NCBI RefSeq assembly: GCF_021233055.1
Contig: NZ_CP089538.1
Location: 3,922,501-3,986,500 of the forward strand
Reading direction: 5' to 3'
Length of the DNA: 64,000 bases
DNA from: Spirosoma oryzicola
GTDB taxonomy: Bacteria > Bacteroidota > Bacteroidia > Cytophagales > Spirosomataceae
Position 1 is the first letter of the stretch. Each line of letters opens with the position of its first letter. A program made the position numbers and the translations under genes. The notes beneath the pieces were generated by a model. That model ran no database searches. It was not told the origin of the DNA and saw nothing but the letters and a program-made list of their open reading frames with translations. Shown here piece by piece: positions 1 through 64,000 of the stretch.

Positions 1-39
1 CAGAACGGTAGGAATCAGGCATTGGCTACTTTTCCGGTT

Positions 40-468
40 ATGAAATACGCTCTGACCCTCTCTTTTCTGTTACTGATTCAACTGGTCCGCGCTCAATCGG
101 CGGATGAAAAAGCGGTACTTGATGCCGAAAAGCAGCGTTTCGATGCGCAGGTTAGCAAGAACTACGCCGTGCTCGAGAAAGTACTTAGCAACGATCTTGT
201 TTACACGCACTCACACGGCGGCAGCGATACCAAGCAGTCGTATATTCAGTCGATCCGCGATGGCAAGTCGAAGTACGATGCAATCGACATGGAAGAACAC
301 AAAGTACGCATTTACGGCAATACAGCAGTCATTAATGGTGTATGTATGGTCAAAGCGGTCAGCAATGGCGAAACGATCAACACACACTTACGCTACACCG
401 ACGTGTACGTACGCAACGGCAAACAGTGGCAGATGGTCGCCTGGCAGTCGCTCAAGCTACCAAACTGA
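40..468 (+). CDS. Secreted DUF4440/SnoaL-like (NTF2 fold) protein
   Basis: This gene encodes a 142-residue protein from the ATG at 40; the in-frame TTG at 22 would only add residues ahead of a good signal peptide. Residues 1-18 form a hydrophobic signal ending in a VRA/QS cleavage site, so the product is probably periplasmic. The rest has the pattern of NTF2-like DUF4440 proteins: an N-terminal helix, then LVYTHSHGG and a C-terminal strand with RYTDVYVRNGKQWQMVAWQ. Family members act as small-molecule-binding or unassigned enzymes, and no substrate can be read from the sequence. The gene is monocistronic as far as the window shows. Confidence 0.8.
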   Translation: MKYALTLSFLLLIQLVRAQSADEKAVLDAEKQRFDAQVSKNYAVLEKVLSNDLVYTHSHGGSDTKQSYIQSIRDGKSKYDAIDMEEHKVRIYGNTAVINGVCMVKAVSNGETINTHLRYTDVYVRNGKQWQMVAWQSLKLPN

Positions 469-526
469 TTTTTGTACCAGGCGCTGGTCGGCTCAGTAAA
501 AAAACAAGCCGACTAGCGCCTGATGA

Positions 527-1045
527 TTACTCTACTTTTAGGTACTCCCGCAATTCGACGGCATCGATAGGATTCATGCGTCCAGCCAATACCAGCCGCA
601 ATTGCCGACGTCGTAACGCGCTGGCGTAACGCTCTTTTTCTTCATCTGTTTCCGGAATTACCGCTGGCACTTCGATGGGTCGTCCACTCTGATCCACCGC
701 TACAAAGGTGTAAAAGGCGCTGTTGGTGCTGACGCGTATCCCCGCCGGAATGTCTTCGGCCCATACTTCAATAAACACCTCCATTGACGAGCTGAAGGCC
801 CGCGTCACCTGCGCTTTCATCGTGACAATATTGCCCAGCCGAATCGGTTCAGCGAATGACACATTATCGACCGAAGCCGTCACGACAATACGATTTGAAT
901 GTTTTTGCGCGGCAATGGCGGCCGCAATGTCCATGAAGTGCAAAAGTCGCCCTCCCATCAGGTTATTGAGCGTATTGGTATCGTTGGGAAGTACCATTTC
1001 GGTCATCACCGTCATGGACTCACGGGCAAGTTTGGGTTGAGGCAT
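527..1045 (-). CDS. Acyl-CoA thioesterase, hotdog fold
   Basis: The 172-residue product starts at the ATG at 1045; the longer frame to 1060 uses TTG and adds nothing conserved. NDTNTLNNLMGGRLLHFMD near residue 20 is the hotdog active-site helix of the YciA/BFIT-type acyl-CoA thioesterases, which hydrolyse acyl-CoA to free acid and CoA in the cytoplasm. The later VTASVDNVSFAEPIRLG block is the usual substrate-tunnel strand pair. A C-terminal Arg-rich tail of about 40 residues follows the domain. It converges with the upstream gene. A second, shorter hotdog thioesterase lies at 26645-27046. Chain-length preference cannot be inferred. Confidence 0.9.
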   Translation of the reverse strand: MPQPKLARESMTVMTEMVLPNDTNTLNNLMGGRLLHFMDIAAAIAAQKHSNRIVVTASVDNVSFAEPIRLGNIVTMKAQVTRAFSSSMEVFIEVWAEDIPAGIRVSTNSAFYTFVAVDQSGRPIEVPAVIPETDEEKERYASALRRRQLRLVLAGRMNPIDAVELREYLKVE

Positions 1046-1225
1046 TTGTTGAATAAGCAATTATTCTACAAACCAACGATCTAAAACCCAAACGGGCAAA
1101 TGGACCTAATACCGGTTATGCCTAAAGCCTGGTATTAACCCGTAAAGAACCGCCTACGAGTCAATCCATATGTGCGACAGAAATCGTATATTTAGACAAT
1201 AACACTAAAGAGTAAGACAAAACCT

Positions 1226-2077
1226 ATGGAGCGTTTAGTCGATTACTTTGAACACATTCCATCGCTGCATCGAAGCCTGATTCTGGTAGGGGGCATTGCG
1301 ATTTTCTGGCTGATCGAAAGTGCAGTTCCCTTGTTCAACTTTTCTCTGACGGGGTCAGGCTACCGAAAAATTCCGCACGCAGGCATCAATATTTTCTTTA
1401 CCCTTACGACGGTTCTAGTCAATTTTCTGCTGGCATTTCTCTTGTTACGCACCAGCGACTGGACCATTCGGCATCAGGTTGGTTTACTTCAATGGCTCTC
1501 CTTACCCTTGTGGGCTGAAGCACTTATCGGGCTGCTGTCGCTGGATTTAATTGGAGCCTGGCTACCCCACTGGGCTGAACACAAAGTCAAGTTTTTGTGG
1601 CGATTTCATGTAATTCACCACACAGACCCCTACGTCGATACAACCACCGCCAACCGCCATCACCCTGGCGAAAGCATTATCCGCTTTGCGTTTACACTAC
1701 TGGCCGTGTTACTTGTCGGTGCTCCAATGTGGCTTGTTTTTCTCTACCAGGCTTTATCAGTACTCTTATCTCAATTTAACCACGCAAACATAGAGCTGCC
1801 GCGCTGGGCCGACCGGTTGTTAGGACTGTTCATTGTCACTCCGAATATGCATCACGTCCATCATCATTACGTTTTACCAGTTACGAACACCAACTACGGC
1901 AATATTTTTCCGTATTGGGATCGCCTGTTTGGTACCTACTACGAAATGGCGGGCAAAGACATAAAGTACGGTATTGACACGCACCCGGAGTCTCACGAGC
2001 ACTCTCAGGTTGGCAGTTTGCTGAAAATTCCGTTCAGCAACTATCGTCCGCCCGTAGGTGAGCCGCCACAAGGTTAG
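1226..2077 (+). CDS. Sterol desaturase / fatty acid hydroxylase family membrane protein
   Basis: This is a 283-residue integral membrane protein with about five hydrophobic segments. It carries the histidine clusters of the di-iron fatty acid hydroxylase superfamily: LPHWAEH near residue 115, FHVIHHTD near 128, NRHH near 143 and NMHHVHHHY near 210. These clusters bind two irons in enzymes that hydroxylate or desaturate lipid C-H bonds at the membrane. The YGNIFPYWDRLFGTYY block after the last cluster is typical of the family. The true lipid substrate is unknown. A second, FA2H-like member is encoded at 11020-11667. Confidence 0.88.
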   Translation: MERLVDYFEHIPSLHRSLILVGGIAIFWLIESAVPLFNFSLTGSGYRKIPHAGINIFFTLTTVLVNFLLAFLLLRTSDWTIRHQVGLLQWLSLPLWAEALIGLLSLDLIGAWLPHWAEHKVKFLWRFHVIHHTDPYVDTTTANRHHPGESIIRFAFTLLAVLLVGAPMWLVFLYQALSVLLSQFNHANIELPRWADRLLGLFIVTPNMHHVHHHYVLPVTNTNYGNIFPYWDRLFGTYYEMAGKDIKYGIDTHPESHEHSQVGSLLKIPFSNYRPPVGEPPQG

Positions 2078-2191
2078 GAAGAATTTCAGCATTAAGTCTA
2101 GTAACAGCCAACCTAGCAAATTCGGAACTAATCGCCCTGAAAACGGTTTATGTGAGAGAAACAAGTTAAACTTAATAAACAGATTTCACTC

Positions 2192-2536
2192 ATGGCAGCA
2201 GGATCACATGCCGTCGAAGCGACCGATGCGAACTTCAACGAACTGATTAATTCCGATAAGCCGGTTTTGGTAGATTTTTGGGCCGAATGGTGCGGTCCTT
2301 GTAAAATGATCGGCCCAGTTGTGGAGCAACTCGCTGGCGAATATGAAGGCAGAGCTGTTGTAGCTAAAATGGACGTTGACCAGAACGCCCAAATTCCTGC
2401 TAAATTCGGTATCCGCAGCATTCCTACGTTAATGGTGTTCAAAAACGGTCAGTTGGTCGATAAAGTGATCGGTGCCGTTCCCCGCAACGTTCTGGAACAG
2501 AAATTACAGGCAGCCATTGAACCAACCACGGTTTAA
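2192..2536 (+). CDS. trxA: Thioredoxin
   Basis: The 114-residue product has the length and layout of classical thioredoxin. The active site is WCGPCK with Cys34 and Cys37, preceded by VLVDFWAEW, and the cis-proline segment IRSIPTLMVFKNGQ lies near residue 80. It reduces protein disulfides in the cytoplasm with electrons from thioredoxin reductase. The ATG at 2192 follows a 114-nt gap after the hydroxylase gene, and a strong hairpin terminator follows the stop, so it is likely transcribed alone. The thioredoxin-reductase-like gene at 29519 is not nearby and may or may not be its partner. Confidence 0.97.
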   Translation: MAAGSHAVEATDANFNELINSDKPVLVDFWAEWCGPCKMIGPVVEQLAGEYEGRAVVAKMDVDQNAQIPAKFGIRSIPTLMVFKNGQLVDKVIGAVPRNVLEQKLQAAIEPTTV

Positions 2537-2556
2537 TCGCCCCAATAGATAAAGCG

Positions 2557-2586
2557 AAACCCCGGCTGAACGTTCAGCCGGGGTTT
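2557..2586 (+). terminator. Rho-independent terminator of trxA
   Basis: A perfect 15-bp inverted repeat (AAACCCCGGCTGAAC at 2557-2571 and its complement at 2572-2586) runs into a short T tract. It lies 21 nt after the trxA stop. Confidence 0.85.
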
Positions 2587-2595
2587 TGCTTTGTT

Positions 2596-2627
2596 GGTGG
2601 TGTCGGTTTTGAGAAACCGACACCACC
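2596..2627. repeat. Dispersed GTGTCGGTTT palindrome, copy 1
   Basis: A 14-bp perfect stem (2596-2609 with 2614-2627) encloses a TGAG loop. The core GTGTCGGTTT-TGAG-AAACCGACAC recurs at 2687-2715 and, as an inverted pair, at 25051-25125. It lies between trxA and the convergent pyruvate dehydrogenase E2 gene. It behaves like a REP-type extragenic palindrome; no coding content is present. Confidence 0.75.
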
Positions 2628-2686
2628 ATACGGTTTAGTCAGCACAGTAGACAAGCCTCCATTATTAGAGATGAATAGCTCGTCGC

Positions 2687-2715
2687 GGTATCGGTTTTGA
2701 GAAACCGACACCACT
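2687..2715. repeat. Dispersed GTGTCGGTTT palindrome, copy 2
   Basis: The second copy has the same TCGGTTT-TGAG-AAACCGA core and loop as copy 1. One mismatch in the outer stem (GGTA opposite CACC) weakens the arms. It is 60 nt from copy 1 and ends 12 nt before the E2 stop codon, so it could also act as the E2 3' hairpin. Confidence 0.7.
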
Positions 2716-2726
2716 GCTGGTTGACC

Positions 2727-4487
2727 TTATACCAACATCCGCATTGGATCTTCGAGCAGTTGCTTGAACGTTTGCAGGAAAGCCGATCCGGTTGCGCCGT
2801 CAACGACACGGTGGTCGCAGGAAAGCGTTACCTTCATCACGTTGGTTGGCTTCACCTCACCATTTTCAACCTTAACGGTTTGTTTGATAGCACCTACGGC
2901 CAGGATACACGAGTCAGGTGGGTTGATGATCGCGGTGAATTCTTCAATGCCGAACATACCCAAGTTCGAGATCGAGAACGTGCTTCCCTCCCAGTCTTTT
3001 GGCTGTAGTTTTTTGTCCTTCGCTTTACCAGCCAGGTCTTTCACTTCGCCCGAGATGGTCGACAGCGTTTTCTGATCGGCGTTACGAACGACCGGTACTA
3101 ATAAACCTTCGTCAACGGCTACGGCTACGCCGATGTTGACGTATTTATATTTCCGGATTTTATCACCCAACCACGATGAGTTTACGTTCGGATGTTGTTT
3201 CAAGGCCAAAGCAGCGGCTTTGATCACGAAATCGTTGAACGACACTTTCACCGAGCTAACACCATTGACCGTAGTACGCAGGTCCATCGCCTTGTCCATG
3301 TTGATTTCCATGGTCAGGTAGAAGTGTGGAGCCGTGAACAGGCTTTCGCTCAACCGGCGCGCAATGGTCTTACGCATCTGGCTAACAGGCACATCTTCGT
3401 ATTCACCCTGCGGTTGCGGAGCGGCAGGCGACGGCTGTGGTGCCGCAGGTTGCGAAGCAGCGGGAGCAGGCTGTGCAGCGGGGGCAGGTTGTGCCGGAGC
3501 GGGTTTAGCCGCCGGAGCGCTCGGTACGAATGACTCAACATCGCTCTTCACAATGCGTCCTTCGGGACCTGTACCACGCACCTGTGCCAGATTGATTCCT
3601 TTTTCCTCGGCAATGCGCTTCGCCAGTGGCGACGCTTTCATACGACCGTTCGATTCGGGGTTGCTTCCTTCGCCACCACCGTACGACAGATCGGTATCCG
3701 CATCCGCTGGAAGGTCGGCTTGCGGATTTTGTTCGGCTGTCTGCGAACCACTTTCACCGGTATCAGCCTGCTGACCACCGGTTTGCGGAGCGCCACCGCC
3801 ATCTAACAGCACTTTAAAATTGGCTCCTTTTTCGCCTACTACGGCAATGATGTCGTCTACAGCAACGGAAGAACCTTCTTTTACGCCAACGTACAGCAGT
3901 GTACCTTCTTCGTAAGCTTCCAGATCCATCGTGGCTTTATCCGTTTCGACTTCAGCCAGAATATCGCCCGATTTGACGGTATCGCCTTCTTTCTTATGCC
4001 AGGCTACGATGGTTCCTTCGGTCATCGTATCACTCATTTTAGGCATACGAATAACCGATGCGTTAACGCTTTCTGCCGGGGCTGCCGATACCGCTTTAGG
4101 ATCGGGCAAGTTGGTTGACGTTTTGCCACTGGCTCCACCACTCGGTGCTGGCGCGGCTTCATTCGAAGCGGGTTTGGCTTCTTCTTTCGGCGCGGCTGCT
4201 TCCTGGCTACCACCACTTGACCCGTTGAGAAGTGCTTTGTAATCTTCTCCATCGGCTCCGATAATGGCCAGAACGCCGTCTACCGGTACAGATGCACCTT
4301 TTTCTACGCCGATGTACAGCAATGTACCTTCTTCGTACGACTCAAGGTCCATCGTTGCCTTATCGGTTTCGACTTCGGCCAGCACATCGCCGGATTTTAC
4401 TTTATCGCCCACCTTCTTGTGCCACTCCGCAATGACGCCTTCGGTCATTGTGTCGCTCATCTTGGGCATTCGGATTAATTCAGCCAT
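2727..4487 (-). CDS. pdhC: Pyruvate dehydrogenase complex E2, dihydrolipoamide acetyltransferase
   Basis: The 586-residue product is the core of the pyruvate dehydrogenase complex and transfers the acetyl group from lipoyl-lysine to CoA. Two lipoyl domains come first, each with the ETDKATMDLE motif; the modified lysines are about Lys43 and Lys184. They are joined by Ala/Pro-rich flexible linkers. A peripheral-subunit (E3/E1) binding domain follows near residues 280-320 (ASPLAKRIAEEKGINL, GTGPEGRI). The C-terminal catalytic domain ends with the DHRVVDG motif that carries the active-site His. E1 genes are not adjacent, so the complex is encoded at more than one locus. Confidence 0.96.
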   Translation of the reverse strand: MAELIRMPKMSDTMTEGVIAEWHKKVGDKVKSGDVLAEVETDKATMDLESYEEGTLLYIGVEKGASVPVDGVLAIIGADGEDYKALLNGSSGGSQEAAAPKEEAKPASNEAAPAPSGGASGKTSTNLPDPKAVSAAPAESVNASVIRMPKMSDTMTEGTIVAWHKKEGDTVKSGDILAEVETDKATMDLEAYEEGTLLYVGVKEGSSVAVDDIIAVVGEKGANFKVLLDGGGAPQTGGQQADTGESGSQTAEQNPQADLPADADTDLSYGGGEGSNPESNGRMKASPLAKRIAEEKGINLAQVRGTGPEGRIVKSDVESFVPSAPAAKPAPAQPAPAAQPAPAASQPAAPQPSPAAPQPQGEYEDVPVSQMRKTIARRLSESLFTAPHFYLTMEINMDKAMDLRTTVNGVSSVKVSFNDFVIKAAALALKQHPNVNSSWLGDKIRKYKYVNIGVAVAVDEGLLVPVVRNADQKTLSTISGEVKDLAGKAKDKKLQPKDWEGSTFSISNLGMFGIEEFTAIINPPDSCILAVGAIKQTVKVENGEVKPTNVMKVTLSCDHRVVDGATGSAFLQTFKQLLEDPMRMLV

Positions 4488-4705
4488 ATCCAGCTAGAGG
4501 TAAATATCAAATTGTAAAAAGACCGGACGAGCCTGCAAAGACAAGCAGCCCCAGAGTTGTGAGCCGCCGTTGCAGTTGAGGGTCAAAATTAAGGGAAAGG
4601 ACCCTATGTTGTATCGTCAGTTAGCGTTTTCTCTATTAACTAGTAATAAAGGCATTTCGTTATAGTACCAGAATTACGGCTCAGGGCACCCTTCGCATTA
4701 GGGAC

Positions 4706-5899
4706 TTATTCTACCCACAAGACCAGCCCTTTCAGATAGCCACCTTCCGGATGGAACAGACTAACAGGGTGGTCGGCGGGCTGGCTCAGGTGATGCAACA
4801 CGCGCACCTGCCGCCCCGCTTCGATAGCCGCAGCTACGATGGTGTTGTAAAACAATTCCCGGTCAACAACCTGTGAGCAGGAGAACGTAAACAGGATACC
4901 ACCTTTAGCAACCCGCCGTAACCCCTCAGCATTCAGGCGTTTATAACCCTGCACGGCCCGGTGCCGCGCCGACAGGCTTTTGGCGTAGGCGGGTGGATCG
5001 AGGACAACGACATCGTACTGATGATCATGGCCTTTCAGGTAATGCATCACATCTTCGGCGTACGCCTGATGCTTGTCTGTTTCCCCAAAGTTAGCAGCCA
5101 CGTTTTGATTCGTCAGATCAATCGCTTTCTGCGAAACATCGACCGAATGGACCAGACTGGCTCCAGCCTCAAGGGCATACACGGAGAATCCACCCGAATA
5201 ACAAAACGCATTCAGCACTCTTTTTCCGTGGGCATACTGGGCCAGCAACTGACGATTATCGCGCTGATCGAGAAAGAAACCGGTTTTTTGTCCCGTAATC
5301 CAATCGACCAGAAACGTGCTGCTATTTTCCTGCACGGGATGTGGTACGGGTGTTCGACCGTACAGATAACCATTCATCACACTCGCTCCGTACTCGTCAG
5401 GCAACGTGTCGGCACTTTTATCGTAGACCGCCTTTAGTTCGTCGCCGAATACGTTTCTTAGCGCTTCGGTAATCAACTGACGCTCGCGGTGCATACCGAT
5501 GGAATGCGCCTGCAACACCGCCACGCCATTATACATATCGATAATCAGTCCCGTGCACCCATCGCCTTCGCCGTGAACGAGCCGATAACAGTTTGTTTCT
5601 CCCGTAACAATCGCCTGTCGGATGCTACGGATATGGGTCAATTTATTTGTCCAGTAAGGAACGTCGGGCGTTACAGGGCCACCGGCGGTTGCGCCAAACG
5701 AGAAAATGCGGATAGCAATGCTGCCATCGTGGTAATGTCCGCTGGCCAGATAATGCCCTTTCCGGTCATACACTTCAACCACATCACCATCTTCGGGATT
5801 ACCCTCATAGCGCCCAATAGCCCGCGAAAATACCCACGGGTGAAATCGCCGGACGGCCTCGTCGCGTCCAGCCTGTAGATATATTTTAGTAAATGACAT
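4706..5899 (-). CDS. rlmI: RlmI-type 23S rRNA cytosine methyltransferase (PUA plus SAM domain)
   Basis: The start is set at the ATG at 5899, giving MSFTKIYLQAGRDEAVRRFHPWVFS, the usual N-terminus of this family; the longer frame to 6049 runs into the sufB terminator. The 397-residue protein has an N-terminal PUA RNA-binding domain (about 1-75), a central RlmI-like domain, and a Rossmann methyltransferase domain with VLNAFCYSGGFSVYALEAGA (SAM site), VVLDPPAYAK and FSCSQ. The E. coli relative makes m5C1962 in 23S rRNA. The gene follows sufB on the same strand but a terminator separates them. The symbol is by family; the exact target base is inferred. Confidence 0.88.
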   Translation of the reverse strand: MSFTKIYLQAGRDEAVRRFHPWVFSRAIGRYEGNPEDGDVVEVYDRKGHYLASGHYHDGSIAIRIFSFGATAGGPVTPDVPYWTNKLTHIRSIRQAIVTGETNCYRLVHGEGDGCTGLIIDMYNGVAVLQAHSIGMHRERQLITEALRNVFGDELKAVYDKSADTLPDEYGASVMNGYLYGRTPVPHPVQENSSTFLVDWITGQKTGFFLDQRDNRQLLAQYAHGKRVLNAFCYSGGFSVYALEAGASLVHSVDVSQKAIDLTNQNVAANFGETDKHQAYAEDVMHYLKGHDHQYDVVVLDPPAYAKSLSARHRAVQGYKRLNAEGLRRVAKGGILFTFSCSQVVDRELFYNTIVAAAIEAGRQVRVLHHLSQPADHPVSLFHPEGGYLKGLVLWVE

Positions 5900-6010
5900 T
5901 CGTATTCGAAAAACACCGCAAAGATACATCAGTGTTTTTTGCCATTCACCAAGGTAATCTGTGCAGATCGTATATTCCTGTGTTATAAGCGACAATCGCC
6001 GGAAACAAAG

Positions 6011-6036
6011 AAGCCTCCATGTTTCCACAGAGGCTT
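6011..6036 (-). terminator. Terminator downstream of sufB
   Basis: A 7-bp stem (AAGCCTC at 6011-6017 and GAGGCTT at 6030-6036) is followed on the minus strand by a T-rich run. It lies 25 nt past the sufB stop. Confidence 0.6.
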
Positions 6037-6061
6037 TCTTGTTAGTCAAACAACTATCTTA

Positions 6062-7540
6062 TTAACCAACACTTCCTTCCAGACTGATCGCCAGCAGCTT
6101 TTGTGCTTCTACGGCGAACTCCATCGGGAGTTGGTTCAATACTTCTTTTGCGTAACCATTGATGATCAGTGCTACGGCCTGCTCGGTTGGAATACCACGC
6201 TGGTTGCAGTAGAACAACTGGTCTTCACCGATTTTCGACGTGGTTGCTTCGTGCTCTACCGTCGCCGATGGATTGTTTATTTCCAGGTATGGGAACGTAT
6301 GCGCACCACATTTATCACCCAGCAGGAGCGAATCGCACTGAGAGTAATTACGAGCATTTTCGGCCCGTTTCAGCACTTGCACCAGACCCCGGTAGGAATT
6401 CTGACTCTTACCCGCCGAAATACCTTTCGATACAATCCGGCTCTTGGTGTTCTTACCAATGTGGACCATTTTGGTACCCGTATCAGCCTGCTGCATGTTG
6501 TTGGTAACAGCCACCGAATAGAATTCACCAATCGAGTTGTCGCCTTTCAGGATCACCGAAGGGTATTTCCAGGTGATGGCCGAACCGGTTTCAACCTGCG
6601 TCCACGAGATTTTGGCGTTTGGACCCTCGCAGATACCGCGCTTGGTCACAAAATTGTAAATCCCGCCTTTACCGTCTTTGTCGCCCGGATACCAGTTCTG
6701 AACCGTCGAGTATTTGATTTCGGCGTCGGCGTGGGCGATCAGTTCAACGACAGCTGCGTGCAGTTGATTTTCATCCCGCATCGGCGCCGTACAGCCTTCC
6801 AGGTAGCTGACGTACGAACCTTCATCGGCAATGATCAGCGTCCGCTCGAACTGCCCGGTTCCGGCGGCATTGATCCGGAAGTAGGTCGAAAGCTCCATTG
6901 GGCACCGAACGCCTTTGGGAATGTAGCAGAACGAACCATCGGTAAACACGGCGGCATTCAAGGCTGCAAAGTAGTTATCCTTGGCCGGAATAACCGAACC
7001 CAGGTATTTCTTCACCAGTTCAGGATGTTCGTGAACGGCCTCTGTGATCGAGCAGAAAATGATACCGCGCTCGGCAAGATCTTTCTTGAACGTCGTCGCT
7101 ACGGATACCGAATCCATCACGGCATCAACAGCCACCCGAGGAAGCTCCCCGGCAGGCGCATCAACTACGCCTGTAAGCCGCTTCTGTTCGCTCAGCGAAA
7201 TACCCAGTCGATTGAATGTGTCGAGCAGTTCAGGGTCAATCTCGTCAAGGGAGTTAACCGCTTTCTTCTGCTTCGGCGCTGAATAGTACTTAATGGCCTG
7301 ATAATCAATTTTGGGATATTTGACGTTAGGCCAATGGGGTTCGGTCATTTCCTGCCATAGCCGAAACGCCTTCAACCGGTCTTCGAGTAACCAGTCTGGC
7401 TCGTTTTTCTTGGCGGAAATAAAACGGATCGTGCTTTCGTCAAGGCCCGCAGGGGCTTCGTCGGCTTCGATCAACGTCTCGAATCCATATTTATATTCAG
7501 CGTTGGTTATGCTTTCTAAAATGTCAGCGTCCTTGCTCAT
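6062..7540 (-). CDS. sufB: Fe-S cluster assembly scaffold SufB
   Basis: The 492-residue product starts at the ATG at 7540 ([20 protein letters not shown]); the ORF continues upstream only through a CTG/TTG-type start. Length matches SufB. Conserved blocks include [61 protein letters not shown] and the C-terminal CEVH-region equivalent [21 protein letters not shown]. SufB is the scaffold and persulfide acceptor of the SufBCD complex in the cytoplasm. SufC, SufD and SufS are not adjacent in the visible downstream region; the upstream side is occupied by an unrelated divergent gene. In other Bacteroidota sufB usually heads a suf operon, so its isolation is worth noting. Confidence 0.96.
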
Positions 7541-7682
7541 AGTCTCGGTTAGCCGCGTGGTTTTTTGCACCGTTGCGTTGTATTTTTAACAAAAGGCCAG
7601 GTGGGTATGTTCCGGGCAGGTTGGACAAATATCGGAAACTTTCCGTTATTTCGAGCAATCCCCTATCTATTCCCTTCTTTGC

Positions 7683-8207
7683 ATGCGTGCCCCCAAACGT
7701 TTCATCAACATTGAACTGCTGCTTGGCATCTCAGCAACCTTTCTGAGCTTGGCCGCTTTGGTTGTTTCTATCTTTCAGACAAAGATCGCCCGCGATCAGC
7801 AACAGGCTTCGGTCTGGCCATACCTACAGCTTATCAGCTCTAACGTGGATCAGGAACTGCATTTTGGATTTGAGAATAAAGGGGTGGGTCCGGCTATCAT
7901 AAAAAGCTACGAGATACTCTACCGCGGAAAAACGTACACGAGTACGCGCTCGCTCTTCTACGAAGAAATTGGCGTTCAGACAGCCGGTGGGAAAGGATTC
8001 AGCGATGTACTGAAAGGCGATGTCTTTAAATCGGGTGAGGATATAGAGTTGCTGTTCGTCGCTAAAAACGATACAATTGTTCAAAAAACATCGGCACTGC
8101 TTGCTGACTCTTCATTGCGGGTGCGTATTCGCTATGCCGACGTGTACGGCAACTGCTGGTTGCTTGACCGACATAAAACGACTTCCCTGGGCAACTGCCC
8201 GGACTGA
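7683..8207 (+). CDS. Membrane-anchored protein of unknown function
   Basis: I do not recognise the family. The 174-residue protein has a short basic N-terminus, one hydrophobic helix at about residues 11-33 (IELLLGISATFLSLAALVVSI), then a soluble region rich in beta-strand pattern with FGFENKGVGPAIIKSYEI. That last phrase is common in small membrane-tethered proteins in which a beta-sandwich follows a single helix. It is divergent from sufB, and the intergenic gap of 142 nt should hold both promoters. Its TGA stop lies inside the left arm of a long hairpin (8202-8261). Confidence 0.7.
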   Translation: MRAPKRFINIELLLGISATFLSLAALVVSIFQTKIARDQQQASVWPYLQLISSNVDQELHFGFENKGVGPAIIKSYEILYRGKTYTSTRSLFYEEIGVQTAGGKGFSDVLKGDVFKSGEDIELLFVAKNDTIVQKTSALLADSSLRVRIRYADVYGNCWLLDRHKTTSLGNCPD

Positions 8208-8261
8208 TCGAAACAAGAGCGGGCAGGTTGGAGAACCTGCCCGCTCTTGTTTCGATCAGTC
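8202..8261. terminator. 28-bp perfect hairpin shared by two convergent genes
   Basis: A perfect 28-bp stem (8202-8229 and 8234-8261) closes a GGAG loop. It contains the stop codon of the upstream plus-strand gene and lies 28 nt from the stop of the minus-strand lipoprotein gene. It has no clear U tract, so it may terminate in both directions by stem strength alone. Confidence 0.65.
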
Positions 8262-8289
8262 GAACTAGTCGATTATATAGGTTACTCGC

Positions 8290-9000
8290 TTACTTTACCG
8301 ACACCTGAATTTTGCTGTAATAGAGCGTCGTTAACCCCTCAAAACCAGAGTCCGTACCGACAAGCAGCCAAAGTTCGCCTTTATCGTTACTACGAGCCGT
8401 AAACGGAGTTCCGGTATTAGAACGCGTAATGAGCTTATACCCCTCGGTGTCGCCACTGGTACCTATGTTTCCCAGCACGATTGCATCCTTGCCGCCTTGT
8501 ATCTGCTGTCCTTTGTCGATGTTGAGTGAATAAAAGCCGTCTTTCAACTCTTTTACGGGTTCGACGGGGGTAGCGCCTGCTTTCAGATAAACACTGCCTC
8601 CCGGCGAACCACCGATACCCATTGAATTCTCAGGATATTGCGACGCTAACTCAATGGTAAAAACCAGCGAATAGTCTTTATTCGGCTGCAAACCAGTTAC
8701 TTTCTTTTTAAGGTACATGAACGCGTCGTCGCTGCGATTCATGCTTTCGATCATAACCGATTTACGCGTTGTATCTAAAGGAGCGGGCAAGCCTTTCCAG
8801 CCCGACTTGAATTCCATAATACTATCCTGAGCGGTACCGTAATCTACAATTTCGGCTGTCCAGCCGTCCTGATCGCGTTGGAAATTAGATTGATAAGGCA
8901 ACCCAGGTTGCGACGAAATTTCATCGTCTTCGGTATTACAAGCGGAAAAAGTAAACAAACTGCCGGTTAAAGCGGCTACTAACAGCAACGTTGATTTCAT
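8290..9000 (-). CDS. Lipoprotein of unknown function
   Basis: The 236-residue product has a lipoprotein signal with the lipobox TFSAC (Cys20) followed by an acidic NTEDDE stretch, so it is expected to be lipid-anchored in the envelope. The mature part (FQRDQDGWTAEIVDYG, WKGLPAPLDTTRKSVMIESMN) resembles a carbohydrate-binding or lectin-like beta-sandwich found in uncharacterised Bacteroidota lipoproteins, but I cannot name a family. It precedes no enzyme that would give it a role. The next gene upstream is the DoxX protein at 9070, on the same strand with a 69-nt gap. Confidence 0.75.
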   Translation of the reverse strand: MKSTLLLVAALTGSLFTFSACNTEDDEISSQPGLPYQSNFQRDQDGWTAEIVDYGTAQDSIMEFKSGWKGLPAPLDTTRKSVMIESMNRSDDAFMYLKKKVTGLQPNKDYSLVFTIELASQYPENSMGIGGSPGGSVYLKAGATPVEPVKELKDGFYSLNIDKGQQIQGGKDAIVLGNIGTSGDTEGYKLITRSNTGTPFTARSNDKGELWLLVGTDSGFEGLTTLYYSKIQVSVK

Positions 9001-9069
9001 TAGTTACTCGATTGGTTTCCTATACAGAGCCCCCCTGCGATGGATTCGTTGGAAACGTATCGAAAAAAG

Positions 9070-9459
9070 TCAACGGTACCGATTTCGGTCACTACTGCCC
9101 AATCCGCGTAAAGCCAGGTAAAAAGCGATAACGTAGATCATTTGGTTTCCTGCTCCGGTCCAATCTTCCTTTAGCGTTGTGCCGAATAACAATGCGCCGA
9201 TGATGCATCCACCGAGCAGATAACCCCACCGGCTAAACTGGCCCCCCACCAAGATCAAAACCCCGCTGGCAAACTCCAGGAAAGGAAGCGTGTACAGAAA
9301 TGCATTCGTCAGAAAGCTGGGCAGGATTGTCTGAGAAAACCCCGCTCCCATTTTCGCTACAAACGTCGTTAGTTTGGGAATACGGACAAGGCCATGCATC
9401 AACATATTGATACCTAGCCCTATACGCATTACCAGCTGCGCTAACTGATTATTGTTCAT
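9070..9459 (-). CDS. DoxX family membrane protein
   Basis: The 129-residue product has four hydrophobic segments and the DoxX-family start LVMRIGLGINMLMHGLVRIP, followed by LEFASGVLILVGGQFSRWGYLLG. DoxX proteins are small inner-membrane proteins linked in various bacteria to quinone or thiol redox chemistry. Substrate is not known for this branch. It lies between a lipoprotein gene and two acidic small-protein genes, all on the minus strand. Confidence 0.85.
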   Translation of the reverse strand: MNNNQLAQLVMRIGLGINMLMHGLVRIPKLTTFVAKMGAGFSQTILPSFLTNAFLYTLPFLEFASGVLILVGGQFSRWGYLLGGCIIGALLFGTTLKEDWTGAGNQMIYVIAFYLALRGLGSSDRNRYR

Positions 9460-9533
9460 GTGCTCGATGAATTAGTAGTGGTCAATAATGAACAATATTG
9501 TTGGCAGATGCAAACCTATTTGTTCGTTACTGA

Positions 9534-9779
9534 CTATTCCTCTTCATTCACATCCCTGTCTTCTACTTCTTCCTCCATCAGCAAATCGTCATTAACGCCG
9601 TTGGCGTCAACGTCAGAATCGTTGACCTCCGCTTTCTCGGGTTCAGGGCCCTGGTTCGTAATCGGACTTAAGTACTCAATCTGCGACACACCCGCGTTAG
9701 CCTCTTCGCCTTGGGCGAGTAGTTGCACAACACCCTGGTTGTCATCTTCGGCAGGGCTATAGTTATTTTCGGAATTCAT
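9534..9779 (-). CDS. Very acidic small protein A
   Basis: I do not recognise the family. The 81-residue product is rich in Glu, Asp and Asn, especially over its last 40 residues (VNDSDVDANGVNDDLLMEEE, DRDVNEEE). It lacks a signal peptide or membrane segment and is probably disordered. It sits 31 nt after another acidic small gene (9811-10071) on the same strand, which suggests a two-gene transcript. The clean ATG and stop and the neighbouring similar gene support it as real. Function cannot be inferred. Confidence 0.6.
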   Translation of the reverse strand: MNSENNYSPAEDDNQGVVQLLAQGEEANAGVSQIEYLSPITNQGPEPEKAEVNDSDVDANGVNDDLLMEEEVEDRDVNEEE

Positions 9780-9810
9780 AAGTTGATCGGGTTAAAGGTT
9801 CTCTTTTCGT

Positions 9811-10071
9811 TTAAACACTGCCGGAGCGGGTCACATGGCCACCCAAGGCGTAGTTATCATCCTGATGATGATCATGTTCACCGGTTGGATCACCGTCTTC
9901 ATCGGTCGGCTCGTCACTCAATTCATTATCGTCAACGACTTCTTCGTCATCTCCATCTTCCATAGCCGCCCCACTTTGATTGCGGAAGTTGTCGGGATCA
10001 ATACGGCCAATTCGTGAACCAATGAGTTCTACGTCGCCAGGCATTGGATTTAATAGCGTTGTCATAATCAT
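9811..10071 (-). CDS. Very acidic small protein B
   Basis: I do not recognise the family. The 86-residue product (or 84 from the second ATG at 10065) begins TTLLNPMPGDVELIGSRIGR, a Pro/Gly motif that looks conserved, and continues into a long acidic tract (MEDGDDEEVVDDNELSDEP) with a His cluster (EHDHHQDD). The His/Asp-rich part could bind metal, but that is inference. It is divergent from the hydrolase at 10154 and upstream of the other acidic gene on the same strand. Confidence 0.6.
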   Translation of the reverse strand: MIMTTLLNPMPGDVELIGSRIGRIDPDNFRNQSGAAMEDGDDEEVVDDNELSDEPTDEDGDPTGEHDHHQDDNYALGGHVTRSGSV

Positions 10072-10153
10072 TGCGAATTTGTTTCTTGTAAGATAACCCG
10101 GTAAACTAGCGAAAGGTTAAACCTCATCCTTCACAGTCCGTCCTAACTATATT

Positions 10154-10948
10154 ATGAAATCAGTATTTCTGCTGGTTAGCCTGCTCCTTACCTATCAGGG
10201 GTATGCTCAGGTAAATCGCGATCCTTTATTTACGTCATTCGACGGCACAAAAATTCATTACGATATTCTGGGAGAAGGCAAGCCGGTCGTGCTAATACAC
10301 GGCTTTATCAGCACCAGTGAAAGTTGGAAACGAGCGGCCACCCGACAGGCACTGGCCGATGCGGGCTTTAAAGTAATCACCCTCGATTTGCGCGGGAATG
10401 GCTTGTCGGACAAACCTCATTCAGCCGAAGCGTACCGCGACAACGCGGAGCTGAAGGATGTGATGGCACTCGTCAAACACCTTGGCCTGACGAACTACGA
10501 TGTGGTTGGTTATTCGCGGGGCGCTATTCTGACCGCCAAACTGCTTACGCTGGACAAACACATCCGAAAGGCGGTGATGGGCGGCATCAGTGTTGATTTT
10601 TCAGACCCGAACTGGATTCGTCGGAAGAATTTCCACGAAGCGCTGGTCAAACCGGGGAGTCATCCTGAACTACAGAGCGCTATTGATTACGCCAAAAAGT
10701 CGGGAGCCGATACGGTCGTACTGGCCCGCTTGCAGGAATTTCAGCCGGTTACTACCCGTGCTGAACTGGCGAAAATCAACGTCCCGGTACTTGTCGTTAA
10801 TGGTGATAAAGATACCGACAACGGTGACCCGCAAACGCTTGTAGCCGCCATTCCGGGTTCCCGTTTGGTGATTGTGCCGGGTGATCATGGCGGGGCCATG
10901 CGAACGCCGGAGTTTGCAAAGACAGTTGTAGGTTTCCTGTCAAACTAG
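10154..10948 (+). CDS. Secreted alpha/beta hydrolase
   Basis: The 264-residue product has a signal peptide (residues 1-18, ending GYAQ) and an alpha/beta hydrolase fold. VVLIHGFISTSESW is the oxyanion-hole HG segment, GYSRG near residue 122 holds the nucleophile Ser, and the late GDHGG supplies the catalytic His. VLVVNGDKDTDNG carries the acid residue region. The substrate is unknown; lipase, esterase and haloperoxidase-like relatives all share this layout. Probably periplasmic. A strong terminator follows. Confidence 0.88.
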   Translation: MKSVFLLVSLLLTYQGYAQVNRDPLFTSFDGTKIHYDILGEGKPVVLIHGFISTSESWKRAATRQALADAGFKVITLDLRGNGLSDKPHSAEAYRDNAELKDVMALVKHLGLTNYDVVGYSRGAILTAKLLTLDKHIRKAVMGGISVDFSDPNWIRRKNFHEALVKPGSHPELQSAIDYAKKSGADTVVLARLQEFQPVTTRAELAKINVPVLVVNGDKDTDNGDPQTLVAAIPGSRLVIVPGDHGGAMRTPEFAKTVVGFLSN

Positions 10949-10963
10949 TTGCGTATTGGTCAA

Positions 10964-11007
10964 CATAAAAAATCCCTGTCGGATAAGTCCAACAGGGATT
11001 TTTTATG
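10964..11007. terminator. Bidirectional terminator between convergent genes
   Basis: A 16-bp stem (10964-10979 and 10992-11007) has A/T runs on both outer flanks, so it can work for the hydrolase gene (plus) and the hydroxylase gene (minus, ending at 11020). Confidence 0.85.
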
Positions 11008-11019
11008 TAATCGATAACC

Positions 11020-11667
11020 CTATTTCTGGTACGAACCGAAAACGTGGTCCCAGATCGGCGTCGATACACCGTAGTTACTTTCGGGATTCTTGTAGTGGTG
11101 CACGCTGTGGTTGATCCACAAATACTTGAAGAAGTTTTTGGGCGGAGTGTAAGCGTGAACAATAAAGTGCGTCGACAAATAACCCGAATAACCCACCAGA
11201 AAGCCGGGGAAGAAAGCATAGGCTGCTTCGCCCATAAGCAGGAAGAAGAAACCAAAAAAGGCTCCGGCTACGAAAATGGCTAAAGCGGGCGGCATCGCCA
11301 ACCGCGTCTTGTCTTTCGGGTACTCGTGGTGAACACCGTGGAAGGTGTACTGAATTTTTGCCCGCTGGGGTGTCGAAGGCGTTAAATGGTAGAGGTAGCG
11401 GTGTAAAACATACTCAAAGAGGGTAAACACAATCAAACCCGTTGCAAATAAAGCAGCAATTTTGTTTGCACCCATGTCGGTATAGGTAAACGCATACCAA
11501 CCTAGAAAAACGGACAGCACCAGCCACATGGAAATAGGAACCATGATGTGCGTGCGCGAAAGTGCTTCCAGAATTGGGTTATCAAACAGTTTTTTTGTGC
11601 CGCTGTTTTTAGGCCGGGTTTTACCGTGACCGGCCATTGTTTGCAACTTTTCGGTAGTTGATTCCAT
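11020..11667 (-). CDS. FA2H-like fatty acid hydroxylase
   Basis: The 215-residue membrane protein has four hydrophobic stretches and a full set of di-iron His motifs: LHRYLYH near residue 87, HGVHHEYPKD near 110, HFIVHAY near 168, then HSVHHYK and NYGVSTPIWDHVFGS near the C-terminus. HGVHHEYPKD and the final block are typical of fatty acid 2-hydroxylases acting on sphingolipid acyl chains. Bacteroidota make sphingolipids, so 2-hydroxylation of ceramide acyl chains is a reasonable inference. No sphingolipid synthesis gene is adjacent. Confidence 0.87.
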   Translation of the reverse strand: MESTTEKLQTMAGHGKTRPKNSGTKKLFDNPILEALSRTHIMVPISMWLVLSVFLGWYAFTYTDMGANKIAALFATGLIVFTLFEYVLHRYLYHLTPSTPQRAKIQYTFHGVHHEYPKDKTRLAMPPALAIFVAGAFFGFFFLLMGEAAYAFFPGFLVGYSGYLSTHFIVHAYTPPKNFFKYLWINHSVHHYKNPESNYGVSTPIWDHVFGSYQK

Positions 11668-11759
11668 AAAACAGATACGTTGACAAATTATAATAGTGCA
11701 AAATTACACAGAAAAACGAGTCCGCTTACTCAGGTAGTAAAATTAGTTTACTATCTGGG

Positions 11760-13097
11760 TTACGTTTTACTTACCTCCAACTGGTCAGAAATCTTTTCCT
11801 GCATCGCCTGAACGTTGCCTTTGGGCAGTTTCGGCTTGATAATCAGGCGCAACGAATTTCTAAAATTCAGATAATTGAACATCCAGTTTATAAAGATCGA
11901 CAGCCGGTTTTTCACGCCGACGATCGCCATCAGGTGCACGAACAACCACGTTAGCCACGCAAAAAATCCCTGAAATTTAAAAAAAGGCAAATCGACAACA
12001 GCTAGTCCGCGACCAATGGTGGCCATTGTACCCAGATCATGATACGTAAATTCTTCCAGCGGTTGGTTGCGGACGATATGAAAAAAGTTTTTCGCCAGAT
12101 GCTTACCCTGCTGAATAGCAGGCTGGGCAATCTGCGGATGCCCGTTCGGCCATTTCTCCTCAGTCATCAAGGCGACATCACCAATCGCAAATATATCCGT
12201 AAAACCCTGAACTTGATTAAACCTATTGACCAGGATACGTCCGCCCCGTCCAAGGGTTTCGGGCGGCAATCCCGCCAATGGATTCGCTTTGACGCCAGCC
12301 GCCCAGATCAGATTATTCGTCCGCAGCGTTGATCCGTCATTCATGGTTACGATACGACCGTCGAAGTCCTTCACGCGTGTGTTTAAACGCACATGCACGC
12401 CCAGCTTCTGCAAGTAGTCGAGCGAATGCTCCTGCGACTGAACGGACATCGGCCCCAGCAGCTCCCCTCCGGACTCAATGAGATAGATATCCATCATTTT
12501 GAAATCCAGCTCGGGGTAATCCTGGGGCAATACGGTCCGGCGCATTTCGGCCAGCGTACCGCAAAGCTCCACCCCTGTTGGTCCACCACCCACCACCACC
12601 ACGTCCATCAACCCTTCCTTTTCGTCCTCCGTCTCGACACTTAACGCATCCTCGAAGTTTTGCAGCATCCGGTTACGCAGGGCGATAGCTTCTGCCACTG
12701 ATTTCATCGGCAGCGCCTTTTCGATGATGTTCTGCTGATTGAAGAAGTTGGTATCCGCTCCGGTCGCGATAACGAGGTAATCGTACGTGATGGGGCCAAG
12801 TTCAGTATCGACCGTTTTTTCGGCGGTACGAATGCCCGTTACGGTCGTTACCCGAATGTGTACGTTTTTGCAGTTGCCAAACACCACCCGCAGTGGAAAC
12901 AGAATTGAATTGGCCTCTAATCCGGCGGTGGCAACCTGATAATATAGCGGCTGAAATTCGTGGTAGTTCTGTTTGTTGATCAATACGACCTGAAACTCTT
13001 TGGCCTGCGATAATTTACGAGCCAGTTTAAGGCCACCAAAACCCGCGCCAACAATCACAACGCGCTTTCGATCCGTTTGAGGTATGTTTGGATTCAT
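11760..13097 (-). CDS. ndh: Type II NADH dehydrogenase (NAD(P)/FAD-dependent oxidoreductase)
   Basis: The 445-residue flavoprotein has an N-terminal FAD-binding GAGFGGLKLARKL near residue 18, a second Rossmann motif VVVVGGGPTGVELCGTLAEM near 165 for NADH, and the FAIGDVA segment near 300. The C-terminal 80 residues include a hydrophobic stretch (FFAWLTWLFVHLMAIVGVKN) that fits membrane attachment. NDH-2 enzymes pass electrons from NADH to quinone without proton pumping. It is 113 nt downstream of bshA on the same strand. Confidence 0.92.
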   Translation of the reverse strand: MNPNIPQTDRKRVVIVGAGFGGLKLARKLSQAKEFQVVLINKQNYHEFQPLYYQVATAGLEANSILFPLRVVFGNCKNVHIRVTTVTGIRTAEKTVDTELGPITYDYLVIATGADTNFFNQQNIIEKALPMKSVAEAIALRNRMLQNFEDALSVETEDEKEGLMDVVVVGGGPTGVELCGTLAEMRRTVLPQDYPELDFKMMDIYLIESGGELLGPMSVQSQEHSLDYLQKLGVHVRLNTRVKDFDGRIVTMNDGSTLRTNNLIWAAGVKANPLAGLPPETLGRGGRILVNRFNQVQGFTDIFAIGDVALMTEEKWPNGHPQIAQPAIQQGKHLAKNFFHIVRNQPLEEFTYHDLGTMATIGRGLAVVDLPFFKFQGFFAWLTWLFVHLMAIVGVKNRLSIFINWMFNYLNFRNSLRLIIKPKLPKGNVQAMQEKISDQLEVSKT

Positions 13098-13210
13098 CCG
13101 CTTTTAGTTTACAGTTTCATCGTCAGTTACGCATGGACAACCTACAGCAATCAACTGCTTTTTACCTAGATGGTTCTGAATCGCTAACTAAACACAATTA
13201 ACCCTCGTAA

Positions 13211-14356
13211 TTAGCTAATTTTTTCTACAGAATGCGCTTCGTTGAGTACTCGCTCGTAATGCGCTTCGTAAAGCGGCAGGATACGGGATAGCTCAAACTC
13301 TTTAGCCCGCGCCAGAGCGTTGGCTTTAAAGGTCGGCAGGTGCTCATCATCCAGAACATACAAGGCATTTTTGACCATATCATCCACATCGCCCACGGGG
13401 CTCAGAAAACCTGTTACACCCTGTACGTTCAACTCCGGCAACCCACCGGCGTTTGATGTGATCAGCGGTACTTCGCAGGCCATCGCTTCGAGAGCCGCCA
13501 GCCCAAAACTCTCGTTTTCAGAAGGCATCACAAAGAGATCGGCTACCGACAAGACTTCTTCAACGGCGTCCATCTTACCCAGAAACCGCACCTGATCATA
13601 AATGCCGAGGTCCCGCACCAGCCGTTCGATACGCGCCCGTTCAGGTCCGTCGCCGACAAGGAGTAATTTAGCCGGTAACTGTTTTTGAACGTTGTAGAAT
13701 GTCATCACTGCATCGTCGATGCGTTTCACCCGCCGGAAATTGGAGGTGTGCACAATGAGCTTTTCGCCATTAGGGCAGATCGCTTTCTTGAAATGCTCTT
13801 TCTGCTGACGCTTGAAACGATCCAGATCGATAAAATTGGGGATAACTTCGATCTCGCGGTGAACATTAAAATGAGCGTAGGTATCCTGCCGGAGATTTTC
13901 GGAAACCGAGGTAACACCATCGGATTCGTTGATGCTAAAAGTAACTACCGGCTCATACGAAGCATCTTTACCAACGAGGGTAATATCGGTTCCGTGCAAG
14001 GTGGTAACGACCGGTACCATACGCCCCTGCGAACGCAGAATCATTTTAGCCATGTACGCTGCCGACGCGTGCGGAATGGCGTAGTGAACGTGCAGAAGAT
14101 CAACGTTTTCGTTCGTGACTACATTCACCATTTCGCTGGCTAGTGCCGACTCATAGGGAGCATACTGAAAGAGCGGATACGAGGGTATATTTACTTCGTG
14201 GTAAAAAACGTTTTCGTTGAAAAAATCGAGCCGGGGTGGTTGTTGGTACGTAATGAAGTGAATCTGGTGGCCGTTTTTAGCCAGTGCTTTACCTAGTTCG
14301 GTGGCTACTACGCCACTGCCTCCAAAAGTTGGATAGCAAACAATACCGATTTTCAT
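13211..14356 (-). CDS. bshA: BshA, N-acetyl-alpha-D-glucosaminyl L-malate synthase
   Basis: The start is the ATG at 14356 (MKIGIVCYPTFGGSGVVATELG), the exact family N-terminus; a longer frame to 14425 is not conserved. The 381-residue GT4 glycosyltransferase has the BshA signature LDFFNENVFYHEVNIPSYPLF and the donor-binding SENESFGLAALEAMACEVP with the EX7E motif. It joins GlcNAc from UDP-GlcNAc to L-malate, the first step of bacillithiol synthesis in the cytoplasm. BshB and BshC are not in the window. Confidence 0.95.
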   Translation of the reverse strand: MKIGIVCYPTFGGSGVVATELGKALAKNGHQIHFITYQQPPRLDFFNENVFYHEVNIPSYPLFQYAPYESALASEMVNVVTNENVDLLHVHYAIPHASAAYMAKMILRSQGRMVPVVTTLHGTDITLVGKDASYEPVVTFSINESDGVTSVSENLRQDTYAHFNVHREIEVIPNFIDLDRFKRQQKEHFKKAICPNGEKLIVHTSNFRRVKRIDDAVMTFYNVQKQLPAKLLLVGDGPERARIERLVRDLGIYDQVRFLGKMDAVEEVLSVADLFVMPSENESFGLAALEAMACEVPLITSNAGGLPELNVQGVTGFLSPVGDVDDMVKNALYVLDDEHLPTFKANALARAKEFELSRILPLYEAHYERVLNEAHSVEKIS

Positions 14357-14537
14357 GCAGTAAGCCCCTTCGGGCTGAGAACGATTTTTTCGGACAACAC
14401 TAAAAACGGCCGAAAAGAATCCCAAAGCCCCGTTTGCTAAGCGAGTAATTTAGAATAAAAGCTTTTTGTATCCGTCACTAACCCAATCAGCGTACGTACC
14501 TATTCCTCAAAAACTGTTATTTTTGTAAAAAACCACC

Positions 14538-15413
14538 ATGTCAACGCGTCAGCCCATTCCTTTCTCGGCATTTGCTTTTGGCTTCCTGCGGCTGATCCGG
14601 GTGCAGAATCTGCTGATTGTGGTGATGACCCAGTTTCTGGCGCGGATCGTGCTGGTCGGCCCGCGCGACGCCTGGCCCCGCCTGCTTACTGATCCGACCA
14701 TCTGGCTGCTCTCGCTCTCGACGGTATGCATTGCCGCAGCGGGTTACATTATCAATGATTATTTCGATATTAAAATCGATCTGGTCAATAAACCGGAACG
14801 GGTTGTCATTGGCCGTTACTTGAAACGCCGGGTAGCCATCGGCACGCACCAGCTCCTGAACGTAATCGGCTGCCTGATTGGTCTGTACCTGAGCAAGTGG
14901 GTGTTCCTGACGGATGTTGTTTCGGTATCGCTGCTGTGGCTTTATTCGTCCCAGTTAAAACGGCAACCGTTTATTGGCAACATTGTGGTGTCGCTGCTTA
15001 CGGCTCTGTCACTCATTGTCCTAGCCGTTTATTACCGCCAGAACGCAGATATGCTGCTTATCTACGCCTTGTTTTCGTTTGGGATTTCGCTCGTTCGGGA
15101 GATTATCAAAGACATGCAGGATGTGCGGGGCGACGCCCGGTTCGGCTGCCGAACCTTGCCAATTGTGTGGGGATTACGCCGGACGAAGTACCTGCTTTAC
15201 GTCCTGATCGGTTCGTTTATCTTCGGCATGTTTCTCATTGCGGATTCGCTCAGTAACCTACGACTCGGCCTGATTTTTCTGGTGTTGCTTGTTCCTATCA
15301 TCTGGCTTACTTACCGCCTTGTCGTGGCTGATACGCGTCGCGATTTTGGCTACCTCAGCAATCTCTGCAAGCTCATTATGCTCCTCGGTGTTGTGAGCAT
15401 GGTATGGGCGTGA
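14538..15413 (+). CDS. UbiA-family prenyltransferase (geranylgeranylglycerol-phosphate type)
   Basis: The 291-residue product has about eight membrane helices and both Asp-rich motifs of the UbiA superfamily: NDYFDIKIDLVNKPERVV near residue 75 and DMQDVRGDARFGCRTLPI near 195. These bind the prenyl diphosphate through Mg2+. The phrase around KPERVVIGR is typical of Bacteroidota proteins annotated as geranylgeranylglycerol-phosphate geranylgeranyltransferase, but the true acceptor (quinone ring, glycerophosphate or haem) cannot be read from sequence. A TATTTTTG at 14518-14525 is a possible -7 promoter box, with no clear -33 partner. Confidence 0.88.
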   Translation: MSTRQPIPFSAFAFGFLRLIRVQNLLIVVMTQFLARIVLVGPRDAWPRLLTDPTIWLLSLSTVCIAAAGYIINDYFDIKIDLVNKPERVVIGRYLKRRVAIGTHQLLNVIGCLIGLYLSKWVFLTDVVSVSLLWLYSSQLKRQPFIGNIVVSLLTALSLIVLAVYYRQNADMLLIYALFSFGISLVREIIKDMQDVRGDARFGCRTLPIVWGLRRTKYLLYVLIGSFIFGMFLIADSLSNLRLGLIFLVLLVPIIWLTYRLVVADTRRDFGYLSNLCKLIMLLGVVSMVWA

Positions 15414-15483
15414 GGACGGACAGCATAAGTCAACCGCGTAACTTCGAAACGTTGAGAATACAGAAAACCAAACGCCTGTCAAG

Positions 15484-15684
15484 ATGAAAGAATCCAAAGT
15501 CGAAGCCCTGATTTACTACTCGAAACTAACATTTGACTCGGATCACATCGTGAAGAAGTCAAAACAGGAGATCCAGGAAAAGCTTGATGAATACACGGCT
15601 CAAGGATATCGTTTGACGTCGACAACGTCCACTAATTTTGGTACGGCTCTCTATATTTATTTGTTTTTCGAAAAAGACATGTAA
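15484..15684 (+). CDS. Small cytoplasmic protein, DUF4177-like
   Basis: The 66-residue product has no signal or membrane segment. KSKQEIQEKLDEYTAQGYRLTSTTSTNFG followed by a hydrophobic YIYLFFEKD strand resembles DUF4177-type proteins, where an amphipathic helix packs on a small sheet. The family match is by pattern only. It is 70 nt downstream of the prenyltransferase on the same strand. Function unknown. Confidence 0.65.
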   Translation: MKESKVEALIYYSKLTFDSDHIVKKSKQEIQEKLDEYTAQGYRLTSTTSTNFGTALYIYLFFEKDM

Positions 15685-15828
15685 TGGTTTGCCCTTCTGA
15701 GTGCGTTTCATTTGGTTAAGTTACGCGCTCTGACTATCTCCAAAAACTACCGTTCGCTCAAGGACTTACAGCGTAATTCATGACTCCTCATACATTTGTT
15801 TTTATACCAGCTAAATTATTCGGTGCGT

Positions 15829-16533
15829 ATGAGAACATTTGTTTTTACCCTGCTTTTTATAGGTAGTTTACTGACGAACAGCCGCGCGCAGGATTGTATG
15901 GGTATTGCCCTCAAATCGGGAATGAGTTTTGAACTGAGTACGTTCAATGCCAAAGACAAGCCAACGGGCAAGATCACCTATCAAGTGAAAGATGTTCACA
16001 AAGAAGGGAGTTCGACGGTCATGGATATTGTGGCTCAATTTCAGGATGAAAAAGGCAATCAACGTCCTCCCTACCCCATTCATTACACCTGCACAGGTGA
16101 TGAGCTTGTTGCCGATTTATCAGGCATGGCGCAGGGAATGCAAAGCAGCATGAAGGATATGGAGATGAAGCTAAAAACCAACAAACTGGTTTACCCCCGC
16201 AAACTTAGCGTTGGACAGAAGCTGGACGAGGGTAAAATGGAAGCTGACATTCTAACGAATGGCACGCCAATGATGAACATGATGATGACGATGAGTAATC
16301 GGCAAGTGGAAGGTCAGGAATCGGTGACAACACCCGCTGGCACCTTCGACACCTACAAAATCACGTCGGATATCAGTTATGAAAACCGGCCCCTGGCAAT
16401 CCCTATCCCCATACGAGGAACCATGCGGGTAGTGAGCTACCGGTCCAATAACCAACTGCTGGACATAAAATCGGAGAACTACAACAAAAACGGTAAGTTG
16501 ATGGGTTACACACTTTTAAGTAAAGTCAACTAG
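15829..16533 (+). CDS. Exported protein, TapB/DUF3108-like
   Basis: The start is the ATG at 15829, which gives a signal peptide (residues 1-20, ending SRAQ); the longer frame to 15796 would bury it. The 234-residue product is mostly beta-strand and includes GKITYQVKDV, VTTPAGTFDTYKITSDISYE and TMRVVSYRSNNQLLDIKSENYN. The TPAGTF-tYkI pattern is shared with DUF3108/TapB-like periplasmic proteins. Two Cys residues in the mature part (DCMG, YTCTG) could pair. Role unknown. Confidence 0.75.
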   Translation: MRTFVFTLLFIGSLLTNSRAQDCMGIALKSGMSFELSTFNAKDKPTGKITYQVKDVHKEGSSTVMDIVAQFQDEKGNQRPPYPIHYTCTGDELVADLSGMAQGMQSSMKDMEMKLKTNKLVYPRKLSVGQKLDEGKMEADILTNGTPMMNMMMTMSNRQVEGQESVTTPAGTFDTYKITSDISYENRPLAIPIPIRGTMRVVSYRSNNQLLDIKSENYNKNGKLMGYTLLSKVN

Positions 16534-16584
16534 GCTACCAGTAGGCTCTCCATACCGGCCATTGGCGAAATTGTAAAAACTTTC

Positions 16585-16597
16585 GCAACTTTGTTGC
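16585..16597. promoter_or_regulatory. GCAAC-N3-GTTGC operator, box A (MerC-like gene)
   Basis: The half-sites GCAAC (16585-16589) and GTTGC (16593-16597) match those of boxes B, C and D. It lies about 60 nt upstream of the MerC-like start. The flanks are less symmetric than in the other copies, so this is the weakest member. A TACTTTTG -7 candidate lies at 16640-16647. Confidence 0.55.
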
Positions 16598-16656
16598 AAA
16601 AAAGCCGGTTAAGAGGAGGTACGATTGAGCGAAGCATCGTACTTTTGCGTTTGCCT

Positions 16657-17037
16657 ATGAAAACAGATATTCTTTCTCGCAAAGCTGACTACATTGGTAT
16701 TACAGGCTCCGTATTGTGCATCATCCACTGCATGATTACGCCTATCCTGTTGATGTCCACGGCTCTGCTTCAGGATGAACACCTCCGCTTTGGCTACTTG
16801 AGCCTGGATTATATTTTTATTGGCGTAAACATTGTTGCGGTTTACTTTGCAACGCGTCACTACGCTCCGCCAGTTATCAAAAAAGCGCTCTGGAGCTTTC
16901 TGTGTCTCTTTGCCGTAGCAATCATCCTGGAAGATGTAAGTCCTGTTTTTGAATACCTGGGCTACGCAGCATCAGCCGGTTTGGTTGTTACCCACCTCAT
17001 CAATATTCGGCAGCATCGCATCCAGCACGTTCACTAG
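16657..17037 (+). CDS. MerC domain membrane protein
   Basis: The start is the ATG at 16657 (MKTDILSRKADYIG); the frame extends to a TTG at 16591 that lies inside operator box A. The 126-residue product has four hydrophobic segments and the MerC signature SVLCIIHCMITPIL, in which two Cys sit in the first helix. MerC moves Hg2+ in mer operons, but chromosomal MerC-like proteins in Bacteroidota occur without mer genes, as here. The operator upstream links it to the metal island, so another divalent metal is a reasonable guess. It ends 6 nt from the convergent MbnH-like gene. Confidence 0.82.
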   Translation: MKTDILSRKADYIGITGSVLCIIHCMITPILLMSTALLQDEHLRFGYLSLDYIFIGVNIVAVYFATRHYAPPVIKKALWSFLCLFAVAIILEDVSPVFEYLGYAASAGLVVTHLINIRQHRIQHVH

Positions 17038-17043
17038 GCTTAA

Positions 17044-18156
17044 CTAGTTAGGGCCGAATGCCCGGTTCGTCATAAACGTATTGTCGGTCAAGGTTTTCAG
17101 GAAACTGATTACCTGCTTCTTCTCGGTATCGGTTAGTGCGATACCCAATTGTCCGTTCATTTTTAAGGCCGCATCGAGCGTTGGACTGTCTTTCACGCCT
17201 GATGCGTAGTGGTTGAGCACTTGGTCCAGCGTCGTAAAACGACCGTCATGCATGTACGGAAACGTATTTTCTACATTGCGCAGGCTTGGCACTTTGAATT
17301 TTAAGCGGTCGGCTTCGTTCAGCGTAATCGTGTAGCGTCCCTGGTCGTTGATGCCACTCGCCGGAAGGCCATTGTTACGGTAACTGTGGTCCGTAAATAA
17401 ATCGGTAGCGTGACAACTCGCGCATTTTTGTTTAAAGACCGCCAGTCCAGCCAGTTCATCGCTCGTTAATACCCCTCCGGCTTCGTTTCGAACGTATTTG
17501 TCGTAACGCGAATCAGCCGATACCAGGGTCAGCACAAACTGCGAAATAGCTTTCAGAAACCGTGCCGTCGTTACGGTATCCGAGCCAAACGCATTTTTGA
17601 ACATGGATGGGTATTTAGGGCTTTTTTGAACCCTTACCAGTACATCGGCAAACTTCATGTCCATCTCGACCGGATTGGTGATCGGTGCAATAAATAGCGT
17701 GTTCAGATCCGTGACGCCCCCATCCCAGAAAAACTCCCGCGACCAGGCCATATTCTGCAAACCCGGTACATTGCGCGTACCGATTCGATCGTCGATACCG
17801 TGACTCAATGGATGGTCGGAATGGGCAAAACCGGCAAACTGCTGGTGGCAGAATCCGCAGCTAACGCTACTATCGCGGGATAGATGCGTATCGTAAAACA
17901 AGGATTTTCCTAATGCCACTCCCTCGACAGTTAATGGATTATGCGTCAGGTCATAAACCGGATCGGGAAAGTTGGCGGGCTTTCGCAGCGCAACGGGCGT
18001 AGTTTTATAATCAACACCACCTGGTTCCGTTGGAGTCGGGTTAGGCGTTGGTTCATTCGCATCCGGCTTCGTCTGACAGGCAACGGCCAGCCCGAACAAA
18101 AACAGGCTAACGAGCAAACCCGCCTGTCTGACTGTATGGAGAACGGATTTTGTCAT
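17044..18156 (-). CDS. MbnH-like di-haem cytochrome c peroxidase family lipoprotein
   Basis: The 370-residue product has a lipobox (LAVAC, Cys27) and two haem c motifs, CGFCH at about 100-104 and CASCH near 240, as in the bacterial cytochrome c peroxidase/MauG superfamily. The PYMHDGRFTTLDQVLNHY block is also typical. Its start overlaps the stop of the MbnP-family gene by 4 nt (ATGA). In Methylosinus, MbnH oxidises a Trp of its partner MbnP to kynurenine, which allows copper binding. The same partnership is inferred here from the adjacency and families. Expected location: periplasmic side of a membrane. Confidence 0.88.
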   Translation of the reverse strand: MTKSVLHTVRQAGLLVSLFLFGLAVACQTKPDANEPTPNPTPTEPGGVDYKTTPVALRKPANFPDPVYDLTHNPLTVEGVALGKSLFYDTHLSRDSSVSCGFCHQQFAGFAHSDHPLSHGIDDRIGTRNVPGLQNMAWSREFFWDGGVTDLNTLFIAPITNPVEMDMKFADVLVRVQKSPKYPSMFKNAFGSDTVTTARFLKAISQFVLTLVSADSRYDKYVRNEAGGVLTSDELAGLAVFKQKCASCHATDLFTDHSYRNNGLPASGINDQGRYTITLNEADRLKFKVPSLRNVENTFPYMHDGRFTTLDQVLNHYASGVKDSPTLDAALKMNGQLGIALTDTEKKQVISFLKTLTDNTFMTNRAFGPN

Positions 18157-18968
18157 TGGTTGGCCGCCACGCGATTATAGCTAAACATAGACGCGTAATT
18201 GTCAGCGATGGTAGCCGAGAAAGGGACAAACATCACTTGCGGATTCTGCGCAATGCTCAGTTTCGTTGGTCCGTCAAATACCTTCAGCGCATCGACTTTC
18301 AAGCGCACCTGCGGTTTGAGCGACGGATCGACTTTAACAACATCTCCGTTGAAAGATAGCGTAACCGAACGCAGGTTATTGATCGTTTTCTTGCCGTTAT
18401 AGCCACCCCCAAAGCCTCCAACGTGGTAAAAGAACGCGCGATTATCCGTAGTCGGAGCTGCCGGAGACGTTCCTTCGAGCTTGAGAAAAACGTAGCCCGA
18501 ATTCCATTCCCAGTACATTCCATTATTCAGAGCGGGATCCAGAACGCCCGTACGCTGGCTGATGTCGGCCAAACTCCGCAGACTATCTACACCAATCAAA
18601 AACGTCATACCCGTATAATCACCCGCCGGTATTCCGCCCAACGTCATGGTCTGCGAAGCGGGTTTCTCTTCCTCAACCAGAAAATAGCTGTTTGCCTGCG
18701 GTAGCGCGTATTCGGTGCCATCCGCTTTTTTAAGTCGGATATTACTAATGAAGTAGTTAAACTTCGTCACCGTAAAATCTTCGCCGAGTGCATTCTTGTA
18801 CGTCTGGGTATTTAGGGTTATATCCTGATTGCCGACGACATTATCAACGGACAACGCTAAAGAGCCAACCGAGTCGGATGCCTGTTCGGGGTCAACGGTA
18901 TTACAGCCAACCACGGCAGATCCAACGGTTATTAATACGAAGAGTAGTTTGAAGAAGTAGTTTTTCAT
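18153..18968 (-). CDS. MbnP-family metal-binding lipoprotein
   Basis: The 271-residue product has a lipobox (AVVGC, Cys22). The mature region has the MbnP-family layout: TKFNYFISNIRLKKADG, GGIPAGDYTGMTFLIGVDS, and the central GMYWEWNSGYVFLKLEG, where a conserved Trp is the likely target of MbnH, followed by FYHVGGFGG with a candidate metal-ligand His. The Methylosinus protein binds Cu(I) only after Trp is turned into kynurenine. Metal identity here is not known. It is translationally coupled to the MbnH-like gene downstream. Confidence 0.87.
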   Translation of the reverse strand: MKNYFFKLLFVLITVGSAVVGCNTVDPEQASDSVGSLALSVDNVVGNQDITLNTQTYKNALGEDFTVTKFNYFISNIRLKKADGTEYALPQANSYFLVEEEKPASQTMTLGGIPAGDYTGMTFLIGVDSLRSLADISQRTGVLDPALNNGMYWEWNSGYVFLKLEGTSPAAPTTDNRAFFYHVGGFGGGYNGKKTINNLRSVTLSFNGDVVKVDPSLKPQVRLKVDALKVFDGPTKLSIAQNPQVMFVPFSATIADNYASMFSYNRVAANQ

Positions 18969-19008
18969 TACGCAGACTATAAATATCTATTACACCAAAT
19001 ACGCTGGT

Positions 19009-19212
19009 TTACTGCGAGTTGTTGCGCCCGTACAGGATAACAAGCGTTACTATACTACCGCTGACGATCATCAGAAACAGCCAGATCAACGCATTTGCTG
19101 CGCTGAGCGGACGCTGCATCAACTCGTTGACGAATCCCACCACGGTACCTACACAGATGCCGATCATACTGACAAAAATAAACTGAATAATGGGTGGTAA
19201 CCGGCGCAGCAT
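19009..19212 (-). CDS. Small two-helix membrane protein
   Basis: I do not recognise the family. The 67-residue product has two hydrophobic helices (FIFVSMIGICVGTVVGFV and ALIWLFLMIVSGSIVTLVIL) separated by a short loop with NELMQRPLS. It lies 40 nt upstream of the MbnP gene on the same strand, so it may be co-transcribed with the MbnP/MbnH pair. Its other side is the MITE-like element. Confidence 0.6.
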   Translation of the reverse strand: MLRRLPPIIQFIFVSMIGICVGTVVGFVNELMQRPLSAANALIWLFLMIVSGSIVTLVILYGRNNSQ

Positions 19213-19281
19213 ACGGAATGGGTTCGTATGAATAACGAACGGGTCACGGTTCTATTTTTCCGATTGACCAGTTCGTTATTT

Positions 19282-19442
19282 AGGGACTGTCTACAAATTT
19301 GTTTTTGATCCGTTTTTGTCATCCCGACGCCAGGAGGGATCTTCGGGAAGTGATAATTTATGTCATTTCCGAAGATCCCTCCTGGCGTCGGGATGACAAA
19401 ACACCCACTTTATCTTATTAGAAGAAAATTTAGACAGTCCCT
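19282..19442. mobile_element. MITE-like element with REP-type core
   Basis: The 161-bp element has 12-bp perfect terminal inverted repeats (AGGGACTGTCTA at 19282-19293 and its complement at 19431-19442). Such GGGACTGTC ends resemble IS5-group insertion sequences. Inside is a second, perfect 33-bp inverted repeat (19314-19346 and 19369-19401) with a 22-nt loop, whose arms contain CATCCCGACGCCAGGAGGGA. No transposase is present and no clear target duplication was found. It interrupts the gap between the Asp-box gene and the small membrane protein gene, so it may limit read-through from the receptor genes into mbnP/mbnH. Confidence 0.75.
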
Positions 19443-19454
19443 CAGAGTCATCAC

Positions 19455-20669
19455 TTAAAGAGTAGTAACCAACCGGCTTACAATCACCGTGTTTTTTCCT
19501 TCCGTAGTTTGCTCGTAGGCCACCAAGAGTCCGTTTTTCGTCGCTAGTGCCACGGGATATGTCGCATTGATGGTTTCGGGCGTCAGGTACGTGGTCGAAC
19601 TGATTGCCTGACCAGCCAGTGTCCGCATACCGATTCGTTGGACAAAGGAACCCATCTCGCCCGATCCATCTTTCGAAACCGACTCATCCCAAAGCCACAC
19701 AAGCCGCCCGTCGGTCGTTGCCACCTGCGGATGTTTGGCCCGGTTGGTCATGACCGACGAAACCAGTTTATGGGCTCCCATTTGCGCCAGCCGAAGTCCG
19801 GCCTCCCCTTCTTTTCCCGAGAACCAGGTCGTTAGGATTTCATCGCCGAGTTGAGCGACCGAAGGCCCGGCATGCGGACAAGCATTGACCTGCCAATGAT
19901 CGGCAAACACCACCTGTGGCTTGCTGAACGTTTTACCACCATCGTTCGAAATAGCCGTGCTGATGTCGCGGGAAGCAATCTCTCCTGCCCTGGTCGATGG
20001 CAACAGGTCGCGGTAGGTCAGGTGGATATTCTTTTGGGAATCGACGAACAGATTGGTTCGGCAGCACTGGCACGCGTTATCGTCTACCAGCACCGCTGGC
20101 CCAAACCCACCACCTTTGGTTGTCTGCGCAAAAACAACCGGACGCCCTTCTCGATTCGGTAATTTTTCGTCAAGCCATACCGCACCGATTTCCCCGTTGG
20201 GTAAACGGGCGATATCCGCAAAGGAGTGGCTTTTTCCTGGCGCAGCATCCTGATGAACCGATTTTGGCTCTGTCCAGGTTTTTCCGTTGTCGGTTGAGAC
20301 GGTGTACAGTAGATCACCGGCAAAACGCGACTGAGCCGTTGGTCGGGGGACTTCAAAAATCGCCAACAAGGTTCCGTCAGCCTTTGAAGCGATTTTGGGC
20401 ATTCCTTCGGCGTGAGCAGACAGCGTAGACGGTGCTTTTACTTGTATTTTGTCCCCGAAGCTTTGCCCGCCGTCGGTCGATATGGCGAAGTAAAAAGCGG
20501 CTCCTTTATCGCCGTCTTTCTCAACCCAGCTCAGCAACGGATTTCCGGCCGCGTCGGTTGTCAGGCGGGGTGTAGCGCCCACAAATTCTGGATTGGAAAC
20601 GGTAGTCTGGACGGGTGGCCGGGCAGCCGCTAACCAGAGTAAAATTGATACTATGAATGAGTACATCAT
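19455..20669 (-). CDS. Exported Asp-box (BNR) beta-propeller protein, sialidase-like fold
   Basis: The 404-residue product has a signal peptide and at least three Asp-box motifs, ISTDGGQSF near residue 63, VSTDNGKTW near 127 and ISNDGGKTF near 240, which mark a sialidase-type beta-propeller. The CQCCRTN segment near 205 adds a Cys pair that could bind metal or haem. Automated tools would call it exo-alpha-sialidase, but no catalytic Arg triad can be confirmed and no glycan genes are near. It lies 30 nt downstream of the TonB receptor on the same strand, so a role in the same uptake system is more likely. Confidence 0.82.
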   Translation of the reverse strand: MMYSFIVSILLWLAAARPPVQTTVSNPEFVGATPRLTTDAAGNPLLSWVEKDGDKGAAFYFAISTDGGQSFGDKIQVKAPSTLSAHAEGMPKIASKADGTLLAIFEVPRPTAQSRFAGDLLYTVSTDNGKTWTEPKSVHQDAAPGKSHSFADIARLPNGEIGAVWLDEKLPNREGRPVVFAQTTKGGGFGPAVLVDDNACQCCRTNLFVDSQKNIHLTYRDLLPSTRAGEIASRDISTAISNDGGKTFSKPQVVFADHWQVNACPHAGPSVAQLGDEILTTWFSGKEGEAGLRLAQMGAHKLVSSVMTNRAKHPQVATTDGRLVWLWDESVSKDGSGEMGSFVQRIGMRTLAGQAISSTTYLTPETINATYPVALATKNGLLVAYEQTTEGKNTVIVSRLVTTL

Positions 20670-20699
20670 GATTGGTTACGATTTGACGTTTGGACGCGG

Positions 20700-23042
20700 T
20701 TATTTCCCCGAAAACGTGTATTGAGCGCCGAACACAAAAGTCCGGGGAGCCGCCGGCGTGTAGGTTGTGCGGTCGGTAGCGTTGTTGCCGCGAGTCGCGT
20801 TGGTCGCAAAAAGCGCGTCGGTTACGTTCAGTACATTTGAAAACAGTTCAATGCCTTTCCACTGGTACCCCACACGGATATTGGCGAAATTGTAGCCACC
20901 GTACCGAACGGTGTTGACCTGGTTCTGGTACCAGCCCGATACATGCTGCCACTCCACCGACGTACGGAAATTCTTCAACCAGACCGGGTAGTAGCTGATT
21001 TCAGTGTTCCAGATCGTACGCGGGGCCGACGGCATATCTTTCCCATCAACGTTCTGCACCGCATCAGACGCCCGCTGGCTAAGCGTAAATTCGACAAAGC
21101 GGTGAACCGCGTGGGTCCCGCCAAATCGAAAGAATAGCTGCTTCGATGGACGATAGGTAACGCCCAATTCAACGCCCCGGTGCAGGGTTCGACCCGCCGA
21201 TTGGTAGTCATACGAATTATCTGGCTGACGGATGTTCAGCAGTTCGTTGGTTCCGTTCATCTGGTAAACGGCTCCGTCGATGTACACTTTGTTGCTGAAC
21301 AGACTTGCCCAACCGCCTACTTCCAGGTTGTTAAACTGAGCGGGTTGCAGGTTATAGTAAAACAGATCACCGGTTGCCGTTGGCGTGGTTCGTTTCAGGA
21401 AGATCGAAGTAAGCGCCGGGGGCGAAAACCCTTTAGCATAACTGGCATACAGCCCTTTACCGTTTCCTAGATCATACGTAGCGCCCAATTTAGGGGTAAG
21501 TTGACTATACGCCTTGTTGCCCAAACTGTTGTCCAGTGCGTTGGTATAATCGAACGCCATCCGGTCGTAGCGCAGACCCGCCGAAATTCGTAGCTTCGGC
21601 ATCAGTTCCAGATCGTACTGTACATAAGCGGCTATATTGTGAATATCGGCCTGGTAGTTAGCCAATTGAACATCAGGCCGCTCGCGCAACTGGGTGTATT
21701 TAAGCACCGATTTTTTATCCGCCCGTAATTCAGCCGACAGTTCCGTCTGGTAAGCGTAGTACGTATTTGGCGACAGATCCAGCGTGACACCAGCGATAAG
21801 CTTACTGTTCAGAAAAGTCAGTCGTTGGGTATGCTGGGCAATAAAGCCGTAACTGCGGAAATCGTTGCTGTTAATCTGCCCCGTCGCGGTCGATGAACCA
21901 CTCGTCCACCGAATCGAATACGTTGGATTCTGCCCGATGCTGTTGTTCCGTATAAAAGCGGTTACGAACGACTGTGAACCATTCTGCCAGTCGTGCTCAA
22001 GCGTCAGCCGACTGCGTAACGAAACCGTTTTGCGGTACGTAAAATCGGTTGTGCTGGCGTACTGACGCGCAAAAAAGGCGGTACTGTCTACATTGCCGGT
22101 GGTTTGCGAGTTGTAATCGTTGTACGAAACAGTGCCCGTCAGGCGAGTATGTGGCGTAAAGGCGTATTCGAGCCGGGTGAAGTACGACGATTTATCGTAA
22201 TCCGAACGGGCCAACCACGAATTGCGCTGCCGGGACACAAAGCCGCCCACGTAAATACCAAACTTACCCTGGCGAGCACCAGCACCAACCTGAAGCCGCT
22301 GGTAACCCCACTGATCGACCTGAATACCAACCCGAACCGTGGGCACAGCCGTTGGCCGCTGGGTGATAAAATTAACCGCTCCGCCTACGGCCTCTGGTCC
22401 GTAAATAGACGACACCGGCCCTTTCACGACCTCGATTGAGCTAACAGTAAATTGGTTCATTTCGAGCAGGGCGTTATGGTTAAAAACGCCCATTGGCCGG
22501 ATTGGAACGCCATCTTCCAGGTACAGAAAATACGCGTTGGTGGTCATCGGCTGACGGATCGCCATCATGTGCTGCTCGTTGCCCAAATTGACCATCAATA
22601 CGCCCGGCGTTTTGTTGATCACCTCGTAAATACTCGTCGGCTTGGTCTCTTCGATGAGTTTGGGCGAGAGCTTAGAAATCGCTATGGGTGTTTCGGTTCG
22701 CAGAGCAGCCTCGCGGTTACCCGTTACGACCACCGTTTGCAGATCCTCAACGGCTGGCTCCAGCGCGATTCGCAAGGGCTGATCAGCCGTTGCCATCACC
22801 TCCCGCTTTCGATAGCCGACGGCGGATACGACTACCATTGAACCATTGGTCGGCAGCGAAAAGCGCCCGTTTCCGTCTGTAACGACACCGGCTTTACCCT
22901 CCGCAACGATTACGGTTACCCCCGGCAAAGGTTCTTTGGTTTGCGCGTCATACACTAAGCCTTGCTTTACCGACTGCGCGGCAGCAGACCATACAATCAT
23001 CACCCATAGCCCAATGGCTATGAGACATTTATATGTTTTCAC
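20700..23042 (-). CDS. TonB-dependent outer membrane receptor with carboxypeptidase-like domain
   Basis: The 780-residue product starts at a GTG (23042); this gives a complete signal peptide ending SAAAQ, and no in-frame ATG precedes it. A carboxypeptidase-like regulatory domain (about 24-100, GLVYDAQTKEPLPGVTV) is followed by the plug (KLIEETKPTSIYEVINKTPG-type segment, then DGVPIRPMGVFNH and VVKGPVSSIYGPEAVGGAVN) and a 22-strand-type barrel ending in FGAQYTFSGK. It is an energised transporter for a scarce ligand across the outer membrane. Neighbours (His-rich lipoprotein, Cys-motif protein, MbnP/MbnH) suggest a metal or metal chelate. Confidence 0.93.
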   Translation of the reverse strand: MKTYKCLIAIGLWVMIVWSAAAQSVKQGLVYDAQTKEPLPGVTVIVAEGKAGVVTDGNGRFSLPTNGSMVVVSAVGYRKREVMATADQPLRIALEPAVEDLQTVVVTGNREAALRTETPIAISKLSPKLIEETKPTSIYEVINKTPGVLMVNLGNEQHMMAIRQPMTTNAYFLYLEDGVPIRPMGVFNHNALLEMNQFTVSSIEVVKGPVSSIYGPEAVGGAVNFITQRPTAVPTVRVGIQVDQWGYQRLQVGAGARQGKFGIYVGGFVSRQRNSWLARSDYDKSSYFTRLEYAFTPHTRLTGTVSYNDYNSQTTGNVDSTAFFARQYASTTDFTYRKTVSLRSRLTLEHDWQNGSQSFVTAFIRNNSIGQNPTYSIRWTSGSSTATGQINSNDFRSYGFIAQHTQRLTFLNSKLIAGVTLDLSPNTYYAYQTELSAELRADKKSVLKYTQLRERPDVQLANYQADIHNIAAYVQYDLELMPKLRISAGLRYDRMAFDYTNALDNSLGNKAYSQLTPKLGATYDLGNGKGLYASYAKGFSPPALTSIFLKRTTPTATGDLFYYNLQPAQFNNLEVGGWASLFSNKVYIDGAVYQMNGTNELLNIRQPDNSYDYQSAGRTLHRGVELGVTYRPSKQLFFRFGGTHAVHRFVEFTLSQRASDAVQNVDGKDMPSAPRTIWNTEISYYPVWLKNFRTSVEWQHVSGWYQNQVNTVRYGGYNFANIRVGYQWKGIELFSNVLNVTDALFATNATRGNNATDRTTYTPAAPRTFVFGAQYTFSGK

Positions 23043-23142
23043 TAAAATAAAGTTTAAGTCGAAGAAAGGAATACAGTACTACACACGCTCAGGTAGCTAA
23101 GCGTTGACATAGTCACTTATCGTACTGGAAATAAAGATTCGA

Positions 23143-23520
23143 CTAAACTTTGGGAGGACGGAAAAGACCCACGAGCGGGGCAACGTAAGAAGGAAAACGA
23201 TAGACAGGTACTCCTGCCAACAACGATTCGACCGAGGCTGGTTCGAACGTAAACGGCTGGCTATTCTCGCAAAATAGCTGCAACACAGGCAAGTTCTGCA
23301 CCCGTTGGGTGGTTTCCTTATCCTGCTTGTCCTGCTGCGCTTTCAGGCGTTTGGCCAGATAACACTGACCGTCGCAGTGCAGCTGCGGCTTGTCGCGATT
23401 TTCGCACAGCACACGGGCGATGTACTCCTTGTTGGCATGATAGTACGCAATGGTTCCCCACGGGCTTACCGTTGGCAGCAGCGTCGCAAAGAGGAGAACA
23501 AAGAGTAGCGCATTTTTCAT
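23143..23520 (-). CDS. Small exported protein with CxxxC (CDGQC) motif
   Basis: The 125-residue product has an N-terminal hydrophobic segment (residues 1-20) and a conserved-looking core YHANKEYIARVLCENRDK followed by CDGQCYLAKRL. Short proteins with this ENRDKPxLxCxGxC layout are often found next to metal-related TonB receptors in Bacteroidota; that is recollection of the family pattern, with no functional data. It is the first gene of the minus-strand run that continues into the receptor and Asp-box genes. A TACCTTTG -7 candidate lies at 23528-23535, only 8 nt before the start, so the mRNA leader would be very short. Confidence 0.72.
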   Translation of the reverse strand: MKNALLFVLLFATLLPTVSPWGTIAYYHANKEYIARVLCENRDKPQLHCDGQCYLAKRLKAQQDKQDKETTQRVQNLPVLQLFCENSQPFTFEPASVESLLAGVPVYRFPSYVAPLVGLFRPPKV

Positions 23521-23607
23521 GACATGACAAAGGTAGAACAGAATTGCGACCTGTACTTCGTCCAGCCGAAAGTTTCAGTTGAAACGATGAAGAAACAACG
23601 CCGATAA

Positions 23608-23626
23608 TATGCAACAATGTTGCATA
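23608..23626. promoter_or_regulatory. GCAAC-N3-GTTGC operator, box B (divergent promoter)
   Basis: A 19-nt palindrome, TATGCAACAATGTTGCATA, lies between the divergent Cys-motif gene (23520, minus) and the His-rich lipoprotein gene (23658, plus). For the plus-strand gene it covers the place expected for the -33 box of a TATCTTTA -7 candidate at 23633-23640, a position suited to repression. Confidence 0.75.
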
Positions 23627-23657
23627 ATACTTTATCTTTACGAAAAACCCCATTCCT

Positions 23658-24113
23658 ATGCGCTATCTCACGTTTGCCTGCCTGCTCTTAGCCTTCGCTG
23701 CCTGTTCGGATAAATCCGCTGCTGACAAACCCTTACTCGACGAAGCAGCTAAATATCACAATGAAGCCATTGAGGTTCAGGAGCAAGTAGAACCGCTGGT
23801 CGATCAGGTTGATTCGGTTCGAACGCTGCTGGTAAAGAAAGCCACTCCGGAAGCCAAATCAACGGCGCAGTCACTCGATAGCCTGAAAACGGCCTTCGAA
23901 GCGTGGGAAGAAAATCTGGTAGAAGTACCCGGCATGAAACACGAACACCATGAGCACAGCAGCGGTAAACACCATCATCATAACCATAACAACGACGCCA
24001 AGGACATGTCCGCCGATCAGATGCGTGATTTGCAGCGCGAATTCCTGACCAATATCAAAGCGATTCAAACCCAGACGCAGCAGGGTATGGATCGGGCCAA
24101 GAGCTTGCTTTAA
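23658..24113 (+). CDS. His-rich metal-binding lipoprotein
   Basis: The 151-residue product has a lipobox (AFAAC, Cys16), a helical region with heptad-like spacing (AIEVQEQVEPLVDQVDSV), and a His cluster near residues 94-112 (KHEHHEHSSGKHHHHNHNN). Such tracts bind Zn2+ or similar metals. Together with operator box B this suggests a periplasmic metal-holding protein made under metal shortage; that is inference. It ends 3 nt from the stop of the convergent ZIP gene, leaving no room for a separate terminator. Confidence 0.82.
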   Translation: MRYLTFACLLLAFAACSDKSAADKPLLDEAAKYHNEAIEVQEQVEPLVDQVDSVRTLLVKKATPEAKSTAQSLDSLKTAFEAWEENLVEVPGMKHEHHEHSSGKHHHHNHNNDAKDMSADQMRDLQREFLTNIKAIQTQTQQGMDRAKSLL

Positions 24114-24116
24114 CGC

Positions 24117-24890
24117 TTACTCGTTTACCGCCAGCCAGTACATCAGAGCGATACCTAACAGCATAAACAAACTATGCAGCCAGGAGCGTCTGGTCGGAGC
24201 GGCTTTCTGTAATTCGGGTATCAGGTCGCTGGCGGCTACGTAAATAAATCCGCCAGCGGCCACCGGCATGATATAGATTAGGTATGCTTCGAGCCACAGC
24301 CCAGCCAGCAGTACCGTAACGATGCCAACGATGCAGGTCAGCGCTGATAATAAATTGTAAAGCAAGGCCCGGCGAATGCTGTAGCCTCCGTAGAGCAGCG
24401 TACCGACATCTCCTACTTCCTGCGGTAATTCGTGCAATAGTAATCCGGCAGTTGTTGCCCAGCCTGCTGCCGGGCTTACCAGAAAACTACCTGCGATCAG
24501 CGTTCCATCGATGAAATTGTGTAGCGCGTCACCCACCAGGTTCATCGACGCCAAGGGTTGTACGGTCGATGCATCCGTCCGATGCTGGTGATGCCGCAAG
24601 CGGATAAATTGTTCGAGATTAAAAAACAGGACGATTCCAGCCAGAACCTCTACTAAGACGATCTGACTATCACCGATTTGCTCTAGCGATTCGGGTAACA
24701 GGTGCAGAAAGGCGTCGCCCAGAAGCACTCCCGTTGATAAGCTGATTCCCAAAGTCAACCACTGTTTCAGAACAAACTTCGGCAGTAGATAAGCGATTCC
24801 TCCAACCAGAGCAACTCCGCAAACCAACAAGCCCGCGAGGCTACTGTGGCCCCATATCTCCCATCGAATCGATTGCGTTGTTAACAGCAT
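24117..24890 (-). CDS. ZIP family metal transporter
   Basis: The start is the ATG at 24890 (MLLTTQSIRWEIWG); an upstream extension to 24947 is unlikely. The 257-residue product has about eight membrane helices. The paired metal-site motifs of ZIP proteins are present: LHNFIDGTLIAGSF in helix IV and LHELPQEVGD in helix V, with a short His-containing loop (RHHQHRTD) before helix IV. ZIP proteins move Zn2+, Fe2+ or Mn2+ into the cytoplasm. No GCAAC box was found directly upstream, so it may not be part of that regulon. Confidence 0.9.
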   Translation of the reverse strand: MLLTTQSIRWEIWGHSSLAGLLVCGVALVGGIAYLLPKFVLKQWLTLGISLSTGVLLGDAFLHLLPESLEQIGDSQIVLVEVLAGIVLFFNLEQFIRLRHHQHRTDASTVQPLASMNLVGDALHNFIDGTLIAGSFLVSPAAGWATTAGLLLHELPQEVGDVGTLLYGGYSIRRALLYNLLSALTCIVGIVTVLLAGLWLEAYLIYIMPVAAGGFIYVAASDLIPELQKAAPTRRSWLHSLFMLLGIALMYWLAVNE

Positions 24891-25038
24891 TATTCTGTTT
24901 AGTACTTTGGCCGGAAGGGAGTGCTTGACTACCGAGAAAGTACCCAACCATCAATCGATGCCCTTAGACACTCTCCTTCCAGCAACAAAATTTTATCAAT
25001 GACCTGGGGCCATGTTGTTGGCTAACAATGCTGTCGCC

Positions 25039-25126
25039 GGGGCCGTAGTCCGTGGTGTCGGTTTCTCAAAACCGACACTTTACGCCAGCAGAGATGTCGG
25101 TTTTGAGAAACCGACACCACGGCCCC
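25039..25126. repeat. Inverted pair of GTGTCGGTTT palindromes, copies 3 and 4
   Basis: Copy 3 (25055-25078, loop CTCA) and copy 4 (25095-25116, loop TGAG) lie in opposite orientation 16 nt apart and together form a larger inverted repeat reaching from GGGGCC (25039) to GGCCCC (25126). The core is the same as at 2596 and 2687. It occupies most of the gap between the ZIP and COG0523 genes. Confidence 0.75.
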
Positions 25127-25190
25127 ACCGGCATCACAGCCTACCGACATCACGCGGACACCAGATTACTATACGCAGGTTCTATATCAA

Positions 25191-26459
25191 TTACTCCCAG
25201 ACAGGAAACGGGTCCTTGAAGCTGCCACCCGACTCCAGGTGTTTTAGTTCAAGCTCCGTGCACAGGCAGTCCTGTAATTCCTTGGTTACTTGCTCCTGGT
25301 TTACATCCTGACCGATAATGACCAGCTCGTTTTGCCGGTCGCCGAAGCGTTTGTGCCAGCGAGCTTCGATTTGAGTGCGATTTTCCAAAAAAGACCCGTA
25401 CTGTATGCGCTGGTTAAAAGGCATGGAAGCCCACCAAACCCCTGCCGACTCGGCTCGCAGACTACCGCCAGCCTGGCTGAAGTTCAACGCATCGTCGGGT
25501 CGGGAAGCAAGCCAGAAAAGTCCCTTACTGCGAATGATACCCGCCGGGAAATTTTCGCTCAGGTAGTTCCAGAAGCGCACCGGATGAAACGGTCGCCGGT
25601 CACGGAACACGAAGGAAGAAATACCATACTCTTCAGTTTCGGGCGTGTGTCCTTTTCCGCTTCGCTGGTTCTGCAACTCCTGAATCCATCCCGCCGATTG
25701 CGACGCTTCATCGAAATCAAACCGGCCCGTGTTCAGGATTTCGGCTGGATCAATCTTACTGAACTGACAGTCTACCAGTTTCGCTTTTGGATTGAGTTTG
25801 CGCAGGATAGCTTTCAATTCCCCCGATTGCTGGCTACTGATCAGATCGGTTTTATTGACAATGATGACATCGGCAAACTCGATTTGATCCGTCAGCAAAT
25901 TGACAATGGTTCGGGTATCGGCGGCATCTTCGTTTAGTTCACGGTCATAAACGGTATCGACACTGCCGAAGTCGCGGTAAAAATTAAACCCGTCAACAAC
26001 TGTTACCAGCGTGTCTAATCGGGCGAAACGCGACAAGTCAACAGCATGGGCCTCATCGACCGAACTATCGGATTGGAATGTAAACGTCTGCGCGACGGGC
26101 AAAGGCTCCGAAATGCCCGACGACTCGATAAGCAGGTAATCGAACCGGCCTTCCTTCGCCAGTTTTTCGACCTCAATGATCAGGTCTTCGCGCAAGGTGC
26201 AGCAAATACAACCATTCGACATCTCGACCAGTTTCTCTTCGGTTCGCGAGAGTGTACCCTCCTGCCGAACGAGCGCGGCATCGACATTGACTTCGCTCAT
26301 GTCGTTGACGATAACGGCTACTTTCAGCCCTTGTCTGTTGTGCAGAACGTGATTGAGCAACGTGGTTTTTCCGGCTCCCAGAAAGCCGCTCAATACCGTG
26401 ACAGGCAATCGCTTGTCCGTCGCCTTCTGAATCGCTGGTTGTATAGTTTGACTTGCCAT
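25191..26459 (-). CDS. COG0523 (CobW-family) GTPase, metal chaperone
   Basis: The 422-residue product has the GTPase motifs GFLGAGKTT (Walker A, about 25-33), the metal-binding CICC near residue 86 ([11 protein letters not shown]), NKTDL near 204 and a C-terminal CobW_C domain. Relatives such as YeiR, ZigA and ZNG1 deliver Zn2+ to client enzymes and are often Zur-regulated. The promoter holds the longest of the four GCAAC palindromes (box C), which supports a zinc role here. The gene is monocistronic: a repeat-filled gap follows it. Confidence 0.93.
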
Positions 26460-26463
26460 GGGG

Positions 26464-26493
26464 CAAATCTAAAGACAATTTTTCTTTTTGCAA
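26464..26493 (-). promoter_or_regulatory. Bacteroidota-type promoter of the COG0523 gene
   Basis: On the minus strand a TTG -33 element (26493-26491) is separated by 19 nt from a perfect TAnnTTTG -7 element, TAGATTTG (26471-26464). The predicted start point falls within a few nt of the ATG at 26459, so the transcript would be nearly leaderless. The -33 box lies inside operator box C. Confidence 0.7.
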
Positions 26494-26515
26494 CATTGTT
26501 GCAAAAAGAAAAATT
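26477..26515. promoter_or_regulatory. GCAAC-N3-GTTGC operator, box C (COG0523 gene)
   Basis: This is the best copy: a 39-nt palindrome with 18-nt perfect arms around a 3-nt centre (core TTTTTGCAAC-ATT-GTTGCAAAAA). It overlaps the -33 element of the COG0523 promoter, which fits a dimeric repressor of the Fur/Zur type. The regulator gene is not in the window. Confidence 0.8.
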
Positions 26516-26644
26516 AGGCCGAATAATCACTGCGCAAAGTCTTTATGCGTTTTGACGACTCGTGTCGCGATTCGTTCCTGTTACTGCTTTAGAGCGAGGT
26601 AATACAGCGATGGGCGGGCGCAACTTTATCAGCAATAGCCGGTT

Positions 26645-27046
26645 CTACAGAATGCGAATTGGCTTTTTGTCTTCGTCCAGAGCGACAAACGTAAATGTGC
26701 CGTGGATGGCGTGATGGCGTTCCATTGAGTACATTTCTTCGACGAAAATTTCGACGGCAATTCGAATGCTCGTGTTACCCACGTGTTCGACCCGACCGAT
26801 AAGTTCTATGATCGTTCCGGCCGGTATGGATTTGGTGAAATTGATTTTGTCCAGCGACACAGTGACCATCCGCTTACGCGAAAAGCGTGTCGCCGTAATA
26901 AACGCTACTTCGTCCATCAATTGGAGCGCGGTACCGCCAAAAAGGGTATCGTAATGATTGGTTGTATTCGGAAAAACGGCTTTGACAACACGGGTTTCAG
27001 CGGCTGCAATTCGTTCGGTAATCGATTCGGCTTGATCAATGGCCAT
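26645..27046 (-). CDS. Acyl-CoA thioesterase, short hotdog protein
   Basis: The 133-residue product has the hotdog motif NTTNHYDTLFGGTALQLMDE near residue 27 and the SLDKINFTKSIPAG strand pair of YciA-type acyl-CoA thioesterases. It is the last gene of a tight three-gene set: its start lies 11 nt inside the 3' end of the Cys-rich gene upstream. The shared transcript with a PAS protein suggests control by a cytoplasmic signal, but no link in function is evident. Confidence 0.9.
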   Translation of the reverse strand: MAIDQAESITERIAAAETRVVKAVFPNTTNHYDTLFGGTALQLMDEVAFITATRFSRKRMVTVSLDKINFTKSIPAGTIIELIGRVEHVGNTSIRIAVEIFVEEMYSMERHHAIHGTFTFVALDEDKKPIRIL

Positions 27047-27284
27047 GTACTAATTGGTTTACTTTTTCTTGGTGAGTCTGGTTATTGTAGTCGGTTCGCA
27101 AGGCACACAGACAGTCGGCGCACAGACACCCTTCATACAATGAACGAATGTAGTGCTGTTGCGTTTCGGTCAGAGTAATTGACTGACACTGGCACAGGTT
27201 GATACTACCCACACGACACTCGAAAGGTCGTTGGCAACGTGGACAGGCGATATGCTCGTGCTTACTGCTGGACGGACAACTCAT
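27036..27284 (-). CDS. Cysteine-rich CWC-type small protein
   Basis: The start is the ATG at 27284 (MSCPSSSKHEHIACPRCQ). The 82-residue product has about nine Cys arranged as CPRC, ECRVGS, CQCQ and GCLCADCL, the pattern of the cysteine-rich CWC family, which probably binds zinc. It overlaps the PAS gene upstream by 23 nt and the thioesterase gene downstream by 11 nt, so the three are translationally linked. Function of the family is unknown. Confidence 0.8.
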   Translation of the reverse strand: MSCPSSSKHEHIACPRCQRPFECRVGSINLCQCQSITLTETQQHYIRSLYEGCLCADCLCALRTDYNNQTHQEKVNQLVHGH

Positions 27285-27789
27285 TCGTTTCAAACTCCTG
27301 CTCGAAGGCGATAAAATTAACAACCTGTTTTTGCCGGTTGAGGATAGGTCTGATCGTGATATGACACCAGTATTTGGATTGGTCTTTACGGTAATTCACT
27401 ACCTGTTCTTCAATGACACGATGTTTTTCGAGCGCCTTCCTGATGCGGTGTCTCGATGATGGGTCAGTCTCTGCTCCCTGCAAAAATACGGGACGACGGC
27501 CTACAACTTCGTGGTTTCTGTAGCCCGTCATCTGCTCAAAATTAGTATTTACGTACTGAATTACCTGCGTCGTATCGGTTACGACGACGGCCCATTTGCC
27601 ACTTTGCAGGTCATGACGGACGTTTGCGGGAAGATCCCACTCATTTGATTTGGCCAGTGCCATCCAGCCCGCTGTACCGGTAGGCAGTACGGGTTTTTGT
27701 CTGAATTCCCACCCAATCCACAAAGGTGTAATGTATGCCGTTTTATAGTGTTCCGCTACTTGCTTATCGTATATTCCGCAGAAATCCAT
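27262..27789 (-). CDS. LOV-like PAS protein lacking the photoactive cysteine
   Basis: The 175-residue product has one PAS domain at about residues 65-170. FLQGAETDP, the IRKALE helix and NYRKDQSKYW are hallmarks of the LOV subclass of PAS domains, but the flavin-bonding Cys motif GRNCRFLQ is replaced by GRRPVFLQ, and the Asn normally after the FW/YW pair is Cys (YWCH). It therefore cannot form the normal cysteinyl adduct. It could still bind flavin or act as a redox or ligand sensor. It has no output domain and heads the overlapping set with the CWC and thioesterase genes. Confidence 0.82.
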   Translation of the reverse strand: MDFCGIYDKQVAEHYKTAYITPLWIGWEFRQKPVLPTGTAGWMALAKSNEWDLPANVRHDLQSGKWAVVVTDTTQVIQYVNTNFEQMTGYRNHEVVGRRPVFLQGAETDPSSRHRIRKALEKHRVIEEQVVNYRKDQSKYWCHITIRPILNRQKQVVNFIAFEQEFETNELSVQQ

Positions 27790-28016
27790 GATCAGGCCAG
27801 TTAAAGTTCTATACTAATGATGGGGGAGTCTATGTGTCGCTTTATAAACACAGTAACTAATCCGAAGGTTATTTGTCCAGGTTAATCTTCACTTTTCAAC
27901 TCAACTGTGCTTTTATTGCCTAATCGGTGTTCAATCATACAGCAAAAGCACCGTTGCCCGTTTGTCGCTTATAGCAGCAATAACTTAGCCATGTTTTAAT
28001 CGTAACTCTTATTCTC

Positions 28017-28160
28017 GGGGGCTGACAATGAATCGACGGGTTGAAGACAGTCCTTTGACGCGAATGGGTACTTTCTCTTAAATTTCAGCCAAAACAATCC
28101 CCTAGCCCCTGTTCGTTACACTGTAGTAGCCTGCTGAATCAGCAAGATAGCTACAAGCAA
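28017..28160 (+). pseudogene. Segment resembling the 5' half of tmRNA (ssrA remnant?)
   Basis: This stretch begins GGGGGCTGACAATGAATCGA-like with ATCGACGGG, close to the tmRNA 5' consensus GGGGNTG...TTCGACGGG, and continues with CTCTTAAATTTCAG followed by CCAAAAC, similar to what I recall of Bacteroides ssrA before the tag. A short frame ending TAC-ACT-GTA-GTA-GCC-TGC-TGA would read YTVVAC, a poor version of a YAxAA tag. The CDF start at 28165 leaves no room for a 3' tRNA-like half. I cannot run a covariance search; this could be coincidence or another structured leader RNA (GGGGCT at 28018 can pair with AGCCCC at 28104). Confidence 0.35.
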
Positions 28161-28164
28161 AAGA

Positions 28165-29088
28165 ATGGCACACGAGCATCACCACGACCACGGCCATCAC
28201 CACGGACCGACTGTCCTGACATCAATCAACCGGGCGTTGATTATTGGGGCCGTTCTCAACTCGGTTTACGTAGCCGTAGAATTTATTGCTGGTTTTTATT
28301 ACAACTCGCTCGCCCTAACCGCCGATGCAGGCCACAATCTGAGCGATGTAGCCAGTCTTTTGCTTTCCCTGCTGGCCTTTCGGCTGGCCCGTGTACGCAA
28401 CACGACCAATTTTACGTACGGTTACCGAAAAAGCACAGTATTGGCATCGCTGACCAACGCCATTATTTTGTCCGTTACCATCGGAGCTATTATCTGGGAA
28501 AGTATTCAGCGCTTCCGACACCCCGAACCGGTCCCTGGTGTATCCGTGGCCTGGGTCGCTGGTTTTGGCATACTAGTCAATGCGTCTTCGGCGCTGCTTT
28601 TTTTTCGCGATAAAGAGCATGATCTGAACGTTAAAGGAGCCTATCTACACTTGTTGGCCGATGCTTTAGTTTCCTTGGGAGTCGTTGTTGCAGGGCTGCT
28701 GATCAGTTATACCGGCTGGGTCTGGCTCGACCCTATTAGCGGTCTGGTTGTAGCGGGTGTCATTCTGGGCTCAACATGGCGACTTCTGAACGACAGCCTG
28801 CGCCTTTCACTCGACGGCGTTCCGGCTGACATTCAACTTACGGATGTGCTTACCGATCTTCGGACCATCAACGGCGTTCGGGATGTGCACCACGTACACG
28901 TTTGGGCCATGAGCACAACCGAAAACGCCCTTACGGCGCACCTCGTTCTAGATCCTGGCTTGTCGGATCAGCAGATAACAGCGCTAAAGCACGACGCCCG
29001 ACACCGGCTTGAACACCGCAACATTAGCCATGCTACGCTTGAAACCGAGGTCGTCGCCGAAACCGACTGCGAAGCCGAAAACTGTTGA
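28165..29088 (+). CDS. CDF family zinc/cation exporter (ZitB/CzcD type)
   Basis: The 307-residue product begins with a His/Asp cluster (HEHHHDHGHHHG), then six membrane helices with the transport-site motifs HNLSD in helix II and HLLAD in helix V, giving the HD-HD site typical of Zn2+ selective CDF proteins. A cytoplasmic ferredoxin-like domain (DVHHVHVWAMST) closes the protein. It exports Zn2+ or similar ions in exchange for protons. It lies in the metal island but has no GCAAC box; being an exporter, it would not be expected to share a Zur repressor. Confidence 0.92.
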   Translation: MAHEHHHDHGHHHGPTVLTSINRALIIGAVLNSVYVAVEFIAGFYYNSLALTADAGHNLSDVASLLLSLLAFRLARVRNTTNFTYGYRKSTVLASLTNAIILSVTIGAIIWESIQRFRHPEPVPGVSVAWVAGFGILVNASSALLFFRDKEHDLNVKGAYLHLLADALVSLGVVVAGLLISYTGWVWLDPISGLVVAGVILGSTWRLLNDSLRLSLDGVPADIQLTDVLTDLRTINGVRDVHHVHVWAMSTTENALTAHLVLDPGLSDQQITALKHDARHRLEHRNISHATLETEVVAETDCEAENC

Positions 29089-29095
29089 TCGTTAC

Positions 29096-29425
29096 CTACT
29101 GCTCGAAATCATAGTCACGCTCCACCCGGCAGATGCGGGTTTTGTAGCGTTCGTACCAGCGTTCGCGTCCGATCTGCTGCGCTAGTTGGTGCTCGGCATG
29201 TCTTTTCCAGTTGCGAATGGCCTCCAGACTTTCCCAATAAGAAACCGTGATACCAAGTGCTCCCCCCTCCGCGTTTCGAGCCGATTCCGCTCCGAGAAAT
29301 CCAGGTTGCTGCTCCGCCAGCTCAACCATGCGGATAGCCATGTCGCCGTATCCTTCCGCTACGTCCGTTCGAACAGACGTAAAAATAACAGCGTAGTAAG
29401 GGGGTTCGGGTGTTTTAGCGATCAT
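29096..29425 (-). CDS. Antibiotic biosynthesis monooxygenase (ABM) domain protein
   Basis: The start is the ATG at 29425 (MIAKTPEPPYYAVIFTS). The 109-residue product has the dimeric ferredoxin-like ABM fold: AVIFTSVRTD, MVELAEQQPGFLGAESARN and ISVSYW-type strand ITVSYWESLEAIRNWKRHAEH. Such proteins include quinol monooxygenases and haem-degrading enzymes; the H near residue 82 and W residues are compatible with either. It is divergent from the flavoprotein gene at 29519 and shares the gap that holds box D. It ends 7 nt from the CDF stop. Confidence 0.85.
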   Translation of the reverse strand: MIAKTPEPPYYAVIFTSVRTDVAEGYGDMAIRMVELAEQQPGFLGAESARNAEGGALGITVSYWESLEAIRNWKRHAEHQLAQQIGRERWYERYKTRICRVERDYDFEQ

Positions 29426-29462
29426 ACCGTCCAAGATAAACAAACACGCGGATTATTCATTT

Positions 29463-29479
29463 ATGCAACAATGTTGCAT
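29463..29479. promoter_or_regulatory. GCAAC-N3-GTTGC operator, box D (divergent gap)
   Basis: The 17-nt palindrome ATGCAACAATGTTGCAT has the same core as box B. It lies 40 nt upstream of the flavoprotein start (29519) and 38 nt upstream of the ABM gene start (29425), so either or both may be controlled. Confidence 0.72.
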
Positions 29480-29518
29480 TTTATACTAATTTGTGCGTTC
29501 TTCGTAAAAAAACGATGT

Positions 29519-30466
29519 ATGCTTATGGATACCAGTGATCAATTAGATGTCATTATTATAGGAGGAAGCAACGCGGGTCTGAGTGCTGCACTGACATTGG
29601 GGCGCTCGTTACGAAACGTGCTTGTCATTGACGGTGGCAAGCCTTGCAACCGACAGACGCCCCACTCCCATAATTTCTTGACCCAGGACGGCGAAACACC
29701 CGCTCACATAGCCACCATCGCCAAAGAACAGATCCTTCGCTATCCGTCTGTTACTTTCCTGACTGACCTCGCCACCGAAGCGCGTCAGGAATCGGATGGC
29801 TTCATCGTTGAAACGGCCAATGGTCATTCGTTTCGTTCACGCAAAGTACTATTAGCGACGGGTATTGAGGATATCATGCCTTCTATCAACGGTTTTGCGG
29901 AATGCTGGGGACGCTCTGTGCTGCACTGCCCGTATTGCCACGGCTACGAAGTACACGGCCAGCGACTGGGCATTCTGGCCAATGGCGAGACGGCTTACGA
30001 ACTGGCCCGACTGATTCAGCATTGGAGTCCTGATTTGACCGTATTTACCAACGGTCCAGCAACGCTGACAAACGATCAGTCGGAGGTGATTAGTCAGTTG
30101 GGCATACCCGTCGTTACGGCTGAAATCGCGGAGATTGAGCACCAGTCTGGTCAGTTGGAAAGACTACGTTTTACAGATGGCTCCACCCACGAACTGGACG
30201 CTATTTTCAGCCGGGTTCCGTTTCGCCAGCATACTACGCTTGCTCAGCAACTAGGCTGTCTCGCTGCGGAATCAGGTCTGATCAAAGCGGACGAATTTGG
30301 TGAAACAAACATTCCTGGTGTGTACGTGGCGGGCGACAACAGTTCGCCCATGCGACAGGTTGCCGCTGCCATTGCGAGTGGTAGTAAAGCAGCCGCTATG
30401 CTGAATCGTCAGTTGATTGCCGAAGAATTAAGCGCCCGACTTGTTAAAGCAGATGCTGTCCAGTAG
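29519..30466 (+). CDS. Thioredoxin-reductase-like NAD(P)/FAD oxidoreductase
   Basis: The start is the ATG at 29519, or 29525 two codons on; both precede DTSDQLDVIIIGGSNAGLSA, the FAD-binding motif. The 315-residue product has VLLATGIED, the redox pair CPYC at about residue 140 (HCPYCHGYE), and a final GVYVAGDNSSPMRQ segment. CPYC replaces the CATC of classical thioredoxin reductase; this branch often lacks a thioredoxin partner and may reduce other disulfides. Box D suggests metal-dependent expression. The longer frame to 29186 overlaps the opposite-strand gene and is rejected. Confidence 0.9.
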   Translation: MLMDTSDQLDVIIIGGSNAGLSAALTLGRSLRNVLVIDGGKPCNRQTPHSHNFLTQDGETPAHIATIAKEQILRYPSVTFLTDLATEARQESDGFIVETANGHSFRSRKVLLATGIEDIMPSINGFAECWGRSVLHCPYCHGYEVHGQRLGILANGETAYELARLIQHWSPDLTVFTNGPATLTNDQSEVISQLGIPVVTAEIAEIEHQSGQLERLRFTDGSTHELDAIFSRVPFRQHTTLAQQLGCLAAESGLIKADEFGETNIPGVYVAGDNSSPMRQVAAAIASGSKAAAMLNRQLIAEELSARLVKADAVQ

Positions 30467-30553
30467 CTTTTACGGAAGCGGTTCATGACGGGTAACGGAC
30501 CTAGTTTGTCGCCAATAAACTATCTTTATCGGTGAATCAATCACGATAAGGGT

Positions 30554-32356
30554 ATGCGGTTCCTAGCCTGTTTACTTCTGGTTTTATCCTGCTTCTGCCG
30601 GGTCGTTGCTCAACAGCGAACGTACTGCAATCCAATGGACATCAGCTACCGGTACAACTTTGAGCAACTGAACGAGAAGATTTCGTACCGCTCAGGAGCC
30701 GATCCGGTCATCATTAACCACAAAAACGAGTATTACCTGTTCGTCACCATTCAGGGCGGCTGGTGGCACTCGAAAGACTTAGTCAACTGGAAATACGTCG
30801 TTCCCGACAAATGGCCCATGGAGGACATGTGTGCTCCGGCGGCCCTGTCGGTGCGCGACACCTTGTACTTGTTTCAATCTACGTTCGAGCAACGTCCTAT
30901 TTTTATTTCGACGGAACCCGAAAAAGGAAAGCTGCTCTTTTATAACCGCTGGCTTCCCCGCCTGCCCAAAGACATTGGTCCCTGGGACCCGGCCCTTTTT
31001 CACGATGACGACACCGACAGGTGGTACATGTACTGGGGTTCTTCCAACGTTTACCCGATTTTCGGCGCCGAACTCGACAAGAATCGTAAGCTGACCTACG
31101 CGGGCAATAATCCGGCGGAGGCTTATAAGGCAATGCTCTGGCTCGACCCCTACCAGCACGGTTGGGAACGGTTCGGACCAAACCATTCGGACCCATTCAA
31201 ACCGTTTACCGAAGGAGCCTGGATGACGAAATACAACGGAAAATATTACTTGCAATACGGTGCGCCCGGTACCGAGTACAACGTTTACGGCAACGGTACT
31301 TACGTTGGGAAAGAGCCGCTTGGCCCGTTTGAGTATGCGCCTTACAATCCGGTAGCCTACAAACCGGGCGGCTTTGCCACGGGGTGTGGTCACGGCAACA
31401 CGTTTCAGGATAATTTCGGCAACTACTGGAATACGGGTACCACCTGGATTGGCTACAACTGGGGCATGGAACGACGAATCGCTATGAATCCGGCGGGCTT
31501 CGACAAAGACGATCAGTTATTTGCCAATACCCGGTTCGGCGACTTTCCCCATTATTTGGCTACCAAAAAAATACCGAGCGGGAATGGTACCGACAGCGAT
31601 GCGCTATTTACGGGCTGGATGCTTCTCAACTACAAAAAACCGGTCGTGGCCTCCTCAACGCTATCCATTCCAACCGATTCCGTACGAGTGGCCGCTAACG
31701 TAGCCGACGAAAATCCGCGTACGTTCTGGGTAGCGGCTCAGAATAGACCGGGCGAAACCTTAACCACCGACTTAGGTACCGAACGGGAAATCCGGGCGGT
31801 CCAGGTCGATTACATCGATTACAAACAAACCCTGTACGAGTCCGACTCCACGGTATACACGCAGTTTAAAATCCTGACGTCGATCGACAACAAAAAATGG
31901 GATGTTGTGGCTGATCTCAGCAAGGAGCCTAAGCGCGACCGGGCCTGTGCCTACGTAGAACTAGCCAAGCCCGTCCGGGCGCGGTATGTACGCTACGAAC
32001 ACCTATACGTAGCTGGTTCCCATCTGGCAATCAACGCATTTCGCCTATTTGGCAACGGATTCGGTAAAGCTCCGGCAACGCCTGTCCTAACCGCTAAGCG
32101 TCAGAAAGACCAGCGGAATGCAGACCTGTCGTGGAGCAAAGTACCGGGGGCCGTGGGCTACAATATCCGCTGGGGTATTGCTCCCGACAAGCTATACCAG
32201 ACTTATCAGTTCTGGAACGATCAACCCAACACCTTCGAATTGCGGGCGCTGAACGTTGGTGTCCCCTATTATTTCGCCATCGAAGCGTTCGATGAGAATG
32301 GGGTATCCGTGTTAAGCAAAGCCATTGACGATGGTTCTGGATTGGGGAAAAAGTAA
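30554..32356 (+). CDS. Secreted family 43 glycoside hydrolase with discoidin and Fn3-like domains
   Basis: The 600-residue product has a signal peptide (ending VVAQ), a five-bladed propeller catalytic domain over about residues 25-380 with YRSGADPVIINHKNEYYLF (catalytic base Asp), GPWDPALFHDD and a later GCGHGNTFQD segment, then an F5/8-type (discoidin) carbohydrate-binding domain (AANVADENPRTFWVA, GLGTEREIRAVQVDYIDY-like) and a C-terminal fibronectin-like domain (NADLSWSKVPGAVGYNIRWG). GH43-group enzymes release arabinose, xylose or galactose from plant glycans. No Sus-type pair is adjacent, so it is not in a classic polysaccharide locus. Confidence 0.88.
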   Translation: MRFLACLLLVLSCFCRVVAQQRTYCNPMDISYRYNFEQLNEKISYRSGADPVIINHKNEYYLFVTIQGGWWHSKDLVNWKYVVPDKWPMEDMCAPAALSVRDTLYLFQSTFEQRPIFISTEPEKGKLLFYNRWLPRLPKDIGPWDPALFHDDDTDRWYMYWGSSNVYPIFGAELDKNRKLTYAGNNPAEAYKAMLWLDPYQHGWERFGPNHSDPFKPFTEGAWMTKYNGKYYLQYGAPGTEYNVYGNGTYVGKEPLGPFEYAPYNPVAYKPGGFATGCGHGNTFQDNFGNYWNTGTTWIGYNWGMERRIAMNPAGFDKDDQLFANTRFGDFPHYLATKKIPSGNGTDSDALFTGWMLLNYKKPVVASSTLSIPTDSVRVAANVADENPRTFWVAAQNRPGETLTTDLGTEREIRAVQVDYIDYKQTLYESDSTVYTQFKILTSIDNKKWDVVADLSKEPKRDRACAYVELAKPVRARYVRYEHLYVAGSHLAINAFRLFGNGFGKAPATPVLTAKRQKDQRNADLSWSKVPGAVGYNIRWGIAPDKLYQTYQFWNDQPNTFELRALNVGVPYYFAIEAFDENGVSVLSKAIDDGSGLGKK

Positions 32357-32368
32357 TAGCTTTCTGTC

Positions 32369-32878
32369 ATGCAATTCTCTTTTCGAAACGACCAGCCCGA
32401 CGTAGCCGTTGCTATTCTTCGCGAGGTAGGCCAATGGCTTGTTGACAACGACCGTCAACTCTGGAACGTTGATGCGCTCACGCTGGAAAACCTTATCGAC
32501 AATTTTACGCGGGATAAGCTTTACGTGATGTACGCCAATCGGGATGACGGAAGCGAACCCGAACCGGCAGCAACCTTTGTGCTTCAATGGGAAGATCCGC
32601 TCTACTGGCCTGATATTCCAGCTCATACGTCGGGATTTATCCACAAATTAGCGATCCGACGCCCTTTCAACGGACAAAACCTGTTTGCGTCGATAATCGA
32701 ATTTTGTCAGAACGAATGTCGGAAACAGGGCATTCACTCCATCCAGCTCGAAACCGACGCCGGGCGGCCAAAACTCATGCAATTTTACGAACGCCACGGT
32801 TTTCAGCCCACCTACCAACGTGACGTGCAGGAGTTTGATGTATCGTTTACGTGCCAGTTTTATATACTGAATTTCTGA
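32369..32878 (+). CDS. GNAT family N-acetyltransferase
   Basis: The 169-residue product has the GNAT fold: IHKLAIRRPFNGQNLFASII is the acetyl-CoA binding region (motif A in a relaxed form), followed by IQLETDAGRPKLMQFYERHGFQP, the motif B helix seen in many GNAT proteins. The acceptor is unknown. It follows the GH43 gene by 12 nt on the same strand, so it is probably co-transcribed, though no functional link is clear. Confidence 0.87.
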   Translation: MQFSFRNDQPDVAVAILREVGQWLVDNDRQLWNVDALTLENLIDNFTRDKLYVMYANRDDGSEPEPAATFVLQWEDPLYWPDIPAHTSGFIHKLAIRRPFNGQNLFASIIEFCQNECRKQGIHSIQLETDAGRPKLMQFYERHGFQPTYQRDVQEFDVSFTCQFYILNF

Positions 32879-33037
32879 CCGGACAACCCCTCCGAAAAAC
32901 GGCTGATTGGGATTGATAAAGACGGGCAATCAAAAATCTTTTGAACCGACAAGCGAACGGCTGGTTCATTAGCTGGGGACATCGGGTTAGTCTGAGATCC
33001 TGCCGGTTTCCATTCTGTTTTATCAATTTCTTTATTC

Positions 33038-34279
33038 ATGCCCGAACCGAATCAGCGAACAAGCCGCGATTTTCGTCTGTATCACATTTATGCAATCATC
33101 CTGATTGACGTCATTGTCGGTTCGGCGGTCGGTCCTATTTTGCCGGAGTTCGTCCGGGGGTTACAGAAGCCTCAGCTCTGGCTAGCGGTTGGTACAGCAC
33201 TTTTCCTGGGTGTACAGTTGTTTTCGGCTCCGCTCTTGGGCAAACTTTCTGACGGGTACGGTCGCCGGCCCATTTTTATTATCTCATCCATCGGTACATT
33301 TCTGGCCGACTGTCTGCTTTTGCCCGTACGCGTCGGTTTTTACTTTGCCAATCGGATCAGCGATGGCGTTACCAATGGCATGTATGCCACCGTACGATCA
33401 TCGATCACCGATATTTCGCCGAAAGATCAACTGTTTAAAAACCTGGGCATCGAAGGCGCAATTATTTCGCTGGGCTTTGTGATTGGTCCGGCTGCGTCGG
33501 GCCTATTGCTGACCACCTTCGATATCGTTGAAGGACACCAGGCCAAGGTAGTCGCCATCATGGCGGTGGTGTTGTCGAGCGTGAACATGATCTTGAGCTG
33601 GACGCTTCGGGAAACGCACCCGAACCCACCTGGTGTAGACGTTTCGGCACTTAAAAGCGAACTTGTTCAATCGCTCAGCGTTCATACGCTCTGGCGTCGC
33701 CTGATGGACAAAGAGAAGCAGCACCGTGGCTTGAAACAGCTTGTACTGATGCAGTTGGCGCTGACTCTGGCCGTCGGTTACTACTTTTACTTCGTTACGT
33801 TTGCCAGCTTTGGCGAACTACACATGGACGCGAAAGCAATTTCTTATTTTTTCATGTACTTCGGCGGATTGAGCGTTGTGATCAGCTATGTTTTTTACGC
33901 GTACATCGCCGACCGTATCAACCAGCAGAAAGCAATTTTCTGGCTGGCTCTGCTGGGTACGCCTATACTTGGTGGTTATGGACTCATCGGTACGTCTGTC
34001 TTTTCGCTGTACGTTCTGGTTACGTTTGACTGCCTCACGTTTTCGCTGATCCAGGGTTTGATCGAAGGGCTGATGGCTCGACTGACCACCGACGAAGACC
34101 GTGGCGAAATATTCGGAATCAACCAGGCGTTGCAGGGCTTGGCCAGCTTCGTCACCACCATTGTGCTCGGCATCTTGTCCCTGGTTGACCTACGGTTACC
34201 GTTTGCCTGGTTTGCCGTTTGTCTGGCCGCAGTAGCCTGGCTAGCCAGCCGACGTGTAGGAACCCATAAAGCAATCTAG
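33038..34279 (+). CDS. MFS transporter, TCR/Tet-like
   Basis: The 413-residue product has twelve predicted membrane helices and the MFS motif A as GKLSDGYGRRPIFIISSIG between helices 2 and 3. Motif C-like GPAASGLLL occurs in helix 5. The layout resembles TetA-type drug/proton antiporters, but substrate cannot be assigned. Nothing nearby encodes a matching regulator or resistance enzyme. Confidence 0.88.
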   Translation: MPEPNQRTSRDFRLYHIYAIILIDVIVGSAVGPILPEFVRGLQKPQLWLAVGTALFLGVQLFSAPLLGKLSDGYGRRPIFIISSIGTFLADCLLLPVRVGFYFANRISDGVTNGMYATVRSSITDISPKDQLFKNLGIEGAIISLGFVIGPAASGLLLTTFDIVEGHQAKVVAIMAVVLSSVNMILSWTLRETHPNPPGVDVSALKSELVQSLSVHTLWRRLMDKEKQHRGLKQLVLMQLALTLAVGYYFYFVTFASFGELHMDAKAISYFFMYFGGLSVVISYVFYAYIADRINQQKAIFWLALLGTPILGGYGLIGTSVFSLYVLVTFDCLTFSLIQGLIEGLMARLTTDEDRGEIFGINQALQGLASFVTTIVLGILSLVDLRLPFAWFAVCLAAVAWLASRRVGTHKAI

Positions 34280-34367
34280 CGCGGCCTTTGGCTCATTTTC
34301 AGCGTTGCCCCAAACGTTATGTCGGGAGCTGGCCTATCTCGGCCAGAGCTTCTTGTATTACGATCAA

Positions 34368-34679
34368 TCAGGCTTCGTCAAGAAGCGGTATCGTTTCCAG
34401 GTTTTCTCCCGAAAAAGCAATGGCTCGTTCGGCGAATAACACTTTAATTGCGGCCCATGTCGTGCGAAACAATTCACTTTTGCGGTAAGCGTCCAGCTCT
34501 TCGGCAGAATCCCAAAGGCTATACGTCATCCGAACGTTAGGATGGTCCGGATCGCTTAGCAGTTGAAGAAAGCGATTGCCGGGGAATGCCCGAATCTGAT
34601 GCTTTGAGTCGTCGAAAATAGTGTGGAAGTCGGAAAGTTTGTCTTCCTGAAAGGTCATACGGACAATACGGACGAGCAT
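34368..34679 (-). CDS. Quinol monooxygenase-like ABM protein
   Basis: The 103-residue product has the single ABM fold (VRIVRMTFQEDKLSDFHTIF, FPGNRFLQLLSD, YSLWDSAEELDAYRKSELFR). Relatives such as YgiN act on quinols or are unassigned. It differs from the ABM protein at 29096 in both strand order and the YRKSELF helix. It converges with the MFS gene. Confidence 0.85.
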   Translation of the reverse strand: MLVRIVRMTFQEDKLSDFHTIFDDSKHQIRAFPGNRFLQLLSDPDHPNVRMTYSLWDSAEELDAYRKSELFRTTWAAIKVLFAERAIAFSGENLETIPLLDEA

Positions 34680-34801
34680 TTTTGTTAAACTAAGCTTGTG
34701 GTTTATCGTTCCTTGTTTAATGTTTGCAGAACCGTTTCTACGGCTTACAGACAGGTATCGCGCTGTGTTGACAGCCTGACAAAAACTACAAACCCTAATT
34801 T

Positions 34802-35773
34802 ATGAATTACCGTACATTTGGCCGCACCGGCTGGGAAGTTTCCGAGATCGGCTATGGCATGTGGGGCCTCGCCGATTGGACCGGCTCCGAACGTTCACAG
34901 ATCGAGAAAGCGCTTGACCTTGCCGTCGAACGCGGCTGCAACTTTTTCGATACCGCCTGGGGGTATGGCTCTGGCTTGAGCGAACAAATTCTCGGCGAAC
35001 TCCTAAAACGTCATCCGGAAAAAACGCTTTATTCTGCCACAAAAATTCCACCCAAAAATCGCAAATGGCCTTCCAAGCCGGACTTTCAACTGGACGACGT
35101 TTTCCCATCCGATTACATTGTTGAATACACTGAAAAAAGCTTGCAGAATCTGGGTGTTGAAACGATTGATCTGCTTCAGTTTCACGTCTGGGAAGACGCC
35201 TGGGCCGAGCGCGAAGAATGGCAGGACACTATCACGAAACTAACGCAGCAGGGTAAGGTACGCGCCTGGGGGATTTCGATTAATCGCTGGGAACCGGACA
35301 ACAGCCTGAAGACGCTTCAAACGGGACTGATCGACGCGGTGCAGGTAATCTACAACATTTTCGACCAGAATCCCGAAGACAATCTGTTTCCGCTGTGTCG
35401 TGAACTCAATCTTGGCGTGATCGCCCGCGTTCCTTTCGATGAAGGTACATTGACGGGTACGTTTACGAAAGAAACGACATTCCCGGCCAACGACTGGCGT
35501 TCCACCTACTTTGTTCCCGAGAACCTGAACAGCAGCGTTGACCATGCCGACGCGTTGAAGCCGCTGATTCCCGAAGGCATGACGATGCCCGAAATGGCAC
35601 TGCGATTCATCTTAAGCAATCCTGACGTTCACACTACGATTCCGGGAATGCGCCAACTACGAAACGTAGAAGCGAATACGGCGGTTAGCGATGGACGCGG
35701 TCTGTTACCAGAATTGCTGCACGAACTGAAAGGGCACCGCTGGGACCGTACGCCAACCGAGTGGAGCCAATAG
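34802..35773 (+). CDS. Aldo/keto reductase
   Basis: The 323-residue TIM-barrel enzyme carries the catalytic tetrad in typical context: Asp and Tyr in FFDTAWGYGSGLSE (about 49-56), Lys in YSATKIPP (about 80) and His in LLQFHVWED (about 121). It reduces carbonyl compounds with NADPH. VRAWGISINRWEP and VIYNIFDQNPEDNLFPLC are further family blocks. Substrate not assignable. A bidirectional terminator separates it from the convergent hydrolase gene. Confidence 0.93.
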   Translation: MNYRTFGRTGWEVSEIGYGMWGLADWTGSERSQIEKALDLAVERGCNFFDTAWGYGSGLSEQILGELLKRHPEKTLYSATKIPPKNRKWPSKPDFQLDDVFPSDYIVEYTEKSLQNLGVETIDLLQFHVWEDAWAEREEWQDTITKLTQQGKVRAWGISINRWEPDNSLKTLQTGLIDAVQVIYNIFDQNPEDNLFPLCRELNLGVIARVPFDEGTLTGTFTKETTFPANDWRSTYFVPENLNSSVDHADALKPLIPEGMTMPEMALRFILSNPDVHTTIPGMRQLRNVEANTAVSDGRGLLPELLHELKGHRWDRTPTEWSQ

Positions 35774-35800
35774 CCCAGGGGGTAGGTATCGACCAAAAAC

Positions 35801-35834
35801 GAATCGAGCCCGCAGGATTATGCGGGCTCGATTC
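35801..35834. terminator. Bidirectional terminator
   Basis: A perfect 14-bp stem (35801-35814 and 35821-35834) with a GGATTA loop lies between the convergent aldo/keto reductase and hydrolase genes. Confidence 0.75.
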
Positions 35835-35855
35835 ATTACAAAAAACGGGGCTAAC

Positions 35856-36734
35856 TTAGTACAGTGTTGTTACGCCGACTGGCTCACGTACGGTTACGCC
35901 TTCCTGAATAAAAGCAATCAGATCTTGGTTAAGACGGTCTTTTTCGGTCACATACAAACCGTGGGGAGCACCGTCGTAAACGATGTATTGCGCTGATGGT
36001 ATCGCATTAGCGGTCCGTTCGCCCGATGCTTCGATGGGTACGGTCTTGTCATCGTCCCCGTGAATTACCAGCGTTGGCACATGTATCTGAGTTAAATCGT
36101 CGCGGAAGTCCGTAGTCGCAAACGCATTCGCGCAATCAAGCGTAGCCCGGTAAGAGGCTTCGTAAGCCCGGTAGAAATCGCCATCCAGATGCGCCTGGCT
36201 AACGGGCTTGCTCAGCAAGCCTACGCCGTAAAACTGCTTGCCAAAAGTTTGCAGAAAGTCAGCACGGTCCTTTTGAAGATTTTCCGTGATTTCATCGAAA
36301 ACGCTCTGGTCAACGCCATCCGGGTTGTCTTCGGTTTTCAGCAGGTAAGGTGTAACGGCGCTAACAAAAGCGACCTTCGATACCCGCGCTCCACCGTAAC
36401 GGCTCATGTAACGGGCTACTTCGCCACCACCCATCGAAAATCCTACCAGCGTAACGTTTTGCAGATCAAGCGTGTCCAGCACAGCTTTAAGATCGGCGGC
36501 TAGTGTGTCATAATCATAACCATCCCAGGTTTGCGTCGATTTGCCGAAGCCACGACGGTCATATGCGATCACCCGCATACCGTGGGCTGGTAACTCAGCT
36601 AATTGATAATCCCACATAGAGTGGCTCAGCGGCCAGCCGTGAATCAATACAACTGGGTTGCCGGTACCTAAATCCTGATAGAAAAGTTTTACGTCATTAC
36701 CCGACGCGTCAGTATCTACTTTGATGTAACTCAT
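35856..36734 (-). CDS. Alpha/beta hydrolase, chloroperoxidase/arylesterase-like
   Basis: The start is the ATG at 36734 (MSYIKVDTDASGNDV). The 292-residue product has NPVVLIHGWPLSHSMW (oxyanion hole), GFSMGGGE near residue 98 (nucleophile Ser), VIHGDDDKTVP near 222 (Asp) and GAPHGLYVT near 255 (His). This is the pattern of cofactor-free haloperoxidases and aryl esterases. No signal peptide is evident, so the enzyme is cytoplasmic. Natural substrate unknown. Confidence 0.92.
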   Translation of the reverse strand: MSYIKVDTDASGNDVKLFYQDLGTGNPVVLIHGWPLSHSMWDYQLAELPAHGMRVIAYDRRGFGKSTQTWDGYDYDTLAADLKAVLDTLDLQNVTLVGFSMGGGEVARYMSRYGGARVSKVAFVSAVTPYLLKTEDNPDGVDQSVFDEITENLQKDRADFLQTFGKQFYGVGLLSKPVSQAHLDGDFYRAYEASYRATLDCANAFATTDFRDDLTQIHVPTLVIHGDDDKTVPIEASGERTANAIPSAQYIVYDGAPHGLYVTEKDRLNQDLIAFIQEGVTVREPVGVTTLY

Positions 36735-36808
36735 GTCCTTAAGGTGAATTGTTGAATAAATCATCTATTCAACCAGGACTGTCACAAATAGTTTGACGTT
36801 CATTGTCA

Positions 36809-36840
36809 TTTGGTAGTTTTTCGAGATTGATCTATCATTG
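36809..36840 (+). promoter_or_regulatory. Candidate promoter of the DinB-family gene
   Basis: TTTG (36809-36812), a 20-nt spacer, then TATCATTG (36833-36840), one mismatch from TAnnTTTG. The gene start at 36845 follows so closely that the transcript would be leaderless. Confidence 0.45.
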
Positions 36841-36844
36841 AAGC

Positions 36845-37348
36845 ATGAAACAATCGCTTCTCCATCGACTTGCCAGCCAACCCGATGCCCTGAATCATTT
36901 GCTATTTGGCTTAACTGAACAACAAATCCGGCAGCGGCCACCATCCGGCAAATGGTCTATTTTCGAAAACATAGCGCATTTAGGCCGCTATCAGGAAATT
37001 TTTGTGGACAGACTCCATCGCATCAATTCCGAAGAGGCACCCTTATTTAATCGCTACGTAGCCGACGAAGATCCCGGCTTTTCGGGCTGGACGCAGCTTT
37101 CGGTTGATGAACTCCTGGAACGGCTGCGGGGAGAGCGGGCCACGTTGAATGCATTTCTGAGTATCCTTCCCGAAGAACAGCTTCTCCGCGTGGGGCAGCA
37201 TCCGGCTTCCGGTATGATGACGGTCGAAGGATGGACCGAGCTTTTTCTGCTTCACGAAGCCCATCACTTCTTCACCGTTCTGCAACTGGGCGGTGCCCTA
37301 CGGACCGCCGATCAGCCAATGGGCCTGTACCCGCTGCCTGCTCAGTAA
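36845..37348 (+). CDS. DinB family (YfiT-like) protein
   Basis: The 167-residue four-helix protein has the DinB-superfamily His residues: IAHLGRYQE near residue 45 and LLHEAHHFFTVLQL near 140, which bind a divalent metal in relatives. GKWSIFENIAHLG matches the family helix 2. Some relatives are bacillithiol-dependent transferases, which is interesting since bshA is present, but that role is only inference. Its 3' end overlaps the convergent acetyltransferase gene by 7 nt. Confidence 0.88.
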   Translation: MKQSLLHRLASQPDALNHLLFGLTEQQIRQRPPSGKWSIFENIAHLGRYQEIFVDRLHRINSEEAPLFNRYVADEDPGFSGWTQLSVDELLERLRGERATLNAFLSILPEEQLLRVGQHPASGMMTVEGWTELFLLHEAHHFFTVLQLGGALRTADQPMGLYPLPAQ

Positions 37349-37869
37349 AAGCGTCGATAAACCTTTTCATCAATCTGTTGGCTTACTTGCTGAAACGCGT
37401 TCCAATCCTCAATGGCAGGGATAGACATCAATTTCATGGGAATAGCCGTGCCGTTCGCCCGGTAAGGGGGTTGTTTGTATGCGAACGGATTCAGGAAAAA
37501 CCCCTGACGTTCGTAGAATCGAACTCTTCGCTGGCTCATGTCATCGGTAGGCAGTTCTACTTCGAGAACATAGGTAGCTTTTTCCAGCGTCAGTAGTGAT
37601 TGTAAAGCTTTCTGGCCGAGTTGTCGGCCACGCTGTTCAGGGTCAACGGCAAAATGTTCAACATAAATCAGGTTGTCCCATTGCCAGTAGATGATAAAAC
37701 CAATGGGTTTTTCCTGTTCTACCAGCGCACATATATGCATATCTGGACTATCCAGCATTTGGAGAAGCTGCGTAAAATCGCGCCTTTCTTCCATTGGAAA
37801 AGCTTGCTCGTACCACACCTGAATGGTAGCCAGGTACGGATGTGGACCCGTAATTCGTAGAAACTGCAT
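37342..37869 (-). CDS. GNAT family N-acetyltransferase
   Basis: The start is the ATG at 37869; the frame to 37878 uses TTG. The 175-residue product has the GNAT core YVEHFAVDPEQRGRQLGQKAL (acetyl-CoA pyrophosphate loop) and RVRFYERQGFFLNPFAYKQPPY. The last block is typical of a Bacteroidota acetyltransferase subgroup. Substrate not known. Confidence 0.87.
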   Translation of the reverse strand: MQFLRITGPHPYLATIQVWYEQAFPMEERRDFTQLLQMLDSPDMHICALVEQEKPIGFIIYWQWDNLIYVEHFAVDPEQRGRQLGQKALQSLLTLEKATYVLEVELPTDDMSQRRVRFYERQGFFLNPFAYKQPPYRANGTAIPMKLMSIPAIEDWNAFQQVSQQIDEKVYRRFY

Positions 37870-37951
37870 CGTCTGCAAACAACATTGCGCCCGAAAATAA
37901 CAGCTTGTCGCCGATCAAGGAATAGCTTCACTGACCGGCGACAAACTGCGA

Positions 37952-39337
37952 CTACAACAACACTCCCTGAAATACCTCATCCAGTCGAGACACGGGCTTG
38001 ATGCTGATCTTATAGTCTTTGGCGTCCAAGCCTTTCAGGTTGTATTTAGAAATAAAGATTTTCTTAAAGCCTAACTTCTCCGCTTCGGCAATCCGCGATT
38101 CGATCCGACTGACGGCCCGTACTTCGCCCCCAAGCCCTACTTCGGCAGCAAAAGCCACCGACGGCAGAATAGCCGTATCCTCGTAGCTGGACACCACAGC
38201 CGCGCATACCGCCAGGTCGATGGCCGGATCTTCTACGCGTAGTCCACCGGCAATGTTAAGAAACACGTCCTGCTGGCCTAATCGGAACCCACCCCGCTTT
38301 TCCAGAACAGCCAGCAGCATATTCAATCGCTTCGCGTCGAAACCCGTGCTACTTCGTTGCGGAGTTCCGTACGTAGCCACGCTAACCAATGCCTGCGTTT
38401 CGATCATCAAGGGCCGATTCCCTTCCAGCATCGACCCGATGGTAACGCCACTCAACGCTTCGTCGCGCTGCGAAATCAGGATTTCGGACGGGTTGGTCAC
38501 CTGCCGAAGTCCGGAGCCAAGCATTTCATAAATTCCCAGTTCGTCGGTACTGCCAAAGCGGTTTTTTGTCGTACGCAGGATTCGATACGTCGTGTGCCGG
38601 TCCCCTTCGAAGGTCAGGACCGTATCGACCATGTGTTCTAACACTTTAGGACCAGCCAGCGTCCCTTCTTTGGTAATATGACCGATCATAAACACAGGCA
38701 CTCCGCTTTCTTTGGCGTATTTCATGAACTCAGCCGTGCATTCGCGCACCTGCGAGACGCTTCCTGCCCCCGATTCGACCAGCGATGACTGCATTGTCTG
38801 GATGGAGTCGATGATCAGAATTTCCGGTTCAAAGTGTTCAGCAACGCGAAAGATGTTCTGCGTCGAAGTTTCGGTCATCACGTGGCAATCGCTCACGGGC
38901 GCGTCCAACCGCTCGGCTCGCATCTTGATCTGTTGCTCACTTTCTTCACCCGACACGTATAACACGCGTAGTCCAGCCAGGCTAAGGGCAATTTGCAGCA
39001 GCAGCGTCGATTTGCCAATTCCCGGTTCACCACCGATAAGCACAAGCGAGCCGGGGACAATCCCACCGCCCAGTACTCGGTTTAGTTCGCCATCAATCGT
39101 TGCGATCCGGGGTTGCTCTTCGTAATTGATGGCGTGGAGCGCCTTGGGTTTAGGCGTAGTCTTTATACCACCCGGTCCAGACGATGGACTGCGCCAGCTT
39201 CCTTTCTCGGGTTCGTCCTTCTGGACGAGTTCTTCAACGAACGTGTTCCACTCGCCACAGGACGGACAACGACCCAGCCATTTAGCCGACTGGTGGCCGC
39301 AACTCTGACAGAAATAGGTGGTTTTTATTTTGGCCAT
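37952..39337 (-). CDS. radA: DNA repair protein RadA
   Basis: The start is the ATG at 39337 (MAKIKTTYFCQSCGHQSAKW). The 461-residue product has the N-terminal zinc finger CQSCG...CPSCGEW, a RecA-like ATPase core with GGEPGIGKSTLLLQ (Walker A, about residue 100) and the RadA-specific KNRFGSTDELG motif, and a C-terminal Lon-like domain (AVCAAVVSSYEDTAILPSVA, GLGGEVRAV). RadA helps branch migration during recombination. Length is normal. Confidence 0.96.
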   Translation of the reverse strand: MAKIKTTYFCQSCGHQSAKWLGRCPSCGEWNTFVEELVQKDEPEKGSWRSPSSGPGGIKTTPKPKALHAINYEEQPRIATIDGELNRVLGGGIVPGSLVLIGGEPGIGKSTLLLQIALSLAGLRVLYVSGEESEQQIKMRAERLDAPVSDCHVMTETSTQNIFRVAEHFEPEILIIDSIQTMQSSLVESGAGSVSQVRECTAEFMKYAKESGVPVFMIGHITKEGTLAGPKVLEHMVDTVLTFEGDRHTTYRILRTTKNRFGSTDELGIYEMLGSGLRQVTNPSEILISQRDEALSGVTIGSMLEGNRPLMIETQALVSVATYGTPQRSSTGFDAKRLNMLLAVLEKRGGFRLGQQDVFLNIAGGLRVEDPAIDLAVCAAVVSSYEDTAILPSVAFAAEVGLGGEVRAVSRIESRIAEAEKLGFKKIFISKYNLKGLDAKDYKISIKPVSRLDEVFQGVLL

Positions 39338-39563
39338 CTTCTCGGTTAACAGGGAGCAGCGATAAATTATCGACAAAAAAACGCCCGTCCATTAAACGTT
39401 GTCACGGACACTATATCCAAGGACAAATGCCTGTAAACGGGTCGCTTATTGACGGAAAACTACTCATCTATGTAACGCCGTTTGCTCGAAATAAGTTGGC
39501 CTTTCATACCGTTCAGGCACAATTCACGTTAAACCCAATGGTTCATCTATTTTACGATCACTT

Positions 39564-40238
39564 ATGAAAAAGAACCTGCTTTTTGCGGCATTTATGTTGC
39601 TGCCAGCTTTGACATTTGCTCAGGGCGGCTTCCAGATTGGAATCAAAGGAGGAGTTAATCTATCAAAGCTCAGTTTTGGCAATTTCGTTAGAACCGGCAC
39701 AACCGGCACTGGACAACCAACCGTTGGTGTTGACGGTCAAACCTTTCGGGATAATTTAAGCGCTAGTCTTGATACGCGAACGGGTACGTCTTTCGGTATT
39801 TATACCCGTTTTGGTAAAAATTTATTTCTTCAGCCCGAATTGATGTATTCAACCAAGGCTGGCTCGTTTGATGTCGTGCGTAATGGTGCTACGGAAACCG
39901 TAACGGTTAAAACAACCAGTTTTGACGTACCGATTCTACTGGGTATCAAAGGCGGGCCAATTCGGGTAATGGCCGGACCGATTATTTCGTTCCGTATTGA
40001 CGACAACCAGCGACTGGGAGAAGCGATCCGTCAGTACACGAACGGAAGTCTGAATGATGCCTGGTCCCAGGCTTATTATGGTTACCAAGTGGGTGGCGGT
40101 CTGGATCTTGGGTCGTTTGGCCTGGATGTGCGTTACGAAGGCAACCTTACCGACATCGCCCAGATTGAGAATAGCGCTGGCAAATTCAGTCAGCGCCTGA
40201 AGTCGTGGCAGATCACGTTAGCTTACCGGTTATTCTAG
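39564..40238 (+). CDS. Outer membrane beta-barrel protein (PorT-like)
   Basis: The 224-residue product has a signal peptide ending LTFAQ and an opening GIKGGVNLSKLSFG, typical of the small outer-membrane barrel family of Bacteroidota (PorT/porin-like). Alternating strands (YTRFGKNLFLQPELMYSTKAG, PILLGIKGGPIRVMAGPIIS, GLDVRYEGNLTDI) end in the aromatic LAYRLF. Function is unknown. A terminator follows. Confidence 0.87.
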   Translation: MKKNLLFAAFMLLPALTFAQGGFQIGIKGGVNLSKLSFGNFVRTGTTGTGQPTVGVDGQTFRDNLSASLDTRTGTSFGIYTRFGKNLFLQPELMYSTKAGSFDVVRNGATETVTVKTTSFDVPILLGIKGGPIRVMAGPIISFRIDDNQRLGEAIRQYTNGSLNDAWSQAYYGYQVGGGLDLGSFGLDVRYEGNLTDIAQIENSAGKFSQRLKSWQITLAYRLF

Positions 40239-40268
40239 GCGATAGCTGCCCATTGCCACAAAAAACAA

Positions 40269-40307
40269 AACCGTTGCTGTCTACTCCAGGAGTCCGCAGC
40301 AACGGTT
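40269..40307 (+). terminator. Terminator of the barrel gene
   Basis: An 11-bp stem (AACCGTTGCTG at 40269-40279 and its complement at 40297-40307) is followed by a T-rich stretch, 30 nt past the stop. Confidence 0.7.
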
Positions 40308-40342
40308 GTTCTTTCAAATAACCCACTAAATTGATATTCAGT

Positions 40343-40374
40343 ACCGCCGATTGAGTTTTTCCTCAACCGGCGGT
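40343..40374 (-). terminator. Terminator of LytTR gene 1
   Basis: A 13-bp stem with one mismatch (40343-40355 and 40362-40374) lies 10 nt beyond the LytTR stop at 40384. Confidence 0.6.
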
Positions 40375-40383
40375 TTATAGTTT

Positions 40384-40803
40384 CTAATTAAGCAGTTTTT
40401 GCCAGAATTGGGTCAACTGCTGCGAAATGTCTTTCATCCGCCGACGTGAGATAGCCACCTCACGACCATCTGCCAGTTGTACATGGCGCTCCTTGTTAAA
40501 AACGCTACGCTGCACATAAGCCAGATTCACAATGTAGGACTTGTGGATACGAAGAAAGATCGAACCATCCAGCGTTTTTTCAAACTCCTTCAGCGTTTTA
40601 GATACTAAGTATTTTTTACGGTCCCGCGTAAACAGAAAGGTATAGTTCCCTTCACCTTGTAGGCACAACACATCATCGACGGCGATAAAAATGGTTCGGT
40701 TCAGGTAAGGCAGCGTAATACGCTGCGAACCGCGCTGGTAAGAGGCTGGAAATTGAGGAACTACAGCCGTTGGCGGGACAGATGAGAAAACAGTGGCTTC
40801 CAT
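40384..40803 (-). CDS. Stand-alone LytTR DNA-binding protein 1
   Basis: The 139-residue product is a LytTR domain (about residues 35-135) with no receiver: FIAVDDVLCLQGEGNYTFLF, KTLKEFEKTLDGSIFLRIHK and VAISRRRMKDISQQL. The N-terminal 30 residues are Pro/Val-rich and not conserved. LytTR proteins bind direct DNA repeats and commonly work downstream of sensor kinases. It is about 250 nt from a close paralogue (41056). Without a receiver its activity may depend on amount or on a partner. Confidence 0.9.
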   Translation of the reverse strand: MEATVFSSVPPTAVVPQFPASYQRGSQRITLPYLNRTIFIAVDDVLCLQGEGNYTFLFTRDRKKYLVSKTLKEFEKTLDGSIFLRIHKSYIVNLAYVQRSVFNKERHVQLADGREVAISRRRMKDISQQLTQFWQKLLN

Positions 40804-40880
40804 ATCGAGACGTTTTTGGTTCGTGTATTTGTTCTTGATTGATGAAACAAAACTACCGTCCTCCAGCGGGTCTCAAAACA

Positions 40881-40938
40881 AATGGCTTGACTACCTGAGC
40901 AACTCAATTAGAGCTAACTATTTAGTAATCAAGCCATT
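40881..40938. repeat. Inverted repeat between the LytTR genes
   Basis: Two 14-nt arms with one mismatch (AATGGCTTGACTAC at 40881-40894, GTAATCAAGCCATT at 40925-40938) are separated by 30 nt and lie 78 nt upstream of LytTR gene 1. They could be an operator pair or a leader hairpin. Confidence 0.5.
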
Positions 40939-40994
40939 CAATGATTTTCCTTTAAAATCTTCAAGTGAATGTACCCAACTCAATACGTAAAACT

Positions 40995-41048
40995 ACGTGG
41001 TTGAGCCAGTGGGAAGCCTACGGGCTATTTCCGGGGAAATAACCACGT
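40995..41048 (-). terminator. Structured terminator of LytTR gene 2
   Basis: An outer ACGTGGTT/AACCACGT stem (40995-41002, 41041-41048) encloses a small inner hairpin (AGCC-TACG-GGCT). It starts 8 nt after the stop of the gene at 41056. Confidence 0.5.
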
Positions 41049-41055
41049 CAAGTGA

Positions 41056-41487
41056 TTAATTTAACGCTACTGGTTGGAAATCACGAATGCGATCCATGAA
41101 CATTTGAGCCCGACGACGTGAGATTTTTACCTGCTGACCATCCGTCAACTCCAATTCACCTTCTTTTTTTACGAAAAACTTCCGCACAAAACCCAGATTG
41201 ACAATGCACGATTTATGAACCCGAACGAACGCCTGTCCATCAAGCAGCGTTTCGTATTCTTTTAATGTACGCGACACAAGCATTTTAGTACCATCTTTCA
41301 GGAAGAAATTTGTGTAGTTTCCGCAGCCTTCAAGACGTACAATTTCGTCGACAGAAACCGTGCGTTTACGGTCGTAGAATGGGATCAGAAGTTTTTGTAA
41401 ACAAGAGGAATCGGCAATTTTTTCCACACTTTTGTGGAACGGCATAGACATAGGGTCAAAAATTGAGTCATTGGCAAATGTTTTCAT
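41056..41487 (-). CDS. Stand-alone LytTR DNA-binding protein 2
   Basis: The 143-residue product parallels LytTR protein 1: VSVDEIVRLEGCGNYTNFF, RTLKEYETLLDGQAFVRVHK and VKISRRRAQMFMDRIRDF. The N-terminal 30 residues differ. The two proteins share the same core length and order, so they are probably a tandem duplication that has diverged. The gap to the divergent pheS gene is 370 nt and contains the pheS promoter. Confidence 0.9.
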   Translation of the reverse strand: MKTFANDSIFDPMSMPFHKSVEKIADSSCLQKLLIPFYDRKRTVSVDEIVRLEGCGNYTNFFLKDGTKMLVSRTLKEYETLLDGQAFVRVHKSCIVNLGFVRKFFVKKEGELELTDGQQVKISRRRAQMFMDRIRDFQPVALN

Positions 41488-41761
41488 AGCCGCTATAAGT
41501 GAGGTTTGATAATGATTGTATTGGGATTGAGATTCAATGAGTTAGTACGCCGATACGCTGCTTAAAGCTTTAATCTCAACGTATATTCTTAGGGTTATAA
41601 GCGCAACAATCAGACCTACTTCTCTCAGTAGCCCCCGTTTTCTTCATGTTATTTTATAAACCCTTATTTTTCAGACCACTTTTGCCGCTTACTCAACAAA
41701 TTTTAAAGTCAACTTTTTGCAATCATTTTAACTGAATTTAGTAGTATTGGGTAATAAAAGC

Positions 41762-41823
41762 CACAGTCATCCGGCTGTGAAACGAACTACATTGGACGCG
41801 CTGTCAGGATTTACGTACCTTTG
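41762..41823 (+). promoter_or_regulatory. Promoter region of pheS
   Basis: TTG (41792-41794), a 21-nt spacer and a perfect TACCTTTG (41816-41823) form a Bacteroidota-type promoter 35 nt upstream of pheS. A CACAG-N8-CTGTG repeat (41762-41779) lies just upstream. The rest of the 370-nt gap between 41487 and 41858 is AT-rich with no gene seen. Confidence 0.6.
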
Positions 41824-41857
41824 CAGCCATAAAGAAAGACTGATCAACCTGTAGCTT

Positions 41858-42895
41858 ATGCTGGAGAACGTTAAGGCCATATACGAAGAAATAAATCAAT
41901 ACAACGTCGCATCGAAAGAGCAACTTGAGCAATTTCGAATGCGGTTCATCAGTCGAAAAGGTGTTATAACGGAGTTGTTTGAAGGGTTGAAGACAATTCC
42001 AGCAGCCGACCGACGTGCTGTTGGTCAGGAACTCAACGGTCTGAAAAACTTTGCCCAGGAGCGATTTGACGCGTTTACGCAACTAGTAGATGATCAACAG
42101 ACAGCTGCCAACAGTGCTCCTCCCGTTGATTTGACGTTGCCAACAATTCCGAATTTGACGGGGACTCAACACCCCCTGACGTTGGTCCGACAACGCATTA
42201 TTCAGATTTTTGAACGCATTGGTTTCAACGTCACCGACGGTCCCGAGATCGAGTCTGACTGGTATAATTTCGGGGCGCTGAACTTCCCCGACAACCACCC
42301 TGCGCGCGACATGCAGGATACGTTCTTTGTTGAAAAGAAAAGCGATTCAGCAGGCGATATGCTGTTACGAACCCATACATCGAACGTACAAATTCGGTTG
42401 ATGGAGCGGCAAAAACCGCCTATACGCTCGATTATGCCCGGTCGTGTGTACCGCAACGAAACCATATCGGCACGGGCACACTGCATGTTCCATCAGGTCG
42501 AAGGCATTTACATTGACCGTAACGTTGGATTCAAAGACCTAAAGGACACGCTGTATCATTTCGTTAAAGAGATGTTTGAGCCGGGTACGCAAATCCGGTT
42601 CCGCCCCTCCTACTTCCCGTTTACAGAACCCAGCGCCGAGATCGACATTTCGTGTCAGATTTGCGGTGGTAAAGGGTGTAACATCTGCAAACACTCCGGT
42701 TGGGTTGAGATCGCAGGCTCGGGCATGGTCGATCCGCAGGTAATTGCCAATTGCGGGATTGATCCTGAAGAATACACCGGTTTTGCCTTCGGTATGGGCA
42801 TCGAGCGCATTACTCAGTTGAAATACGTTGTCAACGACTTACGTCTGTATACCGAAAATGACGTTCGTTTCCTGCGTCAGTTTGAAGGACTTTAA
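41858..42895 (+). CDS. pheS: Phenylalanyl-tRNA synthetase alpha subunit
   Basis: The 345-residue product is the catalytic alpha chain of the (alpha-beta)2 enzyme that charges tRNA-Phe. An N-terminal coiled-coil arm (residues 1-85) precedes the class II core with LLRTHTSNVQIRLM (motif 2 region), GRVYRNETISARAHCMFHQVEG, FRPSYFPFTEPSAEIDI and the FAFGMGIERI motif 3. Length is usual. pheT is not adjacent; exonuclease VII genes follow instead, so this enzyme is split over two loci as in many Bacteroidota. Confidence 0.97.
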   Translation: MLENVKAIYEEINQYNVASKEQLEQFRMRFISRKGVITELFEGLKTIPAADRRAVGQELNGLKNFAQERFDAFTQLVDDQQTAANSAPPVDLTLPTIPNLTGTQHPLTLVRQRIIQIFERIGFNVTDGPEIESDWYNFGALNFPDNHPARDMQDTFFVEKKSDSAGDMLLRTHTSNVQIRLMERQKPPIRSIMPGRVYRNETISARAHCMFHQVEGIYIDRNVGFKDLKDTLYHFVKEMFEPGTQIRFRPSYFPFTEPSAEIDISCQICGGKGCNICKHSGWVEIAGSGMVDPQVIANCGIDPEEYTGFAFGMGIERITQLKYVVNDLRLYTENDVRFLRQFEGL

Positions 42896-42990
42896 TGTAG
42901 CGAACGAATGCCTGGTCGAACGAGTAAACCCAACCCATCAATGGTTCATTCGTTCAGCCAGGCCCTCGTTTCCACTTTCACCGATCAGTT

Positions 42991-44187
42991 ATGTCTCCTA
43001 TTCGCCTTTCCGACTTAGCGTTCACCCTTGAAGCTGTCCTCGATGAAGCCTTCGGTCAAAAAGCGGTGTGGGTCATTGCGGAAACGAGCGACATAAAAAA
43101 TTACCCAGACCGGGGATACTGCTTCCTAACACTGGTCGAACGGGAATCGGCAGGGCGTGAAACGCTGGCTAAGCTCGATGCCTGCATCTGGCGACGCAAT
43201 TATCACACAATCAAAGATTTTGAGCAGGCTACAGGGGTAGCTTTCGCCCGGAATATTCAGTTGTTGATGCTTGTTTCGGTAAGCTTCAGCCCGGTTTACG
43301 GCTTACGGCTTGAGATCCTTAAAATCGATCCCTCCTACACGCTCGGTAATCTGGAACGCGAACGTCAGGCCGTTTTGGATGCACTGGTTCTGGACCATCC
43401 CGATTTGGTGTGGCTCGAAGCGGGTCAGTACATTACGGCCAATCAATTACTTCCCCGACCGGCGGTTATGCAACGATTGGCCCTGATTTCAGCTCCTGGC
43501 TCCGATGGTTGGCGTGACTTCCGGCATGAGCTAACACAGAATCCGTTTGGCTATGACTTTGTGGTCGATGAGTACCTGTGTCAGGTTCAGGGAAAAGGCG
43601 CTGAAAAAGCGATCTGTGCCCAACTCGAACGGATTCAGGCCAGCAACGTAGCTTACGACTCGGTTGTCATCGTACGCGGTGGCGGTTCTCAACTGGATTT
43701 TGGCTCGTTCGATACCTACGTGCTGGGGCAGGCCGTTGCCGGATTCGACATTCCCATACTAGCCGGTATTGGCCACGAACGGAATGTCAGCATCACGGAT
43801 CTACTCTGCCACGAAAGCGTAAAAACCCCGACGAAAGCGGCTGCCTTTTTGGTAGAACACAACCGTCAATTCGAAGAAAGTTGCCTGCTGCTGCGTGACC
43901 GGCTGAGCGTAGTAGCCCGCGAAACGCTGCAAACGACGCGCGAGCAACTGGATGCCGAAACCGAACGGCTTCGGTTTGTCATGCACAACTATTTCCGTGA
44001 CCGGCATACCGACCTGACCGAGAAAGCGGTGACCATTCGGCATCTCGATCCGGCGAACGTACTCCGGCGCGGGTATGCCCTTGTTCTGCGAAACGGTTGT
44101 ATTTTAACGCAAAGCGACGACATCAAATCCGGCGAAACGCTTGATATCCAGTTGAAAGACGGTACTGTTACAGTAATCAGCGCGTAA
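42991..44187 (+). CDS. xseA: Exodeoxyribonuclease VII large subunit
   Basis: The 398-residue product has the N-terminal OB-fold (VWVIAETSDIKNYPDRGYCFL) and the catalytic domain with ALISAPGSDGWRDF, VVIVRGGGSQLDFGSFD and GIGHERNVSITDL, followed by a helical region and C-terminal RRGYALVLRNG. With XseB it degrades single-stranded DNA from both ends. xseB lies 83 nt downstream. Confidence 0.95.
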   Translation: MSPIRLSDLAFTLEAVLDEAFGQKAVWVIAETSDIKNYPDRGYCFLTLVERESAGRETLAKLDACIWRRNYHTIKDFEQATGVAFARNIQLLMLVSVSFSPVYGLRLEILKIDPSYTLGNLERERQAVLDALVLDHPDLVWLEAGQYITANQLLPRPAVMQRLALISAPGSDGWRDFRHELTQNPFGYDFVVDEYLCQVQGKGAEKAICAQLERIQASNVAYDSVVIVRGGGSQLDFGSFDTYVLGQAVAGFDIPILAGIGHERNVSITDLLCHESVKTPTKAAAFLVEHNRQFEESCLLLRDRLSVVARETLQTTREQLDAETERLRFVMHNYFRDRHTDLTEKAVTIRHLDPANVLRRGYALVLRNGCILTQSDDIKSGETLDIQLKDGTVTVISA

Positions 44188-44270
44188 TCTTTGATAGGCA
44201 GTTGCTGATCAGTATATTACTCGTTCAAACCGCCACCTGACAACAGAAGTAAATTATTTTTAACAAACCT

Positions 44271-44459
44271 ATGACTTATCAGGAGGCTTACGATCAGCTT
44301 GTTACGCTGGTCGATGCTATTGAGAATGACCAAGTTCCACTCGACGAGCTGCCCGCAAAAATCCGGTCAGCAACGGAGTTAATAACATTCTGCCAAAATC
44401 GGCTTCGCGATGTTGAAACCGAGTACCAGGATGTGATTGAACGCTTACCAAAGCGGTAG
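44271..44459 (+). CDS. xseB: Exodeoxyribonuclease VII small subunit
   Basis: The 62-residue helical product (MTYQEAYDQLVTLVDAIEND, LDELPAKIRSATELITFCQNRL) matches XseB, which binds the helical arm of XseA in several copies per complex. The order xseA-xseB and spacing are normal. Confidence 0.93.
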   Translation: MTYQEAYDQLVTLVDAIENDQVPLDELPAKIRSATELITFCQNRLRDVETEYQDVIERLPKR

Positions 44460-44608
44460 AAATAGGAATTTTATCATGGCGCGTTATGCGACCTTTGCCA
44501 AACCTTCCCTAATTTTATCGCCGGGGTAGCCCCTTTGGGGACATTTGTGCAGATTTTGATCGCGAGGTGAGGAATTGCCCCATATACTGCCTGATTGAGA
44601 CTTTTTAT

Positions 44609-45967
44609 ATGAATTTGTTTGCCACGTTAAATGAAGTACTGAATTCGGACGTTCTGAGCAGGATTGCCGCCTACGTTGACGAACCAACCGAAAAAACGAA
44701 CAAAGCCGTAAATGGTCTTGTCTATACGATTATAGGTGGCCTAATGAAACGGACTACCACTGAAATAGGTGTCAATCAACTGTTTAACCATATTCAGAAA
44801 GGCCGCTACGAAGGTACATTGACGGACAATCTGGCAACAACGTTACGCGATCCTAACCAGACGAATACGCTTATTACGCAAGGAGACGAAGTCATCAGCC
44901 ACCTCCTGCCAGCGATGAAAAGCTCAATCGGTAGCATGATTTCGAGCTACGCGGGTATTCGTAACTCGTCGGCAATTTCACTGCTAGGATTGACGAGCAC
45001 TATTGTTTTGAACGTACTGGGCAAACAGGTTAAAAGTCAGAAACTGGACGCCGATGGTCTGGCTTCGACTTTATTCGCTGAGCGGGAAGCATTCGTGAAT
45101 GCCGTACCGGATGAGCTTATGCCCCGGCTTATTGAAAAAGTTGGTCTTCACCAGATTGTCAATGGTGTAGCTACCCCAGCACGACGTAGTGCCGTTGAGT
45201 CCCCAGGTCGTTCCGTAGCGAGTACATCCGGCTCTTCGGTCCGATCAACGGCTACGGTCACCCGTCCTTCGGTTAGCTACGATCCGGTCGACGATTCCGA
45301 TAGTGACAATGGTGCACTAACCAAATGGGGTGTGGGCGCCCTGCTAGCCGTAGCGCTTGCTGTCGGCGGTTATTTTGTATACCAAAACACGATAAACCAT
45401 TCCGGAGTAGCCCAGGATTCCAGCGATCTGGCGACCGTCACGGGCGATACGATTCAGGCCGACACCGTAACCCGGTCGCTGGCCGTACCGGTCGAGCCAA
45501 AACCGCAGACAGCGACAGCAGCTCCCACGGCGGTTTCGACGGCAGCGCCTGTTTCAACAACCGGTCTTTCGGGTAATCTCAGCCAGCTAATGACGCCTTA
45601 TCTGGGCAATGCTATGTTGCCCAAAGGTCGCGTCTTCCCGTTAACGGGCGTTGCCTTTATTCCTGGTTCGTTGTCGCTAACGGCAGGCTCTCAGGCGACT
45701 ATCAACGAGTTGGCAACGTTGTTAAAGTCTTATCCGCAATTGCAGATTCAGCTTGTTGGTTATGCCAATGATGCTCAGGCAGGGGTTACCAATAAAAGCC
45801 TTTCGTTCAAGCGCGTTAACCAGATCAAACAGCAGCTGATGTCATCGGGAATAAGCTTTGTTCGAATTGACGCCATCGGACGCGGCACGGGTGTTGCCAA
45901 AAATGACACATCACGCATCCCCAAGCCGACAATGCGCAAAATCAACGTAAAAGTTGTGGCGAAATAA
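44609..45967 (+). CDS. DUF937-OmpA fusion membrane protein
   Basis: The start is the ATG at 44609 (MNLFATLNEVLNSDVLSRIA). The 452-residue product has an N-terminal DUF937-type helical domain (about 1-200, with AVNGLVYTIIGGLMKRT), a Ser/Thr-rich linker, one membrane helix near residue 235 (WGVGALLAVALAVGGYFVY), a second low-complexity Thr/Ala/Val linker, and a C-terminal OmpA-like peptidoglycan-binding domain with NKSLSFKRVNQIKQQL and IGRG. Topology would place DUF937 in the cytoplasm and OmpA in the periplasm. Role unknown; a link between cytoplasm and cell wall is inferred. Confidence 0.88.
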   Translation: MNLFATLNEVLNSDVLSRIAAYVDEPTEKTNKAVNGLVYTIIGGLMKRTTTEIGVNQLFNHIQKGRYEGTLTDNLATTLRDPNQTNTLITQGDEVISHLLPAMKSSIGSMISSYAGIRNSSAISLLGLTSTIVLNVLGKQVKSQKLDADGLASTLFAEREAFVNAVPDELMPRLIEKVGLHQIVNGVATPARRSAVESPGRSVASTSGSSVRSTATVTRPSVSYDPVDDSDSDNGALTKWGVGALLAVALAVGGYFVYQNTINHSGVAQDSSDLATVTGDTIQADTVTRSLAVPVEPKPQTATAAPTAVSTAAPVSTTGLSGNLSQLMTPYLGNAMLPKGRVFPLTGVAFIPGSLSLTAGSQATINELATLLKSYPQLQIQLVGYANDAQAGVTNKSLSFKRVNQIKQQLMSSGISFVRIDAIGRGTGVAKNDTSRIPKPTMRKINVKVVAK

Positions 45968-46116
45968 GTAGTTGACGGGTATGTGCAGCGCTTGTCAACT
46001 TCAGGGGTGAACGCTTAATCTGCTTCTCTTTGCCGGCTTATCATTATTTTATGATTGCCAAACAACTTTGTTTATGTCGGGTTGAGTAAAAGATTGAATC
46101 AACATACTCAACGAAC

Positions 46117-47187
46117 ATGACAACAGAAGTCGGAAAAACTGCCCTGATTACGGGTGCGTCAAGCGGAATTGGACGAGAATTGGCAACGCTGTTCGCCAAA
46201 GACGGTTATAATCTGGTATTGGTCGCTCGGAGTGAAGACAAACTTCAGGACTTAGCCGATAAATTCAAGCAACAGTTCGGTACCTCATCCATTACGGTTA
46301 TCGAAAAGGATTTATCGAATCCTGAAGCTCCTCAGGAAATTTACGACGAGGTAGCGCAAAAGAATATTACCGTCAATACGCTGGTCAACAACGCTGGTTT
46401 TGGCGAATATGGCAAGTTTGCCACCGAAACGGATTTGCAAAAAGAGCTAAACGTCATCCAGGTCAACCTGACGGCGCTGGTTCATCTGACCAAGCTGTTT
46501 TTGAAAGACATGGTCCAGCGTAACGAGGGTAAGATCCTCATGCTTGGTTCTATTGCCTCGATTATGCCTAATCCGATGATGGCGGTCTACGGAGGTACCA
46601 AGTCGTTTATCTACTCGTTCTCCGAAGCGTTGCGCAACGAAGTTAAAGACACGAACATTTCGATAACGGTATTGATGCCACCGGCTACGGATACCGATTT
46701 CTTCAACAAGGCGGGTGCTATGAATACTGTCGCGCAGGAACAAGCCCGTTCGATGAGTCCAGCGGATGTTGCGAAGGAAGGCTACGAAGCGCTCATGAAA
46801 GGGAAAGACAAAGCCATTGCCGGATTCTCGACGAAAGTGCAGGCAGCCGCTTTCCGGGTGCTACCCGACTCGATTGTCAGTCAGGCAGGACGCTCACAAA
46901 TGAAGGACAAAGCCGAAGCGGAACAGGAAAAGCAATCCTTCAATCTGGCACTGGGCATTGGTATCGCAGCCGTTGCGCTCGCGGGTATCGTTATTGCCGC
47001 CCGGTACAAAAACCATTCAGGTTGGACAGCAGGTGTAAACCTGGGCAACGCTATTGATCGGGCACGCTACAAATTCAAAGCCGAGCAGACCGTTGGCTCC
47101 GCCAAGGACGCGGTTCAGTCGGTAGCCGATGCCGTAAGCAGCACCGTGTCAGGAGCGAAATCTAAAGTAGAAGCCGCTCTTATATAA
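46117..47187 (+). CDS. SDR family oxidoreductase with membrane tail, copy 1
   Basis: The 356-residue product has a complete short-chain dehydrogenase domain: TGASSGIG (NADPH site, residues 11-18), VNNAG near residue 92, and the catalytic YGGTK near 157. After about residue 260 a tail not usual in SDRs follows: a Lys/Glu-rich segment, a membrane helix (FNLALGIGIAAVALAGIVIAA) and an amphipathic Ala-rich end with RARYKFKAEQ. It is closely similar to the gene at 47997. Substrate unknown; likely membrane-tethered. Confidence 0.9.
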   Translation: MTTEVGKTALITGASSGIGRELATLFAKDGYNLVLVARSEDKLQDLADKFKQQFGTSSITVIEKDLSNPEAPQEIYDEVAQKNITVNTLVNNAGFGEYGKFATETDLQKELNVIQVNLTALVHLTKLFLKDMVQRNEGKILMLGSIASIMPNPMMAVYGGTKSFIYSFSEALRNEVKDTNISITVLMPPATDTDFFNKAGAMNTVAQEQARSMSPADVAKEGYEALMKGKDKAIAGFSTKVQAAAFRVLPDSIVSQAGRSQMKDKAEAEQEKQSFNLALGIGIAAVALAGIVIAARYKNHSGWTAGVNLGNAIDRARYKFKAEQTVGSAKDAVQSVADAVSSTVSGAKSKVEAALI

Positions 47188-47199
47188 CGTTTGCTACCT

Positions 47200-47243
47200 A
47201 ACGAAGAAAACCTTCTCGAACGTTCGGGAAGGCTTTCTTCGTT
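47200..47243. terminator. Bidirectional terminator
   Basis: A 16-bp stem with one mismatch (47200-47215 and 47228-47243) lies between SDR copy 1 and the convergent DUF4136 gene; its right arm overlaps the first bases of the DUF4136 stop. Confidence 0.75.
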
Positions 47244-47790
47244 AAGAGCGACTACCGGGAAATTTGGTAAAAACCTTGTGGATCGCTTCTCCAACCTGAA
47301 CGGGCGTAACCTGCTGCCGGTTAAGCACACTCGATACGGCAACGTCCCAGATCAGCGCGTTTCGCTGGGAATCCACAACGTGCAGATTGACCGTTCCTTC
47401 CTGATACGTACCAACCGGCACTTCCTGACTTTGCCAGTGGTATCGCCGTTGTCCCGTGTAGAAGGGCGCTTCATAGATGGTTGTTTGCCGCGTCTGTGTC
47501 TTTTCCTTCATCACCGCCCCGATGTTGACGAGCAGATCAGGATTATCGTTTGTTTGCTGGTACCCCCGATTGGTTAGCTCCGTGGTTACCGCCCGCTTGA
47601 TCTGTTCGACTACAGCCTGATACGCGTCCTGGGGCGATGGACTGATCCGGTTCGTATCAATGAAAGCAAATGTTCGATAAGCCGACCAGGTTGCCGATTT
47701 ATCAGTCTTATTCTGAGTGACACGATACGACGGCGAGCAGCCTATAACAAGGGCAAAAAGCATTAGTGCGATTCCGGGTACTATTTTCAT
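47242..47790 (-). CDS. DUF4136 lipoprotein
   Basis: The 182-residue product has a lipobox (LVIGC, Cys18) and a DUF4136 domain (WSAYRTFAFIDTNRI, LTNRGYQQTNDNPDLLVNIG, GTVNLHVVDSQRNALIWDVA). These envelope lipoproteins are widespread in Bacteroidota and have no assigned function. It lies inverted between the two SDR copies. Confidence 0.9.
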   Translation of the reverse strand: MKIVPGIALMLFALVIGCSPSYRVTQNKTDKSATWSAYRTFAFIDTNRISPSPQDAYQAVVEQIKRAVTTELTNRGYQQTNDNPDLLVNIGAVMKEKTQTRQTTIYEAPFYTGQRRYHWQSQEVPVGTYQEGTVNLHVVDSQRNALIWDVAVSSVLNRQQVTPVQVGEAIHKVFTKFPGSRS

Positions 47791-47996
47791 AATCTTTCCA
47801 TTTTGACGCTATACAAATCAGTCATTCTATCAATTAGCCTGGGCGGTGTTTGTTCCCTAAACAGCCGATTTCTGAGCTAAAGCACCTCGCGAAATTCGTT
47901 GTTAAGTGCCTTATGCCCATTGGTAAACACCGGATAATCAAAACAACTTCCTGCCCTCGTAGTTCAACTAATTACTCACTAACCATGTAAATCGTT

Positions 47997-49082
47997 ATGA
48001 ATACAGTGACAGGAAAAACAGCGCTGGTAACCGGTGCCTCAAGTGGAATCGGCCAGGAAATTGCCAAACTCCTTGCGAAAGACGGTTATAATCTGGTGCT
48101 GGTTGCCCGTAGCGACGACACGCTGGAGCGTCTGAGCGAGGTCTTCAAAGGCAACTACGATACCCAACAGATAACCATTATCAAGAAAGATTTGTCCGAA
48201 GAAGATGCTGCTCAGGATGTTTACAATCAGGTGAAAGCAAAGGGCATAACGGTTAATGTGCTGGTCAACGACGCGGGCGTTGGTTTATATGGCCTGTTTG
48301 GAACCGATACGGACTGGGAACGCGAAAAAGCCATGATTCACCTCAATGTGCTGGCGCTGACCCAGATGACCAAGCTGTTTCTGTACGATATGCTTATCCG
48401 CAACGAGGGCAAGATCCTGAATCTGGCGTCGCTGCTGTCCATTACGCCATCTCCGCTCATGGCAGTTTATGCCGGTACCAAAGCCTACGTCTATAACTTC
48501 ACGCAGTCGCTCATCAACGAGTTGAAAGATACGAACGTGACGATTACGGCTTTGCTGCCCAATGCCACTGACACCGATTTCTTTAACAAAGCGGGGGCGC
48601 AGAATACCAAAATAACCGACGAATTGCAGGACCCCGTCATGGTAGCCAAAGACGGCTACGAAGCATTAATGGCGGGTAAACCCAAAGTCATACCGGGCGG
48701 TCTGAAAAACAAATCGTACGAAGTATTGGCGTACGTAGCCCCTCAGGAAGCACTGGCATCGCTGATGCACGACAAGATGTTGCAGAAACCGGACCCGGAT
48801 GCTGAGCAGGAAAAGAAAACCACGCTGGCCTGGGGCATTGGTTTTGGCCTGGCCGTTGTAACCGGGATTGCGATTGGTATCGCGTACAAAAATGCCAACG
48901 CTTTAGACCGGGCTCGCTATCGATACAAAGCCAAATCAGCCGGCAATTCGATTTCTGACGCCTTGTCGTCGGTAGTGGATGCCGTTGTCGATGCTTATCA
49001 GAACACTAAAACAAAAGCGGAGCACCTGGTCAGCAAAGGCGAAGATAAAGCGGTTGACCTAGAAGCAGAAGTCGCAGCGTAA
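47997..49082 (+). CDS. SDR family oxidoreductase with membrane tail, copy 2
   Basis: The 361-residue product parallels copy 1 over its full length: TGASSGIGQE, YAGTK active site, membrane helix (GIGFGLAVVTGIAIGIAYK) and an RARYRYKAKS amphipathic tail ending in a Glu/Val-rich segment. The NNAG motif reads VNDAGVG, an Asn to Asp change at a position that supports catalysis in classical SDRs, so activity may be altered. Duplication flanking a DUF4136 gene suggests local copying. Confidence 0.9.
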   Translation: MNTVTGKTALVTGASSGIGQEIAKLLAKDGYNLVLVARSDDTLERLSEVFKGNYDTQQITIIKKDLSEEDAAQDVYNQVKAKGITVNVLVNDAGVGLYGLFGTDTDWEREKAMIHLNVLALTQMTKLFLYDMLIRNEGKILNLASLLSITPSPLMAVYAGTKAYVYNFTQSLINELKDTNVTITALLPNATDTDFFNKAGAQNTKITDELQDPVMVAKDGYEALMAGKPKVIPGGLKNKSYEVLAYVAPQEALASLMHDKMLQKPDPDAEQEKKTTLAWGIGFGLAVVTGIAIGIAYKNANALDRARYRYKAKSAGNSISDALSSVVDAVVDAYQNTKTKAEHLVSKGEDKAVDLEAEVAA

Positions 49083-49089
49083 ACGACGG

Positions 49090-49133
49090 GCCTAGTGAAC
49101 GGAATAATCAGTTTAGTACTCCGTTCACTAGGC
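49090..49133 (+). terminator. Terminator of SDR copy 2
   Basis: A perfect 14-bp stem (49090-49103 and 49120-49133) lies 8 nt after the stop and ends 20 nt before the next start. Confidence 0.6.
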
Positions 49134-49152
49134 TTAAATCAATCTTACTTCC

Positions 49153-50103
49153 ATGAAAAATTCATCATTCTGGCGAATTGCTACAGCCGTCTTTGCCGTT
49201 GGTAGCATATTGTACACGACGATGGCTAGCAGCCAGTCCCGCCAGCAGGGACGTGAGCGGCAACCGGAGGATTCGGACGACGAAGAGCGTGAATATGACG
49301 TGCCGGTCGAGTACCAAAACGTTTTTGACAAAAACCCGATTGTTCCGGCAGGCTGGGCGTTTGGTGTCGTCTGGTCAACGATCTATTCGGGCTTAGGTTC
49401 GTTGCTGGTTCATCAGGCGCTTCCTTCTCAGGCGTTCAACCCACGCTATCAGAAAGCGCTGCCGTGGTGGTGGGCAAGCTGGACGTGCAACGCCATCTTC
49501 GGTCGGTTCTTCTCGCAGAACGACCCGCAAAGCATTGTCATTTCTGATCTGACAACGAAGCTTAACCTCCCAGCAGCATTGGCGTTACATCAAAGTCTGG
49601 AAATCGGCAAAAGCGATGTGCCTACTCCAGAAAAATACCTGCGCATTCCGGTGAGTTTGTATGCTGGATGGCTGACAGCAGCGACAGTCGTCGGTACGCC
49701 CGACACGTTACTGACACTTGGCTGGTGGGAACGTGACGAAGAGCGGGATGAACCACTTGCCGCTGGCATTCTGGGTGCAACTGCCGGGGCAGGTTACCTC
49801 ATTGCCCGTCGGCTGAATGACCCTTGGTATATGGTTCCGTTCGTCGCCGGTTTTGGTGGTATTGCTACCCGGCAGTGGAACAAATTACCGCTTCTGGGCT
49901 GGACAGCCGCTAGCCTGGCATCTACTTATGTCGGTTTATTAGCTTATTGGCTGCCCAAGGGTAAATTCCATGAGTATGACCGCATCATTGTGCACGATGC
50001 CGAAGCTGAAGTCATAGCCGATCAAATTGAAACACCGGAGCCTCAACAGGCCCAAATCGTCCGGGAACGGATGAAGCCAATTGAAGCCGAAGGACTGGAT
50101 TAG
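49153..50103 (+). CDS. TspO/MBR-like membrane protein
   Basis: The 316-residue product has an N-terminal helix (residues 9-25), a charged loop of about 40 residues (EDSDDEEREYDVPVEYQ), then a region with NPIVPAGWAFGVVWSTIYSG, which matches the first helix motif of tryptophan-rich sensory proteins (TspO/MBR). Further helices contain many Trp and Arg residues. It is twice the length of classical TspO, with an acidic C-terminal tail (DAEAEVIADQIETPEP). Classical members bind porphyrins or sterols; that has not been shown for this long form. Confidence 0.75.
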   Translation: MKNSSFWRIATAVFAVGSILYTTMASSQSRQQGRERQPEDSDDEEREYDVPVEYQNVFDKNPIVPAGWAFGVVWSTIYSGLGSLLVHQALPSQAFNPRYQKALPWWWASWTCNAIFGRFFSQNDPQSIVISDLTTKLNLPAALALHQSLEIGKSDVPTPEKYLRIPVSLYAGWLTAATVVGTPDTLLTLGWWERDEERDEPLAAGILGATAGAGYLIARRLNDPWYMVPFVAGFGGIATRQWNKLPLLGWTAASLASTYVGLLAYWLPKGKFHEYDRIIVHDAEAEVIADQIETPEPQQAQIVRERMKPIEAEGLD

Positions 50104-50121
50104 CTTTGCCTTATCTCTTAG

Positions 50122-50150
50122 AAGCCGCCTTAGATTGAATAAGGCGGCTT
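50122..50150 (+). terminator. Terminator of the TspO-like gene
   Basis: A perfect 11-bp stem (AAGCCGCCTTA and its complement) is followed by TTTTTG. Confidence 0.85.
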
Positions 50151-50288
50151 TTTTGTTAAGCGTTTGTCATTTTGTCCTTCTTTTAAGCCATCCGATGCGT
50201 TTTTGTGCCAAATTGTCCGAAAAACCACCCCGGCCCGTGATTTGTTATTAGCTAGTCATACAGTAACTAACGCTTACCCACTACAGTC

Positions 50289-52910
50289 ATGGATTTTAAG
50301 AATTACACCGTAAAAGCGCAGGAGGTCGTTCAGAAGGCTTCCGAGATCGCCCTTGGCAATGGCCAGCAGGCGATTGAAACCGGTCATCTGCTCCAGGCTA
50401 TCCTGTCGGAGGATGAAAACGTAATCGGTTTCATTACCAAGAAACTTGGCATTAATTTACAAAATACAACGGGTGCGTTACAGGCCATTCTCACGACTTA
50501 CCCAAAGATTTCAGGCGGTAATGGTAGTGTGTATCTGAGCAACGACACAGCCGCAGCGTTGGCCAAAGCCAGCAATTATACAAAAGAGTTTGGCGACGAA
50601 TTTGTGAGCGTTGAACTGATGCTGCTTGGGCTAATGGCAGGTAAAGATCAAATTGCAACGTTATTACGCGACGCCGGTTTCAACGAAAAACAAGTTAAAA
50701 CCGCGATCAACGAACTTAGAAAAGGGAATTCCGTGAAAAATCAAAACGCCGAAGCAACCTACCAGTCACTCGAACGGTATAGCATCAACCTGAACGAACG
50801 GGCACGCACGGGTAAGATCGACCCGGTGATTGGCCGGGATGAAGAAATCCGGCGGGTGCTTCAAATCTTAAGCCGTCGGACTAAAAACAACCCGATTCTG
50901 CTTGGTGAGCCGGGCGTCGGTAAAACGGCTATTGTTGAAGGACTTGCCCAACGTATTGTATCGGGTGACGTTCCCGAAAACCTGAAAACAAAAACGCTTG
51001 TCTCGCTCGACATGGGTCTGCTGATTGCGGGGGCCAAATATAAAGGCGAGTTCGAAGAACGCCTGAAATCGGTCATCAAAGAGGTGACGGACTCCAACGG
51101 TGAAATCATTCTGTTCATCGACGAGATTCACACGCTTATTGGTGCGGGTGCGGGCGGAGAAGGCGCTATGGACGCGGCCAACCTGTTAAAACCAGCCTTA
51201 TCGCGCGGTGAACTCCACACCATCGGTGCCACGACACTGAAGGAATACCAGAAATACATCGAGAAAGATAAAGCGCTCGAACGTCGATTCCAGGCCGTAA
51301 TGGTCGATGAACCAGACATGGCCGACGCCATCTCGATTCTGCGCGGTATCAAAGAAAAGTACGAGTTGCACCACGGCGTTCGGATCAAAGACGATGCAGT
51401 CATTGCTTCTGTCGAGCTGTCTACGCGCTATATTACCGACCGTTTCCTGCCCGACAAGGCCATTGACTTGATGGACGAGGCTGCTGCTAAACTGCGTCTG
51501 GAAATGGATTCGGTTCCGGAAGAACTGGACGAACTCAACCGGCGCATTATGCAGCTGGAAATTGAGCGGGAAGCCATTCGGCGGGAAAACGACAAAGAAA
51601 AAGAAAGCCTGCTGAACAAGCAGATCGCTGACCTGACCGAACAGCGGAGTAGTCTGCAAGCCAAGTGGGAAACCGAAAAAGCGTCGGTCAACGAAGGCCG
51701 GACACTGAAAGAGCAACTCGATCAGTTACGCTTTGAAGCCGAACAAGCCGAACGAACGGGCGATTACGGAAAAGTTGCCGAGATTCGCTACGGTCGGATT
51801 CCTGAGATCGAAACAAAACTCAACTCGCTGGCGCAGGAAGGTGGCGACAAAGGTGGGTCAGATCGGATGATGCAGGAGGAAGTGACCGCCGAAGACATTG
51901 CCGAAGTAGTGGCTAAATGGACGGGCATTCCGGTTTCGAAAATGATGCAGAGTGATCGCGAAAAACTGCTCAACCTGGAGAAAGAACTGGGTAAGCGGGT
52001 AGCTGGTCAGCAGGAAGCGATTGAAGCAGTGTCGGATGCCGTTCGCCGGAGCCGGGCGGGTATGCAGGACCCCAAACGGCCAATCGGTTCGTTTATCTTC
52101 CTTGGTACAACGGGGGTTGGTAAAACGGAAGTCGCCCGGACATTAGCCGAATACCTCTTCAACGACGAGAATGCGATGATACGAATCGACATGTCGGAGT
52201 ATCAGGAACGTCACGCCGTAAGCCGACTGATTGGTGCTCCTCCGGGATACGTTGGCTACGACGAAGGTGGTCAGTTGACCGAAGCGGTGCGCCGGAAACC
52301 TTACTCGGTCGTTTTGCTCGATGAGATCGAAAAAGCACACCCCGATGTCTGGAACATCCTGTTGCAGGTGCTTGATGAGGGTCGTCTGACGGATAACAAA
52401 GGCCGCGTAGCGAACTTCAAGAATACGATCATCATCATGACTTCCAACATCGGTAGCCATCTGATTCAGGAGAAATTTGCTGAAGACGAAGGCTGGAACC
52501 ATTCGCTGGTGCTGGAAGAAGCGAAATCAGCCGTGATGGAGTTGCTGAAACAAACCATCCGCCCTGAATTCCTGAACCGGATTGACGAAATCGTGATGTT
52601 CGAACCGCTGACGCAGGCCAACATTCGCAAGATTGTCGATATTCAGTTCAACGAGATCAAGAAACGGCTAGCCGAAAATGGCGTACAGCTCGACGCGACG
52701 GACGAAGCTCTTACCAAGCTTGGCGAAGAAGGCTTCGATCCCCAATTTGGCGCTCGCCCGCTGAAACGCGTACTGCAACGCCGGGTCTTGAACGAACTGT
52801 CTAAAGCGATCTTATCCGGTGAGGTGAAGAAAGACTCAGTCGTACTGATGGAGTTGAACAACGATGGCGAGATTGCCTTCACCAACCTCGACGCTGAAAT
52901 AGAATTATAA
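50289..52910 (+). CDS. clpB: ATP-dependent disaggregase ClpB
   Basis: The 873-residue product is full-length ClpB: N-terminal domain (1-145), AAA1 with [13 protein letters not shown] near residue 205, the coiled-coil middle domain (about 405-520), and AAA2 with [12 protein letters not shown] near 610 and the pore loop GYVGYDEGG. It threads aggregated proteins through a hexameric ring together with DnaK. No CIRCE-like element was found in the 185-nt upstream gap. A terminator follows. Confidence 0.97.
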
Positions 52911-52925
52911 TTGTCCAAGTAATAG

Positions 52926-52959
52926 AAAATCCCGACTGCTGCATAGCGGCCGGGATTTT
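52926..52959 (+). terminator. Terminator of clpB
   Basis: A 9-bp outer stem (AAAATCCCG and CGGGATTTT) closes a loop with partial inner pairing and ends in a T run. Confidence 0.75.
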
Positions 52960-52992
52960 TCGTTATACGTTTACCTAATTCATACCGTAACT

Positions 52993-53256
52993 ATGCCTGA
53001 GATCAGCCGATTTTTTGGAATCATCATCTACATGTATGCTAAAGATCATCTCCCTCCTCACTTTCATGCAGAATATAACGGCGAAGAAGCCATGTTCGCG
53101 ATTGAATCTGGTGAAATTATAATTGGCAGTTTACCTAAAAAGCCAACCCGCCTTGTTCAAGCGTGGGTTGAGTTACACAGAGATGAACTGATGGATAACT
53201 ACAATTTGTTGCAACAGGAGATTGGCAGTTTCAAGAAAATAAAACCGTTAGAATAA
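52993..53256 (+). CDS. DUF4160 protein
   Basis: The 87-residue product matches DUF4160: PEISRFFGIIIYMYAKDHLP, PHFHAEYNGEEA, and a final LVQAWVELHRDEL helix. It overlaps the DUF2442 gene by one base (TAATG). DUF4160-DUF2442 pairs are common, mobile and suspected to be toxin-antitoxin-like, but the mechanism is not established. Confidence 0.9.
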   Translation: MPEISRFFGIIIYMYAKDHLPPHFHAEYNGEEAMFAIESGEIIIGSLPKKPTRLVQAWVELHRDELMDNYNLLQQEIGSFKKIKPLE

Positions 53257-53555
53257 TGCTACCGCGCATCCGCCAGATACTTTTTGTCGAGCCCTATAAG
53301 GTTACTTGCTTGTGGAATACAGGCGAAGTGCGTGAAATCGATTTGCAGCCTTTACTTACCGACTCCGTTACGAAACCGAATAGTCCTGTCAATCGCTTAT
53401 TTGACAAAGAACTGTTTGAGCGAGTAAAAACTGACGGGCGAACCCTGTATTGGGATAACTTGCTGACGATGATCGACTACGATGGCAATTATATACCGGC
53501 TCCACTAGATTTTGACCCCGATGTTATGTATGAACGAAGTCGTTTGGTAGATTAG
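53256..53555 (+). CDS. DUF2442 protein
   Basis: The 99-residue product matches DUF2442 (VEPYKVTCLWNTGEVREIDL, LFDKELFERVKTDGRTLYWD, PAPLDFDPDVMYERS). Its start codon overlaps the stop of the DUF4160 gene, so the two are translationally coupled. Function unknown; see the pair above. Confidence 0.9.
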   Translation: MLPRIRQILFVEPYKVTCLWNTGEVREIDLQPLLTDSVTKPNSPVNRLFDKELFERVKTDGRTLYWDNLLTMIDYDGNYIPAPLDFDPDVMYERSRLVD

Positions 53556-53660
53556 AGAATAAGTGAATTCACTTCTATCTATTTAATTACTTGCATCAAC
53601 CAACGTTCCAGTGGCAAGAAGCTAGAGCCTTACATGAGTAATCAAGTTATCGAAAAACTT

Positions 53661-53706
53661 GGTATACTAGAAAAGCATCCAGTACTGGATGCTTTTCTAG
53701 TATACC
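53661..53706. terminator. 46-nt perfect palindrome, bidirectional terminator
   Basis: Two 23-nt arms with no loop (GGTATACTAGAAAAGCATCC outermost) form a perfect palindrome. It lies between the convergent DUF2442 and BI-1 genes and has A/T runs in both arms. Confidence 0.75.
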
Positions 53707-53722
53707 ATTAAAATTTATTAAT

Positions 53723-54442
53723 CTACCGCCGGCGGCCAAACAACCGCAGTAGATACAGAAACATATTGATAAAATCAAGGTAGAGCCGTAACGCACCCAT
53801 AACGGCTACTTTCCGTCCTCCCTCGGTACCGGCGTCACCAATAGCGTACATTTCCTTTATTTTCTGGGTATCGTAAGCGGTCAGGCCGACGAAGATGAGT
53901 ACCCCCGCGTAGGTCGAAATCCAGTACAAGGTTTCGTTGTGCCAAAACAAGTTGACGAGCGAAGCAATAATCAATCCGATAAGCGCCATCAACAGGAAAC
54001 CTCCCAAAGACGTTAGATCGCGTTTGGTAAAATAGCCATAAGCACTCATTGCCCCAAATGTACCGGCTGTCACGAAGAAGGTGGAGGCAATTGAACCGCC
54101 CGTATAAAGTAGGAAAATACAGGCCAGCGTTAACCCGTTCATTATAGCGTAGCCAATAAACAGGGCCGTAGCCATTTGCGCCGACAGACGCTGGATAGCC
54201 GCCGACAACGACATGACCATCAGCACTTGGCCAATCAGCAAACCGTAGAAAACAATCCGGTTACCAAAAACCAGCTCCAGGATGGCGGGCGAACTGGCAA
54301 CCCAGATTGAAACAGTGGCCGTTATGAGTAAAGCAACAGACATCCACCCGTAGACCTGCGTCATAAAGGCGGCCTGCTCCTGCCTGATTTGCTCGGCGGT
54401 CAGCGAAGGATGGTGTCGTTCAGAATACGATTGTGATTCCAT
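53723..54442 (-). CDS. Bax inhibitor-1/YccA family membrane protein
   Basis: The 239-residue product has seven hydrophobic segments, with the family blocks FMTQVYGWMSVALLITA near the N-terminus, FIGYAIMNGLTLACIFLLY, FGAMSAYGYFTKRDLTSLGG and the C-terminal LYLDFINMFLYLLRLFG. BI-1 proteins are proton-sensitive calcium leak channels in bacteria. It follows the metallopeptidase gene on the same strand but a terminator separates them. Confidence 0.94.
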   Translation of the reverse strand: MESQSYSERHHPSLTAEQIRQEQAAFMTQVYGWMSVALLITATVSIWVASSPAILELVFGNRIVFYGLLIGQVLMVMSLSAAIQRLSAQMATALFIGYAIMNGLTLACIFLLYTGGSIASTFFVTAGTFGAMSAYGYFTKRDLTSLGGFLLMALIGLIIASLVNLFWHNETLYWISTYAGVLIFVGLTAYDTQKIKEMYAIGDAGTEGGRKVAVMGALRLYLDFINMFLYLLRLFGRRR

Positions 54443-54514
54443 GTGGACGAATTGATTTAGGCTGGAAAGTACGGTAAAGGCACGGATATTCGCAAGTGGC
54501 TCTCAGAAGAACAA

Positions 54515-54544
54515 AAAAGCCGAAACAGCGATGTTTCGGCTTTT
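54515..54544 (-). terminator. Terminator of the metallopeptidase gene
   Basis: A perfect 13-bp stem (54515-54527 and 54532-54544) with A/T flanks lies 20 nt past the stop at 54565. Confidence 0.8.
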
Positions 54545-54564
54545 GGCAATCATTTGTATACGGC

Positions 54565-55428
54565 TTATTGTAGATTGGCGTCTTCACGACTGTTGAAGGT
54601 ATCGCCCTGGCTAAGATCGCCGGTTCGGAGCCCTTTTTTGAACCAGTAAACCCGTTGGGCTGACGTGCCATGCGTGAAGGCATCGGGTACGACCCGACCC
54701 TGCGTTTCTTCCTGGATCTTATCATCACCAATCGCATTGGCTGCGGTCAGCGCCGACTCGACATCGTTCTCATCGAGTACGAAGCTTTGTCCTTGCGCGT
54801 GATGCGCCCAGACACCCGCAAAAAAATCGGCCTGGAGCTCAAGACGAACCGACACACGGTTGTATTCCCGCTGGCTGAGTCGTTGGCGCAGTTCGTCCGT
54901 TTTATCCATGATGCCTAACTGCTTCTGTACGTGGTGCCCGATTTCGTGCGCTACCACATAAGCCATCGCGAAATCGCCGGGTGCCTGAAATCGTTGAGCC
55001 AACAGGTCGTAGAACGACAAGTCGATGTACACTTTCTGGTCGAGAGGACAATAAAAAGGCCCCATCTCTTCCTGCGCGGTACCACAACCTGACGTTGTTG
55101 CTCCTCGGAACATAACCAGAACCGGCTTACGGTATTGCGCGCCCTGCTTAGCAAACAAATCGGTCCATACTTTCTCGGTACTACCCAGCACGAGCCGGGT
55201 AAACTGAGCGGCTTTATCATCAGGCTGAGGTCCGGTAGGTGCCTGAGACGCTGACTGTTCTTCCGGGGCACTGCTGTTCAGGATCTGCGACGGGTCGCCA
55301 CCAAGTAGCATCACGATTACAGCAATGACTACTGAGCCAATGCCACCACCAACTAACAAGCCACCACCCCCGCTGCTACCGCGACGGTCTTCGACGTTTT
55401 CGCTTTCGTTTTGGTTTAACCAACGCAT
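54565..55428 (-). CDS. Neutral zinc metallopeptidase (YpfJ family)
   Basis: The 287-residue product has a short N-terminal cytoplasmic part (MRWLNQNESENVEDRRGSSG, then Gly-rich), one membrane helix (VGGGIGSVVIAVIVMLLGG), and a metallopeptidase domain with the VVAHEIGHHVQ zinc motif near residue 160 and CGTAQEEMGPFYCP ahead of it. This matches the putative neutral zinc metallopeptidase family that includes E. coli YpfJ. The active site faces the periplasm. Confidence 0.93.
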   Translation of the reverse strand: MRWLNQNESENVEDRRGSSGGGGLLVGGGIGSVVIAVIVMLLGGDPSQILNSSAPEEQSASQAPTGPQPDDKAAQFTRLVLGSTEKVWTDLFAKQGAQYRKPVLVMFRGATTSGCGTAQEEMGPFYCPLDQKVYIDLSFYDLLAQRFQAPGDFAMAYVVAHEIGHHVQKQLGIMDKTDELRQRLSQREYNRVSVRLELQADFFAGVWAHHAQGQSFVLDENDVESALTAANAIGDDKIQEETQGRVVPDAFTHGTSAQRVYWFKKGLRTGDLSQGDTFNSREDANLQ

Positions 55429-55515
55429 GGTTGATAATTTATTTTTAGGTAGAAAAATGGTTTCGTTGGTGATATAACTCGAAACGAAGGCAATTGGCTT
55501 ACCGAGACCATTATT

Positions 55516-56598
55516 TTACTTATGATCCCGTCTTGGCTTCGCCCGTTCGTATTGCACCGGCCAGGCAACCTCATCACCCAGAACATGGGCTGCATGAAGT
55601 GGGAAATATGGATCTCGGAGAAATTCACGAGCCAGCAGCACAAAATCCGCGCGACCATCCGCAAGAATCGTTTCGGCCTGTTCAACGTCTGTAATGAGGC
55701 CCACGGCTGCGGTCATAACACCCGCTTCTTTTTTAACCCGCTCCGCAAATTCGACCTGATAACCTGGACCTACTGGAATTTTGGCATGAGCAACGTTGCC
55801 ACCAGTTGAGCAGTCGATTACATCAACTCCTTTGGACTGAAGCACGTTGGCCAGTGCGACCGAATCCTCCACAGTCCAGCCCCCTTCCGTCCAATCGGTT
55901 GCCGATATACGGACGAAAAGCGGATATTCTTCCGGCCAGACAGCCTGAACATGGCTAACCACTTCCAGCAACAAACGGATCCGATTATCGAACGATCCCC
56001 CGTATTCGTCGGTCCGTTGGTTACTCAACGGCGACAAAAATTCGTGGAGCAAATACCCATGTGCCGCGTGAATTTCAATCACCTGAAAACCCGCTTCCAC
56101 CGATCGCCGGGCGGCATCCTGAAAATCGATCAAAACGTTTTTTATGCCTTCGACGGTTAAAGCAAGTGGTCTTGGATCAGAGTCTGTAAACGGTATGGCA
56201 CTCGGCGCAACAGTTTCCCAGCCTTTATCCTGATTCGACAGAATGGCTTTACCACCATCCCAGGGCCGCTGCGTGCTGGCTTTCCGACCGGCATGAGCCA
56301 ACTGAACACCCGCGATGGCTCCGTGCTGATTCAGAAATTGGGTGATTCGTTTCAAACCAGCAATGTGTTCATTCGTCCAGATACCTAAATCGTTGGGTGA
56401 GATACGGCCCTCGGGCGAAACAGCGGTAGCTTCGGTAATAATCAGTCCGGCACCACCTACTGCCCGGCTTCCTAAATGAACTAGATGCCAATCGTTGGCA
56501 AAGCCGTTTTCACTGGAATACTGGCACATGGGCGAAACAACAATTCGATTCTTGAACTGAATACTTCGAATGGTAATCGGCGAAAAAAGAGTTGACAT
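55516..56598 (-). CDS. namA: NADH:flavin oxidoreductase, old yellow enzyme (YqjM/NamA type)
   Basis: The 360-residue TIM-barrel flavoenzyme has SPMCQYSSENG near residue 22, where the Cys is the YqjM-type FMN tuning residue, GRISPNDLGIW, the catalytic EIHAAHGYLLHEFLSP near 175 and a C-terminal FVLLAREFLRDPYFP. It reduces activated C=C bonds with NADPH. The symbol is by family; physiological substrate unknown. Confidence 0.92.
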   Translation of the reverse strand: MSTLFSPITIRSIQFKNRIVVSPMCQYSSENGFANDWHLVHLGSRAVGGAGLIITEATAVSPEGRISPNDLGIWTNEHIAGLKRITQFLNQHGAIAGVQLAHAGRKASTQRPWDGGKAILSNQDKGWETVAPSAIPFTDSDPRPLALTVEGIKNVLIDFQDAARRSVEAGFQVIEIHAAHGYLLHEFLSPLSNQRTDEYGGSFDNRIRLLLEVVSHVQAVWPEEYPLFVRISATDWTEGGWTVEDSVALANVLQSKGVDVIDCSTGGNVAHAKIPVGPGYQVEFAERVKKEAGVMTAAVGLITDVEQAETILADGRADFVLLAREFLRDPYFPLHAAHVLGDEVAWPVQYERAKPRRDHK

Positions 56599-56819
56599 AC
56601 AGTGCAGTCTAAAGTCAATAAATGAGTCTGTTTTTCCTGATGGAAAGCAACAACAATTAAGTAAGCAACACGCAGCACGGGACCGAGGTTTTAACTTTAA
56701 ACCGTATTCGCCTGTTTAATGCGACTACTAACTCACTATATCGCTATGAGTCAACGGGTCCGAAATAACCATTTGTTAGCTGAGTGGGTTGATAAGTCTC
56801 ATTTGAACGCTCAACGATT

Positions 56820-57077
56820 ATGGCAAAAGATCCAAAAATTGATCGGCGTGACGACGTTAGTCCGACCGAGGGAGAGCATAAATACGGTGACGTAGAATTT
56901 GCTGATCCTACCAACAAAAAGTACCCCATTGACACCCCTGAACATGTACGGGCGGCCTGGAGCTACATCAATCACAAGGATAACGCGGAAAAATATGACG
57001 CCGACGACGTAGAACAAATCAAGGAACGCATCAAAAAAGCGGCAAAAAAACACGACGTAGCGATCGAGTCCGATTAG
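56820..57077 (+). CDS. Small DUF6582-like protein
   Basis: The 85-residue hydrophilic product contains KKYPIDTPEHVRAAWSYINH and a Lys-rich helix at the end (IKERIKKAAKKHDV). The KYPI-xxxEHVRAAxsxI pattern matches a short domain (called DUF6582) seen also at the end of phage-related proteins. Here it stands alone. Function unknown. Confidence 0.75.
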   Translation: MAKDPKIDRRDDVSPTEGEHKYGDVEFADPTNKKYPIDTPEHVRAAWSYINHKDNAEKYDADDVEQIKERIKKAAKKHDVAIESD

Positions 57078-57100
57078 TACCGTTAAAGTGCTAGTCGCCC

Positions 57101-57133
57101 GAACCCGTCAAGTCTACCCGACCTGGCGGGTTC
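57101..57133 (+). terminator. Weak terminator of the DUF6582-like gene
   Basis: A 7-bp outer stem (GAACCCG and CGGGTTC) encloses a long loop with further partial pairing, 24 nt after the stop. The T tract is poor. Confidence 0.4.
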
Positions 57134-57214
57134 TGCATTTTCGTACCGATAACCATTCAACAGAAAAGCCGGTTTACCCATTTACCAGCCTCTTGCTAAC
57201 TACTCCTGTTTATT

Positions 57215-58156
57215 ATGCCTGCGTCCAAGACTCCGATTTACAGCGCTTTAGCCGCTAACCTAGCCATTGCCATTACCAAATTCATAGCCGCTAGCGTTAC
57301 GGGTAGTTCGGCCATGATTTCGGAAGGTATTCACTCGCTGGTTGATACACTGAACGAAATCCTGCTGTTGCTGGGGCTTGCTCGCAGTAAGAAACCAGCC
57401 GATGCGAACCGCCCGTTTGGCTACGGCAAGGAGCAGTATTTTTGGGCATTCATCGTATCGATCCTGATCTTTGGCGTAGGTGGTGGCGTTTCATTTTACG
57501 AAGGCATCACGCATCTTCAGCACCCGGAGCCGATTGAAAAGCCGCTCTGGAATTACATTGTCCTTGGCATCGCTTTTTGCTTCGACGGCATTTCCTTTAT
57601 CACGGCGTTCAAGGAATTCAATCGACAACGGGGTACACAGCCGTTCTGGTCGGCGGTAAAACGCAGCAAAGACCCATCAACGTTTGTTGTGCTATTTGAG
57701 GACGCTTCCGATTTGCTGGGGTTGATCGTAGCGTTTCTGGGCGTTTTTCTTGGCCACCAGTTCAACAATCCGTATTTCGACGGTGCCGCTTCCATCATCA
57801 TTGGTTTGATTCTGACGGCAGTTTCGGTTGTTCTGGCGCGCGAAAGCCGAAGTTTACTCATGGGCGAAAGCATTGAACCGCAAACGTTACAAAAAATCGT
57901 TGAGTTGGTCGAACGCGACGACGCCGTAACCAGTGTGCTTCAATCACCCTCGATGTACCTTGGTCCCGAAGAAGTTATTGTTATGCTCGTTGTTGACTTC
58001 CACGATGCTTTATCTACGGCAGAACTGAATAAAGCAATCCAACGAATACGAGACGCGATTCAACAGCATTTTCCACTTGTAAAACACGTATTTATTGAAC
58101 CGGGTGTTCCGAATCAACCCGTACACGCACCAAAACATGGGCACCCCGTCCGCTAG
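57215..58156 (+). CDS. CDF family cation transporter (SLC30A9-like)
   Basis: The 313-residue product has six membrane helices. The helix II motif is HSLVD and helix V has DASDL, so the second site is DD rather than the HD of the zinc exporter at 28165; this resembles the SLC30A9-like branch. A His-containing C-terminal domain (VVDFHDALST, FPLVKHVFIEP) follows. Metal specificity is uncertain. It differs clearly in sequence from the first CDF protein. Its 3' end overlaps a broken opposite-strand gene end. Confidence 0.9.
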   Translation: MPASKTPIYSALAANLAIAITKFIAASVTGSSAMISEGIHSLVDTLNEILLLLGLARSKKPADANRPFGYGKEQYFWAFIVSILIFGVGGGVSFYEGITHLQHPEPIEKPLWNYIVLGIAFCFDGISFITAFKEFNRQRGTQPFWSAVKRSKDPSTFVVLFEDASDLLGLIVAFLGVFLGHQFNNPYFDGAASIIIGLILTAVSVVLARESRSLLMGESIEPQTLQKIVELVERDDAVTSVLQSPSMYLGPEEVIVMLVVDFHDALSTAELNKAIQRIRDAIQQHFPLVKHVFIEPGVPNQPVHAPKHGHPVR

Positions 58157-58260
58157 TTTTGCAGAAAAGCACCGATGGCTTTCTTAACGGTCGCTTCTTC
58201 GCAGGAAGTAGCCAGATGACCACATTCTCCGGTAAGTTCAACCCAAGATACCCGCGCGTT
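58153..58260 (-). pseudogene. Truncated C-terminus of an alpha/beta hydrolase
   Basis: Reading the minus strand, a 35-residue open frame ends in a stop at 58153-58155 and carries ECGHLATSCEEATVKKAI, the typical catalytic-His segment of alpha/beta hydrolases. A stop codon lies just upstream (58261-58263) and no start is present, so this is the tail of a lost gene. It suggests a deletion or insertion at this point. Confidence 0.5.
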
Positions 58261-58405
58261 CTATTTATTTAGAAAGATTCAAGGTTTTATGAAACAATCG
58301 TTTCGCGTTTCGCGTACCTACTAAGGTAGGCTTACTCATTTGTTAGCTTACTGAGTAAAAAAGCATCCACTTATCCTGTTTTTGTTCAAATAAAGTGAGA
58401 TGGCC

Positions 58406-58435
58406 AAACGCCGGATCGGATTGAGTCCGGCGTTT
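58406..58435 (+). terminator. Tandem hairpin 1 (AAACGCCGGA stem)
   Basis: A perfect 10-bp stem (58406-58415, 58426-58435) ends in TTTTTG. There is no gene directly upstream that it would serve unless a short RNA is made here. Confidence 0.6.
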
Positions 58436-58555
58436 TTGAAACAAGTAAACCAGCAATAATTTGTCAAGTCACGCAACCAAGTCGTTCATCTCCTCGTATA
58501 GATAAAAACGACGATGTTGATTAGCTCATATCGTTGGGTAAATGTAAGTAGTGAG

Positions 58556-58588
58556 CAAACGCCAGGCCTGAGATGAGCCTGGCGTTTG
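58556..58588 (+). terminator. Tandem hairpin 2 (CAAACGCCAGGC stem)
   Basis: A perfect 12-bp stem (58556-58567, 58577-58588) is followed by TTTA. It is 150 nt after hairpin 1 and shares the AACGCC start. Confidence 0.6.
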
Positions 58589-58693
58589 TTTATCTGTAAT
58601 GACTAATTGGTTAAACATCCATTAAAAATCGTGGGAGATGTATAACAACTAGGGCTCTTTAAGAGTATTATAGATGTAGACAATATAGGTAAT

Positions 58694-58728
58694 AAAAAAC
58701 GCCCAGACGCATGAATTGGGCGTTTTTT
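58694..58728 (+). terminator. Tandem hairpin 3 (AAAAAACGCCCA stem)
   Basis: A perfect 12-bp stem (58694-58705, 58717-58728) whose right arm ends in six T. It lies 138 nt after hairpin 2. Confidence 0.65.
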
Positions 58729-59000
58729 CTTGTTAAAAGCAACGCCCAACTTATCTCGTCACCCCTGCTCCTATACATCGCATCTGGCTGAATTATTGAT
58801 CCGCTAGCGCTGACGACTCCCCTTTTACTTACACCGTATTAAAAGTCAACATAGACAAGAAACGGCGAAGGAGACCTTCGTTGACGTTAGTTTTCTTCAT
58901 ATATCGTTAAGTTGAGCCAAATACTACCCGAAAAGTAGACTAAACGAAGCTCGTACAATTATTTCGTGTATATTAGGTGTTTTCCGTAACTACCAACCCG

Positions 59001-59414
59001 ATGAATCAATACGCTACTCAAGCTGTTTTTATCGCTGATGACGACGAAGATGATCGTTATTTGTTGCAGATCGCCTTTCGAGAATACTGTCCAGCGTGCC
59101 AGTTGCGATTTGCTACCGATGGTCTAAACCTTCTCGACGCATTAACGCAGACGGACATCCATCCGTGCCTGATTATTCTGGACATGAATATGCCCCGGCT
59201 TAATGGCTTAGAATCGTTGTCCGTTTTACGAAGCAATCCGCTTTATCAGAAAACGCCCATCATCATTCTGACGACCTCGAGTGCAGCGGGAGACCGGCAA
59301 CGCGCTCATGAACTGGGCGCCAATGATTTCATTACAAAGCCATTAAGCCTGAACTTGTTCGGACCAATTATCCACAAACTTCGTGAAACCTGGCATCTCG
59401 ACGGATGTATCTAG
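59001..59414 (+). CDS. Single-domain response regulator
   Basis: The start is the ATG at 59001; the frame to 58977 uses GTG. The 137-residue receiver has the acidic pocket in FIADDDEDD (residues 10-18), the phosphoacceptor Asp in LIILDMNMPRLNG near residue 61, Thr in IIILTTSS near 91 and Lys in FITKPLSL near 113. It has no output domain, as in the Rcp1-like group that works by protein contacts or phosphorelay. No sensor kinase is nearby. Confidence 0.93.
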   Translation: MNQYATQAVFIADDDEDDRYLLQIAFREYCPACQLRFATDGLNLLDALTQTDIHPCLIILDMNMPRLNGLESLSVLRSNPLYQKTPIIILTTSSAAGDRQRAHELGANDFITKPLSLNLFGPIIHKLRETWHLDGCI

Positions 59415-59448
59415 CGCCCGGCACAGTCAGTTTGCGGCACATGCACCT

Positions 59449-59493
59449 ACAAAACTGAAGGCTCACCTCGCTAAGGTGAGCCTTCAGTTTTGT
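59449..59493 (+). terminator. Terminator of the receiver gene
   Basis: A perfect 20-bp stem (59449-59468 and 59474-59493) with a 5-nt loop and a TTTTGT end lies 34 nt past the stop. Confidence 0.85.
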
Positions 59494-59577
59494 AAATGAA
59501 AATCATTAGATTATCTCACCGAGTGACTCTTTGTAGTAATTTATACAGATACGTTCCTAACCACATCCTTTCCATCC

Positions 59578-59778
59578 ATGAATCCCATCTTTATCGCCGT
59601 TGACCGCGTAGACACTGGACTCACCTATGTAAACGTAGCTGCCATTACGGATATTCGTACACTTGGTGCGTACGTCAACATCCGAATTATTGGCGTAGAA
59701 ACTGGATTTCCTGTACGCCATAGTTTAAGCGAGGTAAAAAAGATGCTGGATAACGCGGGAGTAACGATTTCTCGGTAA
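59578..59778 (+). CDS. Small beta-rich protein of unknown function
   Basis: I do not recognise a named family. The 66-residue product (FIAVDRVDTGLTYVNVAAIT, VRHSLSEVKKMLDNAGV) looks like the small FlbD-like fold, with short strands and a C-terminal helix. Proteins of this size recur in Spirosoma-type genomes. The gap upstream contains the receiver terminator. Confidence 0.7.
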   Translation: MNPIFIAVDRVDTGLTYVNVAAITDIRTLGAYVNIRIIGVETGFPVRHSLSEVKKMLDNAGVTISR

Positions 59779-60377
59779 AACAATACATCCTACTTACATC
59801 TGTGCACAAGAACGTAACGATTCTATACAAGCCGCAAAATAGCGTCCTTGGATAAATACTTGTGCCTTTTCTTTAGCCCAATTTTAGAGCAAATAGTTTA
59901 GAAAATTTTAGGAAGTCATTCGCCTGTTCAGTACAAAGCGGATCGTTGCGTTGATCGCCTTGTCGCCCGTGCTCTTAACACTACACTCGATCTACTAGGT
60001 AAGCTTATATATACTTGCCGTTATCTACATGAAGTCCCCAATCATCCCGTATTCTCAGTCCTAACAAACGGTTGATGGCAGGTTTAACAGCGCGACGAAG
60101 TAGCTCAATCAAAGGCTTGACAGCGCTTTAAGAGGTCGAGTTATATAATCAACGACTGTCGCTCTGTTTGGTACTGACAAATTAGTATATATAAACTTTG
60201 TTAAAGGATTATTAAACAAGTATAACCATCTAGTAAATGTTTATATTAATTGATTAATGTATTAACATATAATTTAATTAATAAACTAAATTTGCTTTAA
60301 GTATTTACATATCACCTATAACAAACCTTAAAGTGACTCATACCTCTACTATCATCTCAAGCTTTGTAAGCGTACCC
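59779..60377. other. AT-rich gap
   Basis: I see no supported gene. The segment 60170-60310 is strongly AT-rich (many TTAATTAA-like runs) and may hold the promoter of the zinc-ribbon gene. Confidence 0.5.
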
Positions 60378-60563
60378 ATGCGCTTACTAACTGCCCCCTT
60401 ATCTTTCCAGCGGTTTACAAACAAGCCTGGTTGTCCTCATTGTGGAAGCCTGCTTGACAGCGACCGAATCAGCAGACCCTTACTGCTCAAAAATGTGTTG
60501 TTTTTTGTACCACTAAAAGCCTATCGGTGCATGAAATGTCGCAAAAAGCACATTCGCTTCTAA
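60378..60563 (+). CDS. Small zinc-ribbon protein
   Basis: The start is placed at the ATG at 60378 (MRLLTAPLSFQRF); the open frame reaches back to a GTG at 60333. The 61-residue product has two Cys pairs, GCPHCGS and RCMKCRKK, spaced for one zinc ribbon, with a hydrophobic stretch between them (LLLKNVLFFVPLKAY). Function unknown. A hairpin follows. Confidence 0.65.
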   Translation: MRLLTAPLSFQRFTNKPGCPHCGSLLDSDRISRPLLLKNVLFFVPLKAYRCMKCRKKHIRF

Positions 60564-60594
60564 TAGTGTATTAACTGTATTTAATATCTATCTA

Positions 60595-60646
60595 ACTAGC
60601 CTCAAAACCCCTGACTAGTCTTAAGGTCAGCCGTTTTGGGGCTAGT
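60595..60646 (+). terminator. Terminator of the zinc-ribbon gene
   Basis: An imperfect long stem (CTAGCC..CAAAAC paired with GTTTTG..GGCTAG, plus an inner CTGAC/GTCAG) lies about 32 nt after the stop. Confidence 0.55.
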
Positions 60647-60730
60647 CACCGTTTGTACAACCCGTGTACTTTGTTTTTAAGTGCTTAGGCTATTATGGAA
60701 TCAGATCTCAACGGCTAGCACTAGGTCAAT

Positions 60731-61189
60731 TCACTTTAAGTGAAGCTTCATCCCCTCATGGGAGTCTACAAATCCCAATGATTCATAAAACCGTTTGGCA
60801 TCGGGTCTTTTCTTGTCCGTGGTTAGTTGCAATACATGAGCTCCCCGCTCCTTAGCCCGTCGAATAGCATACTGAAAAATCTGAGCGCCAATTCCTTGCC
60901 CTCGATGACTGGATTTTACGCGCACTGCTTCAATTTGAGCCCGTATACCTCCTTGATAAGTTAAATACTGGATAAAGCTTAGCTGGAAGGTGGCTACTAG
61001 TTCACCCTTGTCCTCGACCACCGTCAACTCTTGCTGTTTGTCGTCAGTAATCCGTTGAAATGCCTGTAGGTAGGATGCAGGCAGGGGAATTTCAAACTTT
61101 TCCCGGATCGTGCCTAGCTCATCATCGGAAAGCATTCGTACAATGTCAACCAGGTCTGCCGTTGTTGCTAATCGGTAAGCTAAATGCAT
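60731..61189 (-). CDS. GNAT family N-acetyltransferase
   Basis: The 152-residue product has the full GNAT core: ELVATFQLSFIQYLTYQGG, VKSSHRGQGIGAQIFQYAI (acetyl-CoA loop RGQGIG) and LQLTTDKKRPDAKRFYESLGF. Relatives act on small amines or protein N-termini; acceptor unknown. It is 541 nt from the GMC oxidoreductase stop on the same strand, separated by a decayed segment. Confidence 0.9.
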   Translation of the reverse strand: MHLAYRLATTADLVDIVRMLSDDELGTIREKFEIPLPASYLQAFQRITDDKQQELTVVEDKGELVATFQLSFIQYLTYQGGIRAQIEAVRVKSSHRGQGIGAQIFQYAIRRAKERGAHVLQLTTDKKRPDAKRFYESLGFVDSHEGMKLHLK

Positions 61190-61230
61190 TTTAAAAATCG
61201 GAAAATGGTCTAGTTAGTTAACGTACTATT

Positions 61231-61440
61231 TCAGCCGCTATAGACCAAGCTAATAGTGATTCCATCAGCTTCTTCATCAGTTCCGAACGACGCGCTCAGG
61301 ACTCCTTTGTCCGATTCTGGCCGCGTTGTGGAAGGGTCATTATCATCGGTATAAACGCCCAGGTGCCGATTGGTCAGATCCCTGGCGCACGGTAGTGAGT
61401 GATTTGACTTCGTAGCCCAGCGACCAGCTAAGCGTTTAGT
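61231..61440 (-). pseudogene. Possible decayed coding fragment
   Basis: The minus strand is open for about 69 codons without a start, ending in a stop at 61231-61233. The last 45 residues look protein-like (HLGVYTDDNDPSTTRPES, SFGTDEEADGITISLVYSG). A second frame upstream reads SLGYEVKSLTTVRQGSD, which would join it after a frameshift near 61375. No family recognised. The rest of the 61190-61646 gap holds only a terminator. Confidence 0.3.
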
Positions 61441-61543
61441 CTAAACGCTAACGTTGTAGCATCGCCTGTAGTAGCTTATGCGTCCTATTGAATCGAGACG
61501 CAAGGAATTTTGCTATCAGCTACAGAAAGCGTGAAAAGAAAAA

Positions 61544-61587
61544 TAGCCGGGCTGTCTACTTGCGTAAGACAGTAGACAGCCCGGCTA
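61544..61587 (-). terminator. Terminator of the GMC oxidoreductase operon
   Basis: A perfect 17-bp stem (61544-61560 and 61571-61587) with T-rich continuation on the minus strand lies 60 nt beyond the stop at 61647. Confidence 0.75.
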
Positions 61588-61646
61588 AATTGTTGATCAG
61601 GAACTACGTCAAGCTATAGGTTTTCACTCTCGTCAAACCGCAGAAC

Positions 61647-63365
61647 TTACAGCATACCCCTTTTCATTTCTTTTACGGCATGGTCGGCGGCTCGTGCCGT
61701 GATGGCCATGAACGTGAGTGATGGATTCTGGGTGGATGTCGATGTCATGCAAGCGCCATCCGTCACAAATACATTTTTGCAGTTGTGCAACTGGTTCCAT
61801 TTGTTCAACATGGAGGTTTTAGGGTCTTTTCCCATGCGCACACCGCCCATTTCGTGAATATCGAGCCCCGGCGCTTTGTCTGGTTTGTCGTGAGTCCGGA
61901 TGTTTGTAAAGCCCGACACCGTCAGCATTTCTGTCATTTGCTCATGAAAATCGGCAATCATCTTCTCGTCGTTATCATCGTACGCTACCGAAATTTTCAG
62001 TTGCGGAATACCCCAGGCATCGGTCAGGACGGAGTCGAGCGCTACGTAATTGCTTTCTTTCGGAATCGTCTCTCCCATCATGTGCGAACTGACCCGCCAA
62101 TTGCCGTACTTGGGTTGCATAAGGCTTGACTTCAGATCTTCCCCCATAGCCGATGTGTCGACGCTTGTAGGGCGGCTGGAACCAAAGCCCGCTGCATAGC
62201 CCCGCAGGAAGTCGGTTTCCTGCTTGAGTACGTTGCGGAAACGAGGGATATAGCTACCGTTGGGCCGGATACCGGCGGTCGTTGAATCCTGAAACCCTTC
62301 GTGTTCGGCAGAGATGGTCGTACGGAAATTGTGGAATGCCACGTATTTACCCAACAAGCCATTGTCATTGCCAAGCCCACTAGGAAAACGGTTCGACTTT
62401 GAGTTCAGCAGGACCAGATTGGTATTCAGGCAGGCAGCATTGAGGAAAATGATTTTGGCGTAGTACTCGGTCATCTGCTTCGTATGGGCGTCCACAACCC
62501 GCACTCCCGATGCCTTGCCGAGCTTTTCGTCATAAATAATCGAATGCACAACCGAGTCGGGCCGGAGCGTCATTTTTCCGGTTTTAGCAGCCCAGGGTAA
62601 CGTGGATGAATTGCTGCTGAAATACCCCCCGTATGGGCAACCCCGCTGGCACAACGAACGATTCTGACATTGAGCACGTCCCTGCTGGTAATGAATGGGT
62701 TGTGGCTTGGTCAGGTGTGCACAGCGACCAATGATAACTGGTCGTGTACCTTTGTATTGCTTAGCCATTTGGTCTGAAAAGTGCTTTTCCACGCAGGATT
62801 GCTCGTGAGGAGGCAGAAACTCCCCATCAGGCAAGACCGACAGACCATCCTTATTGCCCGATATACCCGCGAATTTTTCTACATAGCTGTACCAGGGAGC
62901 CAGGTCAGCGTACCGAATGGGCCAGTCTACCGCAAACCCATCCCGCGCCGGCCCTTCAAAATCGTACTCCGACCAGCGTTGGGTTCCCCGCGCCCACATC
63001 AGCGATTTACCTCCTACGTGATAGCCCCGAATCCAGTCGAAGGGTTTCTCCTGTACATAAGGGTGTTCGGCATCCTGCACAAAAAAATGCGTCGCGTCTT
63101 CTCTATTAGCATAACACCGGCTAGCTACCGGGTTAGCCTCGATATATTCTTTTGATAATTGACCAAGGTGCGCAAACTCCCAGGGCTGCATGAGCGTGGT
63201 AGGGTAATCGGTAATGTGTTTTACGTCCCGGCCCCGCTCCAGTACGAGGGTTCGTAATCCTTTACCGGTCAATTCTTTGGCTGCCCAGCCACCGCTAATT
63301 CCCGAACCCACTACAATGGCGTCGAAGGTGCGGTCTTTTATCGAATCTATGGTTAAAAAAGACAT
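61647..63365 (-). CDS. GMC family oxidoreductase (large subunit type)
   Basis: The start is the ATG at 63365 (MSFLTIDSIKDRTFDAIVVG). The 572-residue flavoprotein has the FAD motif VVGSGISGGWAAKELTGKG, a Cys-rich insert (CQNRSLCQRGCPYGGYFSS) typical of the gluconate/sugar dehydrogenase branch, and the C-terminal NPSLTFMAITARAADH. With its small subunit upstream (63406-63945) it probably oxidises a sugar or polyol and passes electrons to the respiratory chain. No signal peptide is evident; the partner may carry it across the membrane through the Tat route. Confidence 0.92.
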   Translation of the reverse strand: MSFLTIDSIKDRTFDAIVVGSGISGGWAAKELTGKGLRTLVLERGRDVKHITDYPTTLMQPWEFAHLGQLSKEYIEANPVASRCYANREDATHFFVQDAEHPYVQEKPFDWIRGYHVGGKSLMWARGTQRWSEYDFEGPARDGFAVDWPIRYADLAPWYSYVEKFAGISGNKDGLSVLPDGEFLPPHEQSCVEKHFSDQMAKQYKGTRPVIIGRCAHLTKPQPIHYQQGRAQCQNRSLCQRGCPYGGYFSSNSSTLPWAAKTGKMTLRPDSVVHSIIYDEKLGKASGVRVVDAHTKQMTEYYAKIIFLNAACLNTNLVLLNSKSNRFPSGLGNDNGLLGKYVAFHNFRTTISAEHEGFQDSTTAGIRPNGSYIPRFRNVLKQETDFLRGYAAGFGSSRPTSVDTSAMGEDLKSSLMQPKYGNWRVSSHMMGETIPKESNYVALDSVLTDAWGIPQLKISVAYDDNDEKMIADFHEQMTEMLTVSGFTNIRTHDKPDKAPGLDIHEMGGVRMGKDPKTSMLNKWNQLHNCKNVFVTDGACMTSTSTQNPSLTFMAITARAADHAVKEMKRGML

Positions 63366-63405
63366 GAATATCAGCAATAAGGGTAACAAAAAAAGAGATA
63401 ACTCA

Positions 63406-63945
63406 CTAGTTAGTACCGTTGACGGCTAGTTTGGGGACGGGGACGCAGCCGTGATAAAAGCCCGGTGCCATATTGAACTTCTCAACGTTCACCAGGTAAT
63501 ATTCCGAATTCATATATCCCTGAATGGTCAACTTTTTTACCATGCTCACAAACGCCTGACCCGCTGGGTCTGTCAGTGCGCTCAATTTGGCAAGGAGATC
63601 CATGCGTTGAGCGGCATCACCTTCCGAAAATGGCTTACTGTACGTTTGCTGAGACGTTTCCTCCAGGAGCGCAATTCCTTTCTGAAGCGTCGCTTGGGCC
63701 GGTTCACCGTAGCAGTCTTTAACCATACGCATAACGAACAGATGTACGTTGAGCGATTTAGCACCGGGAGTAGTAGTTGTCGGGATAAAGGTTTCTACAA
63801 TATCGCCTAGAAGCGCTTCTTCGCTAATCGACAAGGTTGAAACAGTTCCTAGCGAATCGGGGGTCCAGCCGGAGGCCCAGGCAGGTAAGCTGGCCAGGCT
63901 ACCAAGGGTCATTGCTAAGTTCTTTAACGCAGAACGTCTTTGCAT
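63406..63945 (-). CDS. Gluconate 2-dehydrogenase subunit 3 family protein
   Basis: The 179-residue product has a twin-arginine N-terminus (MQRRSALKNLAMTLGSLASL) and a helical domain (LLGDIVETFIPTTTTPGAKS, FVMRMVKDCYG, GYMNSEYYLVNVEKFNMAPG) that matches the small subunit of gluconate-2-dehydrogenase-type complexes. It lies 40 nt upstream of the GMC gene on the same strand, the usual order. The Tat signal would export the folded GMC partner. Confidence 0.92.
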   Translation of the reverse strand: MQRRSALKNLAMTLGSLASLPAWASGWTPDSLGTVSTLSISEEALLGDIVETFIPTTTTPGAKSLNVHLFVMRMVKDCYGEPAQATLQKGIALLEETSQQTYSKPFSEGDAAQRMDLLAKLSALTDPAGQAFVSMVKKLTIQGYMNSEYYLVNVEKFNMAPGFYHGCVPVPKLAVNGTN

Positions 63946-64000
63946 AAGAGGTGCGTTGTAGGTTGGTTTTAAGAGTTAAACGCTCCTTAGTTCGTGAACT

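Follow-up and report, generated by a model that had tools for sequence, protein, structure and literature searches.

A palindrome built into the core promoter of many Bacteroidota is very probably the operator of the zinc repressor Zur

What is the function of a palindrome that recurs in front of several metal-related genes of Spirosoma oryzicola, and which protein would read it? We analyzed a stretch of 64,000 nucleotides of this genome (the window), in which the original prediction had placed the sequence GCAAC-N3-GTTGC at positions 16585, 23611, 26490 and 29465, each in a promoter gap of an island of metal genes. All four sites match GCAACNNNGTTGC exactly and lie within promoter gaps; no fifth exact copy occurs anywhere in the window. 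Under a first-order Markov model 0.105 copies of this 13-mer are expected in the window (Poisson P 4.6e-6 for the four seen). The informative unit is the 15-mer TGCAACAnTGTTGCA, not the short 13-mer: in the window, all boxes but the one before merC match TGCAACANTGTTGCA exactly, three copies against 0.0004 expected from the window's own dinucleotide make-up (Markov-1). The boxes and the genes around them are listed in Table 1.

Table 1. Boxes and neighbouring genes in the window (target assignments are predictions)
Feature	Position	Strand	Remarks
Putative Zur box before merC	16584..16598	.	CGCAACTTTGTTGCA; 2 mismatches to the 15-mer
MerC-domain protein, predicted target	16657..17037	+	PF03203, 63.2 bits on the longer ORF 16591-17037
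BNR-repeat protein, possible downstream gene	19455..20669	-	PF13088
TonB-dependent receptor, possible downstream gene	20700..23042	-	PF00593/PF07715
Small Cys-motif protein, predicted target	23143..23520	-	possible first operon gene with the TonB receptor and BNR gene
Putative Zur box between divergent genes	23610..23624	.	exact 15-mer
His-rich lipoprotein, predicted target	23658..24113	+	class at 3/69 family box groups
ZIP-family transporter inside the island, without a box of its own	24117..24947	-	PF02535
ZigA-like COG0523 GTPase, predicted target	25191..26459	-	PF02492; NF038288, 559 bits
-7 element of the ZigA-like gene	26464..26471	-	TAGATTTG, 32 nt from box start
Putative Zur box of the ZigA-like gene	26489..26503	.	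exact 15-mer; TTTTTGCAACATTGTTGCAAAAAG
ABM-domain protein, divergent from the 29464 box, uncertain target	29096..29443	-	PF03992
Putative Zur box between ABM and flavoprotein genes	29464..29478	.	exact 15-mer
Thioredoxin-reductase-like flavoprotein (CPYC), predicted main target of the 29464 box	29519..30466	+	PF07992

The small Cys-motif protein has no match in Pfam or NCBIfam; to judge by gene spacing only, it may be encoded in one operon together with the TonB receptor and the BNR-repeat protein. The flavoprotein matches TIGR01292 below the cut-off. No 15-mer with up to three mismatches was found near the ZIP-family gene.

The expectation that a scan of the whole genome would lead to metal genes held for the strict form of the site and failed for the looser forms. 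Exact and one-mismatch copies of the 15-mer lie outside genes and precede metal-type genes: besides the three copies in the window there is one exact copy, at C3:212013, about 250 bp upstream of a siderophore-type TonB receptor gene, and a one-mismatch box at C1:2858107 stops roughly 40 bp short of a gene for a TonB-dependent receptor, with a lipoprotein gene next in line. Only these two forms are specific in this genome. The 13-mer is not enriched genome-wide (10 sites vs 18 for the reversed control) and was rejected as a marker, and the 15-mer with up to two mismatches also stays at the control level (16 vs 16). Ten two-mismatch sites lie outside the window, of which nine were read (L020-L026, L028, L029), the tenth, on C8, having no locus. 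Seven of the nine fall inside ORFs, L020 touches the 3' end of a gene, and L025 is intergenic, before a lipoprotein-like ORF without a name; by eye, none of the nine precedes a recognised zinc gene. Since two-mismatch matches mostly fall inside genes, the search pattern must stay strict.

Related genomes place the box in front of the same kinds of genes. Of 61 genomes of the family, 45 carry the exact 15-mer, with 99 copies in all, and 16 lack it; the reversed control is absent from all 61. In 63 of 69 family box groups, the sites of S. oryzicola included, a gene of a recurring class starts away from the box within 420 bp, a proportion that is partly circular because the queries for the lipoprotein, AztD-like, DUF3299-like, receptor and methyltransferase classes were taken from box loci. 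With five queries of this origin, it is recurrence and not the bare match that counts as evidence. The classes, of which one box group may contribute to two, are lipoprotein (19), MerC (14), flavoprotein (13), ZigA-like (11), AztD-like (7), Zur, DUF3299-like, His-rich lipoprotein and ZnuD-like receptor (3 each), methyltransferase (2), and one each of Fur-type, ZIP, the window TonB receptor, siderophore TonB receptor, Cys-motif protein and ABM, the last being the window's own. The DUF3299-like class, a provisional label, has no Pfam match. Some genome_contigs loci (Fibrisoma, Persicitalea) come from genomes already used, and six box groups have no recurring class (L057, L104, L176, L177, L178, L188).

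Within the genus, all 13 genomes searched match GCAACWNWGTTGCA, seven of them also with one control match, and by a hand count all 20 distinct sites for which a locus was obtained precede MerC, ZigA-like, TonB receptor, lipoprotein or flavoprotein genes. Counterparts of the merC box precede MerC in six other genus genomes (L365, L366, L368, L370, L371, L374), one of them with two central bases changed.

Beyond the family the exact box thins out. It is present in 12 of 296 Bacteroidota genomes (control: one genome) and missing from 284; the looser pattern TGCAACWNWGTTGCA is found in 25 of 198 (control: five). The 12 exact-box loci from ten genomes outside the family were read by eye: seven have targets (L090, L091, L092, L096, L097, L100, L101) and five have none (L093, L095, L098, L099, L102), the box of L095 lying inside a gene and L098 and L102 representing one box pair. 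Outside the family, 11 of 16 scored loci of ZigA-like genes show a box (three mismatches at most) in the 1400 bp upstream; 10 of 27 loci were left unscored for want of a recognised GTPase motif.

A species-wide scan for the composite pattern of box, N15-19 and TAnnTTTG, covering one genome per species of 84,980 bacteria and archaea, matched at least 120 stretches. Judged by their titles, 77 of the 80 loci listed belong to Bacteroidota; the others are an Ignavibacteriaceae MAG, an unnamed bacterium and a Bifidobacterium breve MAG, whose contig (36% GC) looks mis-binned. This restriction is partly built in, because a -7 element of this kind already characterises Bacteroidota. A core class gene lies downstream of 56 of the 82 matches in the 80 loci listed and is missing from 26. 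Within these loci, TAnnTTTG sites separated from every box by more than 1 kb give 8 of 462, or 3 of 129 when only sites outside ORFs of at least 100 aa are taken.

Which regulator would bind the box? The original prediction named a Fur-family repressor, probably Zur, and expected the box at the gene of a Fur-family protein. Related genomes indeed carry it beside zur genes themselves, and among the 80 loci listed a Zur-type gene lies within 500 bp of the box in 16. The S. oryzicola gene has no box upstream. The genome encodes a single Zur-type protein of full length (C1:43193; 138 aa), and this protein has a Fur-family domain. Its best match of eight in NCBIfam is the Zur equivalog NF008646 (PRK11639), at 35.1 bits against a cut-off of 167; with a score so far below the cut-off we do not place it in this equivalog. 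Its residues were compared with Zur-type proteins of the family, of which at least 60 are among the matches listed, and with Fur/PerR-type proteins; the Fur/PerR-type rows do not include L014 and L037, L092, L096 and L097 were counted apart, and alignment A2 omits L106, L125 and L147. The structural cysteines C97, C100, C133 and C136, forming two CxxC motifs, recur in 60-61 of 61 Zur-type rows but also in 33 of 33 Fur/PerR-type rows, and so are not specific to Zur. C79 aligns with C76 of M. tuberculosis Zur (2o03), which we take to be the sensor-site ligand; the aligned cysteine is present in 60 of 61 Zur-type rows vs none of 33 Fur/PerR-type rows. R53, presumably the counterpart of Arg65 of E. 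coli Zur to judge from the VYR motif, occurs in all 61 Zur-type rows, with Asn in its place in all 33 Fur/PerR-type rows. Passages of PMC6103462 describe Arg65 as a base-contacting Arg of the recognition helix.

Fur-family genes are present in all 61 family genomes, and another member, a protein of the Fur (iron) or PerR (peroxide) type such as L011 or L012, might bind the box instead. Repeats of the 7-1-7 form serve several Fur-family regulators, and an exact box lies 183 bp before one Fur/PerR-type gene (L044, genome G053), with a flavoprotein gene on the far side of the box. L044 was found through its box and stands outside the 32 Fur/PerR-type genes of our Fisher test, which were chosen regardless of the box and have none upstream. 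In the 80 loci listed not one Fur/PerR-type gene lies within 500 bp of a box, against the 16 loci with Zur-type genes, and the recurring targets are zinc-type genes. We consider an iron- or peroxide-type reader improbable.

Still less probable is a copper regulator or one of another family. MbnP-like and MbnH-like genes do lie in the island (17044-18968), and such genes are also found near box-driven AztD-like genes in two relatives. However, no box directly precedes MbnP or MbnH in the window, among the Fur-family regulators scanned for it is Zur-type genes that recur at the box in the 80 loci listed, and the ZigA-like, AztD-like and ZIP genes are of zinc type.

Housekeeping promoters of Bacteroidota carry a -33 TTG at a usual spacing from the -7 element. 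In the sections of PMC9723704 covered here, the flavobacterium housekeeping -7 element is TAnnTTTG at -12 to -5. Promoter geometry was computed for boxes with 90-bp flanks and distinct contexts (79 for the second box, 81 for the -7 element). In 27 of 162 box orientations a -7 element starts 30-34 nt after the box start; the TTG of TGTTGCA then stands 17-21 nt ahead of that element. The gap between box and -7 element peaks at 17 (36 of the 82 matches in the 80 loci listed), within the range of 15-19 imposed by the search. Searched for a second box with up to four mismatches, the 79 distinct boxes give 39 instances at 36-40 bp, vs 24 instances at all 66 other distances from 15 to 85 bp together, pairs of exact boxes being counted from both sides. 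In the listed loci of the species-wide scan, 24 second-box matches occur 36-40 bp downstream and none at the same distance upstream. TAnnTTTG also starts 6 nt before a box in 31 orientations, so that the box overlaps the -7 element. With this paired geometry, one dimer can cover the -33 and a second the -7 element. The window promoter of the ZigA-like gene has exactly the single-box form, and its ATG follows four bases past the -7 element, which predicts a leaderless mRNA. The remaining window boxes, three in number, lack both an exact -7 element at the usual distance and a second box.

The same geometry leaves hardly any room for an RNA hairpin in the mRNA leader (5-9 bp stem, 3-nt loop), suggested by the perfect inverted repeat, which extends up to TTTTTGCAAC-ATT-GTTGCAAAAA at 26490: in the orientations with a -7 element 30-34 nt downstream the box lies upstream of the transcription start, and a single box often serves two divergent genes.

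The recurring gene neighbours, the Zur-type genes at boxes of relatives and the Zur-type protein in the genome itself all favour the regulator originally proposed, and the palindrome is very probably the operator of Zur, a zinc-sensing repressor of the Fur family. The sites, their neighbours, the Zur-type genes in relatives and the promoter geometry are computed results; zinc as co-repressor, binding by Zur and the direction of regulation are what we infer, and repression by zinc-loaded Zur, taken over from the family, has strong support by this route. Zinc-loaded Zur, in S. oryzicola the protein of C1:43193, would bind TGCAACAnTGTTGCA as a dimer. The right half-site carries the -33 TTG and a second copy often covers the -7 element TAnnTTTG; because of this placement, Zur on the DNA would block RNA polymerase. 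Zinc shortage would release Zur and allow expression of merC, of the genes for the ZigA-like GTPase, the His-rich lipoprotein and the flavoprotein, and of the Cys-motif/TonB genes, along with that of a receptor-lipoprotein pair of the outer membrane encoded at another place in the genome.

A broader proposal, which we favour with some reserve, joins two parts. Across Bacteroidota, Zur operators may be made from the core promoter itself, with TGTTGCA supplying the -33 TTG and a second operator beginning inside the -7 element (TAnnTTTGCAACA), which would fix the boxes 36-40 bp apart. The regulon may at the same time expose an unrecognised zinc-acquisition set, with MerC-domain proteins and the lipoprotein-receptor pair as zinc importers and the thioredoxin-reductase-like flavoprotein as a helper.

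The box would give Bacteroidota, a large phylum, a usable signature of zinc limitation, and it hints at what several genes may do that are still unnamed or are called after mercury (MerC). The regulon suggests how zinc may cross the outer membrane in these bacteria, and the arrangement provides a simple, testable case of operator spacing dictated by an unusual promoter.

Several targets resemble proteins of known zinc systems. The window GTPase covers the whole ZigA profile (NF038288, 1-390 of 390) at 559 bits against a curated cut-off of 600, and we call it ZigA-like. Three family box targets (L047, L164, L170) match most of the AztD profile (NF038015; E 9e-23 to 2e-30) with 80.6, 81.9 and 105.9 bits against a cut-off of 400, hence AztD-like; a single query, taken from another genus, found no such protein in the S. 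oryzicola genome, a result of little weight. A box target in S. oryzicola (L191:4561-6963), followed by a lipoprotein gene, matches ZnuD (NF038289; E 5e-34) at 117.9 bits against a cut-off of 950, and is better matched by the haem-receptor model TIGR01785 (E 1.9e-48); it is ZnuD-like only.

No Zur box for Bacteroidota was found in the literature searched, with subscription journals and RegPrecise outside its scope, nor in the portions covered of PMC2770081, PMC9976891, PMC6103462, PMC11960050, PMC4176598, PMC12574912, PMC9723704 and PMC10957091. The 7-1-7 form of Zur boxes is already known from other phyla (PMC6103462, in part), and the Bacteroidota version appears to be new to this literature. 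As far as the same portions of PMC6103462 go, the Zur regulons of other phyla share with the present one a Fur-family regulator with a sensor-site Cys, a palindromic 7-1-7 operator, and COG0523 GTPase, TonB receptor, ZIP-type transporter and zur genes as targets. In contrast to them, the half-site here is TGCAACA (set against only some of the published Zur boxes), MerC-domain proteins, a lipoprotein some 185 aa long and the thioredoxin-reductase-like flavoprotein are frequent among the targets, and the operator is built around the -33/-7 promoter of Bacteroidota, an arrangement found in many relatives across the phylum.

Thioredoxin-reductase-like flavoproteins recur downstream of the predicted Zur box: the class is found at 13 of the 69 box groups read in same-family genomes, and accounts for nine of 82 species-wide box matches, among the matches listed. 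The representative encoded in the window carries a CPYC motif and is tabulated with the other features described here.

Features of the window and of a further contig of the same genome
Feature	Location	Strand	Remark
Second inverted repeat, GTACGAT-N10-ATCGTAC	window 16619-16642		immediately 3' of the merC box
MbnP-like and MbnH-like (di-haem, MauG family) genes	window 17044-18968	-	adjoin zinc genes
Thioredoxin-reductase-like flavoprotein with CPYC	window 29519-30466		frequent predicted box target
105-aa Fur-family protein	L014:1417-1734 (contig C8)		profile match restricted to the DNA-binding part

The MbnP-like/MbnH-like pair also adjoins an AztD-like (zinc metallochaperone-like) gene with a box in Fibrisoma (locus L170) and in another relative, genome G018 (L171). 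In a same-genus genome (L384), one box lies between divergent genes for a cation-efflux (CDF) protein and a ZigA-like COG0523 GTPase. By eye, the gene following the box at L302:1194-1234 resembles a ZnuA-type zinc-binding lipoprotein. Three Chitinophaga loci (L254, L275, L291) have in common a small His-rich protein with a hydrophobic start, predicted to be box-driven. In two distant genomes, the box is followed by an ORF (L104:1367-1900 and in L296) that we take to be dCTP deaminase-like, and which might encode a zinc-independent backup enzyme.

A box, promoter and lipoprotein gene were also detected on a contig labelled as a Bifidobacterium breve MAG (L244). The GC content of this contig is 36%, and it is probably a mis-binned Bacteroidota contig. 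The gene for the 105-aa Fur-family protein of S. oryzicola adjoins genes that look, on visual inspection, PepSY-like and of iron-uptake type.
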